Positions 1 through 64,000 of a DNA stretch of 64,000 nt are shown in pieces. A program made the position numbers and the translations under genes. Where the stretch lies: positions 2,170,001 through 2,234,000 of the forward strand of contig NEEC01000011.1 of NCBI GenBank assembly GCA_002189035.1, read 5' to 3'. Source of the stretch: Utricularia gibba (Eukaryota > Streptophyta > Magnoliopsida > Lamiales > Lentibulariaceae). The first letter of the stretch is position 1; every line of letters begins with the position of its first letter. Under the pieces are notes generated by a model, which ran no database searches, was not told the DNA's origin, and saw nothing but the letters and a program-made list of their open reading frames with translations.

Positions 1-447
1 CAATTGAGTTTTATTAATGAAGACAAATTTTTATGTTTTTATATATGTTAAACATATTTATCAAACAGAATAATATTTTAAATACATATTTATCAAATTT
101 ATATACAAAAAAAATTTCCAATTATAATCATGTGTTTACTCAAACACAAATAATTCAAATGCATCATTAAAAATATCACCATATGATGGACAATTTGTAT
201 TAATTGGATTAAAATACAATAATACTTTGAAAAAAGGAAAAGCAACCAATAAAAATCGTCGGTGAAAGACAAGGGTGATGTGGACACTTTGTAGTAGCGG
301 TTGGGATGGGGCCCATGGTGGATTTGTGGAGAGCATTATTGCATTCAAATGCTCACCTACCAATCATGCCATGCCTTCAATATTTTTCGTCTATTATTCA
401 TAAAATTAAATACAAAATAATATACGCATGCAAATGAAATATAATAT

Positions 448-449
<2 letters not shown>

Positions 450-484
<35 letters not shown>
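450..484. repeat. (TA)n microsatellite
   Basis: An uninterrupted run of about 17 TA dinucleotides lies in the AT-rich upstream sequence. It is a simple sequence repeat of the kind that varies in length between individuals. Confidence 0.9.
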
Positions 485-489
<5 letters not shown>

Positions 490-524
490 ATAGAAATTAA
501 TTGAGTCCAAAATTGGAATTGGAC

Positions 525-626
525 TGGCCCATGATATGTCCGTCTATCTGGGCCCAGGACCAGTAAGGGAGTAGTGCTAGTTGATTCAAGGAGGCCCAGG
601 CTCATTAAACAGTACCCTCAGGCCCA
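525..626 (+). promoter_or_regulatory. Cluster of site II (GGCCCA/TGGGCC) elements
   Basis: Four GGCCCA/TGGGCC hexamers lie at 525-531, 549-556, 593-600 and 621-626, about 280-380 bp before the iPGAM start codon. Clustered TGGGCY (site II) elements are known in plants as TCP-factor sites in promoters of housekeeping, ribosomal and mitochondrial genes. Use by the downstream glycolytic gene is inferred from position. Confidence 0.55.
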
Positions 627-902
627 AGGATTTGAAGGAGGTACAGCCTAAATATCTCGACGATGGTGCTCTTTCTTTTCTATTTATTCTGTGGTAACAC
701 TCCACGACCAACAGCAGCTTCCGCCGGGTTTTTCTCATCTGCTTTCGTCTCTGGGTTCTTGCGGTGCGTGGCTTTTTTCTTTTTGGGATTCAAGATTGCG
801 GAATACGTTCTTTTTTTTTTGTGACTGGTTACGGTTGGCGTAGATCTGATTTCGTTTGCATGTCTTGACGATTTTTGTTATTGGTTTTGATAGAAAGTTG
901 AG

Positions 903-3630
903 ATGGGTACCGCTGGATTCACATGGAAATTGGAAGATCATCCGAAGCTTCCGAAGGGAAAGGTGATAGCAATGGTTGTTTTGGATGGCTGGGGTGAGGC
1001 TGCCGCCGATCAGTACAACTGCATCCATGTAGCTCAGACGCCCACCATGGATTCGCTCAAAAATGTAATGTTTACCGTCATCGAAATTTTTATTGATTGC
1101 CTGGAAAATTAAAATACTGACTTGTGGTTGGTGAAATGATAAAGGGTGCTCCAGAGAAATGGAGACTGGTGAAAGCCCATGGTAAGGCTGTTGGGTTGCC
1201 CACGGACGATGACATGGGCAACAGTGAGGTGGGTCACAACGCTCTTGGGGCTGGCAGGATTTATGCTCAAGGGTGAGCTTTGTTTGTCTTTTTTTTTTTA
1301 ATCTGCGTCATTCGTTTCCGCTGGTTTATTAGTTAAAGGCGATGTCTTTGAATTGAAGTTTTCATTTTTGTGATGGACTTTTTCTGTTTTCAACTGCTAA
1401 ATTTTTTGTCTTCATTTCGCTAACTATGCATGTGAAACTCTCGACATATTTCCCACCTCTGAAGTATCATGCTTTAACTGGTGTTCTTATCCGTGTCTCT
1501 ATGTAGTGCAAAGCTTGTTGATAGTGCTCTGGAAACTGGTAAAATTTTCGAAGGCGAAGGTTTCAAGTACATAAAAGAAAGCTTTGAAACTGGAACATTG
1601 CATCTCATTGGCTTGTTAAGTGATGGAGGCGTTCACTCCAGGCTCGATCAGCTACAGGTGTTAAATTGTTACTTGACCCATTCTGCCGATCAATTGTTAC
1701 AGACTAATGATGCATTCATCTTTAAAATTTTGTTCCTCATTCACTTTTTATTACTTGTGTCAGTTGCTTCTTAAAGGCGCTAGTGCCAATGGTGCTAAAA
1801 GGATCAGGGTACACTTTCTTACTGATGGACGCGATGTATTGGATGGATCAAGTGTAGGCTTTGTTGAAACCCTAGAGAATGATCTCGCAGCATTGCGTGA
1901 AAAGGGCATAGATGCGGCTATTGCATCTGGAGGCGGGCGTATGTATGTGACCATGGACAGATATGAGGTACGTCTTCTGTGTATATGTAATTATGTTACT
2001 TCTGGTACTGGGCTGGGGGTTCATGCTGGGAATATCCATTATCTCAGTTTTCTGGTGCATTTACTGACTGCTTTATTTTCCAGAATGATTGGGATATTGT
2101 AAAGCGCGGATGGGATGCCCAAGTGCTTGGAGAAGCACCACACAAGTTTAAGAGTGCTGTTGAGGCTGTCAAAAAGCTGAGAGAAACCGCCAATGATCAA
2201 TTTCTTCCTCCTTTTGTTATCACTAACGATGATGGGAAGGCTGTCGGGCCTATTGTTGATGGTGATGCTGTTGTAACCTTCAACTTTAGAGCTGATCGTA
2301 TGGTTATGATCGCTAAGGCTCTTGAATATGAAAACTTCGACAAATTCAACCGAGTCCGCTTTCCTAAAATCCGTTATGCTGGAATGCTTCAGTATGATGG
2401 TGAACTTAAGCTTCCAAGTCGCTATCTTGTTTCTCCACCAGAAATTGAAAGAACATCTGGAGAATATTTGGTGCACAATGGTGTTCGCACTTTTGCTTGT
2501 AGGTTAGATATCTGCATCTCTGTAGCTTGTTATATTGTTTTTCCCCTTCTCAAGTTGGGTTAACTACTCAGTATTGCAGCACCCCTTCTGTGCAACCAGA
2601 AGCATCTTTGATCGTGGAGTAACTTTCATTGAACTAACTTTTTCCATTTTTTGTGCAGTGAAACAGTTAAATTTGGCCATGTCACTTTCTTTTGGAATGG
2701 AAATCGCTCGGGTTGTTTTAACCCTGAATTGGAAGAGTATGTCGAGATTCCTAGTGATTCTGGCATTTCATTCAATGTCCAGCCAAAGATGAAGGCCGTG
2801 GAGATAGCTGAGAAGGCAAGGGATGCTATATTGAGCGGAAAGTTTGACCAGGTAACCACAGTTTTGTACCTTTTTTTTTTTAAATGGCAAGAACCACAGT
2901 TTTGTACTGATTTACATCTTTGGAGCATTTGATTACATCTTGAATTCTTCTCTTTTTATTCGAAAGGTTCGTGTTAACCTCCCCAATGGTGATATGGTTG
3001 GGCATACTGGTGACATTGAAGCCACAGTTGTGGCTTGCAAGGCTGCTGATGATGCTGTCAAGGTAATTGTTTAGTCTTATGACATGCCAATGTTGCTTTA
3101 TCATGAAAGTACATTGCTGCTAACTGTAGTACTGCATATGGTAGATGATTCTTGATGCTGTTGAACAAGTGGGTGGAATATATGTTGTGACTGCTGATCA
3201 TGGAAATGCTGAGGACATGGTGAAAAGAGACAAGAAAGGCAACCCTGCTCTGGATAAGAATGGCAGCATTCAGATACTTACTTCCCACACCCTCCAGCCT
3301 GTAAGTTTACCTCCCTCATAATGCAAACTACCCATATACAGCATGTCTGCTTCATGTTTGCTTGAATCTGGCCTACTGATGCATACCATCACTGGTTTCT
3401 TCTGTTGTACATTGATCTGTGGTGTTTCAGCAATGCCTGACTCAGACATGGTGACATTTTGTTAGGTTCCTCTTGCAATTGGTGGCCCTGGACTGGCACC
3501 AGGCGTGAGATTCCGCACAGACGTTCCTGAGGGAGGATTAGCCAATGTGGCTGCAACTGTGATGAATCTCCATGGGTTTGTAGCCCCAGGCGATTACGAA
3601 CCGACCCTCATCGAGGTCGTCGATGCTTGA
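903..3630 (+). CDS. 2,3-bisphosphoglycerate-independent phosphoglycerate mutase
   Basis: This enzyme interconverts 3- and 2-phosphoglycerate in cytosolic glycolysis, using two Mn2+ ions and a phosphoserine intermediate. I read nine exons: 903-1064, 1145-1272, 1507-1657, 1764-1967, 2084-2502, 2659-2851, 2967-3062, 3145-3300 and 3466-3630. They join in frame to 557 residues, the usual plant length. Family marks are VVLDGWG (metal-binding Asp) near the N terminus, [11 protein letters not shown] with the catalytic Ser in exon 2, HFLTDGRD in exon 4, NFRADR in exon 5, and [10 protein letters not shown] followed by [15 protein letters not shown] for the metal site near the C terminus. No targeting peptide is visible, which fits a cytosolic enzyme. 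The start codon opens a family-typical N terminus. The gene is intact and convergent with PsbP, about 270 bp from its stop. Confidence 0.97.
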
Positions 3631-3901
3631 GTCTCTTGATTCAAATTTTCCGGCAGAGGGAATTGAAAGAGCGCTTAGTATTCACTGGTTTGAATAATTG
3701 TTGAGAGATGCCATTGCTGCCTTCTGATTGAGCAGTATTTTGCCATTTTCAGCTTAGTGCTGCTGCTGCTGTTGAACAGCATTTTTCAGCAAAGCTTGTT
3801 GTTCTGCTGAAGGGTTTGTCTGTATGAGATAAATCTTGTATCAACGATTCAAAAGCTGTAGTAAATCCTTGGGATGGAATGAAGCAGCATGTCTTGTTCT
3901 T

Positions 3902-4901
3902 CTAAGCAACGCTGAAGGAGCTGGCAGCACTCTCAACGTACCTCTTGGCACCCTTGAACCATCTCTTGTCTCCAGCCTGAACCTTGCAGACATACAGCTT
4001 ACCTTCCTTCACAGCAGCCGTGATCAGGAGATGTTTCCCTCCTTCGTCTCCGTCTGCTGTTCTCGTCAAGACAGACAGGAAGTAGTACGGCGTGCCGGCG
4101 ACGACCGGCGTCGATGTTTCCAGAACATTCGCCGTAGCAACAACTCCTGAGTCGAATCCACCCTGCGGCAGCAGCAACCATTTCAAGGCATGATACATCA
4201 AGTTTGAACCAGAGATGTAGAGCTTTTTTCTACCTCTGAATCAGTCTTCCCGGAGTAAGATTGTTTGCCCAGCAAATAATCCACCTGCATTCAGTTCTAG
4301 GATTTTAAGTATAAAGGGATGAATCCCTTATCAGAAAAGATGGGAACCATATCTCTACCTGGGAGAGAAATCCCTCAGGGGAGCCATAGTCAGTGATCGC
4401 CTTCTTGTCTGTAGGAGAGATCAACACACACAGGTTGCTCGTTCCATCGAAGTTATCCTCATACCGGAGCACCTGCCCAGGATACTCAACCTCCCCACTG
4501 GGATTCCACTTCGCAGGTATAGAGATCTTGAATCCATCACCAACATATGCTTTGAAATCCGTGTTCGCCTTAGGCTTCCCAAATATGTTTGCTGCATTTC
4601 AATCACACCCCGTTAACACAGACTGCATTTCAATATGTTAGTTCCATTCCATCTTACCAGATTCCCCGTAGGCGGCATCTGCAGGGGAGACCTTGGAGGT
4701 GGCGGCAGCAGCTCCGATGAGCACAGTGAGGGCCAGTCTCCTGGACAAAGGAGCCACATTGGCGTCATGGGGTTCATTCTCCCTCTGCTGCGCTCTGCAC
4801 GCGACCTGGGAAGGCCTCAGACAGGGAGCTGATCTCCTTGCAGCGACCGGGATGCCGGCAGCTGCCGCATGGTGATGCAAGAAGCATGAAGTGGAGGCCA
4901 T
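3902..4901 (-). CDS. PSBP: Oxygen-evolving enhancer protein 2 (PsbP), chloroplast precursor
   Basis: PsbP is the ~23-kDa extrinsic subunit of photosystem II in the thylakoid lumen. It helps retain Ca2+ and Cl- at the manganese cluster. Four exons (4901-4658, 4591-4359, 4284-4235, 4162-3902) give a protein of about 260 residues. The N terminus is a Ser/Ala-rich stromal transit peptide. A twin-arginine-like stretch ([15 protein letters not shown]) and a lumenal cleavage site ending ADA before AYGES follow, as expected for Tat import. The mature part has the family blocks [42 protein letters not shown] and a C terminus ending SFSVA. No frame breaks were found. The gene faces away from the reticulon gene across a shared ~1.1-kb upstream region. 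Confidence 0.97.
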
Positions 4902-5986
4902 GGGAAGGGAACTCCTCCTTCTGTGTCCAAAGGAGGATTTTTAAGAGTGAAGAAGACAAGAGATCGGGAAGATGAGATGAAAAGGGATAAGACAAGGGAG
5001 GATCGGTTGGTTTCTAAGCGTCAGGCGTGTAAGATTCCGACGCCAATGAAATAATCAATCCAATGCAGATGAATAATTAAAAATAATTATTATTATTGCA
5101 ATTATTTATTTAAAAATTTAATGAAAAATAACTCGCGGTCATTCGCTTTAAATTGAATTATTTTTTTTAAGACAAGGAAATGCAGGATTCATGTTGACTT
5201 CTTTTGACTTTTGACTTGTCTGTTCAATTCTGAAGTTCAACTTGGCGGCGCTAGGTAAACCAGTGATGATTACGGGGGTTGGTTTTGTCTGTAAGTGGTG
5301 AGGTTATGCCGGCGAAAGATTCATTTTTGGTTGGGGTTCGGCAATTAATTTTGATGGCAGGGGAGGAGTTCATAATCATGGAGCCCAAAAATCATAAAAA
5401 TTCAGTGTGTTGGGTGTGTGGGCACAGCGTGACTTGGCGGGGTGGGGGCTGGGGCAGACATTCATTTAACGTACTCCTCTTCTCCCATTTGCGGAGTGTC
5501 GCCAATCGTTTCGTGACTGCAGTAAAATCGAACTGAAGGGCTTTTTCCTATCGGCTCGGGATCCCTGCTTTTGGTTCTTCATCTTTTCGTCTGGGTATAA
5601 CTTCTTCTTTATGATGACTGCTTTTTGCTTCAGCTGTATCCTGGTCCTTGTGTTTTTTTGGGTGCTGTTTGTATTAACCAGAGGGGATTCTGGTTCTTGG
5701 TTCTTCGCTCATACTTTGTGACTATAAATCATCAAAAAGGATGCGCTTTAGTTGAAAAAGATCCTTCTTTGGTTAAAAAGCATTTCCCCTTTGTTTCTTT
5801 GTTTCGGAGTGGTTGGAGTGAGTAATTTCTTGAAATGGGTTTTGTGTTTAGCTCACCACAGTGCTGGTTGCTACAGTTCCCGCTACTTGGACTTTCAAGT
5901 TCAATATCTCTCTTAAATGCGTTTTCTTCTTATTGGTATCTGCTACTCATCTTCTAACCCTTGTTGTCGTAGATAACTAAGAGAAA
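4902..5986. other. Divergent intergenic region between PsbP and reticulon genes
   Basis: About 1.1 kb separates the two start codons. The half next to PsbP holds its leader and CCAAT-type motifs near 5040-5065, then AT-rich sequence to about 5170. The half next to the reticulon is GC-richer and then T-rich, as expected for a 5' UTR with an intron; a possible acceptor (TTGTCGTAG) lies just before the reticulon start. I saw no other gene. Confidence 0.5.
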
Positions 5987-7119
5987 ATGCCTGAAGGAAT
6001 AACAACCGAGTCGTTGGCGCATGATATCATGGAAGCCATCCATGATGGGGTTTCGAGGCACAGTGATGTTCCCTTTTTTGAAGGGGATAGTTCCAAATAT
6101 GTGAAGTCTCAGGTTAACAGGCTCTTTGGGCGTGACAAGCCAGTTCACCATCTGTTGGGTGGTGGGAAATGTAAGAGCTTATACATCTTATTTCACACAC
6201 AGATAGGCTTCAACTGCTTCGTCTAAATGTTTCATGGATGCTTTGGGTAACTTAAACCTGATGTTTTGAATGTGCAGCGGCTGATCTGTTCTTGTGGAAG
6301 AACAAAACAATCTCTGCTGGCGCTCTAACTGGCGCTACTATTGTTTGGCTTATTTTTGAATGGCTTGACTACCACTTTCTCACACTTGCATCCTTTGTCC
6401 TCTTCTTGGGCATGATCGTTCAGTTTGTCTGGTCCAATGCTTCTGGATTCATAAATCGGTAAATATTCATGTTTTTACTCATTGTTAGTTACGAAACATG
6501 CTCCAACTTTTACTAGTTATCCATGAAAGCAGATCCCAAGGAGGAGTTCCCCGTCTTGTGTTGCCTGAGGAGTATTTTGTTCACATCGGGAGAATTGTGG
6601 GAGTCGAGGTGAACCGTGCCTTAGACTTCTTGCAGGATGTCTCTTGTGGGGGCAGCCTGAAACAATTCCTCTTGGTAATTTTTGCTGCTGTTGCTTCCTT
6701 TCACCCATTTTGTTCGAAAGCTTAGCACCACATGGAGGATCACATGCATTCTTTTGCAGGTTGCTGCCTCTTTGTGGGCTGCAGCTATCATTGGAACCTG
6801 GTGCAACTTCTTGACTCTGATATACATTGGTAAGCATGTTCTTACATTTCAAATCTAGGATAGACAGACACCATGGTCGAACTCTTGTATCGGTTTCGAC
6901 ATGCGAAATTCGATATTTTGCTTCAAGCATGACACCATATTCTCAGGTTTCATTGCTGCGCACACACTGCCGGTGCTGTATGATCGATATGAGGATGAAG
7001 TGGACGGCTTCGTCAGCAATGTTGTGGGGCAGCTTCAGCACAACTACAGGAAGCTGGACACCAGTGTGCTTAGCCGAATCCCCAAAGCTGCCTCCTTTAG
7101 GACCAAGAAGTGGGACTAG
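5987..7119 (+). CDS. Reticulon-like protein (RTNLB family)
   Basis: Reticulons are wedge-shaped membrane proteins that bend and tubulate the endoplasmic reticulum. Five exons (5987-6170, 6278-6458, 6533-6674, 6760-6829, 6947-7119) join to 249 residues. The N-terminal ~60 residues are hydrophilic and include FGRDKPVHHLLGGGK, which opens the reticulon homology domain in plants. ADLFLWKNK and two long hydrophobic hairpins follow (around GATIVWLIFEWLDYHFLTLA and SLWAAAIIGTWCNFLTLIYI), separated by a ~65-residue loop with LPEEYF. The C terminus has the conserved HTLPVLYDRYEDEVD and ends in KKWD, a lysine-rich tail compatible with ER retention. The gene is intact and convergent with the helicase gene. 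Confidence 0.95.
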
Positions 7120-7553
7120 ATGTCTTTCTGCACCAGCACCCCTAATTGTGAACTGTCACAAGAACCTCTGCTTCACTCCTTGTCATTTTCTGGAACTCAT
7201 TGCAAGTGCTGAGGCATTCCGTTGTGTTGGCCAGGCCTTCATGGGACCTGTTCTGTGTGGTCAAACCTGAAGCATCACAATCTCTCTGAATTCATCTTTT
7301 ATCATGTTCTTGTGTTGATCACTCTTTCTGCTTCTGTCACAAACATTTGAAAGGCAGAGGATGCATTCACATAGGAGATAGAGAGGGGCATACGGATCTG
7401 CTGCCTGAGGCAAAATAGCATATAGCAAGCGCACTGTAGGAATGAAGGATACAATAATGTGCTATTTAGAGAAACAAAAACAAAAGCTGTGAAGCACAAG
7501 CAGTTCTTCATGGCTGGCTTCTGCTTCAGAAAAATCTCCTTCCTTTTAGCTGG

Positions 7554-10061
7554 TTATTTGTCGTTGCCAAAACTACTGAAACGGCTTGGCCTAGAATTTC
7601 TAGTGGATTGTGAATCACCGAACCTGCTGGAAGTATTAGTTCTTGGATTTCCAAAGCTACCACCGAAGCCACCGCTTCTATCGGGGCTGTCATATTTTCC
7701 AAAGCCACCGGAGCGGCCAAAACCAGAACCACCGGAGTTGCCAAAGCGGCTGGAATTCTGCCCACCACTGAAGCCATAGCCTCCGAACTGACCACCCCTC
7801 GAGTTACCACCAAAGCTACTGGAGCGGCCAAATCCAGAATCTTCAAAACGACCTCCTGCATTTCCGAAACGTCCACCACCAATCCCACCGCTGAAACTAG
7901 AAATTGTTGCTTCATCAACTGCTATCTTGGGGAGCTGAACACAAGGGAAATTAGGTAATAATAAGAAACTGATCCTTCATGTTATTCATCTTATACTCAG
8001 TAGGGGCTGGTGGCAGAAACTTAAATAATCTAGAGAAAAATGCGAGTTACCATACCTCTTGAAACTTGCATCCTACTTCACGTTCAATCGCCTTAATTTC
8101 CCGGAACTGGTGTGGTGAACACATAAGGATTGCCTTGCCTTTCTTCCCAGCACGACCTGTTCTTCCAGAGCGGTGAACAAATATCTCTGAGGAATTGGGA
8201 AGTTCATAATGTATGACCTGTGCACATAAACAAGACAGAGTTACAGTGAATCCTTCTAAAATACCATGGAATGGATGATAGAAGCTCTGAGGGAAGATGC
8301 TAAAATAAATGCTGGAAAAAAGTTTTCATTATTTTGATAGTGAAGAAAGGAGATCCACCAGATCAACATTTGGCACGTCCAAGCCGCGTGCAGCTACATC
8401 AGTTGCCACTAAAATATTGATCCGCCCGTCTCGAAACGCAGAGAGAGTCCTCTCCCTCTGGTTTTGGGTGATATCACCATGCAATGGCTCACATTTGTAG
8501 TTTCTTTGCATAGCATATGCCAGTCGATCAGCATCCCGTTTTGTTTGGGTAAATACAATGCATTTGCCTCCATTTGCATGCTCCTGTAACAAAGGTTTCT
8601 CGAAGAATTGATATTTATGGTACATTGGAAAACGATGAGCAGATTCAGTTTCATATGTACAGATACTGCAGCATTAATTCATACCGTAACTAGAGGTCCA
8701 ATAATTGCAGCTTTCTCTCGCGCGTCTGATGAGATTGCAAATAAGGATATCCCATCAGCTAATTTCTGGTCGGATTCTCCCACCTGCGAAGCACTTCTGA
8801 ATCAAACCATTTTCATTTTAGAGAAACAACACAAGAATCAGACAACGTGCAACCACCTTCAAAAACATTTTTTAACCTGAAAAAGTTATCAACAGTAAAT
8901 TACAAAAAGACTGCTACAGCAAATAAGGTATATAGTCTTACAAGGTCAATGGTAACTGGATTCTTCAGAAATTTCTGGGTAAGTCTCACTATCCAATTCG
9001 GCATTGTTGCTGAAAACATCATCGTCTGATGCTTTTGAGACATGTACCCCAATATCGTCTCTACATCATCAGCAAACCCCACATTCAGCATCTGATCAGC
9101 TTCGTCAAGGACCACGAATTGCACTTCAGAAAGTTTTAAAGCACCACGCTTTATCAAATCAATAACACGGCCAGGAGTGCCGACAACAGCATCAACACCG
9201 CGATCTAGACTGCTCATTTGGCGAGAAATAGGGACACCTCCGTAGACACACAGAGTGTCCAATTTAGGGGCAGAATCAGCAAATTCTTTTTCCACCTGTC
9301 GTGCAAGTTCTCTCGTTGGTGCTAATACAAGCGCTAACGGATTCCTTCCCTGTCTGAATGGGAACAGCAGGTAAAAGAAATCACTTTATGAGCACCCATT
9401 AGAGTGAAAATAACGAGAAAAAGAATCAGCAATAACTAACCCGTGCTTCTCATTGAACTTTATAATCTTGTCCAAGATAGGAATCCCAAAGGCCAACGTC
9501 TTCCCCGTTCCTGTTCTTGCACGCCCTATCATGTCGCGACCTTTCATAGCTGGTTCGAGAACCTCCCTCTGCGGTACATGAAACAATTATAAGCACATAC
9601 ATGGCTTGCACACAGAAGAAACTAAGATGACCCAAATTTTGAATGAAACATAGATCATGCACAAGACTCCACATTTGATTCCAGAACTACACCTGGATGG
9701 GAAAAAGCTTGTGAATTCCCCTACGGGCCAATGCCGATACAATTTCATTAGAAATACCAAGTTTCGAGATCTCAAGCCCTTCATCAGAGGACCCACTCGA
9801 AGTCCCTTGGTCCTCGGAATCAGAATAATCAGGAACGGCGTATCCGGCTCCCAAAGTCCGACCTGAATGAAAACCTCTAACGGAAGGTTTGGGAGGAGAC
9901 CCACGAGGTAAAGGAAGCCCAAAAGTTTGAATATGCGAAGAAAAGTTGGCATTAGCCTGAGACTGCAATACGAAGTCGCCGCAAAAAAGATGGGTGAGCG
10001 CAGTTAGAGCAGTTCTCCTCGACGTTGACAAGGAGCATCGCTTAAGCAAAAGGCTACCCAT
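7554..10061 (-). CDS. DEAD-box ATP-dependent RNA helicase, mitochondrial type (RH9/RH53-like)
   Basis: The N-terminal ~90 residues are Ser/Arg/Leu-rich without acidic residues, which suits a mitochondrial presequence. The Q-motif region ([21 protein letters not shown]) follows. Core motifs are complete: I (ARTGTGKT), Ia (APTRELA), GG, Ib (TPGR), II (DEAD within [10 protein letters not shown]), III (SAT), IV (CIVFTQT), V ([12 protein letters not shown]) and VI (HRSGRTGR). The last ~120 residues are a Gly/Ser/Arg/Phe-rich tail with FG and RGG-like units, the hallmark of the Arabidopsis PMH1/PMH2 (RH9/RH53) helicases that help fold and splice mitochondrial group II introns. Assignment to that subgroup rests on tail and presequence. 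At least six exons are read, all in frame, ending in FSSFGNDK. Confidence 0.95.
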
Positions 10062-10260
10062 TTCCTTACCGGTATCCTTTGATTTTCTGGAAAATCAAGG
10101 GAACCAGAAAGACTGAGAGTGAAAAAGGGTTTTGGCTAGGGCTTAAGAAGAAGATCTGAGTGCAACAGGGAAACGTAGTGGCTCGTTCCAGTGAATAAAT
10201 GGCCCATGGGCCAAAACTATATGGGCCTTAAATTCATAGCTGGCCCATACTCAGCTATAT
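10062..10260 (-). promoter_or_regulatory. Helicase gene promoter with clustered site II elements
   Basis: Within 140-190 bp before the helicase start codon lie GGCCCATGGGCC (a palindromic pair at 10201-10212), TGGGCC at 10222-10227 and TGGCCCA at 10241-10247. Such dense TGGGCY clusters are typical of plant promoters for mitochondrial and ribosome-related proteins and match the proposed mitochondrial role of the gene. No clear TATA box is visible. Confidence 0.6.
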
Positions 10261-11654
10261 GTCATGGGACCTGATCCAAACTACTAAAGAATTCGTTTGA
10301 TGATAAGAGTATTATTATGTTTAATTATAATATAATTAAATATATATATATATATATATTCAATTATAATGTATGTAATATACAAATTGTGTGTTTTATA
10401 TTCTGATGGGGTTTAAGTCGGACTGGGTTAATCGATTTCTAAAAAGTAGTTAAAAAGTATTCTGATAGAACAACATAGGACGACCAATAACTATCAGAGT
10501 CTATCCATAGTAGCCATTTTGTTCAGTCTGAAAAATAGTCGAATTACGACAATGACAAAGTAGTCAACGATTATCTGAAAGCAGAACCACAATATGAGCA
10601 GGAGCCAAAGAAAGCATCTAACATCTACATAATTCAAAATTCGGTCAGATCAACCTCACCTATAAATATTAAAAACCTCAAAGAAGAAAGGGTTCGACTC
10701 TAAGACTTCCAACTTATATTTTCTTCTCATCTCCATCTAGTAAAGTCGTTTTCCCAACAACCTCCGACAACTTTGTGGTTTTTCCGTTCTCCAATGGTTT
10801 CTATGTTAAAATCCCAATCTTTTTTCATTTTTAGGTAGCAAAGCTGTATCACACAGAATACCAAAGACTTAATCGGATACGGCACGCTCGTCCACATCCG
10901 TGACCCGAAAATCGACCTTCACTCTAACACCATTTTTCATTCTCAACATATTCGAAAATAGAAGTTTTAGGTATAATAATAAAAAAATCCACCAGAAAAA
11001 TTTAACGATTAAAGTTTAAAAGGAAAAATAATTTTTAAAATAATTAGGTCTCGTTAAAATAAGTATATGAATAATACAGTCATATAAAATTTTCACAAAT
11101 ATACTAATTAATCATATAATATTTTATATAAAAATTTAAATATAAATCTTCTATATTATACTATTAAACAATCTATAAAAACCATATCATACTCTTCTTG
11201 CATGATAATGTACATTGATACCAATCATAATTTTGTTTAAGATTATTTTCAAATCTTCGTGCATGGATCGGATCACCTCCCTGCCTTGATGTTATGCATG
11301 CTTGTTTTTGGTTAGAGACATGTATAGATCAAAGATGGATGGATATGGGCATCATGTGGATGCAGGGTAGCTAAAGTAGCACGACGAAGAAAAGTAAGAA
11401 GCAAGAAAGAAGCGCAGGGAGTCATGTTCAAGAAACCAGTTACCGTTCTCATACAAACCACTCTCTGGTCTAATGCCATCCCTGACCTCTGTTCCACTCA
11501 TCTGTTAGCTGCAAGAAGCTTCCCGAGATTCAGAAGGTTCATTCTGGTGCGGGGGTGTTGAGAACCATCTTCCAGGAGCTATAGCTTCCCTGAATCATCG
11601 CCATGTGCACATGGATGGAGGAGCATCAACGCCAGTACAGCTTAGAAGAAGGCT
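10261..11654. other. AT-rich intergenic spacer
   Basis: No gene is recognised. The first kilobase is AT-rich, with a short TA repeat near 10341-10360. From about 11280 the composition rises, as expected for the 3' UTR of the S-acyltransferase gene on the minus strand. Reading frames here are short and lack domain features. Confidence 0.5.
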
Positions 11655-14600
11655 TTACCTCGGACCACGATCGGAGGAAGGCTTTGAATCCAAATCACCA
11701 GGCACGAAAATAGGGAGTTGGTTGGACACAGAATCCCTCTTGAATCTTGTTTCACGAGGCAGAGTTAAATATCCCAGTTGTGCATCAAGCCCAGCGTGTC
11801 TTGAGCTTGAGGACCCTGCTTGGTTCTTCAGTCCATCTCTGGTCAGAGGATTCAGAAGTGGACCGCCAAAGAAGATGGAGTCTCCTCTTGGGTACATTGC
11901 CTTTTCAGGTTGCTGCTGGAGGGCCGACAGAGGCTCTCCAGGGGGCACAGAAGGCCTAATGGCTTGACTGCTTGTTGTCACTGCTGTTATGGGAAGTAAC
12001 GGTTCTTTCTTGCGGGGTTCTGAAGCTGAGATTGGAACAGATACATACCTCCCAGCTTCTTGATCCCACACCACAGATGTTCTCTTGATGTCTCTTATCA
12101 TGGGTTCAGTACTGCTGTGCCTCTGCATTATCCTGTCATCAAAACCAGATGATCTTTGGAAGATTGCGTTGTCCCTGCCCAGGCTTGCTGCCATCCCAGA
12201 AGAAGACCTCTCAACGAGTGGAAGATGTACGGCCGGGCTAGCTGCATCAGAGTTTATTCCATGAGATGGAGGAAGTGGACTCAGGGAGACGGATTCATGG
12301 ACATGGCTTGGGCTGCTCAAACTGCTCATCGTCTGAGTCTCTGTTTCATAGTTGTCCCGGCTACCATGGCTAGGAGTGAAAGAATGTCTGAGCGGCAAGT
12401 TCCTGAACTCATTCCTTGCATCTCTGTTTCCCGCCGCATCGGCACTGATGCTGCTCCGGACACTTGCATTGTCACTGGAACTGATCTCAGAATCATGCAA
12501 ATGCCTGTTATCAATAGGACGCAGTACAGAAGACGACGCCCTTGCTTTCGCAGCAGCTTTCATTGCCTCGCTTGAGTCTAGCTTAGCCAGCTTCCAGGCA
12601 CTGATACGCACACCCTTTTTCGGGCCCTTTCCTTTATCTCCAGCTCCATCAGCATCAGGATCAACTGTAGATGGCAACATTCCAGGTCCTAATTGGGGAG
12701 CAACTTCCTCCTGATATTCCAACAGATGATTACCAGAATCATTACACGCGGCTTGTAATCTTGGAGAAGATGATGCAACTGAGGAAAATGGATCAGTGCA
12801 CTGTACCTGGTAGTCGACGAACACCCTTGGAGGGGTGCACCAGGCACCCTTGTACTGCAGCCCCAGAGAGCTCGCCCCACTGAACCCCGTCGCGGCTGAG
12901 CCGGACGGTGAGTATATGATGTTCGGGGCTTCCTCATCGCCTGGAGCTTCACTCATGGATCGCATTGCGACAACGTATTCGTAGGTTGTGATTCCCTGTC
13001 GTAATAACAGCAAATCATGAGAAGACAGAATTAACAGAACACAGGAGGAAGTTGGTTAGTTCTTTCTGATGCATATCTGGTTTCAGAAAGATTTCACAAC
13101 CTTCTTGATAAGTATCATGTGGAAAGAGAAGAGCTCCCCTAAGGGCACAATGGCCAGCAGCGATAGAGCTGTACATATGGCCTGCAGAACGAAATCGAAT
13201 TGAGAATGCAATTATTCGTCGCAGGAAAGAAGCTAAATTTGATATGGTAAAGGCAGAAATGATCACCACAACAGTTGCAAAAGGGGGCTTTGAGAAGCCA
13301 TGTCCCAGTCTATCAACTATCTCCAGCTCCATGTGGCTCTTCCTCACAAAACAGCGTACTAGAACAATAATGCCGACGCCAGCTTCAAGAAGAAGCTGTA
13401 ATTCAAGGAAGAAAATAGTTAGCCATAACCCCTATTTCAATCAGAAATAACCCTGCAAAGTTACCCAAGCTAGGCTGACGGACATAAGTGAGATGAAGGT
13501 GACATAGTTTTTACGCCCCACACAGTTATTGAGCCACTAGAAACAGAAGAAGTAGAGTTAGCTAGTTCATCAGATGGATGACAAGTTACAAGTTTGGAAG
13601 GTGTCAAATCTTAGGTGGCAAGGAATGTACCCGGCAATGATGATCAAACTCATCTACACATTTGTCACAGCTCCTGCAGTGCTTGCTAAATTTGCGAACC
13701 TATAAGGATGTCAAAGAGATTACTCGTTTAACACGAACAAACAGACATTACATAACCGGTGCTGGTTGAAACAGAAAGATCTGTACTGGTGTGTCTAGTT
13801 AATTACCTCAGCGTTGCAAAGTGTGCAAAATAATGCCTCTTCGCCTCTATCTTCCATTTCGGCTGTCTCATCTTGTTTACGGCAATCTTCATGAATGAAA
13901 ACCCACAGAAAACCACTTTGAAGATACTGGAAATGAATTTTCTTCGTGGAGGAAGGACCGAGGCATTGGAATTGTTATGATCAACTGAGCCTTTCTTGCT
14001 TGATGCAGCTCCAGCATTGGGACTTCGTGAAGCCGGGGATGCACACGAATGACTCCCCATGCGAATTTCATCAAAATTTGGATTTGGACCAAGGGAAATT
14101 GTCTCCTGTTTGTCCTGTGCCTTATGCAGGAAGGTTGGATCAAACTTGGACATAATACCTGGGTCTGCTGGGTTAATGGCCGTTGCACGAACATAAAGAA
14201 TGAAAACCGAGAGAGCCTGCATGCAAAGATAACAAATTTTGAGTGAGCAAATAAATCTGCAGAAGGAATCGCATGAATTTCTGTTAAGCCTAAGGAGCTT
14301 CCAGAAAACGTGTGTGTGGGCATTCCAATCAGGAACAAAAGCCGCATTGTTATCCACTGTATACAAAGCACCAGAACTTCCAGAAATGCAAATGCGCTAC
14401 AATAAGAAAAACAAGCAAGAATGATGCTCTCACCAGTGGGGAATATACACCAACAACGATGTACTCCCATATTCTTGCTCCCAGGAACGGAGAAAAGAAT
14501 GCATAAAATGCTACAACTAGCATGAAGAAAACCGTGATTGCAACGACCTGTGAAGAGATGAAAATCAGTCTCCGGTCAAGGAACTCTCACTCTACATAAC

Positions 14601-15012
14601 ATAATTCATAACAATCAACACTCAAAGAAAAGAAGCAGTCTTTTCCCAATTGCATCTCCAGCGAAGTACCGCAATCTCCTATTATACATTGTCAAGATCT
14701 GTAAAACCTTTCAACAGTATTACACTAAAAAAAACTTCCAACATCAACAAATGGGTAATGAGAAGGAGCTAGAATAAGTTCTGCTACATAGCGAGAACAA
14801 GTTTCATCACATTTTGTTCATGGACCAAGAAGAGCTAAACTATATCTTGTTTGACTTCCCAAGTCCCATTTCCGCGTTCCAAGCAAGTCCCGGTTAACAA
14901 TTGACAGAATCGCAAACCATTGACTTAAGGTAGACTGCCATCAGAGAAAATGAACTGCAACTATGACCTGAAGGGTGTGCGCCGGCAGCTGCCAGCCATG
15001 CTTCCTCACCAT
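11655..15012 (-). CDS. DHHC-type protein S-acyltransferase (palmitoyltransferase); frame break in the assembly
   Basis: This is an integral membrane enzyme that attaches palmitate to cysteines of client proteins. Exon 1 (from 15012) encodes [15 protein letters not shown]. The next exons give two transmembrane segments ([39 protein letters not shown]) and then the Cys-rich domain with [26 protein letters not shown] and [11 protein letters not shown]. The DHHC motif is split by an intron near 13630. Two more hydrophobic segments follow, then a long Ser-rich cytosolic tail of about 350 residues, as in the plant PAT18-22 group. Near 13898-13901 the frame slips: upstream reads KVVFCGF, and the conserved EDCRKQDE continues in another frame. 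One missing T (sense strand) in a TTTT run explains it. Everything else is intact, so I treat the gene as functional with an assembly error. Confidence 0.92.
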
Positions 15013-15460
15013 AACTGATCCACTTCGCGCTCCTCTTCCCTAAGAAAATCCGTCCTCGGGAGTGTAAACAGTGAGAAAATCAAGCCCACCCCCACAATAA
15101 TATTCTCGCGCAAGTCCCTATTCCGCCGAGTCAGAACTCAGGTCAGTCACGGGTCGATGAGTTTTCCACCCCGGGAACAAGTTAAAAATGAGATCAAGAA
15201 AATTACAGAGGAAGCACAAGGAATTGGAGAAGATGGCCCCTTCCCCCTATCGAAAACAGAGACTTTCCTAAAACAAAACAAAAAAACAGCGAAGAAGGCT
15301 CAGACGCACTGCACTGCAAATGGGTAAGTGGGTTTTGTCGGCATCCTGAAGTTGGAGGAAGATGGGGAATTTTCGAGAGAGAGGGTTTAGTGACTGGGAG
15401 TAAAAACAGCAAGCGGACAAGGCGACAGCAGCACCTCCGTGGGTTTCCGTCGGGTCAGGG
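15013..15460 (-). other. 5' leader region of the S-acyltransferase gene
   Basis: GC-balanced sequence with pyrimidine-rich stretches on the minus strand lies directly upstream of the start codon. It looks like a 5' UTR rather than coding sequence; the reading frames here show no domain. Transcription start cannot be placed from sequence. Confidence 0.4.
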
Positions 15461-17375
15461 CTCCCAGTGCAGGGCCAGGCCACGCAAGGAATTTCTCGCA
15501 AAAAGGAAACAAAAAAAAAGAAGGAAAAGGTAACTAAAATAGAGTAACTTTTTACCAGAAACAAAACTGTAAAAAGAAAACATATGGAAAAGGCCTTTGA
15601 ATATGTAGTATGGGTTAAGTGGGGTCCACACTGCTTATTGTGGTCCTCTTTTAATTTCACAACATTTTAGGTTAATAATATACTAATGGAGTATTTATGG
15701 AATACAATTATAGAGCTTTAAAAAAATAATTATTAAAATAACCTCAAAAATAATGAGACTATTGCCTACATGTTTTACTATAATTTTTTTAAAAATAATG
15801 AATTCGAATTATAATTTCATTCGATCCAATTTAAATTTATGTCAAGATTGTAAAATAGATTTAAATCATGTAAGTAATTTTTTTATAATATTTTAAAAAT
15901 TATTTAAAATAATATAAATAAAAAGGCCCATTAGTTATAATAAAGAGCCCATTTTCCACTTTGGTCCAAACTAATTGGAGAGGCCCATTACTTATGATTG
16001 GTAGCCCATTATTTTGAGTTGCATTTTTTTATATTATTTTTTTTAAAAAAAACTTTCAATCCACCTAAAGGTAGAGGTTTGTAATTTTTTTTTTAAAAAA
16101 GAATTACTTCTTGTTTCTTTTTTTTTTTTTGAATAATAGTTATTTAAATTTGATAATAATATCATTTTGAAACGTTTGTAGAGCATAAGCACACATCAAG
16201 AAATTGTTTGCTATGTATTAGAAATTTGACTATCTTCTCATCATTTTGTGAGAAAATTGATCATTCTTAATATAAATTTTTTAACTTAATATATGAGAGA
16301 TATTGTATAGTTGTCAATTTTCTAAATGACCTATTCAATAAACTTGAGGTGGTCATGGGGTTTTGCTATCAGATATGCCCTTAGAACCATAGGGCCTAGG
16401 GGGGTGGGGCTGGATACTCTGGACTTGGAATATTTGCCCCCTTTTCTCCGCTAAGGCAACTTTGTTCATTGTACCACAAAAGCCAAGGAATATCGCTTTT
16501 GTGCCTTACTTTATCTTGGATTTATTTATATAAAATAGTTTAACAAATTCAAATGTTAATATTAAGAACAAATACTAATACTAAAAACAAACCATATGAA
16601 ATATAATAATTTATTTTCTTATTGCATGATATTTACATTTTGAATATACATTTTTTTCTGATTTATATTTTTCTATTTTAGAATAATTATGTAAATTTTG
16701 TAGGATATTTTTTTTTAAAATACTACGAAAATTCTTTGATAGCAATTTCAAAATTAACCATGTTTTGATATGTAATAGTTTGAAGATGTGTCCCCTCACG
16801 GACTGAACAAAACATTAATCTTTCAGAATTGTACATATAAAGTAAACAATGTTGTAGAATAACAACCGCATTCCTTATACTATTTATATAATGAATCTCA
16901 TGGGGTCCACTTTGGATAAAAATATTATATTCAATTTTATTATCTAAAAACATATAGATTTAAAAAAAAAAAGAAAACTTTTATGGAGGTCGCGTTCCTT
17001 CTTTTGGTTAGGTGGGTCAACCCATGACGTGACAGGTGGGGCCCAGTTTCGTGGCTTTTCTATCTGTGTGAAACTGGAAAAAATCGGGGGGAAACAGAAA
17101 GAGGGGGAATGGGGTGGAGTGGAAAAGTGTACGTTATCGAGGGAAGGGCTTAATCGTCTTTTCACAAGTGACAGCAGTCAACATGAGTGAATGAGTGGAA
17201 GTGTAGGATTCTCTGGGAATCAATCTCAGCCGTCCACTCGGAACGGTCATCTGCTGTGGCCCCGTCCACGTGCCACGATCCGCCTCCTCCGCCCCTACTA
17301 TCCCTACCCCTCTATAATACCACGTACTCGCTCTCCCCCACTGCCGTCTGCGTCGCACCTGCAACTCCCACGGCG
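15461..17375. other. AT-rich intergenic spacer with the glucanase promoter at its end
   Basis: No gene is seen. The stretch is strongly AT-rich with poly-T and poly-A runs. Four GCCCATT repeats lie at 15926-16010. From about 17000 the sequence becomes GC-rich and forms the promoter and leader of the glucanase gene: a G-box core CACGTG at 17267-17272 and a TATA-like TATAATA near 17312, about 60 bp before the start codon. Confidence 0.55.
17267..17318 (+). promoter_or_regulatory. G-box and TATA-like element of the glucanase gene
   Basis: CACGTG at 17267-17272 is the palindromic G-box bound by plant bZIP and bHLH factors. TATAATA around 17312 sits about 64 bp before the ATG, a plausible TATA position if the leader is short. 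Function is inferred from motif and spacing only. Confidence 0.5.
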
Positions 17376-18977
17376 ATGGATTCCGAATCTCTTTGCAGAT
17401 TTACCGTCGTCGTTCTGCTTCTCCTCGCCTGCGTTTCTTGTTCTGCTGGTGAGTTTCGGTTTCGTGAGTTGATTTAAGCTTTTTTTTAGTCTGCATTTGA
17501 GTTGAATCTGGATTTTGTTTTTTTGTGGCTTGCTTGTGTTGCAATGTAGAGGGTGGTTCTGTTGGGGTGAACTACGGGAGGGTGGCGAACAACCTCCCGT
17601 CGGCGACGAAAGTGGTACGCCTTCTGAAATCTCAGGGTTTGGACCGTGTGAAGGTCTACGACGCCGACCCGGCGGTTCTCAAGGCGTTGGCGCATTCCGG
17701 CGTGAAAGTGACGGTGAATCTTCCTAACGAGCTACTCTCCGCTGCCGCGCGCCGGGAATCCTTTGCGTTCGAGTGGGTTCTGAAGAATGTCGCTGCGTAC
17801 CACCCCGCAACCGCGATCGAGGCGGTAGCCGTTGGGAATGAGGTGTTTGTGGACACGCATAACACCACGCGGTTTCTCATTCCGGCGATGTACAACATTT
17901 ATGGGGCTCTGGCGAAGTACGGTCTGCAGAGTGAGGTTAAAGTTTCTTCCCCTATTGCTCTCAGCGCGTTGCAGACCTCTTACCCTTCTTCCGCCGGCGC
18001 CTTCCGCCGCGAATTGGTCGATTCCGTTTTCAAGCCTATGCTCCAGTTTCTCCGGAAAACAGGGTCTTCTCTGATGGTGAACGTTTACCCTTTTTTCGCT
18101 TACGAATCGAATGCTGATGTTATTTCTCTGGATTACGCCCTCCTCCGTGAGAATCCCGGCGTTGTTGACGCTGGGAACGGGCTCCGGTACGTATCCCTCT
18201 TCGACGCCCAAGTCGACGCCGTGTTTGCGGCAATGTCGGCCTTGAAATACGACGACATACCGGTGATCATCAGCGAAACTGGGTGGCCGTCCAAGGGCGA
18301 TACAAACGAGGTCGGCGCAAGCGTAGAGAACGCCGCCGCGTACAACGGAAACCTAATCCGGCGAGTGCTAACCGGCGGCGGAACTCCCCTTCGCCCGAAA
18401 GCAGACCTCACAGTGTACCTCTTCGCTCTGTTCAACGAGAACAAGAAGCCCGGACCCACCTCGGAGAGGAACTTCGGTCTCTTCTACCCCGACGAGACCA
18501 AAGTCTACGACATTCCGTTCACTCTCGAAGGACTGAAGAGCAAGCCGAAGGACGAGGAGACCCATCCGGCCCCGCTAAACCGAGGAGAACAGCGGATTTC
18601 AACTGCGGCGAGCGGGCAAACCTGGTGCGTGGCGAATTCCATGGCGGCGGCGGAGAAGTTGCAGTTGGGGCTGGACTACGCCTGTGGCGAAGGCGGAGCG
18701 GACTGCCACCCGATCCAGCCCGGGTCCAGTTGCTTCGACCCGAATACCCTGGAGGCCCATGCCTCCTACGCCTTCAATAACTACTTCCAGAAACAGGGCC
18801 GCGCCGTGGGCTCCTGCTACTTCGGAGGCGCCGCCTACGTCGTCACCCAGCAGCCCAGTAAGCAAACCCAACTCCCCCTTTCTGTTTTCCTCTCCCTTTT
18901 TCAGAGAAACCATCTACTAACGTACGCATTGTGTCTTTCCAGTGTACGGGCAATGCGCACTTCCCTTTGGAAACTGA
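17376..18977 (+). CDS. Glucan endo-1,3-beta-glucosidase, GH17 with C-terminal X8 (CBM43) domain
   Basis: A secreted enzyme expected to hydrolyse beta-1,3-glucan (callose) in cell walls or at plasmodesmata. Three exons (17376-17448, 17550-18857, 18943-18977) give 471 residues. Residues 1-24 form a signal peptide (VVVLLLLACVSCSA). The GH17 barrel starts at SVGVNYGRVANNLP. It contains the proposed acid/base Glu in VAVGNEVF and the nucleophile Glu in ISETGWPSKG, plus YLFALFNENKKPGP near the end of the barrel. A short linker leads to the X8 domain (TWCVAN, ACGEGGADC, YAFNNYFQ, CYFGG) with the expected cysteines. The protein ends at ALPFGN just after X8. There is no hydrophobic GPI-addition tail, so it is probably a soluble apoplastic or wall-bound form. 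The gene is intact and its codons are GC-rich. Confidence 0.96.
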
Positions 18978-18992
18978 GGAAGCATTGAACGA

Positions 18993-19584
18993 AATGTACA
19001 AACTTGATTCAACTACTGTTCTATAAACTCAACCCCTGTCTGTGTTCCTTCTACTCCTTCCATATATGAGTTCTTGAGTCTGTCTGTCTGTCTTTACCAT
19101 GAGAATGATCATTCCAGGAGTTCCTGGTATTATATGTAGCTTATTGCAGCTGTTGGGTCGCCATGAATCAGTGACATTGTGAAGAACAATCACCCAAATG
19201 AACACCCCATCATCATTCTCTGCCCTCCCCCCTGTTATGCATCATCTTCAGCCTTGCTAGATAGAGCAAGGGGCATCTGGCAGCAAAATGGGGATGCCCA
19301 AATGTACAAACTTGATTCAACTACTGTTCTATAAACTCAACCCCTGTCTGTGTTCCTTCTACTCCTTCCATATATGAGTTCTTGAGTCTGTCTGTCTTCA
19401 CCATGAGAATGATCATTCCAGGAGTTCCTGGTATTATATGTAGCTTATTGCAGCTGTTGGGTCGCCATGAATCAGTGACATTGTGAAGAACAATCACCCA
19501 CATGAACACCCCATTATCATCCTCTTCCTCCCCACCTTGCTATACAGAGGAAAGGGGAATCTGGCAGCAAAATGGGGATGCCCA
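18993..19584. repeat. Tandem direct duplication (~308 + 284 bp) covering the glucanase 3' UTR
   Basis: Positions 18993-19300 and 19301-19584 are adjacent direct copies. Both begin AATGTACAAACTTG and end GGGGATGCCCA. They differ by a missing CTGT unit in copy 2 and by a rearranged C-rich stretch before the CTTGCTA segment; the rest is nearly identical, suggesting a recent event. The first copy begins 15 bases after the glucanase stop codon, so the transcript could carry its 3' UTR and polyadenylation region twice. Confidence 0.93.
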
Positions 19585-20397
19585 CATGGAACTAGCACAG
19601 GTTCCCATACAGATCAGTAAATGAGTGTGATTTTGAATGTCTTTGGAATCTGATACGGTGTGGTTTTTGTTGGTATCCCACCCTATCTCTGTTCATATTC
19701 CTCCGCCCGTGAGCAGCAGCAGTGCTGCTAATGGGGTTTAGATGCATCTCTGACGGTTCAAAGCCTGTGGGGGCCCTGCCCTCTCCTTCCTCATCACTGC
19801 CTCATGTTACTGCATTCAATGATTGGGATCAATGTGTCGTCCCCCCCTCCCAACAATGCATTAACTTGCAGCAATGAGATCTTCGCTCATTTCTCCTGCC
19901 TTTTCCGGTGGTTGAATGAGCTCCTCCCCCACCTATGGAATAACGAACAACATCAGCACATTACCAACTGCGCTTTTATAGTCAAACGCCACGAGTCCCA
20001 AGCTGAGCTTTCGCTTGCAGTCAGTTACACATCACCGGGTGTGGGGCATTGTTTTCATCTCACCGTAAACACAGCCGGAATCCTTCTCTGTTAAAATTAT
20101 ACTCACCGGAATTCTCTTTCTGGAAGGAAAAAGAAACCAGCTTTACAGTTTGGGACGCGGGAGCGGCAGCTTCCGAATTCGGGGTGCATATCGTGGCTCT
20201 GCGATTCCATACGCGGCGTCTCTCGTCGGTCGGAAACATAACTTTCCGGTGGATTAGTTTGGTCTCATCGTTGTCGACGTTGTGGCGATTACTCTTCTTT
20301 GAAGGGACCATGTGGATAAAAATTTGAAAAAAAATAAAAGAAGTTAGGGTGGGTAAATATTTGTGTGATTTTTTTTTCCTGAAAGTTAAAAAAAAAA
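19585..20397. other. Intergenic sequence between convergent glucanase and LRR genes
   Basis: I recognise no gene. A plus-strand frame at 19804-20094 lacks domain features. The end nearest the LRR gene (about 20310-20400) is A/T-rich and may be its 3' UTR on the minus strand. Confidence 0.45.
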
Positions 20398-21639
20398 TCA
20401 AGGTAACAATTTTGGGGAGGGAGAATTGAGGCGGCTGTCGGCGTGGACGCCAGAGCACTGTCCTGGAGGTCGCGAGAGCTGATCGGCGGTTCTGGCGGGG
20501 CAACCGGCGAGCCCCAACGGAGGTGACGTGATGCAGTTGAACGAAACGCACACTGACGTGGTTTCCGGTAGCGCTGTTCCCGGATCCATTGGGAAATCCG
20601 TGAAGTAATTGTGCTGTAGATAGAGTGTTTTCATGGCGCCGGACTCTACGCTTTCGACGTACTGCTTAGGGACGGCACCTGTGAGGCGGTTGTGATTCAA
20701 GAACAGAGCCTCGACACCGGTAAACGCGGTGGTTAGTTCTCCGTCGAGGAGATTGTGGCTTAGGTCGATTGCCGATCCTTTTGGTTTGGGGCACGGCAGC
20801 GAATTGGGGATTGCGCCGGTCAGATTGTTCCGTTGGAGGAGCACCGATGTGATGCTTCTGCAGAAGAGCGATTCCGGTAGCATTCCGCTGAATTGATTGC
20901 CGCTGAGGTCGAGATACTCCAAATCGGTAAGTGGATCCAGGCCGCGGAGATTCCCCGACATTTGGTTGTTCGCCGTCGACAGGTACCGGAGAGAAGCCGG
21001 CATTCCCAAAGGCAGCGTCCCGGACAAATTGTTGTTACTGAGGTCGAGGTGGAGGATCTGATTTGGCAAGAAAAATGGCATTTCTCCACTGATTTTGTTC
21101 GCCGCCAAGACAAGCACTCTGAGTTGGCCCAACACCGGAAACGCCGGCGGAAGGCTACCGGAGAGTAGATTGTAGCTGAGATCAAGAGTGTGCAGATTCG
21201 CCAACCCAAAGATTTGAACTGGTATTTCTCCGGTCAACCGGTTACTCGTAAGTGAAAGTACTCTGAGGTTACGCAGAGTGCTCAGTTTCGGTGGAATTGG
21301 TCCAGTGACGTCTCCGGCGAAGAGGATGAGCTGGGTGAGATGGCTTAGCTGAGCAATTGCCGGAGAAAGCTCTCCGAACAGACCTGGAGAAGCGGAGAGC
21401 CCAGTCCCGAGGGACAGAATAGTGACACGGGACTCCTCGCAGGTGACTCCAGCGAACGAAGCACAGGGATCCACGGCGGCCGAGAAGTTCCATGTGGAGA
21501 AGAAGCCTTCAGGAACAGCCAAATCAGCGAGCGAGCTCCTGATTTCACGAAGTGCAGCCAAATCCCCAGGATGAATCTGAGAGCAAGCAGTGAAGTTAAC
21601 ACAGAGAAGAACAAGCAGTCCATGCGCAAGGAGCCTCAT
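20398..21639 (-). CDS. Secreted leucine-rich repeat protein (LRR-only, RLP-like ectodomain)
   Basis: An intronless 413-residue protein. Residues 1-20 are a signal peptide (LLAHGLLVLLCVNFTACS). An LRRNT_2-type cap follows (DLAALREIRSSL ... WNFSAAVDPC ... GVTCEE). About ten plant-type extracellular LRRs of the LxxLxLxxNxLTGxIP form run from about residue 70 to 350, for example LRVLSLTSNRLTGEIP and LEYLDLSGNQFSGMLP. A paired-cysteine C-terminal cap (CVSFNC ... CPARTADQ ... QC) closes the solenoid. There is no transmembrane segment and no kinase, so the protein is probably apoplastic. The family includes plant LRR proteins tied to symbiosis or defence recognition, but a specific ligand cannot be named. 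Several N-x-S/T glycosylation sites are present. Confidence 0.9.
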   Translation of the reverse strand: MRLLAHGLLVLLCVNFTACSQIHPGDLAALREIRSSLADLAVPEGFFSTWNFSAAVDPCASFAGVTCEESRVTILSLGTGLSASPGLFGELSPAIAQLSHLTQLILFAGDVTGPIPPKLSTLRNLRVLSLTSNRLTGEIPVQIFGLANLHTLDLSYNLLSGSLPPAFPVLGQLRVLVLAANKISGEMPFFLPNQILHLDLSNNNLSGTLPLGMPASLRYLSTANNQMSGNLRGLDPLTDLEYLDLSGNQFSGMLPESLFCRSITSVLLQRNNLTGAIPNSLPCPKPKGSAIDLSHNLLDGELTTAFTGVEALFLNHNRLTGAVPKQYVESVESGAMKTLYLQHNYFTDFPMDPGTALPETTSVCVSFNCITSPPLGLAGCPARTADQLSRPPGQCSGVHADSRLNSPSPKLLP

Positions 21640-22311
21640 TCTGCATTACATTTCCTTCCCTCCTCCTCTCTCCTCCCTCAGCACCGCAGCAGCTTTATAA
21701 AAACAGTGGTAATAATTCTGCACGTTAGTGCTGCTGGGGACACTCATTCATTGCGCCTTCCGAATGCACGCATTGCAGGATTAGACATCTCTAATGGGTG
21801 CTTCACTGTTCAGTGAAGAAGTGGAAGGAAATGGAAGGACAAGACAGGGCAGGCGGGTTGTCCACTGCCGGTTTCTTAAAAGAGGCTGACATGTCCAATC
21901 ACATTCTGACAGCTTGATTAAGAGATGGCCGTCGCTTGTTGAACAAAATTGGTCACGGATATGCAGTGGACACATGTTTCCTTCCCAGGTTACAAGTACA
22001 GCAGAAGCAGAACCTGCGATGGCATCCTTCTTCAGTGTTCTCAGAGCTTTATCTATCATACAATGGCCAGGCCAGCGTCGGCCTAAGCTGACTAATTTTA
22101 CATGGAACAGAGTGATGAGGAAAGAATCAACTTCTATCTGGGAAGGGAGAGCACCGCACGTGGAGTCCTTTACCTCCAAATTGGCAGCCAGGAGACGGTG
22201 CAGGTGCTGATCCAGGAATTTTAGGCTCAGCAGTGGGCAAGGAGGGGATTCCGGCGGGGGGTGGGCCGGAGCTGTGTGTTTCTGCAACAAAGAGGCGTTT
22301 TGTCTGCGGCA
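21640..22311. other. Promoter of the LRR gene and 3' region of the HAC gene
   Basis: No separate gene is supported. The left part is the upstream region of the LRR gene on the minus strand, and the right part is the probable 3' UTR of HAC. Reading frames on both strands (for example 21781-22290 on minus) have no domain and no codon signature. Confidence 0.45.
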
Positions 22312-25300
22312 TCAAGAACTGCTGGCAACCTCAGCAGCTCGTTGCCTCATCATTTCCATTACTGCAGCTCTTCGTCTGGAATCAGACTGTTGTTGTAGCC
22401 TTCTCATGTGGACCTTCAAGTCTCTGGGGAGACAAACAAGCGGAAATGAGAATCAGGTGAAGATGAAGCTAGTTGGTCAGCTTTGCTCCAAGGATTTTAT
22501 TATGTATATTAACCTGCAGCGTGGGACGGTGCACTCAGATTCCTTGCAAGCTCGGGCATGAAGCTGAAGAAGATTCCACATTTTCTTGCACAGGGGACAC
22601 CCACCGGAGGCACGAACTTTGCACATATAGCCGTGCCGGAAAAGCCCCTTAACCTTGCGGCAATTTGGATATTGGCAGGCTGGAGAACGACACTGTGCGG
22701 CATGCACCAGGAGGTCCAGCATTTTCCTCAGCTGCAAAGCCCAGATCAGAAGATGATCAGATACCAGACAACACTAAACGTGCTGCAAGGCACACACACC
22801 CAACTCCTTGCCATGGATGGAACATGGGAAGCACAAGTTACCTGCATTACACGCATTTGCCTGGCTTCCTGATTCTGTGCGTCTCGATCATTGGATGGAT
22901 GATTGGTCAACTTATGAGGATGATCAATCCCACCATCCTTCTTATAGCATGCATTGCAGACATCATAATCTGGGCATGTCTCACACCGCCAACCTTGCCC
23001 AGATTCGATGTCAAGGTGACAAACATTGCATGTTGTCACAAAAGCAGGCGCAGTGGGGTTGTGAAGATGATACAGGACCATCATCGAAGAGTGTTTGGCT
23101 CGTCGAAGAGTATCATACTGGTAGTGATTTCCTTGGCAGAGACTAAGAAAAGCTTGTCTGGTGTCAAAGAATTCACTCTCAAGAATTTCATCTCTATCTT
23201 TTGTGTCCTCGGGAACACCCGTTATTTCGATCTGCAGTTTCCAATTTTCAAACAAAGTAAACGATGCACATGATAAGAAGTAGTCAGGCTCATTGAGCAC
23301 TAAAAAACACTTACGGGATAAAGCGTGTGTTTCTCCTTTAGGTTCGTCGGGTGCCTCTCCCTATCTTCACGCTTCCTTTCGACATCGTAGCATCTGCAAC
23401 ATGAAAGTAGATTTTTTACGTTCATTCATTGGCTAGGCCAAGTCCACCATCCCCATGTAAGCCTTACTTGTCACAAAGCTGAAAATTCTTGCATTGCTTG
23501 CAAGCCCATCGATTCCCAGAAACCATTAATATGCAGCAGTGCGAGCATGGATACTGCAGGTGAACCATGATAAAGTCTTCTTTCATGGGAGAGATGGTGT
23601 CACCAAGCTGTGCAAAGTAAGAAAAGAAAACTGATTAAGCATGTAATGGACTGCACATATTGGCATGTATGAAGATTAAAAAAAAAAGGCCTCTGTAAAG
23701 GAATAACAGGATTGATAGAAAAGTTACTTTGTGCATTAACAGCAGATCTTTGGATGCATTGCCAGATAGATCAGTTTGACCAGATGCCTTGAGAGCTCTC
23801 TTGGTGATTGTTTTCTTGATAGTTCCCTTCTTATGTAGTTTCTTCCCGTCATCCTCTTGTTGCAATTGATAGATCATATCTTCAGCGGCACCAGGCCAAT
23901 AATCTCCATCGAAGTAAGGCAACCTGCAAGCGGTTACCTTTGCCTTACATTCACCAAGGCAAACAAAGAAGTGGTCGTATAGATTTGCAAGATCAACGAC
24001 AATGCTCTCTTTTCCAGCCTTCCTTAACATGGACAAGTACCTGACATGATCAAATTCAATTAGCACGAAGAGCTGTATCAAGTGAAGATTCGTATCAAAG
24101 CAAGCGATCACAGTTACCATTCCCGAAGCTTATCCGATTTTGGTGTCTTTTGAATTTCCGGATGACAGTACAATATGTAGTCTTCTCCCTTCAATGGAGG
24201 GCACGCCCATATGTAGCAGCTTGTGAAACCACGCAACTTGCAATACTCCAAGTATCCTATCTGCAAGAGAAAATATGATAAACTACCACATGGCAAACAA
24301 CAATAAGCCTTTGAAGGAATAAGAGCGAAGGCTCATAAACTTGCCAGGATCTCATGATATACAAATGTCCGAAGAGCCTCCCCTGTGACTGCTTTAACTT
24401 CTGGTCTGAAATACTTGACTGAGTCCAGATAAGAGAGGTACACACGACGATGATTTGGTTGTGGGCATTCAGATCCGAATTCTTGGACATACATGCCAAA
24501 GAGGCATACTTCAACTCCCTCAATTTTTTGAAATAACAAAATAACCTGGAAAAATGCGAGAAAGCAATATTAAACTCGATCTAACAGACGTCATGTGCAA
24601 CTTTACCAAAAAACAAAAAACAGTTGAAAATATTGATTACAGGGATGGGGGAGGAATATGACTGACAAATCTGATTCAATCTGCATCTTGAGATTATTAT
24701 AAAATTATATAGCCTTCATGCTAGTACAAGAGAAACAAAGGGACATTATGGTCTCTCAAAGTTTTCTCAGTATTAAGAACACAAGAAAACAAATGAAAAC
24801 AGTTAATGAAGTTCCACCATTGGTAGTATTCCAAAACTTCACAAAACAACTGTACCTTGGACTTATAAGGAAACTCTACAGGATAGTTTTCCCCTTGGAA
24901 AATTTCAAGAAAGCGTGGCTTTACTTCCAATTTCTTGTCCACGGATGAAACCACTCTAATAACAAGTGACTCTGCCCCTGGAATCTGCAAGGGTGACTTT
25001 CCAGTAAGATACCCCCCAAAAAATCCTCGAATTTCCTTTATTTAGTTTACAATATGAGGATAGAAAAGAAACACACTCAACCACCAAATTACTGCACAAC
25101 GATAATCATGAAAGATGAAGAGACATAAGACAGACATGAGGGATATAACTGGAGTACCTCATCATAACTTTTCCCCAGAAGTCTTGCCCTGTCCAGCCTT
25201 TCTTGCTTCAACTTCGAAAATAGCCGTTGCTCTATATGATCGCTCAATATTGTTCTGGGCAAATCTTTTGCACCAAGAACAGTGCTTTGAGGTAGAGGCA

Positions 25301-28300
25301 TCCGTTCTCCTCTCTCAACCTCTTTTATGTAACAATTTGGACAAGTGTACTCAGCCTGCCCACCATCATTTCTTCTACCGTTGAACAATGCACATATTTG
25401 ATGTTGCCAGGCCTCACACTTGTCACACTGAACCCACTGCAAATAGTAGATACATATTGAGGACCTCAAAAAACGAAATCTTTCACGAGCAATGTTTAGA
25501 GATGATTAAGCATAACATACCCATTCTTCAGTTTCTTCATCATTTTTCTTCTTCTCCAGCCTCGCCTTGGGGATAGAAGTTCCGTCTACTAGAATGCTAT
25601 CCCCACGGGTTTCATTGTAGCAGGGAATGCAAAGATAATGTCGGGTTTCACCAGCACCAAATGTATAATACATAGCATTCCTTTTTATGCGAGCACCACA
25701 AGGTGTGCAATATATAGGGGGTGGTTCAAAAGTGAGCTTTTCAACAGCACACAACTGACAAGAGTTTTCACTCATTGAATGCTCCATGGCTTGATTCTTT
25801 TCTGCCTTCACTTTACTCTGAATGGAGAACGCAGAAGGCATATTTCAGAAAAAAATGATTAAATCAAAAAATGGACATTCAAAGTTCAGCAAACACTGAC
25901 ACGGAGAAAAGGACCAACAGAATCCATCCATTTGAAAGAAACGTGAAAGGAATCTGGAAGTAAACTAGAAAATGAATGATTAGACTTGCCATTAAAAATT
26001 TGCAGATGCTGAAATAAAAAAAAAAAAAACTAACGGCTACATTTTAAAAAACATCTGCAAGGAGTATAAAATTCAGTGACTTCAAAGCACTCGCATACAT
26101 GAAGACTATGTGAAATAAAGACGACAAAACAAATTGCCGAATTGCATGACTAACCTGCCCCACCCACAGTCTGAGACCTGTAATATGTTGCCTCACTTGT
26201 TCAGGGGTAAATAACTCTGTTAGTGAGACACCTTTTATTTTTGGTTTCCCAGACTTGGATGTATTCTCAGCGGGTAATGGTATTTTAGAGTGCTCCAGTT
26301 CCTTGGCACTCTTACTGACCTCCACCATACCCAAAACAGAGGGATAGTTGACAAGGTAGAATCACCTTCTGACTTCTGGATGTAGGCATCTTCATTCTCG
26401 GCATTTTTCATCTCAACCATCTTTGAAATTGGATGAACAAGAATACCTCTAACTTCACTTTTTATTTCAGTGTTTTCAGGTTTCACAGAGATGAGAGTGC
26501 CACGATGCTGCGCATCCTGAATAGGGACTACATCTTCTGCAGGAGCCAGTCGGACAGAAGAGTTACCTTCAGCACTGATGAACTGGTGGGATGGTTCAAT
26601 TTTTAAGCGTTTAATTGAAGGCTGCAGATCTTCATGCGTCTCTACAATCACTGTATTTTTAGAAGATGGACGTCCTATACTGTCATTTGCCTCACATGAT
26701 GCTTGAGAACCATTGGCAGAACTAGGAAATCCAGATACCATGTCAGTTCGACCAAGTGCTTTTAAATGAGTCTTCTGCACAAAGTTCTTCACCGGGATGC
26801 AAACAGGACAACTCAAATCACAGCAGCGCCTGTGATGATTAATTAACAATCGAGTCATACAACAACGAGGATAGATGCACTGAAATGTATTGCAGTGCTC
26901 AATATGTTTCAAAAGTTTCTGAACCGTTATGCAGTTAAGCTCTTGGCATCTCCCTTCTGGGGCAGGACATCTCCGTGCATGCCGCAGAAACAATAGCCAT
27001 CTCTGTTGGTTTCTGTATTGCTGTTCCTGATTAATCTTTTTTGATCCTGTAAGATGGACGGTCGAGCTAGGGGGCACTACTAGTTGCGAAGATTCTGGCT
27101 GAAAAATTTTAGATTCCTCTGAGGATAAATTATTTGGTTGTGCTGCATCTTGGCCACCAAGGCTCTTATGAAATCCACTTTCGAGGCTTTGCTCATGATG
27201 AAACCCTCCCTGGGCATCAGATACATCTTGGGACCATTTTATGCCACCAGAAACAGTATCAAAATCATTCCGCAGAATAGGCTGCTGCGGATTCAAAATT
27301 TGTGCCATCAAATCAGATGTCTGAGATAGTGACGAACTGGCAGTTTGTCCAGCATTTAGATGGGACAGCAACTGATTAGATCTAGAACGGTCTTCAGTGG
27401 ACTTATTGTGGACCTGACTCTGAACATCAGGAAGCTGCATCTGATGAGATAAACGTGGATGCAGAGCTTCATTCGAATTTTCCATCACATGCCCCAACTT
27501 TGGGTGTGAAACTAGACTGGACGATAACTGAGATTGACTGATTGTGCCGCTCTTTATCATTGACTGACTTTGAGTTAGCAGTCTCTGTTGGGCCTGCTGT
27601 TGCACAAGCTGCTGGCTTTGCAAATGATGAGAAGAGTGTGGAAGCTGTTGCAGTTGATGAGGTGCTACAGGATTTTCTGAAACATGAAACTGTGACTGAT
27701 CCATTGACTGAGGCTTCAGTGAAGTCAATTGTTGCACACTCGACGGATTGCTGATACTCAGAGAGGAGCTCGATTTCTGTAGTGGTTGAATAGACATGGA
27801 ATTCAAGCTCTGGTTGTTTACCACTGATCCAACTAATGACACCGGAGGATAGAAGTTACCAGAAGCTGAGACATTAGCAACATCTATTCCAATTCCATCA
27901 CCTGATGGAGATGTAGGAAGGAAAAATCAAAAAATGAAAGAAATCAACAAATGCATGCAGGCCAATTTTGAATCTAAATGTATCCATAAACATAAGCAAT
28001 CAAACAACCTAAAAAAGCAAAAGAAGTACCATGCATTTCAGTGTGCTGATGTTGGTCAAAATGCTGATGAAATGATTGTGTGGAATTTCCATATACTGAT
28101 CCCGACATATGTGTCTCAGTAACACCTGCACCAGTCATCATAGGCACACTGCTACCCAACATTCCCAAACCCCCATTCAGTGGCCCACTTGATAAACCAT
28201 ACGGTTTCTGCTGCAATGTAGACCTGAATCCACCTCCAATATTTTGTAAAATGCGACTGTTTTGACTCAGTTGTTTTGGCTGCATGGGTGGAGGCAAAGA

Positions 28301-29485
28301 TTCAACAGCAGGAAATGAGCTAGCAATATTGCGTGACTCCATGATTACTTGGCTGTTATGATTGCTATTCAGGTTACTGTTGTCAGAGTTATTAAATCCA
28401 GGAGTAGGGATCATTTGGCTTGCCATTTTATGCATACCCATGGAAGTACCCATGTTACTTCTACCAGAATTTACAGCGAAAGCAGCAGAGGACGGTGGAA
28501 AAGCTCCTGGAAAACACAAGGTCATTGTATAAATGTACACTGAAAGAAAGCGACGAAGACAAGATCAAAAGGATTTATTTACCATCAGATGAAGAAAAAG
28601 AACTAGCATGCACATTCGTAGAAGGCCCATTTCCGGATGGCATGAAATTCCCATTCCCATAATTGTTTGTAGAAAATGCCATTGAGTTTGCACTATTACC
28701 AAGGACATGGGAGTTATCCAAAGAATGAGATACATTGGCAGTGGGAGTTGCGGTCTGTTGCAAACCGGGAGTTGGGATCATTGTTCCCATAGATGGAGAA
28801 GAACTAGGCTGAGCAAATTGTTGGTTCTGATTATTCATTGACCGCTTGAACAAAGCTTGCAAACGACTTTTTAAAGTTGCTTGATTCAAATATTCTTCCT
28901 GCGGAAAAGAATATCACCTAAGTCATGCAATGGGCTTAAATGATATAAAAAAATTCCAGTAGCAATAGACAATTTTTTAAAAGTAATGATGGATTCACTA
29001 AGAATATTTAAACGCACTCTTGTTCTGGCACTCTTGCATAAGGCTTCTTCCAGACGTTTAACCAGATCAAACACCTTTTTTTCTGGCCACTCACGAGATT
29101 GTTGATTCCCAAGCATAATGCATTCCCAGCTGCAAGAAAAACGAACTTAACAGCTAAAAAAACGTACTACTTTAAAGTTAAAAAATGTGATATCACATGG
29201 CGACAAAGTAATCTTTTTAAGGCCTAACATATCATTCATAATCAATGAAAGATCAATGAAATACAGAAAAATTGTATCATATTCCTCTTACATTTTTTCC
29301 CTCATAAAGGCACGGGCATCTGCATATTCTGGATCCATGTTTGGAACACTGGAATACATATTAGGATTCTGTATCTGGGTAGGTGCAGCATTTCCAGCTT
29401 GTGATGATGGCCCAGGCAGCGTTGCACCAGCTTGATTTGGCACTGGTCCAGGTAACTGCCCAGAAAGATGACTCTGCAGATTCAT
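22312..29485 (-). CDS. Histone acetyltransferase of the p300/CBP family (HAC1-like); frame break in the assembly
   Basis: A nuclear coactivator expected to acetylate histones H3/H4 and other factors. About 16 exons give a protein of roughly 1,700 residues. Domain order: Gln/Ser/Pro-rich N terminus (starts [13 protein letters not shown]); TAZ-type finger ([17 protein letters not shown] ... CCDLSCPVC); conserved [17 protein letters not shown]; Cys/His-rich region and PHD-type finger ([18 protein letters not shown]); the KAT11 catalytic domain with [17 protein letters not shown] and [20 protein letters not shown]; two ZZ fingers ([30 protein letters not shown]); and a second TAZ finger near the C terminus, ending AAEVASSS. 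The frame breaks once, near 26333-26343, between ...DSTLSTIP and [13 protein letters not shown]; a single missing base in a short run explains it. The intron at 24261-24344 has a GC donor. Leader exons lie further upstream, toward IBR5. Confidence 0.95.
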
Positions 29486-30660
29486 TATGACTTGAGTGGT
29501 ATACGCGTGCACTTCATAGCAAAAAACCCGAGTTCCACCATGCAGACACAAAACCCATCACGATCTAATTGACCTAATGCTGCTTTAATTACGCAAACTT
29601 GGTCTGTGTACCTGTAAAAGCATAGCTGACAGAAACTTGAGTAGCAAGAAAACATGTGAGAAGACAGCATACTAACTAGACGAAAATCAAGAGTTCATCT
29701 CATACATACAAGGGACTTTTGATTCATAACAGATTAACTTGTCCTAATCCGAGGATGAAATTCAACAATCTAAAACTGTCTGACAACCAAGGAATCAAAG
29801 CCTTGACTAAATAAAAAAGCTTAACCAGGAAACCGAAGAAACAAATGCATTCCGTGGAACTTTTCATCATAATGTATAATTCCCAGTAAACGGGAATTGG
29901 AATGGATACTAATACTCCACAACATGTAATGTACTAAACAGAGGATCAGGACAAACCACAGGAATCTCTCTAATGAGGGGTAAACGAGAACGCATATCAC
30001 GATAATGGAGTTTCTCTCACTGTATGAATCAAGTGGGAAACTTGATTTAAACTCGCTCTGAGAACAAGGAAGTAACGGTCTAATCGTGATCGAATGCACA
30101 GCAACAAATTAACGATCAGAATCATGCATTCAAAACCGCGTATACCCAAAACGAGACAACCCGGCCAATAATCCTGAACGTTCTAGGGCTTCAACCAAAT
30201 TGGGCGAAATCTCGTTAGGCAACAAATTATGATCCAACTAGAAAAAACTGGTTCTTCAAATGGACTAGCATTACTAGAAATAATCAAAAATCAAGCGAAG
30301 CAATCACCCACCATTTGATAAGACAAAAGCAGAGATACCGGCGAAATCAGCGACGCGGGATCGAAGCCCAGCAAATAGAAAGATGTCAGAAAATTGTGGG
30401 TAGGCGGTGGCGCTAATGGCGCCGGCGAAGCTTCTTCCAACTTGATGAAGCATGCAAATTTGCAACGGGCGGAATGGACGAAAGACAGCAAGCGCGACAA
30501 ACTCTGAAGTGTTGCACTTGGAATTTTTGTCTTTTTCCTGAAAAAGTGAAAACCTTCACGAAAATAATTTATTCCACTGAACCATATAAATATTTCCACC
30601 GTCGTCTGAATCCAGCGCAGACCTCTGTATCCAGCGAAGGTCGTTCGCAAGCACGGTGAT
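29486..30660 (-). other. 5' leader (UTR exons and intron) of the HAC gene
   Basis: Upstream of the HAC start codon the sequence carries several out-of-frame ATGs and stops and no recognisable domain up to the promoter near 30.6 kb. Plant HAC genes commonly have a spliced, non-coding first exon, and the layout here is compatible with that. The exact exon boundaries were not resolved. Confidence 0.4.
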
Positions 30661-30847
30661 GTGCCACCGCTTCACATTGCAATTTTCCAGAACTTCCGGG
30701 GTGGATTTGCAATTTATCAAACTCAAAGGGTCTACACATAGCCCGTCCGGATTCCCAATCGCCAGTCGAAGCAGGATTCCACGAATTCCTTGAAGAACGA
30801 GAAACCCCAAAGCGAAGTAAGATCGGATTTGTGTAGGGATTGAGGGT
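30600..30847. promoter_or_regulatory. Short bidirectional promoter region between HAC and IBR5
   Basis: The HAC leader (minus strand) and the IBR5 start codon (plus strand, 30848) are separated by only a few hundred bases with no coding content. Two regulators transcribed head to head probably share promoter DNA. No clear TATA box was seen for either direction. Confidence 0.4.
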
Positions 30848-32718
30848 ATGAAGAAGAGAGAGCGAGAAAATCCATGTGGGATTTGTGGGCACTACCATAA
30901 GTACGAGGAAGGGGAGGTGTGCGGGGTCTGCGGACATCTAAAAGCCGCGGATTCATCCGCGTCTGTGGCGCATGCCGGCGCTTTCGCGTCGGAGATTTTG
31001 CCAGAATTTCTCTACTTGGGTAGTTATGATAATGCCGCACGAGCTGAAATTCTCAAGACTCAGGGAATCTCCCGTGTACTCAATGTAATACCGTAGTTCC
31101 TTCTAATCATGTTTCCTTGATTTGATTGTTCCTATCTAGTCGTCCCCTCAAGTCCTCTTTTTTCTGTTTGGTTCATTTTGATGTATTTAAACTAGCCACC
31201 ATTTCAATAAGCTCCGCAAAAACTTGTTCTTGAGGATTCTTTTTGCCATGTCGTCATTGCTGGGAGTTTTGGAAACTATGCTCTCAAGCATTTAAATTGT
31301 ATGTGTTAGCTCCAGTAATTTTTTCATGGTCGCTCAAGCTTTGTGCATGTGTGTTGCTTGTATCTATTCTATGAACGTTAGGTAATTATTTCTTTGTCTT
31401 ATCTTGTGGGCAGGTTGTGCCTGCTTGCCAGAATTTGTACAAGAACTCCTTTACGTATCATTGTCTCCAGTACAGTCAAAAATTGCCGTTCGATGACGCA
31501 GTTCAGTTTCTTGGTATGTGATTCAAGAGTAATGCATCAGTTTCTTCCCTTTCAAGTCTCTTGCTTTGTTGAAGAACCGATCTAGTGTTTAGGGAATATG
31601 GGTTCTAGATAGTCTCGACACCCTAAAAAAGTATTCTCTTACTTTGTTTCGTGCTTTTAATTGTTCTTCACTTGAAATGTTCTGCAGACCGTGGTCTTGA
31701 GAATTTTTGTCTGTTATCTAGTCGCATTATGTTTGTGTTTAGCAACTATTTTATCTTACTTAGTATTCTTTGTTGCAGAAAAATGTGAGAAGGAGAGAGC
31801 CAAGGTTCTTGTCCACTGCATGACTGGAAAAAACAGGTGATTGGTTCATTCTTCTTATTCACCTGCTAGGTTGCTGGATATCTGTTATTGGGAGTTAACT
31901 TGGTTGAGAGTTTTGAGATCAATGCACGGGAAGAAAAGAACAATGTGGTCTTTGGTTTTTGTGGCTGTTTTGCATTCCAGGTCACCTGCTATCGTAATGG
32001 CATACTTGATGAAAAATAAAGGTTGGAAACTGGCACAGAGTTACCAGTGGGTAAAAGAGCGCAGACCTTTGATTGAGCTAAATGAAGGTTTGTACTACGC
32101 TTCTGCTCCAATACCTCGCATTCGAAAATCTGCTGGAGTTTGCAAAAACAGAAAACGGTGTTTGGTAGAAAAATCAGGCTTCCCTTCAGATTTCACTTTC
32201 CTCCTGCTCCAATACCTCACATGCTAAAATATGCTGGGGTTTTTGTAGCTGTAAATCTCAATAGCCTTCCTATTCGCAGACTGGTAATAGATTTTTGGTT
32301 GAAAAACTCTGGCTTTTTTCAGTTTGTGCAACTTTAAGGTGAATTAGATTTTAGCTTGTTTCCACTTTCCTTCTATGGCAATTGATTTTATTACCTCTAC
32401 TGGTTTTTTTTCATGGATTTCAGAGGTATACCAGCAATTACAGGAGTATGAGCAAACAGTATTCGGGTCATCCATGAACAATGGCATAGCCATGCCGAAT
32501 TCACCACTCATTAGCTTTGGCTTCTCAAGGCAAACTGATCCATCCATCCCCTCCCAGCTTTCAACGACACTGCTGCCTCATCAATATTTTCTCAAGTTCC
32601 ATTCAATCCTCCACCTCAGGGATTTGTTTTCGGAGCTGGGCAGCCTCTTCAGCTGAATCCTGGTGATTCTGCCGTGAATACAACGGTTCTTAATGATATT
32701 GCAATGGATGGTTCTTGA
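30848..32718 (+). CDS. IBR5: Dual-specificity protein phosphatase IBR5-like; frame break in the last exon
   Basis: IBR5 of Arabidopsis is a MAPK-phosphatase-like protein affecting auxin and abscisic acid responses. Exons are 30848-31084, 31414-31513, 31779-31836, 31981-32087 and 32424 onward. The N terminus (MKKRERENPCGICGHYHKY then CGVCGH) is the characteristic Cys-rich IBR5 start. The phosphatase domain begins at ILPEFLYLGSYDNAA. The catalytic HCxxGxxR signature reads VHCMTGKNRSPA, split by an intron after R, and SYQWVKERRP follows. In the last exon the frame breaks at 32548-32555. As read it ends at 32656 with an unrelated tail. In the other frame the tail continues FNDTAASSIFSQ and ends DIAMDGS at 32718, which fits the family. 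One missing base in CCCCTCCC explains it. Confidence 0.93.
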
Positions 32719-33115
32719 GCTCCCTGGCATTGGATTGCTGGAAGATGAAGATGCCCCGCGATAGCACTATTCATGCTGCTGCTTGGTCTGAGTTTTAGCG
32801 AATGAGACACAGAGAAATTGGGCTACTGTGTGTCGTAACAGTCAGTCTTAATGTAGATTTGTATCCGTTTTATACCATTTGTGCAGTTCATCACAGTTTG
32901 TTATTTGTGTGGGATGGATGAGACTCAGCATTTGTTAAATGTTAACTCCCCTATCGTATCACATCTGAAGTGAAAAAAAGATGCGACCAATTCATTCCCA
33001 GGTAAAAAGAATAAGAAAAACATAGGCAGCAGAGACAACAAAAAGTGTAGCCAAGAAACCAGGATGGTGTACTCTTCAATGTCTATTCATCAAATGAAGT
33101 CATGGTACCGACTAT

Positions 33116-34812
33116 CTACTGATCATGTTCAGAGGCTATCATGTTAGCATTCCTTACTGTAGTTCCATTGGTGTCCGGAGTGTTGTTTACTGGAGGTATT
33201 TGAGATGAGGGGGGAGAGGATTCCGCTCTCTGGTAAGTTGATACAATGATTTAGAATCCGAAAATGGATTAGATGTAACTAAGGATGATAGCACAGGGAA
33301 AGGTAATGCGATGAATGGGCTTACCTGCAATGAAGTTCTCTGCAATGTCTTCTCAGACGGGTGCTCGTACTTGTAGTTTGATCTGAATCTACAAGCTCTT
33401 ATTCCATGGCTTACCGGGCGTTGACATTCTGTGCGACAACATTGCTGAGGATGATAATATGCTGGTGCAGTGACAACAAAAGAAGCACAGGAAGGCCAAG
33501 ACTTACCCTGCTGATCAAAGATTCATTTAACACATAATAGGATTGAACTAGTTGAACCATCAATGCTGCTGAGTTTTAAATACTAACGATATACAATGAT
33601 GGTCGAGTTCAGAGGCCCCAAAGAATGAGATATTTGTATATAAGAACCAGAACCAACAACAAGGATTTGCACTTAAGAAACAACTACGTCAACCATGAAG
33701 AAGCATACCATATAAATGGAGGGTTGTTGAGCTGGATAGCCAAAGATCGGCATGTAGCTTTGCGTTTGTTGAAATGGAGAAGCAACGAAGTAAGCTGTGG
33801 CCAGCCATGATCCAGGGAGTCCGAGGGCCGGGTAGAAAACAGCAGGTGAAGAGGGTTGAGGATGATGGAACTTGCAAGCAAGCCCAAATTTACACATTCC
33901 AGTCTGCATATAAAAAGAACATGGCTCTGCATCCTGGAAACCACCAGAATTCAGCAATAGAGACTTATTTCTATGCTTCGATCAAGAAAAGAACATATGA
34001 CTGAAAAACAATCCACATGAAGTGAAGATTAAAAACCTGACGCAGTGGTAGGCCAAGATCATTCAGGCGTAGATCTAGTAGCCTTCTCTTTGGATGGTTA
34101 AACTTACAAAGAGCTCCAAATTTGCATGTACCGGTCCACATGTAATACTTCAGAATGACACAATCAATCAATGGAGGAATTTCAATTTATGGATGCCATA
34201 AAAAGGACATAAACCGGCGATAACATACCCGACAATCTGGTTCTTCAGCTCTTTCTGGGAAATCAGGAGCATATATAATGCCGTGACCCTATCCATCATC
34301 AACAGAAGCATGAGATTTGAAAAGTTCAATTCTGTATTTACAAAGATAGACAAGCCAAATGGCTAAACATCATTTACACGTAATGTGCCAGGGGGGTGAT
34401 TAAAATGGCAACTCATCCCGTAAGCACAAGTTCTTGTCCTCAAAAAGTAGGTGCAATCAGGTGCCCCAGGGCGCCTTGGATACAAACCCTTTGTTTGATT
34501 ACTGTCTGCAGAGTCATTTACACTTAATCCTCCCATTTTCTCTGCAAATTTCATCAATTAATTAACCTTGAAAGATCAAGTAATCAAGAAACCAACCGAT
34601 AATAAACATAGAAGCATCCATCCAGAAGAAGATAGCCGTTCTTGTAAGACACAGGGCACTAAAATCAGTGATCAGATAACATGGAAGCTCCATACTAGAT
34701 CAGAAAACCAAAAACGAAAAAATGGCAATCACCATCACAAACCCACAAAGCACAACAAAAATCCCCAGTCCTCACTTGCAACACCTGCATCGATCGAACT
34801 CTTATCATTCAT
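33116..34812 (-). CDS. CCCH-type zinc finger protein (multi-finger, plant subgroup)
   Basis: Probable RNA- or DNA-binding nuclear protein. The likely start is ATG at 34812 in a short first exon (MNDKSSIDA), spliced to the exon ending near 34380. Three good C-X8-C-X5-C-X3-H fingers are visible: [20 protein letters not shown], the finger starting at the [14 protein letters not shown] junction and ending CKFNH, and [20 protein letters not shown]. They are spaced as in plant proteins with five such fingers. Toward the C terminus a fourth, degenerate copy reads ECQRP ... [13 protein letters not shown], with a longer first spacing and Tyr in place of the third Cys. The last exon ends ...MIASEHDQ. 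Several short exons were joined by eye, so junctions near 34390 and 33640 are approximate. The gene is convergent with IBR5. Confidence 0.86.
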
Positions 34813-35563
34813 CGCTTCTCGATTCACTAGCGTGGGGTAGAAACTCAGAATGTGAAGAACTCCTCCGATGCGGTAGACTATACTTTTGAACTACAGAGAA
34901 GACACAAAAGTGAATAATGTTGACCCACCACACCAACTTACGTAAAAAAAGTCGTGATTACGTAATGAAACACCCATGTCCTTGGACTCTCTTCGTGATC
35001 CTGCAAGAAGCAAGGAGCACTTTCTTGGAGAATGACGCCGGATTTCCGGTTTCCCTCCCTCGTCGTCCACTGCCCTGGACTGCATTTCCACCTTCAGCGG
35101 AACTTTTCTTTTTTTCCGTCGCAGCAGTCAAAGGTTCAAAATTTCTCGATATTATTAAATAATATACATTGATTTTTCTCTATAAAATATTATTTAATTT
35201 TCTTGAAAATAGAATATAATGTTTTATTCATAAATTTACCTGAGTTATATGTGATTATTTAAAAAGGTAATATTTTGTAAAATAAAAAAACAAGAAAAGG
35301 ACATCGTCATTGTTGTATTAAAACATGGAATTGGAAAAAAACTTAGGATGTGTTAGATGATTCTTTTAAATTATTTTAATAAAGCTTTGATCGTAATGAT
35401 TCTTGAAAAAATCATTGAATTATGAATTTTCATGACGCAACACAAAATAATTTTGAAATTGTATGTTATGTATATTATGATTTAAAAGATAATTTTTATT
35501 TTATTTAAATTCAACATTTATTTAGAAGGAAATGGTGGAGCCTCCTTTCTTCCAATTGATCGT
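34813..35563. other. Intergenic region upstream of the CCCH gene
   Basis: The part up to about 35100 is GC-balanced and probably holds the leader and promoter of the CCCH gene. From 35150 to 35520 the sequence is strongly AT-rich with no coding signal. The stretch then meets the 3' end of the glycosyltransferase gene. Confidence 0.45.
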
Positions 35564-36927
35564 TCAACCATCCTGTTTGTCTCCTTTCTTCCCCGTGCAA
35601 ATTCTCAAGATCTCCTGCTGCAGTTCACCAAACGCTTTTTCTTGATCCATTTTCATCTTCTTGCTGAGTTCTGCAGCTCTTCGCCTGAGCCCTTCCCCTC
35701 TTTTCTCCAGAACTACCTCGCTGATGGCTTCAGCCACCGCTTCTCCATCAAAGTTACCGGAATCATCTCGCCGGATCTCGACTCCGATGCCCAGCTCCAC
35801 CAGCAGCTTAGAGTTCGCAGGCTGATCGACTTTCAACGGCAATGCGATGATGGGTTTGCCAAAGTAGACGCTTTCGTTTATAGAGCTCCACCCGCAGTGG
35901 GATATGAACGCTCCACGCTTGGATGTGCAAGAATTGCAGTCTGTGGTGCCCAATTCCTCACCACCATCCCTCGGGATTTCGTTCGCTCCAAGAACCCATC
36001 TTCTATCGGATCTTCGTTTCCGGGGTGTGATCTTGCAACCCATATGAAATTAACAGTGCTTAGCTCAAGCCCTCTTGCCATCTCCTCAGCTTGCTCCTTG
36101 GACAGGTAGTTTTCGCTTCCTAAAGAAACGTAAACAATGGAAGAAGGAGGTTTTTGATCCATGAACTCCAGAAAATGAGCATCAGCTGAGGTTTTTGCAC
36201 TCTCAGACACTACTGGGCCAACAGAGACAACCCTCTTTCTCATCAAGGTGGACATATGGTCCATATACTTCCCCTCCATGCTTCTGCAACTGTTAACCAA
36301 CACGATGTCGCTAGGAATTCTGGATAAAGAAGATAAGAGATCCGATTCCTCTTCCTCATCACCAGCTTTAAGCGAGGATGGTACCCTATCAAGCATATCC
36401 AACATCTTCCTCTTCTCAAACTCATGAAAACGGATACCTGGAAAGGGGAAAGTATCGAAATCCTTGTGGGTAGAAAGATGCTGAAAGAAGCCGTAAGCAG
36501 TGCAACTCGAAGTGTAGAACAAGAGGCTAGGGATTCCCTTGGAGATTGCAATTTTCGCAGACCAACCCTGGAACCCGTCATATATGACCAAATCGGGTTG
36601 CAGGGTGGCGATTATGTCGGAAAATTGAGGAATTGACATGGTGAGAGCTTGCATGAGAACAGGTATGAGATTGGGTGGGAGATTTTTGGTGGTGTGCAAA
36701 CGCGGAGGAAGTTGAGGCGATTCTGGGAGATGAAGTTGAACTAGTTCAATCGGAAAATCCTCTGGTTCGCTCTTCAGAGACTCTGAAACTGAATCCAGAA
36801 TTACAGGTGTGGAACAGAGGTATGTACGGAAATTTCTCCGGGAGAGAACCCTAGCGAGTTGAAGAAATGCGGATACATGGCCATGGGCGAGAAACGGGAA
36901 GAGCAAGACTCTGGGTTTCTCAGACAT
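35564..36927 (-). CDS. UDP-glycosyltransferase (family 1, UGT94/91-like), frameshifted in the PSPG box
   Basis: Cytosolic enzyme that transfers a sugar from a UDP-sugar to a small molecule. It is an intronless gene of about 454 codons. The N terminus (VLLFPFLAHGHVSAFLQLARVL, with the catalytic His of AHGH) and RNFRTYLCSTPV resemble plant UGTs that extend sugar chains on glycosides. SSIVYVSLGSENYLS and the PSPG start WAPQTAILAHPSV are in one frame. The rest of the PSPG box (GAFISHCGWSSINE ... DQPANS) and the C-terminal domain continue in a second frame. The break is at 35913-35914, where GTGGAGCG lacks one G. As read, the protein would stop at GGAL, within the UDP-sugar site, and be inactive. 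All other conserved blocks are intact, so an assembly error is more likely than decay. The substrate cannot be named. Confidence 0.92.
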
Positions 36928-39899
36928 GAGTAATCAAGATCTGGGTTTTCCTAGGCACCGGAGACAAACCCGGCGATCGGAGTTTCTTAGCAGCAGCTGG
37001 AGTCAACACGACGATCTGGGCGTTTGCAGGAATCGGAAGTCAGCGAGAACAAGATGATTCCTCCATGGACAAAGAAAAGTACAAAACAATCTCGAGGAAG
37101 TCGGCGCCCACAACAAAAATTCTAAATTTCCATGCTCATCCCGACCGGTTCTGTGGGTAGACGTGTGGGGATTTGCATCAGCTGATCAGCGGAAACCCGC
37201 TCGCTGACAAATTCCACCGGAGAAGCACACGGGGGAGGTCTTGCTCGGTTACACTACAAAGGCCTTCCATGGAGATCCTGTCGATCTTCGTATTTTCTTA
37301 TGCAGAGCATCATGGAATATGAGGAACATAAAAAGCTTCCCAGGAGCGTACAGTTTTGAACAACAGAATTATCAATGCTTGTTTGTGGCAGTGATGATTG
37401 TAAGGCACTTTTTTCCACAGAGAATGATGTTGGATTTACAATCATCACTTGTGCTGCTTTCCCATTTCGCATGTTAGACGCCTATACTCATTTCATGTCA
37501 ACGTGTGGTCGACGAATGAAGTATTGAAATTAAGGATAGGATAATTTGGACTAATAGATCAAATACACAAAAAAACATAAATGATATTAAAAAAATATTA
37601 AATTCAATCTATTATTAATGATACATAAATTTTTATATATTTAATTATTTTATTTTTATTTATCTATATATAATTGTTTGTTTTAATAACAATAACGGTA
37701 GGAAATTACAAATATGTTGGTATCAAGTATAATCACGACTCCAACAACTTTATTGCAGTAGATATATATCTCACATCTAATCCTGTAGTTTTTCTTAAGA
37801 TATAGTCTATTTGACTTATTTTGCAATTTATGATTTAAAGTAAAAATTAAAATAAGTGTTTTACAGAATACCTCTATTTGTTTTAAAATTTAACTTTTAA
37901 TTCTATTTCTACTTATTTGTAATTTATTTTAATTTTAACTATTTCAATAACTTATCATATAAGTTGATAAAATATGATTTATTCAATAAGTATGTTACTT
38001 AATTTAAAATAAACTACTTCTGTTTATTTGACATTTAATTGTACAATAACTTTTACTTATGAATTAAATAGAATTTGTTGATTCAGTCACATATACTACA
38101 GCCTTAGCCTTTTTAACAAGTCAGCTCAACTGATCACCATATACATTATTACTATGACTTATGAAACACCATACATCCACTCCATGTGTTCGATGGTCGG
38201 ACACATGATAGCAGTTTCATGGGTAACTTTTTTGTCCAGGAAAGAGCTTGCTTCTGCATCTGGAGACAGCAGTCTGATGCTACGGGATGTGAAGGAAAAT
38301 CCTTCTGTAAGTTCCTAGTCATCAAACCCATCTTCCCCAAGCAACTCAGCTTGATTTTCAAGATATAGTGCTAACCGGTAAATGCTCAGGTGCGGACTTT
38401 CAGAGGACACACAAATGAGAAACCTTTGTAGGCCTGGGCGTGAACAGTGAATTTCTAGCTTGCACCAGTGAGACAAACCAAGTGTTTGTGATCACATGTA
38501 AGGTTGGAGTACTTGTAATGGCATATTACATCGGTTATAGATGGGATTTAAAATGAAATTAAGTAAAATGACTATAAAATACCTGTACAAGGATTTTTCC
38601 CCAACACTTCTTTTATAGATATTTTAAAATTAAACGTGTTTGTCCTAATGTAAGGATATGTAAGTTTGATGAATGTGGGAAAAACATGAATTCGTAATAA
38701 CTGATTGTTCAAAACGTACAATATCATATAAAGTTGTTAGAGGGGTCGTTACAATCACAAGATAAGCAGTAAATGGTTACTGATCTGGAGCGGAAAATGT
38801 CTGTGAGACATTTTGGTTCCAATTTAAGCTTTTTTAAAAAATAAAATAAAATCAGAATCGCGGGCTACGATTCGGTTTCGGAACCCACGGTTCCGGTTTA
38901 CTTCAAAAGACGGCCGGTTTGGGTTGTATCTCCAAACCGAACCAAAAAACCGGTTGACGCGTAATCAAGACCGTGGGTAGGGGCCATGGGTGCCAATAGC
39001 TTCGGTTTCAATTCGAGGCTATTATTATAATAACAACACAATATTAAAATATATAAGTATATTAATAAATAAATCGTAGATTCAGACTTTCTAATTATGT
39101 ATTAGAAATGTGGTCATTCCATACTCTCTTCAATGTCTGAAAAAATGTTTTTTTTTTTGGAATGTAATAATTTTAATTCATTGTATGAGATAAATTGTAC
39201 GAATATATAATTTTTTAAATGAGCCACTTTTATTACACCTAATCAGTGTGTGATAAAAGTAAACATCTGTAATGTAAAAATTTTAATTTAAATTGTTCAA
39301 TAGATTCTAAGATTCACTACTTTTCTATATAAACCCCAAGGTAATTGATGTGGGCTCCACTAGTTGTGTATAAATTTTGAAAAAACTATCCAGTTTTATT
39401 ATGAATAATTTTGTTGTCAAAATACTTCTAATTTTTTTTAAAAAATTGATGTACTAATTTTTATTTTATTAAAATGAAACATAAGTTAATTTAAAAAAAA
39501 AAAAAAAAACAAGGCGGGGGTGGGGGGTCCCGACCCCCATGATTTTAATAAATATCAACGCCTTTCTTGAATGGCGCATGTGTGATGTTAATGAAAAGAA
39601 TGTCCAGCTACCCAATTTGGTCTTACATCCCATCTCTCACGGGTCACCATCATATTTTTACTTTTTTATTATAAAATAATACGCAATTTGGGAATTTTTT
39701 TTTCGAATAGTAATTTAATTGCAGATTTAATATTTTTTTATTGATGAAATTACCATATGGATGGGGAGCCCCTTTAAGCACTTGCCTTTTTTTCCCACTC
39801 GGCCTCAGGCAGCGTCAGCTGTAATATAACACAACGCTCTGGCGCGTAAGGTTTACTAAAGCGGAATAAAGTGGTGAGCTCTCGCGCCGCGGAATCGGA
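36928..39899. other. Long AT-rich intergenic spacer
   Basis: Nearly 3 kb without a supported gene. 36930-37250 is the probable promoter of the glycosyltransferase (minus). 37500-38150 and 38500-39780 are very AT-rich with long A and T runs (for example A-runs near 39490-39510) and a short G/C block at 39513-39535. Small frames at 37241-37477 and 38152-38361 have no recognisable domain. I saw no retrotransposon proteins or terminal repeats. Confidence 0.5.
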
Positions 39900-41609
39900 A
39901 TGCATTCCACCGACGGCCCTACGCCGCCGCAGTGCCCCCATGAGAATCTTCGCAGGATAGCTGATTTGTTGGCCCGCCTCCTCCCGGACGTGGTGTCTCT
40001 GAATTGCTTCGCTTCCCGATGGCAGGTTATCCGCGGCAGGTTGGTTACTCTCAAGCCGCTCATCGCGGAAATTGGGGACGCGGCTCACTGGTATGAGAAT
40101 TCGTTGCTCGTTGCACTTCTGCCGGATGTTTTGTTGACTCTTTGTCGGGTTGAGACGCTATGCCGCCACTGTGGGGATGATTCCGTTGTCAGCCGGGGAA
40201 AGCTGCTGATGCAATCGGACCTTGATATGGCGGCTGGATGGCTGTCGAAGCACGTTGGTGACCTCGAGGTTCTTCTTCGCTCGGGTATCCTCCGTCAATC
40301 AACCGCCATTGTGCCTTCTCGGCCGGAGGCGAATTCCTCTAAGGAGGAGGTTACTTTCTTTATCAAGGACCTCTTTGCCAGGATCCAGATTGGAGGGCTG
40401 GATTTCAAGCGGAAGGCGTTGGATTCGTTGATTGAGCTTTTGTTGGAGGATGAAAAGTCCGCCGTTCTTGTAGCCCAGGATGGGGATGTGGGCTGTCTTA
40501 TTCCTTTGCTTGACTTGAATACTGATTTTTCCATTAGGGAATCTGCGGTTTCCGCCGTGTCACTGCTCGTCTCCGCGGGTGATTTGCCCCGGAAGTGTTT
40601 GTTTGAGGAAGGGGCATTGGGCCCTTTACTGAGAATAATCGAGTCTGGTTCAATGCCCGCAAAGGAAAAGGCTGCCATGGCGGTGGAGTTCATCACCAGT
40701 GATCCTGATAATGCTTGGGCGATTAATGCGTATGGAGGTATTCCCGTTGTTATCGAATTATGCAAATCTGGTTCACTTGTAGCCCAAACGTACGCAGCTG
40801 GTGTGATAAGAAATCTCTCTAACAGTGAAGATATTCAGATGGCTCTAGCAGAGGAAAATGCTGTCCCTGTTCTAATGCAGTTACTTGCTTCCGGTAGTCC
40901 TTCTGTTCAAGGAAAAGCAGCTAACTGCTTATCGATTCTTGCATCTTCGAGCGAGCATTTTCGCAGTCTGTTACTACAAGAAAGGTGCTTGCAGAAACTT
41001 CTTCACACATTCCAGGAATGCACAGGACCTGATGCATTAGAGCACATTCTACGTGCTCTTTATTCACTATCTTCCTCGGATACTTGCTATAGAATTTTAT
41101 CTGGATCTACTCCTTTCATTCTACGTCTTGCTGAGCTTGTGAAGCGTGGGAATCTAGTGTTGCAGCATTTGTCTGCCTCTTTACTTGCTAATCTAGCCAT
41201 CTGCGATGGGAACAAGAGAGCCATCAGCGGCTCCATCGGCCCTCTGGTGAAGTTAATGGAATCTGTGAAGCCCGATGGTATGCAAGAAGTTGCTGCAAAG
41301 GCACTGGTATCATTGTTATCCATAAAATCGAACAGGAAGGAACTTGTGAGAGATGAAAAGAGCTTGATGAAGCTTGTGCAGATGTTGAATCCTGCTAATG
41401 ACATAGTATCAAAGAAACTTCCAGTCTCAGTTGTGGCTGCAGTCATGGCCGGAGGAAGTCAGGGCTGCCGGAAAAGGCTTCTCGCAAGCGGTGCATATCC
41501 CCACCTACAGAGGTTAACAGATGCTGATGTCCCCGGAGCCAAAAAGTGCTTACAGAGACTCTCTGCAAATCGTCTAGCATCTATGCTAAGCTGGGCTTGG
41601 AGGCAATAG
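39900..41609 (+). CDS. Armadillo-repeat protein (U-box-less ARM family)
   Basis: An intronless 569-residue protein. The first ~150 residues are helical and resemble the N-terminal (UND-like) region of plant ARM proteins (LARLLPDVVSLNCFASRWQVIR, LKPLIAEIGD). From about residue 155 to the end there are roughly nine ARM repeats, for example AVPVLMQLLASGSPSVQGKAA and GGIPVVIELCKSGSLVAQTYAA. No U-box or kinase domain is present, so it probably acts as a binding scaffold rather than a ubiquitin ligase. Plant relatives are poorly characterised. The gene is intact. Its start codon follows a GC-rich leader just after the AT-rich spacer; upstream in-frame sequence gives no better start. Confidence 0.9.
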   Translation: MHSTDGPTPPQCPHENLRRIADLLARLLPDVVSLNCFASRWQVIRGRLVTLKPLIAEIGDAAHWYENSLLVALLPDVLLTLCRVETLCRHCGDDSVVSRGKLLMQSDLDMAAGWLSKHVGDLEVLLRSGILRQSTAIVPSRPEANSSKEEVTFFIKDLFARIQIGGLDFKRKALDSLIELLLEDEKSAVLVAQDGDVGCLIPLLDLNTDFSIRESAVSAVSLLVSAGDLPRKCLFEEGALGPLLRIIESGSMPAKEKAAMAVEFITSDPDNAWAINAYGGIPVVIELCKSGSLVAQTYAAGVIRNLSNSEDIQMALAEENAVPVLMQLLASGSPSVQGKAANCLSILASSSEHFRSLLLQERCLQKLLHTFQECTGPDALEHILRALYSLSSSDTCYRILSGSTPFILRLAELVKRGNLVLQHLSASLLANLAICDGNKRAISGSIGPLVKLMESVKPDGMQEVAAKALVSLLSIKSNRKELVRDEKSLMKLVQMLNPANDIVSKKLPVSVVAAVMAGGSQGCRKRLLASGAYPHLQRLTDADVPGAKKCLQRLSANRLASMLSWAWRQ

Positions 41610-42548
41610 CTCCTTCAAAAAGGTAATTTCTGTACCTTAACCAAACTGCTTAGCATAATCGTCTGGTAATCATGTTGGCCTACTTGAACGACTGATCATG
41701 ACCTCCCAAACACTGAAAACTTAAACAGGACAGTCTGATTTTCTCATTGTAGTGGTCCTTGACTTTGCTTTTGTTATAAGCTTAGACCTGGAATCCAGAA
41801 AATGACCCCCCTCTCTTCTGTGGTCCTCTTAGCTACGAGTCACTGTAAGCTACAGGTGATTCAATGCACACACACACACACACACCACAAACCAGCTACA
41901 CAGCCAGCCTTCAATCCAGTGAACTTCAATGTGCAGAAACCAGTCCTCTAGTATCACAACTCCCTCCTTCATGACCATTTCACTGAGTCCATCCATGTCT
42001 GCAGATTTCAATTCACTCTTCTGTGCTTACACTGGATTAATGACTCCTTGCCCTGTGCTTCTCAGGGGGAAGACAGCTTAATACTTAGTTGTGTGTGTTA
42101 AATACCTACCATAGCAGCTGATGAAGATGATGATGAGGTGATAACAGAATGGATGCAGTTTTTTTACCAGTGTCCGTTGTCGTTTTGCCTTGCTTCTTCT
42201 TGTCTCTTACTTGTGGCTGATTGCTGTTGTTTGTCTTCAAGGTTTGCTAACTCTTCTTGTACTGTAACTGCAATGGAATTTGTTTCTGCATGTCTTGGAC
42301 TCCTTTAAAAAAAAAACGAGAATTTTATATTTTTATTTAATTTAATTATTTAAAATTTTCTATTCAATAATTGAAATAATATAATATAATTATATAAAAA
42401 TATCTGAATTTTATTTTCTAATTTTAAAAAGTTAGATTAATAATAGTAAGGAATAACTACTTTATATAGGGATGATGGCGGTATATGGAGGTTTTGTATC
42501 CAGAAATCGGGGTGGGTTGGTCGAACGTGAACTGAGTTCCAGTCCAGG
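41610..42548. other. 3' region of the ARM gene and promoter of the UBX gene
   Basis: No gene is recognised. It holds a T-rich probable 3' UTR, a CA microsatellite near 41865-41885, and an AT-rich block at 42305-42460 that ends about 90 bp before the UBX start codon. Confidence 0.5.
41865..41885. repeat. (CA)n microsatellite
   Basis: About ten CA units in the 3' flank of the ARM gene. A short simple sequence repeat with no coding role. Confidence 0.85.
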
Positions 42549-44236
42549 ATGGAAAACCAATCGTCGGATCTTGCGGCGGCCGGCGCTCTGAGCGGACACC
42601 CGCAGATTGACCTTATCAACACCTTTTGTGAAATCACCGCTTGCGCCTCCAAATCCGAGGCCCTATTCTTCCTGGAGTCTCACGGATTCGACCTCGACGC
42701 CGCCGTTTCCACTTTTTTAGACGATGTTGGCCTCACCGACGCTGAGGACCATCGCGGCTTAGCGGAGGATCCATCGAATTCTCCCTATGTCCCTCCTATT
42801 CATCCGATTCAACCTGTTGAGTCTCCTCGCTCCCGATCCCCTTCACCGCCGCCGAAATCTCGATCTTATGGTCTCCGCTCCTCTTCCTCAAAACCTAAAT
42901 CCGGTGCCTCATCTTCTAGTGTTCGAGGCCGCGGAAGAGGAGCTGGAATTAGAACTTTGGCTGACCTGGGTTCGAGCCCTAAGGATTCGGATTCGGATAG
43001 TGATCCTGATTTCGATCCTCAGGAGTACTACACTGGCGGAGAAAAGAGGTACTTCGTTTTCATCGCCGTAACATAAATTTTTTTCTGCTTGGGTTACTCA
43101 TTGCATTCATATCGAACCACCTGTTCTACGTTGATTATCCAAATCTCGTTTTCGTTTTTGGAAAACGAGGAATTGGGTTTGATGGAATCGCTTCACTTTA
43201 GCATCTTTTTTTTACTATGCAACAGTGGGATGCTAGTACAGGGTCCTTCGAAAGCGCAGGACGTTGATGCGATTTTCAATCAAGCGAGGCAAGCAGGTGC
43301 TGTAGATGCATCTTCTGAAGTTCCGCGTTCTTCAAACTCTAGAAGCTTCAGTGGAACTGCGAGGCTATTATCTGGGGAGGCTTCATTGAATCCTCAGCCC
43401 CCTGAATCCGTGAATCATACCATTACCTTCTGGAGAAACGGCTTTACAGTTGATGATGGACCCCTGAGATTGCTGGATGATCCTGCTAATGCATCCTTCT
43501 TGGAGGTTAGATTTCTCATATATTTTAGCCAGTTTCACAATTGGGTTTCGTGTTTTCTTCACGGTTCATTTCACACAACTGTTCAATAAAACGCTCTGTT
43601 GGCTGAACAAGACTAGAAGAACTGATTGTTACTTGCAGCGAATTTGTTCATGTGGCTCACTTGCTTTCCATCCAGAGTATCAGGAAATCTGAATGCCCAA
43701 GGGAACTTGCACCGGCGGATCGTAGGACACAAGTTCAGGTCAATCTCATGAGGAAGGAGGAAGATTACAAGGTTTGTCTTCTTCGCCACAACATTGGATG
43801 CATTGCATTCTTCACGCAACTTCTGCAACTATTTAATTTTTCAGGAACCAGAGAAGCCCCGTCTCCCCTTTCAAGGCGTTGGAAGAACTCTTGGTAGTAC
43901 CATCAGTGAGACTGCTCCTACTCCTGCTCCTACTCCTGCTCCAACTCCAACTCCGGCAGCCACTCCTCTGGCACCCCTCCCGGTCTCGTGGTGGATGGCG
44001 CACTGCCTAGCACATCAGTTCAGCTGAGGTTGGCAGATGGTACGCGCATGGTTTCTCGCTTCAACAACTCCCACACAATCAGAGACATACGAAGCTTCAT
44101 CGACGCATCCAGACCCAATGCACCCAGAACTTACCAACTCCAATCCATGGGGTTTCCTCCCAAACCGCTCACTGATCTGAACCAGACCATAGATGAAGCC
44201 GGCATTGGCAATTCTGTGGTGATCCAGAAACTATAG
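42549..44236 (+). CDS. UBX domain-containing protein, p47/PUX4 type; frame break in exon 4
   Basis: Adaptor of the AAA ATPase CDC48/p97. Exons are 42549-43048, 43226-43505, 43676-43771 and 43845-44236. Domain order: a UBA-like region ([37 protein letters not shown]); a Ser/Pro-rich linker with RGRGRGAG; the SEP domain ([22 protein letters not shown] ... [12 protein letters not shown]); a TPAP repeat linker; and the UBX domain ([19 protein letters not shown] ... [13 protein letters not shown]). The UBX part is in a different frame from the linker. The break lies at 43974-43981 in CCCCTCCC, where one missing base explains the change. As read the protein ends early and lacks UBX, which would abolish CDC48 binding. 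The tail-to-tail neighbour starts 118 bp on. Confidence 0.93.
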
Positions 44237-44353
44237 GCAGCCATCCACCTCCTGACCACCCAAAACCACAGGTTTTCATGTCTTAATGCCTCTGGAGTCT
44301 TAGTAGCTGCTATCCTTATTCATTCCAAGACAATCTGCTTATGGAACAAAGCT

Positions 44354-44533
44354 TCATTCTATTTTCACTTTTGCTGCTATGCATTGATCAGCCTGCCAGA
44401 ATGAGCGCTCTTTCGACACCTCCCACATCTCCTCCAGTGGCTCATCCGCCCTCATTCCCACCATTGCTTGGTGCGATCCAGTTCGAGCAACCGAGCTAAG
44501 GCTTAGCAATGGAGCTGCGGTGATGCTGGCCAT
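44354..44533 (-). CDS. Small unrecognised protein (59 residues), putative
   Basis: A possible acceptor (TTTTGCAG) lies just upstream of an ATG that opens a 59-residue frame starting MASITAAPLLSLSSVART, a Ser/Ala-rich start like a plastid or mitochondrial presequence. The rest (MRADEPLEEMWEVSKERSFWQ) matches no family I know. A likely 5' UTR exon with a GTGAGT donor lies near 44840. It could be a small organellar protein, a truncated or frame-broken gene, or non-coding. It is convergent with the UBX gene. Confidence 0.3.
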   Translation of the reverse strand: MASITAAPLLSLSSVARTGSHQAMVGMRADEPLEEMWEVSKERSFWQADQCIAAKVKIE

Positions 44534-45206
44534 GTCTCCTGGTTCTCTGCAAAATTCCCAAGCTCTTATCATACCACATTCAACTAAGCAATGCCATGTT
44601 CTACCAAGGAGCTGAATGTACCACTGAACTACACACCAACAAATAAAAAAAAAAACAAAAAGATCAGACACCATTGCGGGGTTGCGTTCTGCTTGTGTTT
44701 ACAACAAATCTGGCAACTGTTCGCAGATAACCAGCATAGATAGATATACGGCCGCCAAAAGCTCGATACACAGAGGATTCTGAACAAGTCGATTCTCTAA
44801 ATAATCTCAGCCTAGTAAGCAAGGAAACTGCACTCACCGGATTTCGAACCCTACACCGAGATCCAGATGGAACGGAACGCCGAGGTTTACCCCCAATGCT
44901 TTGGTCATTTACAAGGACCAATTAAAATTAGGGTTCTTATTGTCGTCAGCCATTACCTGCAACTGCTAATCACGTGGCGAGATGCATTTAGCACGTGGCA
45001 TACTAAAAATGGGGTATTTGTTGTCATTTTCCTTTTTATTATTTTATGAATAATAATTATTTACGCAATTAATAAAATTTGTTTTTTGCGAATAATGGAT
45101 ACTTTGGATGAAATAAGAATGTTGTCATGGGAAGGGATTAAGAGTGGCCGTTATAATGGATAAAAGATGAAATGGATCCTATCCCGTGTCTGCAGGTGCG
45201 CCGGAG

Positions 45207-45596
45207 TTAAAACATCGACGGCGTGAAGATCACGGCGGAGGTCTTCCTGCAACCATCAATAAATCGACGAACAGAATATGTCGAATTTCTCCGATCCGTG
45301 AAAGAAACAACTAACTCTTCCGCGTACCAGAAGTTCTGCCCGTGACCTGCCGGCGATCGCTCTTCCGTAGTTGGACTCCGATCGAGAAATCCGTTAGATC
45401 TCTGCTTCCGGTAGATCTCCTCCAGCAGCGGCTCGTCCTCTGAGATCGCTTGCAGCGACGGCCGCCACTGCCTCGCTGGCGGTTGCCTTTTCCGTTCTTC
45501 TGTTTCGTGACCGCCTCTTCCTTGATTCTTCTTCTTCCGCTTGCCGGCTGCGGATCCGCCGTTTGAGAAGCATACTAAACACGGTAAAATCTTCAT
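45207..45596 (-). CDS. Small basic plant protein of unknown function
   Basis: The frame opens MKILPCLVCFSNGG and continues with a Lys/Arg-rich stretch (GKRKKKNQGRGG) and a WRPSLQAISEDEP motif. Uninterrupted it has 129 residues. A GT-AG intron of 81 nt (45247-45327) fits within it: donor GTACGC after AACTTCTG, acceptor GGTTGCAG. Splicing would give a 102-residue protein ending TSAVIFTPSMF. The intron has no stop and is a multiple of three, so both forms keep the same C terminus. I do not recognise the family. The basic stretch suggests a nuclear or nucleic-acid-binding role, but that is a guess. Confidence 0.5.
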   Translation of the reverse strand: MKILPCLVCFSNGGSAAGKRKKKNQGRGGHETEERKRQPPARQWRPSLQAISEDEPLLEEIYRKQRSNGFLDRSPTTEERSPAGHGQNFWYAEELVVSFTDRRNSTYSVRRFIDGCRKTSAVIFTPSMF

Positions 45597-46186
45597 TGGC
45601 TCTTCTTGATTACATTTTCACTAAAAAAAAGACGACGTTTTAAATGTCCGGTTGAGCCAAGAACCGGCGAGGGTAACGGTTCACGGCTCAACGGTTTATA
45701 AACCCACCGACGTGGGTCTTTGCGTAGTGTAACTGTTACTATTATTGTGAATCATGTTAATTTATTAATAATTAATAAAATTGAAATCCATTATTTTGAA
45801 TTTAATTATTTATCATTTATTTATTTTTTTGGATAATGACAGGTCCTTAGTTGCTGCAATTATATACATTTTGGTCCCCGTGTTTTGAATAAGAAGAGCT
45901 TATCAGGAAACGCAGAATCTGTTTCTGTTACACAGCCACGTTATGATGCTCTACTTGGCACAATCCTGACCATGCACCGCCTACCTCTCCACGTCAACTA
46001 GACGGCGAATTGTCTATTCTAGCCCTCCCGCGTGCTGAATTTGTCTACTTGGACAGGGGTAGCTTCGGTATTAACCATCACCAACGTTTATTTCATGAAA
46101 CGCTCTTCACAAATCCATTCATTCTCTCCCTTCGTCTTCTTCCTCGACAAAAGTTTGTGAAGCTGTAGCTCTTGCGGCGTTTTCAG
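45597..46186. other. Intergenic region before the B-box gene
   Basis: No gene is seen. An AT-rich block at about 45735-45840 separates the two divergent genes. The right part is the promoter and leader of the B-box gene. Confidence 0.45.
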
Positions 46187-46627
46187 ATGAAGAGGTGCGA
46201 GCTTTGTGGAGGACAAGCGTGTTTGCAATGCGACGCAGATCAGGCGAATTTGTGTTGGAGGTGCGACGCGGAGGTTCATTCCGCCAACTTCCTGGTCGCG
46301 CGGCACTCGAGGCGCTTGCTCTGCAAATCGTGCCAATCGACGTTGCCGTGGTCCACAGTAGGAGGTTGCCTGACTCCGATTGACTCGGTTTGCGAGAAAT
46401 GCGCTTGCGGAGGTGCCGATGAGGACTTTGAGGATGAAACTCAGGTCGTTCCGTTTTCGCCTCCGCCTCCGCCTCAGGCGGATAGTTGTTCGTCGAGCAG
46501 CGGTAAGGCGGCGAGGGATGCAGATGCCGAGGATCCGCCTAAAAAGCGACATCGGATTGCGAAAGATCTCCATTCACCAGTACTTTTCAACTTTTTCCCG
46601 CCGAAGAATCTGAATGAAAACCGATGA
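46187..46627 (+). CDS. Single B-box zinc finger protein (small BBX type)
   Basis: A 146-residue intronless protein. Residues 1-45 form one B-box: CELCGGQACLQCDADQANLC then WRCDAEVHSANFLVARH, with the full Cys/His/Asp ligand set. A second Cys-rich stretch (CKSCQSTLPW ... CEKCACGG) follows. The C terminus is acidic and Pro/Ser-rich, then basic (PKKRHR, a nuclear-localisation-like patch). There is no CCT domain, so it cannot bind DNA as CONSTANS does. Small single-box proteins of this kind act in Arabidopsis by binding larger BBX or CONSTANS-like partners in light and flowering control; that role is inferred here. The ATG at 46187 directly precedes the B-box. Confidence 0.9.
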   Translation: MKRCELCGGQACLQCDADQANLCWRCDAEVHSANFLVARHSRRLLCKSCQSTLPWSTVGGCLTPIDSVCEKCACGGADEDFEDETQVVPFSPPPPPQADSCSSSSGKAARDADAEDPPKKRHRIAKDLHSPVLFNFFPPKNLNENR

Positions 46628-48766
46628 TCGCCGCCGCGCGCACATTTTTCTGGTTCGAGTACAGGGTCGTCCGCCGCTTGAAGAGAAAAAAGAAACCCTA
46701 GGGGACCGGTTATTATCAAGGTAAAAACGACGTCGTTCAAGGTTTTCAGCGGATCGTTGATTTCAGATCCAGAACGTGGAGAAACAGCGGGTCCGATCCG
46801 ATTTCGGAATATCGATTTTCTCGGGAAGCATCTAGTAGCCATCAGAATCACCTCTTTTTCATTCTCTCCGCGAGTTGAAGCAGACGAAGCATAACAAAAA
46901 AAAAAAAAAGAAAAAAGGAAAGGGCAAGATTCGCCATCTGAGGTCAAGAATGGGAGGAAAGCGAATTGTGGCTGAGCGACAAAGTTGAAATGCCAAGGAA
47001 GCAACGTGAGGCTTGGAGTGGTGGCGTTTTAGGTGGATCTGAAGAATCAAGAAAGGGAAAGAAGCAGCTACCACACTTGTGGACACAAGCAGGTCACTTG
47101 GTGATGGGTGGTTGTTGCCTTCACGTTAACGTACCCCCACATCAACCTTGGACATCGATACGTTGTTTTTTTCCTGCACCTTCCCCTCCCTCCTGGTGCC
47201 CAACTTCTTCCCACCTTCGTCCCCCATCCACCGCCGCCGACCTGCAACTCAACGAAGCCACTGGTTGTGATACTTTCAAGACAGTTTGAACCGCGCCAAT
47301 CCAATCTTTAGAGAAGTTTGTAGACTAAATATATTTTAAAGTGAAATTCAAAATTATCTAAAAATTCGAGATATAATTAGAACCAGAATCCAATGACTTG
47401 CATTCAATTTGTGTGGATTCAGTGGCTGGCATTATGTGCTAAAAATAGAGGTTAATCATATAATTTTTTTATTTTTAGAAATTAAATATTTCGATGTAAA
47501 TAATTATTTATATAATTTTTAGAATAATAATTAACAAATTAGTCAATTATATCTGCTTAGACTATCAAATGTATTGATATTCAACTTTATTGAAACGTTT
47601 GCGATTATTTCAATTCCAAATAATTTAGAGTAGGAGACGATATTTATAATTTATTTAATCGTGTAATATTTAATATTATATCAAATTTCTTCAATTTTGA
47701 ATGGGATAAGTATTTAAATTTATTGGAGCTTTATATGTGGGATTGAATTGGATTTCAGGTGTGAGGTTTTGATTTATCGAATATTTAATTGTATTAAAAA
47801 ATGTATTTTAATATAAAATTACCACGTAAGGATCTTATCATGATATATACTGAATGATGAGACTCACGCCAAGTTCTCTGTATGCAGACCGCATCTGGCT
47901 GTCAATGGCGGCTTGAAACGTCTTCATGTTCAGCTTCCGAACTCCGATTCCCACCTCATGATCTGTCTTCTTGCCATTGGTCTTGACTGGTGGTTGGTGG
48001 GATCTTGAGAGTTGCCGATATGAGAAGCCTCCTTTCTGCGCTCGGTGTGTAGCCGTATCTTCGTTTCGTTCAGGATTGAAGCTCCGGGGTGTCGCGAGGT
48101 ATTTAAACGCTCTTCCTGCTTCCTACTTTTTTCGTTTTTGTTGTTGATTACCCTATGGATGGGAAATTATTTTGCCTTCAACTTTTACCCATTTATCGCC
48201 AACCGCCAAATCTCGGATCTTTGACTAGCAATGGTTTGTGATTTTCTCTTTACTAACTTTTCCGACTTCCCCATTTACCCAAGCAAAAACCTTGGATGTC
48301 GGGACATGAGTGTCGCTGTTGGGTAATAATTTGTCTGGGCTAAAAAGATTTGAGTACTTTATGTGTTAACTCATAGTGGGTGCTCTTACTTGCTTCCCCA
48401 GGCAGTGCCTCCTCAATTCGTAACCGGGATTAGGTTCTTTCATTTGCGGGAACTTCAATTCATTCTGGCAGATTCAGTGATTTGCAAAGTTTCTCACACC
48501 TCTGGGCAGGTGTGGGGTGCTAAAAAGAGCACTCTGTTCCATGGTGCCTTTTGGAGATTGAGGAGGATTTCAGGAGGTTTCCCAGTTGACTACGGCTAAT
48601 GTTTTCCTAATTCTGATCCTGCAGAGCAATGGAGCCGGCAGTGCTTATGTTTATGTTTGTGTGTTTATAGATCAATGCCTTTTTATGGACAGCTGTATTT
48701 TGCCTTAACCTTCAGTTTTGGAGTTTGAACTATTTTATGTGAGGGGCATTTGAATGTTTTGTGAAG
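46628..48766. other. Intergenic region and leader of the downstream LRR gene
   Basis: More than 2 kb without a supported coding region. 46630-47300 is GC-balanced and could include the 3' UTR of the B-box gene. 47310-47860 is AT-rich. From about 47900 to the LRR start the sequence is T-rich with possible exon-like GC blocks (around 47980-48100), compatible with a spliced 5' UTR. Frames at 46966-47289 and 48363-48599 show no domain. Confidence 0.45.
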
Positions 48767-50911
48767 ATGTTCAGATTTTCTTGCTTTTCTCCTTACGTAC
48801 CGTCCCATAAGCATAAGGTATGTGGAATTCCCTCTTTATCTGCAATGTGTACTCATTTATTTGCATGATCGCTAATTTGTGCATTCCTTCTCTGCATAGA
48901 AAACTGTTCTATCCGGTGAAGCAATGGGGAAAGATCTGGTAGAGTCATCACTAAACAAGACTGGTAAGTCCAGGGCAGATCACTCTCGTGTTAAGCGCGA
49001 GTGCAAATCCCATGAACTGGGCGGTAACTACATTGGAAGTTTTGGTGTCATGTTGCATAAGGACGAAAGCATTAGGAAGAGTTTGTCTCTTGGAAATATT
49101 TTGAACTGGGAAGAGAGGTGTATTGCTGATAGACCAGAGGATGATATGGAAAACAGATTGCTTCATAACTTATCAAAAAATTGCAGTGGCAATGCTGCTG
49201 CAGATGATGTCGATGCTCGTTCTTTCATCCCAACAGATGAATTCCAAGAGCCAGTGCTGTCTGAGTCTGCTCAAGTTGGTTCTGAGTTTACCAAAAACAT
49301 GCCCATCTTTTCTTGTGGGGAATCGTATTTGATAGAGAAGGAGCATCCTGATAAGGATGATCTTTGTGTTCCCATCATTACAAAATCTGCCTCTCTACCG
49401 AGGCTGTGTTCGCCTACGCTGTTACATGTTTCTGCTTTCCATCGCTCTAGATCAGCAGAGAATTTAATTGATTCTAGAAAGGCTTGCACTGAACGTGATA
49501 TTGGAAAACAGATGGACTTTGAAAAAGTTGGGGACAAGACTTATATTGAGAACCTTGCATATGATGCTGATGAGAACTATAACCCCATAGCTTCTGCAAG
49601 ACAGTGGATTGTACCTGATTCTTATGGGACTGATACAGGGATAGACGCAAAGGCACCAACTAAGGATTATAAGCTAAAGCGAATTGAGCAATGGGTTACC
49701 AATCTTCGGTACACTGGCCCTCATGATGAAACTGGGGAGGCTGCTCCATTTGAAGATCATCAGGAGTTGCTTATACTGAATACATCGATGAGCAAACCAG
49801 CCGCTGCAAACTATGATGCGAGTGTAATGCTTGGAGCCGAAGCTGCAAAAACTTACATCTCTTCACTCAACCCCTCAGCAACCACAGCTCAGCTTTGCAA
49901 TCTTGGTCTGGTGGTGATTCCTTTCCTCGGTGCTTTTATCGCCCTCAAAGCACTGAATTTATCCGGAAATGCAATAGGTATGGCATTCTGTATCATTAAT
50001 TCACAACCATTTGGCCTTGTTTGTTCCTGAGAATTCTTACTGTTTTTGCATGTTCACAGTGAGGATCACATCTGGGGCTCTTCCCGAGGACTCCACATCC
50101 TGAACCTCTCTAAAAACTGTATCGCCACAATCGAAGGACTTCGCAATCTTTCACGGCTGCGTGTTCTAGATCTCAGCTACAACCGGATTCTGAGAATTGG
50201 TCATGGTATGCCTCCTCATAGGGCCATAGAAAAATGGGCATCAATATGCTCTATGTACCTCTTTTCCTGCTTCCATTGATCTGATCTGTCTTTTTTTGTC
50301 AAGGCTTGTCTGGGTGTTCCTCCCTCAAGGAGCTCTACTTGGCCGGAAACAAGATCAGCGAGGTGGAAGGGCTCCACCGCCTCCTGAAGCTAAACGTTTT
50401 GGACCTTCGCTTCAACAAGATTTCCACTACTAAATGCCTTGGTCAGCTTGCTGCAAACTTCAGCTGTCTCCACGCACTCAGTTTAGAAGGGAATCCTGCA
50501 CAGAAGCATGTGGGCGATGAACAGCTGAAGAAATACGTGCTGTGCCTGCTCCCCAACCTCACATACTACAACAGACGATCTGTCAAAGTCGGGACTCTGA
50601 AGGATGGCACCGATCGATCTGCGAGATTAGGAATCGGATCGCATCAGATGGATCGTGGGGCGAGGCAGGAAGTTAAGAATATGAGGAGAGGCACCCACGG
50701 AGGAGCTGCGTCGGCAAGAGGCTCCAGCCATCGGAGGGATCACCAGGGAGGAGCAGCGGCAAAAGCAGGGAGCAACAAGCAAGTCCGGCCGGCGCAGACC
50801 AAAGTGAGAACGGACACGACTGGTACTAGTTTGGTGCGGCATCTCCCCGTTGTCAGGAGTGATCTCTCGTTGCCCAAGAGCCGAAGCGATGGGAATCTCA
50901 GAGCCCTTTGA
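48767..50911 (+). CDS. Leucine-rich repeat protein (intracellular, SDS22-like LRRs); frame break in exon 3
   Basis: Exons are 48767-48817 (MFRFSCFSPYVPSHKHK), 48900-49977, 50060-50205 and 50304-50911. I place the start in the short first exon because it joins in frame to KTVLSGEAM, as in plant relatives. The first ~370 residues are low in known domains but include SASLPRL and RSRSAENL and a conserved DYKLKRIEQWVTNL. The LRRs are of the short intracellular type: LHILNLSKNCIATIEGL, LRVLDLSYNRILRIGHGL, LKELYLAGNKISEVEGL and LNVLDLRFNKIS. The C terminus is basic and disordered. In exon 3 the frame breaks at 50083-50085: the exon enters as VRITSGALP, then hits a stop, while RGLHILNLS continues in the other frame. 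One missing C in CCC explains it. Molecular role unknown. Confidence 0.9.
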
Positions 50912-51134
50912 GTTCTGTTCTGAGCACAACTTTCTGCCATTGGTTATGCACCCGCCATAGCCGTTACCTGATGAACGGCCACGATTGCGCGGGGCGGGCG
51001 TTTTTAATAAATGGAATCACCAACGGTCGAATTTCATTGTTTTCCCATTTAAATGCCACAAGCCTTTCCAGAAATCTTCGAACTCATTTTGCCCTAGCAA
51101 TTTCTTGAAGAATTTGAATTGTTTCAGATCGAGA

Positions 51135-52430
51135 ATGAGTACTCAGCGATTTGTGGAAGCTCCTGCAGATCTTCAGATTTGGGACAACGCCGCTTTCGAC
51201 AACGGGGACTGCTTGTCGCACTCGTGGGGTTCGTTGAAATCGATTTTTGAGAATGGAAGGGCGTCAACAGAATCGGTTTCGGGGAAGGAGAATCAGAGCC
51301 CTGGGGTGGAAAATCGGATGCGCCCCGTTGTTTCTGGTGATGGTGAGTCGAAAATTAGGATTGTTCTGGGGAAGAAATTTGAGGAAAATCCCTTTCTGAA
51401 GCCGGTGGATGTGAATCGAATCAAGGATGAAATTACGTTAGATGAAGAAATTCAAGAGATTGAATCTGAAATTCTGAGGTTGAGCTCACGATTGAAGGCT
51501 CTAAAACTGGAAAAGGCTGAGATGAGAGTCAAAACTGGTGAGAAAAGGGTTTCTCCGGCGAAACCCGCTGATCGGAAACTGAGATTTAAGCCGCCGGAGG
51601 AGTTCCCAAAAGTTAGTAGCAACAGAAAGCAAGATGTAGGGAGAGGAGTGAGTTTAGGGCCTGCTGAGATTGGAAGGAGAAGAAGAGGAATCAGTATGGA
51701 TCCATCTGAGATTCTGTCAACGATGAAATCAAGGCAAGAAATGATCACTCCTTCACAAGATAGAAGAAAGTCCTGTTTCTTCAATCTGCTGGATATTGAT
51801 GAAGAAAAAGTCGTTCCTGCAACTGGTAGAGTAACAAAATCTCATGTTGCTGTTCCACGGCAGGCTGTGAGTACAATCACAGCAAGGAGAAGTGTCAAGA
51901 AGGATGATGGTTTGTTGAGTACCATTCAACCTAAGAAGCTTTTCGGTGAAAAATCCGTACCAGCCGCAAGTAAGAAGCCTGGAAGAGTGGTGGCTAGCAG
52001 ATACAATCAGAGCACCACTGCTTCAGCAATGAAAAAGAGGTCACTGACAGAGAACAACAGCAAGAGATGCGAGAAAAAGCGCTCATTATCGGCAGAGAAA
52101 TCACGGGGAACTGTAACTGATACCAGCAACATAGGAGCTTCAAACAGGACGAAGAAGAAGTGGGAGATCCCAAGCGAGATTGTTCTTCATGACAGTAGTT
52201 TACAGGAAGAGAAGTCGCCTTCGTCATTGATCACAGCAATTCCCAACTTGCTTCCCAAGCTCCGGGTAGCACAATGCTTGAAAGACAGCCCCCGGGACTC
52301 AGGACCTGCTAAAAGGGTAGCCGAATTGGTTGGAAGAAAGTCTGTTTTCGCCACTGATGATGGAGAAGGGGCTTCTGTTTGCCAGGCCCTGACTTATGTC
52401 GAAGAAGATGATGAGATGGAAGAAAAATGA
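51135..52430 (+). CDS. Basic coiled-coil plant protein of unknown function (431 residues)
   Basis: A single-exon frame, intact. The start ATG opens MSTQRFVEAPADLQIWDNAAFD. Residues 100-135 form a short predicted coiled coil (IQEIESEILRLSSRLKALKLEK). The middle is Lys/Arg/Ser-rich with several nuclear-localisation-like patches (GRRRRGISMDPSEIL, MKKRSLTENNSKRCEKKRS). A conserved-looking block near residues 370-410 reads LPKLRVAQCLKDSPRDSGPA and then KRVAELVGRKSVF. The C terminus is acidic. I do not recognise a named family. Charge and layout suggest a nuclear or microtubule-associated protein, but this is only a suggestion. Confidence 0.82.
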   Translation: MSTQRFVEAPADLQIWDNAAFDNGDCLSHSWGSLKSIFENGRASTESVSGKENQSPGVENRMRPVVSGDGESKIRIVLGKKFEENPFLKPVDVNRIKDEITLDEEIQEIESEILRLSSRLKALKLEKAEMRVKTGEKRVSPAKPADRKLRFKPPEEFPKVSSNRKQDVGRGVSLGPAEIGRRRRGISMDPSEILSTMKSRQEMITPSQDRRKSCFFNLLDIDEEKVVPATGRVTKSHVAVPRQAVSTITARRSVKKDDGLLSTIQPKKLFGEKSVPAASKKPGRVVASRYNQSTTASAMKKRSLTENNSKRCEKKRSLSAEKSRGTVTDTSNIGASNRTKKKWEIPSEIVLHDSSLQEEKSPSSLITAIPNLLPKLRVAQCLKDSPRDSGPAKRVAELVGRKSVFATDDGEGASVCQALTYVEEDDEMEEK

Positions 52431-52677
52431 TTTGGATGTTATAAAGTAGCTGCTCTACATTGTTATCTTCCCTGAACAATCAATTCAAGGATGCTTGTCA
52501 TCTCCTAGCGTTGGAACAGAATCTTTAGAACAAAAAAATGCTCAAAATATCAAATTTCCAGTCAACCCGAGAATGCATAAAGGATGCCCTCACCAACTAG
52601 TCCAATACATAAGAATGTGAAAGGTAAGCTGAAAACCAAATGTCATTGTTGCCTCTTAGTAACATCATTGGTTTGCC

Positions 52678-55193
52678 TCAAATTCGACTGGAGTCCCTTC
52701 CTAGGACAAATCGCCTTCCCCAGTCTGCTACAACCAGGTATCTTGTTCTCCAGCTGACTTGCTTGCTGCAGATGCATTAATGCAAAACAGCATTTTAAAT
52801 TAAGCAGAAGAAAGAACGGATACTAGTATGTTCATTAGGTGGCACTATTCATTCACCTGGCATAAACAGAGTACCACAGCCACTGTGTGCTGTGGCCAAT
52901 GGAGATCCAGTCACCTGGGAGCTCAGCTGCAGCTTGTTCCCCTCCCAGAGGTGCAAACTGACCGAAGTGCTTGTACCTTCATTCCACAAAATTGGTTGAC
53001 AGGTAACACAAGGCAGTAATGCAAGTTGATGCAACCAAATGCTTTTATCACCTAAATGGACGGAAGCGATGCCTTCCTTCACCTCGGAACCGTATAGGGC
53101 CTTCAGGGTTCTTCTCACAGATCTCCATACGGTTGAAGCAGTCAGCAAGATATTGGCCTTGCTGAGCAGCCACCTACAGTATAGGCTTGCAGAAAGTAAG
53201 TTCCAGTGTGCCTAGAATGCATAAAGATCACATAACAGGACGCCAAACCTGTGCTGTTGCTGGAAGATTTTTCATCTGTGAATCAACCTCAGCGAGTGCT
53301 ATCTTAAACTTATCGATATCCAGCTGTTCATCTCCTCCAGAGTTCTTGAGAAGATTGTTAAAATTCTTGAGTTGCTTCTTCTTCAAATAGATTTCAATCT
53401 GTGGATACCTGTCACAGATATCATTGATCACTTCCTTGAAGTCCTCAACTCGAAGGTGTCCAGTCCCTTTTTTGTCTGCTTTGCTGAATATAGCTGCTAT
53501 GTCATCCTGGCAATAAGTTTGCAAGGTGAAGTTTAAACTACAGGAGCCCATCCATCCTCTCGAAACACAAGAAACCTTCCTCAGAGAGAAACACATACCA
53601 TGACTTTACGTTGATTTACTGTGGCACAGTCACCCAAGGCATAGATACTATCACATCCTAGAACTCTTAGCCACTCATCTGTGGCAAGTACTCTTCGGTT
53701 TGCCTTTACCATTTGACACAAAGGAATCAGCACCAGCAAGTGACAATAGACATAAGTACACTGAGATATACCTGACCAATTTCCTTCATAAAATCCATTA
53801 CAACAGGGCGAGTTCCAATGCCAGTGGACCACACAACCATCCCATAAGGTATAGAAACCACTTCTCCTGTTGCTCTTACCTTAGTCATTATTTCCTTTTC
53901 AGTCACCTTTGTAACCATGGAGCCAACCTTCAAATCGATCCCATCTCTTTTGAACTTATCCTCAGCAAAAAGTGTTATCCTTTTGTCAAACCTTCACAAC
54001 CATGGATGGATCCTTCAGTGAGCAAAATGTAAAAGAAGAAGAACAGCATTATTATAACTACTGGGAGCTGACATACATGTTCAAGATGTGGTCACCAGCC
54101 TCAAGTAGTGTAATTTTGACAAGGCTTTTGATGCTGGGGTAAAGCTTTGCTAAATCCTGAGTTACAAAATCATGGAGCTCTGCTGCAAATTCCACCCCAG
54201 TAGGACCACCTCCCACGACAACAAATTTCAGAATCTTCTTCTTTTCCTCCTCACTCACACTTGGAAGACTTGCTCTCTCAAAACAGTTTATCACGGAGTT
54301 GCGAATCCTCTGTGCATCCTCTATTTCCTGCAGGGAGAATGAGAAGCTTGATCCCATATAACATCTCAGCACAAGGTATCACTTGAAGAATTCTAACCTT
54401 CAAGAAATGTGCGTTCTCCACAACACCAGGGGTGTTGAAAGTATTGGGACGAGCACCCATTGCTACAACAAGATAGTCATAATCCAGAGTAAACTCTTCC
54501 TTCTCGTCATTGTTGGATTGCTGGGTGGATCTGCAGTGAACTTTCTTTTTCTCCCTGTCGATTTTATAACACTCAGCTTCTATGAATTGGGCATCGAATT
54601 TCTTCTGCATTCAAATAGGGAGCAAGTCTGTGTTAGTATCAGAATCCATTAAAATCTCCCACAAAAGGATGACGGGATATCTGTTTCACCCTTCCAAGGA
54701 TGTTGCGAATCGGCTCCACGATGCTTCGAGCTTCCACCGTGCCGTTCGTGACACTCGGCAGGAGAGGGGTGAAGGCAAAATAGTTTCTTGGCGACACCAC
54801 CTGAACCTCGTACGATGGGTTCTTCAGATTCTTGAGGAAACTGGTCCCAGCCCACCCTGTTCCCAGAACCACCACCTTTTTCTTAGGAGTGCCAGCAAAA
54901 GAAGGGGTCAAGTTTCCAAACCCATCCTTCGACAGCAACGCTAGTCCTCCTCCTCCTCCTCCTCTGCAATCAAAGAACGTCGACGTTACACAGATCTTTA
55001 GCGAAAAAAAGTGAAAACACAAGAGAACGCAAACAAACCCGACAGTGAAGACTAGGAGCAGTTTAGCGAGATTGGGATTGGAGCGGTAAGCATCGGAAGC
55101 CCTCCGGAAAAATGCGTTGGCGCTCATTCTGCAAAACTTGTTCATCAAGGAAGAAGAGGAATGCGGGAGCGCAGCCCTAATACGGAGACGCAT
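52678..55193 (-). CDS. External alternative NAD(P)H-ubiquinone oxidoreductase with EF-hand (NDB type)
   Basis: A type II NADH dehydrogenase on the outer face of the inner mitochondrial membrane. It passes electrons from cytosolic NADH to ubiquinone without pumping protons. About nine exons join in frame to the end ([16 protein letters not shown] ... DSSRI). The first Rossmann fold has [17 protein letters not shown] (FAD). The second has [18 protein letters not shown] (NAD(P)H). [15 protein letters not shown] is the second FAD-binding motif. Between them and the C-terminal membrane-binding helix lies an inserted EF-hand region ([22 protein letters not shown]), which makes NDB enzymes Ca2+-responsive. 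The loop lacks one canonical acidic position, so Ca2+ binding may be weak. The N terminus is Arg-rich, compatible with a mitochondrial signal; a downstream Met ([15 protein letters not shown]) is an alternative start. The gene is convergent with the coiled-coil gene. Confidence 0.96.
54951..54963. repeat. (GGA)n trinucleotide run in NDB exon 2
   Basis: Four to five GGA units (TCC on the plus strand) code for a short poly-Gly at the start of exon 2, just after the intron. It lies between the presequence and the first Rossmann fold, where length variation should be tolerated. Confidence 0.7.
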
Positions 55194-56100
55194 TCATGCA
55201 ACAAAATTCCGAGGATCAGCATCGAACCGTTACGTGAGCCGGGCTTCTTCCCCGTGTTAACAGCTGTCAACCTCGTACACCAATTTCGGCCCATCACTGC
55301 AACTTACTCTCATGAATAAAAAAGGAAAGTTCCTTTTTTGTCTCCATAAATAAGAAATACACCACTATTTTTGGTAGTCTTCGATCCGCATTTAACACAT
55401 GCTTTAAAAATTCTCGCTACCATTTTTAAAATCATTATTCCAATTCCATTTTAATATATAAATAAATTCGAAACTTTGAAGTGACATTTAATTGAAGTTG
55501 AATGGATGCATGTAATTTTACACAGTTGGTCAACTTCTTTTTATAATGTTTCATATTGTGATAATTTTAAATTCTCTCATATATTTAATAATGTTTCTAA
55601 ATTATAATAAATCAAAAAATGAATTAACCTATTTTCAAAATAGTTGTACAGACTAGTGTTTTGGATTCCAATAAAGAGATTGCAAATACAAAAAAAAAAC
55701 ATTAGTATTATAAAAAATCAACAAAAATGAACATGTTGACTTTAGAATACTGTTCCAAAGGAGGCTTCACTGGGGTACTGCATGACTTGAGAAGGTGAGG
55801 CATACATCAGCTGCACACGTCCAGTGAGAAGAAGAGATGAATGATATATCAGCAAGGCACTCTCTCCTAAGATTTCAACAGCCACCAAGCACAGAATGAG
55901 ACACAACACGCAAAATTGGGCAGAGATGAATAGAATGAAACGCATATCAGGTATTTTGTTTTGGCATTTAACTCCAATCTCGTGGAAGTGATGGGGACAA
56001 GAAGCTGACGGCAACACTTCTGGTTTCTGAGTTTTCCAGATCCACAGCCTTTTGATCCGTAGGGTGAGGGTATAGTTAGCTCAACTGCAACACACATAGA
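55194..56100. other. Intergenic region upstream of NDB
   Basis: 55200-55310 is the NDB promoter side. 55320-55740 is AT-rich with no coding signal. A minus-strand frame at 55742-56017 has hydrophobic stretches but no recognised domain; it may be the 3' part of the RNA-array host transcript. Confidence 0.4.
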
Positions 56101-56196
56101 GGTATTAGGATTGTGATCACCTGCAATGCCTTTTCATTATGAGGGCTGTGCCGGATCAGCTCATGCGTTGTCCGGAGTTGCATCACGGGCTAGCGC
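56101..56196 (-). ncRNA. Degenerate fourth copy of the structured repeat
   Basis: It shares with the three full copies the blocks GATCACCTGCAAT, CAGCTCATGCGTTGTCC and GCATCACGGGCTA (plus strand), in the same order. The central CCAAGT...ACTTGG hairpin is replaced by different sequence. On the minus strand the left end reads CCCGTGATGC, like a box C region, but no CTGA box is seen. It looks like an older or diverged family member. Confidence 0.4.
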
Positions 56197-56280
56197 TGGG
56201 ATAAAGAGTATGGCATTCATGTAGTAAAGGGTTTAAATGAGCTTAGTAGAAATATCAATATTCAAATGAACAGTAAGAAT

Positions 56281-56404
56281 GCCTCAGATGGTGGAATATG
56301 ATCATTTACAAAACAGATTCACCAAGTAGGTTCTCTCTGCAGAGCAGAGACTTGGCTTCACTGCAGCTCATATAATTTCCACGGTAGCATCATGGGCTAG
56401 GGCT
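56281..56404 (-). ncRNA. Structured RNA repeat, copy A (candidate box C/D-like)
   Basis: On the minus strand this ~120-nt unit starts GCCCATGATGC (a box C-like ATGATGC) and ends ATCTGAGGC (a box D-like CTGA), with GCC/GGC able to pair as a terminal stem. Inside, GTGGAA pairs with TTCCAC. The centre folds as CCAAG, TCTCT, loop, AGAGA, unpaired bases, then CTTGG. Two further copies repeat this with paired base changes. Strand is inferred from the boxes and from a probable promoter at 57.5 kb. It could also be another class of structured RNA; I cannot match it to a named snoRNA. Confidence 0.5.
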
Positions 56405-56498
56405 ACAATGGGAAAACAACATTCTAGTGACAAAGGTTTAATCGAGGATCCTAGCAATAATAAAAAAAATCAAGTGCACAGCAGGAAGTGAATAGAAG

Positions 56499-56619
56499 GC
56501 CTCAGATGGTGGAATATGATCACCTGCAATACAGATTCACCAAGTAGGTTCTCTCTGCAGAGCAGAGACTTGGCTTCACTGCAGCTCATACATTGTCCAC
56601 AGTAGCATCACAGGCTATG
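56499..56619 (-). ncRNA. Structured RNA repeat, copy B (candidate box C/D-like)
   Basis: The copy closest to A, about 218 bp further on and nearly identical in the core. On the minus strand it opens AGCCTGTGATGC and ends ATCTGAGGCCT, so the C-like box is closer to the RUGAUGA consensus than in A. The inner stem GTGGA/TCCAC and the central TCTCT/AGAGA hairpin are kept. Differences from A lie mostly in loops and in the ATTATATG/CAATGTATG segment. Confidence 0.5.
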
Positions 56620-56666
56620 TTAGATTGATAAAATGCCAATATATACAGTAGACGTAGATAAACACC

Positions 56667-56783
56667 GCCTAGAAATGTGGATTCCGATCACTTGCGGAAC
56701 AGATTCACCAAGTAGGTTCTCCCTTATGATAGGGACTTGGATTCACTGCCGCTCATATACTATCCACACATTCATCACAGGCA
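56667..56783 (-). ncRNA. Structured RNA repeat, copy C (candidate box C/D-like)
   Basis: The most diverged full copy, and the most informative. On the minus strand it has a perfect box C (GTGATGA). Its central stem is TCCCT/AGGGA where A and B have TCTCT/AGAGA, and its inner stem is GTGGAT/ATCCAC where A has GTGGAA/TTCCAC. Both are paired changes that keep the helix. The flanking CCAAGT and ACTTGG are unchanged. The D-like box is altered to CTAG, so this copy may be inactive or the true box D may lie elsewhere. Confidence 0.5.
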
Positions 56784-57261
56784 TTAGTGTTGCACAAGCA
56801 AAAAGAAGGCGCTGCAAAAAAACAGCAACAATAGTCCAGGGGCTCAGTTTTGTGACAGCTATATCAATCATGAATTTTCTGAAGCAGAACTGGCGTATTG
56901 TAGCTGTATAAAAATCATCATAGCCGCAAACTGAGACACAGCATTTCCAATATCACAAAATCCATCCAATCCTGCTCATGACTCATGGTTTGGAAATCTC
57001 AGTAGAGGTAGCAAACTCATAATGACCAAGATCGAATCTTTTTATAGAAATATACGAATTAAAAACCGTTACTGGAATGAAACCATGAGGATCGTATAAA
57101 GCAATAGCACAGACACACAGCAACCAACAGAAATAACGGCATCGAGCCTATATTGCTACCCCTTATCAACTAGCGATTCATAAAGGAACGAGAAAAGGCG
57201 CAATGTGACCGTCAATTTGACACAAATTAGTCGTGAAGAAAGGTACAGTGAGACAAATCTG

Positions 57262-57600
57262 CAACACTAGACGGCGTCTATCTAGCACGAGCATTGGGAC
57301 TCCTTCCTTCATCCTTAAGCTCAGAGGAGCCCGGGTAGCTACATGCAAAATCATCTAAAAAAGAAGCACAATCACAAGCAAGGGGGATTCGCGTCGACTG
57401 CAGCGAACCTAAAACTCGAAAATACTAGGTTTGAAGACAGACGATTGTGCAACCAGCTTTTTGTAGTCATCCCGTCCTGGGCTTAGGGCTCTGCAGCGAG
57501 ATGGGCTCCAGCGGAGCTTCACTCCGGCAGCCACACCCAAAGCGCACATCTCATGGCCCTCAAACCACGGCCCACAATAGGCAGCCCGTCTGCAGCCCAA
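57262..57600 (-). ncRNA. Putative host transcript and promoter for the RNA array
   Basis: Reading the minus strand, GC-rich sequence from about 57600 contains TGGGCC (57569-57574) and TGGGCT (57594-57599) site II elements and a CCCTAAGCCC telo-box-like motif near 57480. These are typical of plant snoRNA and ribosomal gene promoters. Downstream an exon-like segment ends in a short frame closing SSELKDEGRSPNARAR at 57270 or nearby. No conserved protein is recognised, so a non-coding or short-ORF host of the structured repeats is the best reading. Exon limits are uncertain. Confidence 0.35.
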
Positions 57601-58139
57601 AACCTATTTAATTTAAAGATATTATTATTCAAAACTCAATTTTCGAAAAATAATTTTAATAAAATAGAAATTGTCTATATAACTCTTTTATGTTAATTTA
57701 AAATTAATTAATTTTTTTAAAAAAAATATGTTTTAAAATCAATTTTATTATAACACATAAATTACTTTTTTTTCAATGAGAATAAAAATTTATTTTAAAT
57801 ATTGTAGAGTCACATCTCAAAGATGTAGTAAATAATTTTTTTTATTTTTAGTATTTTTTTAAATAAAAAAATAAACTATAAATCTTAGAAAAGAAAAAGG
57901 AGATGAAAATGGAGGCGTAGAGTGTGAAATAGACTCTCCGGTTCTATGGAGTAGAAGAAGGAAAAAGTGGGTCGTGTATCATGGCCGCATCTGTCTCGTC
58001 TTCTTCCTTCTTCACTCCATATGCCTGCTTCTCTTTTCCGGAGACCCCGCTAGAAAGACACTCTGCTGGCCTGCCACTCTAACTGGAAAGAAAACTATCC
58101 CTTGTTCTCTTCTGTGGGCTGAATCCGATCGATCGCGGG
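57601..58139. other. Intergenic region before the MGCC gene
   Basis: 57605-57900 is very AT-rich with no coding signal. The rest is the promoter and leader of the MGCC gene. A 64-codon frame at 57974-58168 overlaps the real start and has no domain. Confidence 0.5.
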
Positions 58140-58839
58140 ATGGGGTGCTGTGCGAGTTCTGGTGTTGAGAGTGGAGAAAATGGGCCCCTCGGCCTCAGAT
58201 CGCCTCCTGTCGAGGAGGAGACCGTCAAAGAAGTGCTCTTAGAGACGCGCATTGTTCCTAAGGTTGATGATGGGGAGCTAAGGGTGTTTTGCAGGCGCCG
58301 GCTGCGGCGGTGAGTAACGATCCTATGAGAAGAGTGATAACCCAGGAGAGGAGAGTGGATGATGGGGAGAAGAAACCGAGTGGGGATATTGTTTCTGATT
58401 CCTCGGAGACGTTTAGCTATAGTGACGGTTTACCACATCCGGCGGCGCCGGTCGAGAAGAAAGACTTCAAGGAGGAAGGAGGGGTTCTTGACCAGAGGCA
58501 CCCGGCGAGGAAGCCATGCGCATCTATCCCGACGAGGCGTAATGGGGATGGGGAAAAGCCGGTTGTCTCTTCGCCGGAGAAGAAAACGCCTCATAGGGGC
58601 ACCCGGGGAACGGTAACAACAGAGCAACCGAAGTCCGTGGCGGAGGGAATTTCTGGACGGGATCCCGGAGATGGGTCAGCTAGAAGGTCAAGGATGCCAG
58701 TGAGACGCACCAACAGCCCCCGCGGCGGAATGGAACCGACGAAAAGCGCGTGGGTGCCGCCACGCCTCCTAAAAACGGCGAATTAACGACTGAGGATTCC
58801 CTCGAGAACCACGTCGTTCAACAGGTGTCGGAACAATAA
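58140..58839 (+). CDS. Small MGCC-type protein, putatively N-myristoylated; two frame breaks suspected
   Basis: The start MGCCASSGVESGENG fits N-myristoylation (Gly2) followed by palmitoylation (Cys3, Cys4), so the protein is probably plasma-membrane attached. A conserved-looking EEETVKEVLLET follows. The frame then runs into a stop at CRRRLRR. Coding character continues in a second frame from QAPAAAVSNDP, through a Lys/Arg/Ser/Pro-rich region, to near 58742. There a third frame gives a plausible end TPPKNGELTTEDSLENH and stop at 58839. The breaks coincide with TTTT (58287-58290) and AAAA (58742-58745) runs, each explicable by one missing base. Relatives in other plants are short, disordered and largely uncharacterised. 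Pseudogene status cannot be excluded. Confidence 0.65.
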
Positions 58840-58866
58840 TTCAAGGAACAACTAGTAAACATAACT

Positions 58867-58938
58867 GGTCCCATGGTCTAGCGGTTAGGACATTGGACTC
58901 TGAATCCAGTAACCCGAGTTCAAATCTCGGTGGGACCT
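58867..58938 (+). tRNA. tRNA-Gln (CUG anticodon)
   Basis: A complete 72-nt cloverleaf: acceptor stem GGTCCCA/TGGGACC, D arm with TCTAGCGGTTAGGA, anticodon loop CTCTGAA presenting CUG, and T arm with GTTCAAATC. The internal A box (TGGTCTAGCGG) and B box (GTTCAAATC) are present. A run of T's begins at 58938, matching a Pol III terminator. No intron and no encoded CCA, as expected for a nuclear gene. It starts 28 bases after the proposed MGCC stop. Confidence 0.98.
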
Positions 58939-58944
58939 TTTTTT
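58938..58944 (+). terminator. Pol III poly-T terminator of tRNA-Gln
   Basis: A run of seven or more T's directly follows the acceptor stem, the usual stop signal for RNA polymerase III. Confidence 0.85.
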
Positions 58945-59851
58945 TGGTTTTGTTTTTATGAGTATAGGTTTTGGGTAGTTGAGGTTCATCATCTTCGGAC
59001 ATATTTTGTGCTTGTAGCCACCAAATATTCTCCTGATCTTGTACACCCAACTTCTTTTTCTTTTCATCACATGACACAACTTCACATTGTTCTACGCACC
59101 ATTGATCGCTTTGACTCGTGTTGGTTTGTTTAAATATTGCATCTTTCTGCTTTTATTGTATGGATCTGATGCCTGAACAGTTCTGTGACTTCTGAGTAGT
59201 CGCCATTTAGTGCTCGATAAAACTGTCAGTGGTTGGTTGGATGAGTTATGTCCTAATCTTCATGATAGTTAGTTGAGTTAGCATTCTCTCTTCATTAATG
59301 CCACAGTGCTCTGTTTCCTCCAATATTCTGTAGTTTGGTTATGTCATTTAATGGTGATCCCCAGCCCAATTAAGTGAGCTTATGACTATGCTAGTCCTAT
59401 GCCTGGTTGGAGCGCTTTTGCATTTACTGGGCCAAAAACCAGCTGAAAGTGGAGGCTCTGCTGAATTATTCATTCAATGAAAATGATTCTGAATGACAAC
59501 TGAAGCATCCACGTGCTGATTCACTTGTCCAAAGTGTTGCTTTTTTGTGTTTTCTTCAGTAAAATTGAGTTTACTACACTTACATTGGTTTTATCCTCTC
59601 TGCTTCCTGCTATTGCTATTCCCTCTTGCTGTTGGTATGCTCTGGAATCTACTGCAACTGTTTCCTGGTTTCCTTAGATGGTTCTTTTGCCTGTTTTAGG
59701 AGACACAGCACTGTTTTCGAGTAGATCAAATAACATGGAGCTGATACATGGATGGTGGATCACCAATCCAGAAGACTAGCAAACACACAAATGCACCTTC
59801 AGTGTGCTTATTCCAACACAAACCCTGCATGGAGCAAGCACTGGATCATGC
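58945..59851. other. Intergenic region between the tRNA and the cell-wall protein gene
   Basis: T-rich, AT-balanced sequence without a supported gene. Reading frames are short and domain-free. The last ~150 bp is the probable 3' UTR of the minus-strand cell-wall protein gene. Confidence 0.5.
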
Positions 59852-60199
59852 TCAAGGAGCTGATGGCACCTCAAAGCCTGGGTTGGGTACGAATGTGTCG
59901 TCCCCGCCAGGTATTATGCTTCGTCTGGTTGCCCCACCAAACCTGGGGACTTGAGCACCTCCAGGCTCTCCGGTGATGGGGTTAGTGTTGAATGGATCAG
60001 CACACTTTTTGGGTAACATGAAACGGCCTAATCCCGGCACCAGCATCGTCCCATGATCAAAGTGGCCAAACCAGTGAGGATGCAGCTTCTTGAAGCCGGA
60101 GATGTTTCGCCCGGCGACGGTCTGACCTGCAAGAAAGACAAGGGATGCAAGAAGAAGAATCAGAGATGCAGCTCTTGGTGTTGAAGCCATTTTCCTCAT
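59852..60199 (-). CDS. Small secreted, putative cell wall protein
   Basis: A 115-residue protein, or 112 if it starts at the second Met. The N terminus is a signal peptide (RAASLILLLASLVFLAGQTVAG). The mature part contains VPGLGRFMLPKK, GATRRSIIPGGDDTFVPNPGFEVP and ends PSAP. The IPGxDDTFVPNPGFEVP-type motif marks a plant family labelled putative cell wall protein, with no known biochemical activity. Length and single exon fit that family. Role in wall or pollen tissue is inferred only from family naming. Confidence 0.85.
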   Translation of the reverse strand: MRKMASTPRAASLILLLASLVFLAGQTVAGRNISGFKKLHPHWFGHFDHGTMLVPGLGRFMLPKKCADPFNTNPITGEPGGAQVPRFGGATRRSIIPGGDDTFVPNPGFEVPSAP

Positions 60200-60643
60200 G
60201 ACAGAATGTACCGGGAAGGCTGTTTATGGTCTGATTTGCTGCTGCTTCCACGGTGGCTTTAATGAACAGAGTTCATCAGACCAAATCACTACGGCCAGTA
60301 AATGCAGTGATCTCGTGCAAGTACCAGATTTCAGCAAACGTATACTTAATACAACTGAGAGGTTCCCATCCAAAGTATGCTTCATTGGGAACACGAGGTG
60401 AATGCTCATCAAATTCCAAGTTACAACCAGAAGGTGGCTGGTAACTCTGAAGAGTAGGAGCCATTCACATTGGAAATGTAAAGGGTAGAGGCTTTTCTCT
60501 GTGAAAGAGCATTTAGCTTTTCCGTTCTGACACAACTTTGGGGCAACTATGGTGAAAGGCTATCATCCACTCCAATGAACACAAGCAGATACAGAGAGAA
60601 AAAAACATGGGACACAGAGGTTAGATCGATGGGTGAATGACAA

Positions 60644-62294
60644 TCATGACGGCGGACGGTCACCGGAAAACTTCATAAGTCGAACCAGCGAGTTAACTCT
60701 GGTCAAGCCCTCCAAACCGGACCATGCATCATCTTCAGACTTGGCATTTGCATCGACAGCACGGCAATCACCGTCATGGGAGGATCGGACGGTGAAGTTC
60801 CTTTGAAGATATGGCTCCGTTGAGTTCTCACCGTCGTGGCTCTGCGGAGTTTGTTGGGCTGAGTGTTCAGCATCAGAATCAGTAATCTTCTCATCCAAAA
60901 ACAAGCAGACTACTGCGCAGTCATCCATCTTAGTTGTGGGATATTTGACTCGCCATCCACGTGCTGCTCCCTCCACGACAAGCCTCGCTGCTGCGGATCG
61001 TGTCGGGGATGATGACACAATATCGACTACTTCTTGGTTGTTGAGTACATCCCAAACCTGCATTGCCAACAGGGTTTCGATCAATAGCTCCAAAGTTGCA
61101 GTCTTACTTTTTGCATCAGGGGTTTGAGAAGGCATACACCATCAGAAGCAAGAACGACGAAGGTGTCGCGATCGGTGAGTGTCCGGTGCGAGAATTCTGG
61201 AACGGAGATGACACCATATCCCTTCAAGCAGAAGTCTCCAAAAGCTCGAGCCATTGCCAAACCAGGAGCATCATCGAAAGGAAGCCAAACTCTCTGGACA
61301 TCCGGCTCATCTTCTAGAGCAAAAACTCGACCTTTGCATCGCTTTATCCTTTCCGCCTCCTCTGTTACAATACCAGAGATCATGAAGCTGCAAACAAAAA
61401 TGAAGCCCCCAGAATTCGAAAGCTTACTCGGCAGATCAGGCTTGAGATCAACTGTTAACTGGGTGGCGACCATTGAATCATTGTTGTCTCTAGATCCCAT
61501 TATTGCTCGAGAATCCCCAACGTTTCCAATGAAAAGATTCGACCCCTTCAATGAAATCAACCAGAATTAAAGCTCAGATCATGAGGAGAGCTGCTTCTGT
61601 TAAAGCTACCTTTTTTATAACAGTCACAGCGGTGCTGCCACTGCAAAAGCAATCTACATTAGGATGGCGCCTCAGCTCTTTGTCCATGGCTTTGTATGAT
61701 TTGAGAAAAGTTTCTTTGTACAAGGATCGAAGTTCTTCGTCAGCCAAACCATCGTTCTCCAGATCTAGTGAGTCTGATTTGACGTTCTCACAGCAGCAAC
61801 TGGTATTTCTTCCATTTTTCTTCGACTCCAAGGAGTTGATGATGGAGGAGAGCTTCAGAGGTAAAACATCTCGTACTCTGCGAGCAACCAGATGTCCATG
61901 GGGGCCATGACCATCAAAGATTCCACAAAAGGTGACATCTTCAGCCATGAAATTCTGAAAACACATGATCAAGAAAGTGTGTGAAGCAATGTAACTGAGT
62001 AGATGAGATGGGACATAGAATGAAATTCGAACGCACTTCCCACACGATCATAGCGTCTTGATTTATGCCTTTTCTTCCCTGTTGAGTAAACAAGCAGGCA
62101 GTGCTGCTCCTACCGTTGGTGAAAATGCGGTTTGGAATGGAATATAAATCTTGCAGTGTAGCTACATTATCTGAAAACCAGCCCCGCCTCCTCCAGGGGA
62201 GAAGATCTGCAATCAAACAAGAGGAAGAAGCTGCCTCTCTGTCGCTCCGGCTGCTGCAACCATTCGAGCTACTCTTTGAGACGCAACCACCCAT
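60644..62294 (-). CDS. Protein phosphatase 2C (PP2C), N-myristoylation-type N terminus
   Basis: Mg2+/Mn2+-dependent Ser/Thr phosphatase. The N terminus MGGCVSKSSSNG carries a Gly2/Cys4 lipidation signature as in plant clade E PP2Cs. Conserved motifs: QQGRKGINQDAM; FDGHGPHGH (metal Asp and Gly); GSTAVTVIKK; LFIGNVGDSRAIM; LTVDLKPDLP; CKGRVFALEDEPDVQRVWLP; GLAMARAFGDFCLK; VVLASDGVWDVL; TTKMDDCAVVCLFLD. The C terminus past the domain is acidic and disordered. About five coding exons join in frame. One intron (61362-61427, 66 nt) has no stop and is a multiple of three, so a retained form would add 22 residues to the catalytic domain. The leader lies upstream, likely with a non-coding exon. Confidence 0.95.
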
Positions 62295-64000
62295 TTTCTC
62301 AACCCCACAAACAGCAGTTCATCTAGTAGATCTTAACTTCTGAAACACTCTTCTCCTTCCACTTCACACTGTTTTAAGGAAGCTCAAAAAACATCAGCGC
62401 CCAAGTATTGACAGAAGAGTACAAAACAACAACTTCCTCATGCTTACAAATGGCACTAAAAGCTACTGCTGGATTGATCTAAATTCGATAATCCAACAAC
62501 ATGATGTGAAGTATGCATATAATTTCTCTTCAACTATTCATCGCAAAGATGTCGCTTCACGGATCCCACAACATTTATAATTATTAAATGTTGCATAAGC
62601 CATTATGTTAATAACCCCAAAACAATCACAGATCTCTGCAAGAGCATATTTAGAAAGTAAAGAATACAAGAGATCTGCTTTTCGAATCACTCGGAAATTT
62701 GGTTCGCAACAGCACTAATAGAGATCCGTCACCCTTCTTTCGGTGAGTTTTTGTCGAACAGGTAAAGCGAAAAGAGAAAACAGAAGGAAAGAACCAGTCC
62801 AAGAAGCAAAAAAGACGAGCAGATCATTACGGGGAAAGTAAACAGAAAAAAAAAAAAAGGCGAGAGCTCAGACCCCGAACGGAATGCGAGAAACTTTAAT
62901 ACTCCTGGTAACACAAAAAACCCAGGATCAAGATTCAATTTTCACACCCATTTGGGCGATCCCGCCAGAAAAGGAACGGCATACAAGACAAAGTCAAGAG
63001 TTTTTTACCTTTGGAGTTTTGCGGGTTTAATACGGCACACATTTAGCAGAAGAATGTGACACCCATGAGGGGCATTCTCGAAATGATGAGAGCGAAGCTG
63101 CAGTTGCGTGTGAGACGATAAAAGACGCAAAAGTGAGAGCAGAAAGCTCGATCCTGGAAGGTGCAGTCACTGGAAGCGTATGTGGGAGGTGTATATGTGT
63201 TGCGTCTTAGGAGAAGGAGAGGTGAGGTTAGTGCAGTCCAGATGACATTGACACAAGCTCGCTTTAAGCCGCTATTCCTTTCCATTACTGCTATCGGAAA
63301 GTAACCCAGCCGCGTAGCGGCGCGTATCACACCCACACCGAATGATTCTCCCTTGGGCTTTTCCGGCAGTGGGCTCTGCTGCCGGCCCCTAACCCAAGTG
63401 AGGATCAAGTGAAAAGGAGAAAAAGAAGGATAAGAAGAAAAGCGCACGTGGCCTCCCTCTTCTTTTGCTTTTGTCCAATTCCCAAAAGTCAACCACATGG
63501 GCACATCTCCAAGATTCAATTCCCGGGGATCGATACAAATTCTTGTGAATCCCCCATGTTTGCGTGTTCTGTCATCCACCCACAAAGTAGCGCTTTCTGC
63601 AACACAGATAACACTCGCTCACATTCACCACATACCCTCTCCGGGTGAGCTTATACACTTAAACCCCTTGTTTAGTAATTGGTATAAGCACAGATATATG
63701 GTATGTTTGGTAATTGGTATAAGTTTTTTTCGATACATTTATTTATCTTACTATAAACATATATTTATCACACATGACACCCCTCCTTAAATTTATACTA
63801 ATATCATAAATAAATTTCTATCAATATAATATATACTGATATAACTACCAAATTTAGAGCTTCCTAATCACTGTCTTTCCATGAAACCCATGTTTTTTTA
63901 ACTCCCAAACTTTTGAGAAACTAGATTCAATGAGTAATAGAATCATCAATGTTTAGTGGAATAAGGGTTCTTAAGTTTCAATAAAAATATTTTCAAATGC
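62295..64000. other. Leader and promoter of the PP2C gene, then AT-rich end of window
   Basis: 62300-63060 looks like the PP2C 5' UTR region and possible leader intron on the minus strand. 63100-63640 is GC-richer with a 180-codon minus-strand frame (63043-63585) that has no domain and looks fortuitous. From 63650 the sequence is AT-rich, with a short direct repeat of TAATTGGTATAAG at about 63676 and 63714. No further gene is seen. Confidence 0.45.

Follow-up and report, generated by a model that had tools for sequence, protein, structure and literature searches.

Results

A minus-strand array of repeated elements at 56.1-56.8 kb of a 64-kb stretch of Utricularia gibba DNA (hereafter the window) is best explained as part of a polycistronic snoRNA gene carrying copies of snoZ278, which likely form an orphan, structured C/D snoRNP; we hold this overall reading with considerable confidence. 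The RNA belongs to a known family and the locus is a plant snoRNA cluster of the ordinary sort, its snoZ278 copies being divergent, whereby a repeat that had carried no name becomes a placed snoRNA gene. The family, the cluster, the synteny and the conservation of structure are read directly from the analysis that follows.

The array and its family

A first-pass annotation made from the letters alone had described three full copies and one degenerate copy of an element in tandem. We recovered the same arrangement, namely three full copies of ~117 nt and one decayed copy, both from repeat families (D1-D4; copy-to-copy spacings of 185, 218, and 168 bp) and with a covariance model, R1, which was built from the full copies and run on the 64-kb window. 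R1 matched at exactly four places, all of them copies of the array, the match to the fourth being weak (E 0.008). The elements are as follows.

56281..56397, minus strand: copy A, snoZ278-like (RF00201 33.9 bits, full length; fold z -3.0)
56499..56615, minus strand: copy B, snoZ278-like (RF00201 33.6 bits, full length; fold z -3.2)
56667..56782, minus strand: copy C, snoZ278-like (RF00201 22.7 bits; from the alignment)
about 56094..56215, minus strand: degenerate fourth copy, D (R1 20.5 bits at 56094-56190; repeat D4)

Copies A and B are 91.5% identical. The first-pass annotation had also proposed box C-like and box D-like ends with GCC/GGC terminal pairing, a claim that held in part. The terminal stem GCC/GGC is present in A, B, and C, with 93% of its cells paired. 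Box C, for which the consensus in box C/D snoRNAs is RUGAUGA near the 5' end, reads TGATGA in only one window copy, C, and in both paralogues on contig C328 (see below), whereas A, B, and D have TGATGC. Box D (CTGA), near the 3' end, is kept in A, B, and both C328 paralogues but is broken in copy C, where the loss of one base has turned CTGA into CTA (TTTCTAGGC), box C and the hairpin of this copy being intact; the fourth copy is without the central hairpin and without box D. We observed, too, that copy C (56667-56782) keeps the paired change of its inner stem despite the broken box D. Copy C is probably decaying, and its state suggests recent loss following a period of constraint.

Rfam RF00201 describes snoZ278, a plant box C/D snoRNA, by a model of 115 positions with a curated cut-off of 36 bits. 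At a relaxed threshold, an Rfam search, which had been put forward as a check, aligned A, B, and C with RF00201 end to end (positions 1-115 of 115). Their scores all lie below the cut-off, so routine annotation would miss them, and curated cut-offs of this kind thus miss divergent snoZ278 copies. The earlier statement that no known RNA could be recognised is overturned, since the RNA is Rfam snoZ278, lying between snoR134, Z223, and snoR97; an unknown RNA class is ruled out by the RF00201 match. A genome search with RF00201 found two further copies, on contig C328, at 36.9 and 36.0 bits, the second only just meeting the cut-off; they are 78-85% identical to the window copies. Because the cluster is duplicated and the C328 copies score at or over the cut-off, the window copies belong, on grounds of homology, to the snoZ278 family, although their scores stay a little short of the automatic cut-off.

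The window copies share with snoZ278 their length, the GCC/GGC terminal stem, the positions of boxes C and D, and the CAAGU..ACUUG hairpin with the invariant AGAACCUACUUG, in addition to the end-to-end alignment. They differ in scoring 2-13 bits under the cut-off and in the sequence proximal to box D. Further, annotation in the RF00201 model is confined to the terminal stem and the apical hairpin, whereas the copies support additional inner stems (columns 17-21/102-106, 28-30/97-99, and 34-37/82-85), so that a fuller covarying structure is now given for this poorly studied family. Among the open papers searched, the sole one to combine Z278 with snoRNA was a study of DNA methylation in cotton, which names no target in what it says on Z278.

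The cluster, its probable promoter, and a paralogous locus

The proposal of a minus-strand C/D snoRNA cluster was borne out by the RF00201 match and by the genes that flank the array. The features of the cluster outside the array are as follows.

57478..57599, minus strand: site II motifs TGGGCC/TGGGCT/AGCCCA (57594-57599, 57569-57574, 57502-57507, and 57478-57483)
57483..57490, minus strand: telo-like box AGCCCTAA upstream of the cluster (motif scan; same 8-mer upstream of the C328 cluster)
57201..57348, minus strand: snoR134, H/ACA snoRNA, first gene of the cluster (RF01430, 93.1 bits versus a cut-off of 40)
56837..56929, minus strand: snoZ223, C/D snoRNA (RF00135, 62.3 bits versus a cut-off of 45)
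55951..56061, minus strand: snoR97, H/ACA snoRNA, last recognised gene of the cluster (RF01215, 54.4 bits versus a cut-off of 40)

In the window and at C328 alike, snoR134, Z223, and snoR97 score well over their Rfam cut-offs, and the gene order in both loci is snoR134, Z223, Z278 array, snoR97, with four array copies in the window versus two at C328. The same NAD(P)H-dehydrogenase-like gene is present downstream of both clusters; its window copy has a Pyr_redox_2 domain, and over 1.97 kb the gene is 80% identical in DNA sequence between the loci. The same gene order, together with the 80% identical neighbouring gene, indicates that the two loci arose by duplication of a single cluster.

In each locus, AGCCCTAA and site II motifs of the TGGGCC type precede snoR134, joined at C328 by a TATA box. 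The pairing of a telo box with site II motifs is a mark of plant snoRNA promoters (PMC3022908), and the site II and telo-like motifs here likely constitute a Pol II snoRNA promoter. Because the window has a telo-like variant of the motif and not the exact AAACCCTA, the promoter evidence is supportive but short of proof. No exons were recognised overlapping the window cluster. In its consecutive genes of both C/D and H/ACA type, its promoter motifs, and the lack of a recognised host-gene exon, the window cluster resembles those polycistronic snoRNA clusters of plants whose promoters combine a telo box with site II motifs, from which it differs in nothing notable. A tRNA-Gln gene (anticodon CTG; 58867-58938, plus strand) stands soon after the end of an upstream protein reading frame; it is on the strand opposite to the cluster and forms no tRNA-snoRNA pair with it.

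Conservation of the RNA structure

The structure was assessed on the five genomic copies (three from the window and two from C328) and comprises 26 pairs. Standard pairs are formed in 98.4% of its cells, versus 39-50% in slid controls, and three pairs are changed on both sides among the five copies, which, small though these numbers are, supports the earlier claim of selection on RNA structure. Both of the paired changes first noted by eye are real. First, columns 50/62 show a C-G/U-A swap, where A and B read TCTCT/AGAGA and C and both paralogues TCCCT/AGGGA; as the first two are near duplicates, this swap is probably one event. Second, columns 21/102 in the inner stem show an A-U/U-A swap between A and C, the pair being broken in copy B. 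When the RF00201 consensus was added as a further row, the number of pairs changed on both sides rose to seven, a value reached in 0 of 500 shuffles, although this result is indicative, as the added row is a model consensus and not a real RNA. With respect to folding against shuffled sequences, A and B gave z of about -3 and C gave -2.2, and the degenerate copy folded no better than its shuffles (z +0.9).

The stem that joins the stretch after box C to the stretch before box D reads GTGGA/TCCAC here and GCCC/GGGC in the RF00201 consensus; the stem is retained while its letters change, whole pairs being exchanged between the copies and the Rfam consensus. Invariant columns are distributed differently between the two parts of the RNA, amounting to 42 of 52 in the long hairpin versus 14 of 25 in the stretch upstream of box D. 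The longest block in common with the RF00201 consensus is AGAACCUACUUG, in which ACUUG pairs with CAAGU and AGAACCU forms a 7-nt side loop. By these measures the long helix is the conserved core of the RNA, and the earlier remark that a simple C/D guide would not usually have so long an internal helix is strengthened. Separately, we note that UACUUGGUGAAU occurs in all full copies (window 56281-56782; C328 locus 2627-2935) and is absent from the RF00201 consensus. In the same sense it has a likeness to part of plant 5.8S rRNA, probably by chance.

Discussion

The state of the individual copies raises the question of which of them are functional. In the window array, duplicates that may be active seem to stand beside others in decay, and the array may be partly inactive, given that copy C is without box D and that A and B have TGATGC; because copy C has lost its box D and box C of A and B is imperfect, the best working copies may be those of the paralogous C328 cluster. 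A stronger version, in which the whole window array consists of pseudogenes and the working snoRNA comes from the C328 copies only, is in our view somewhat unlikely. The missing box D of C, the missing hairpin and box D of the fourth copy, the off-consensus box C of A and B, and the RF00201 scores under the cut-off would all fit it, but A and B keep box D, the terminal stem, and the whole hairpin, carry the compensatory U-A swap, and fold better than shuffled sequences.

For a polycistronic snoRNA gene with a snoZ278 array, we infer the following course of transcription, protein binding, and function of the Z278-type RNAs. A Pol II-type promoter would give rise to one precursor, from which the individual snoRNAs would be trimmed. 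In the Z278-type RNA, the C/D core proteins would, judging from the boxes, assemble on the C/D kink-turn, which the GCC/GGC terminal stem closes, and the conserved functional part would be the long central hairpin, one strand of which is the invariant AGAACCUACUUG. The snoRNP would then act in the folding, processing, or non-standard modification of pre-rRNA and not in the ordinary guiding of 2'-O-methylation. In a standard methylation guide, the most conserved antisense element would be located in the stretch that precedes box D. Because conservation here resides in the hairpin and not upstream of box D, and because the pre-box-D stretch is itself paired with compensatory changes, the RNA is most likely an orphan, structured C/D snoRNP rather than a standard methylation guide. 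A more specific reading, which we consider possible but somewhat less likely than not, is that snoZ278 is a structured C/D snoRNP that guides no methylation and in which the invariant AGAACCU loop, in a long C'/D'-like hairpin, has another role in plant ribosome assembly, for example in rRNA folding or base modification. If the orphan reading is true, the part conserved in this C/D snoRNA would be something other than a methylation antisense element.

It is rather improbable that the RNA is instead a canonical 2'-O-methylation guide, with the pre-box-D stretch AUCAUAUUCCACYAU pairing with rRNA or snRNA. Boxes C and D and the terminal stem are present, most C/D snoRNAs guide methylation, and the clustermate Z223 matches a hand-typed piece of 25S over 15 bp; a canonical methylation target in 25S is possible. 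However, the AUCAUAUUCCACYAU stretch shows no conservation with the RF00201 consensus, varies more among the copies than the hairpin does, and is internally paired. Complementarity upstream of box D, which the first-pass annotation had suggested looking for, was sought against a hand-typed 18S only, a guide being expected to have 10-21 nt of rRNA or snRNA complementarity adjoining D or D'; the best runs of pairing with 18S did not exceed those of a shuffled snoRNA.

We regard as very unlikely a role as a guide of rRNA acetylation like yeast snR4/snR45 or U13, which would direct Kre33/NAT10 to helix 34 or 45 of 18S. In snoRNAs of the snR4/snR45 type, a helical region bridges the non-canonical D' and C' (PMC5464676), an architecture of which the Z278 copies are reminiscent, and yeast snR4/snR45 and vertebrate and plant U13 are, like them, C/D snoRNAs of the orphan type in which the internal helices are long and D' is poor. 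The sequences differ, however, and the Z278 copies have no matching bipartite 18S complementarity: at either 18S site, only scattered matches of 5-7 bp were seen, which is the chance level, and none was a bipartite match flanking the acetylated C of helix 34 or 45 (hand-typed 18S), so that this candidate was rejected. Further, plant U13 orthologues have already been described, going by the title of Kim et al. (2010).

Finally, a transposon fragment or other mobile repeat, which the tandem copies might have suggested and which had been named in advance as a way for the snoRNA interpretation to fail, is ruled out by genomic copy number, as the 100-Mb assembly holds five matches, all within two syntenic snoRNA clusters, and the 12-nt core occurs 16 times, i.e. 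less often than the reversed-pattern control (26 times). The core pattern is absent from the viral sequence collection. Elsewhere in the genome, the locus C255:259000-268900 contains, near its positions 4850-5200, pieces of degenerate 18S and 25S rDNA that are fused in odd order within ordinary DNA. These pieces (at ~264 kb) are no working unit but an rDNA fragment insertion, about 93% identical to a hand-typed stretch of plant 18S.
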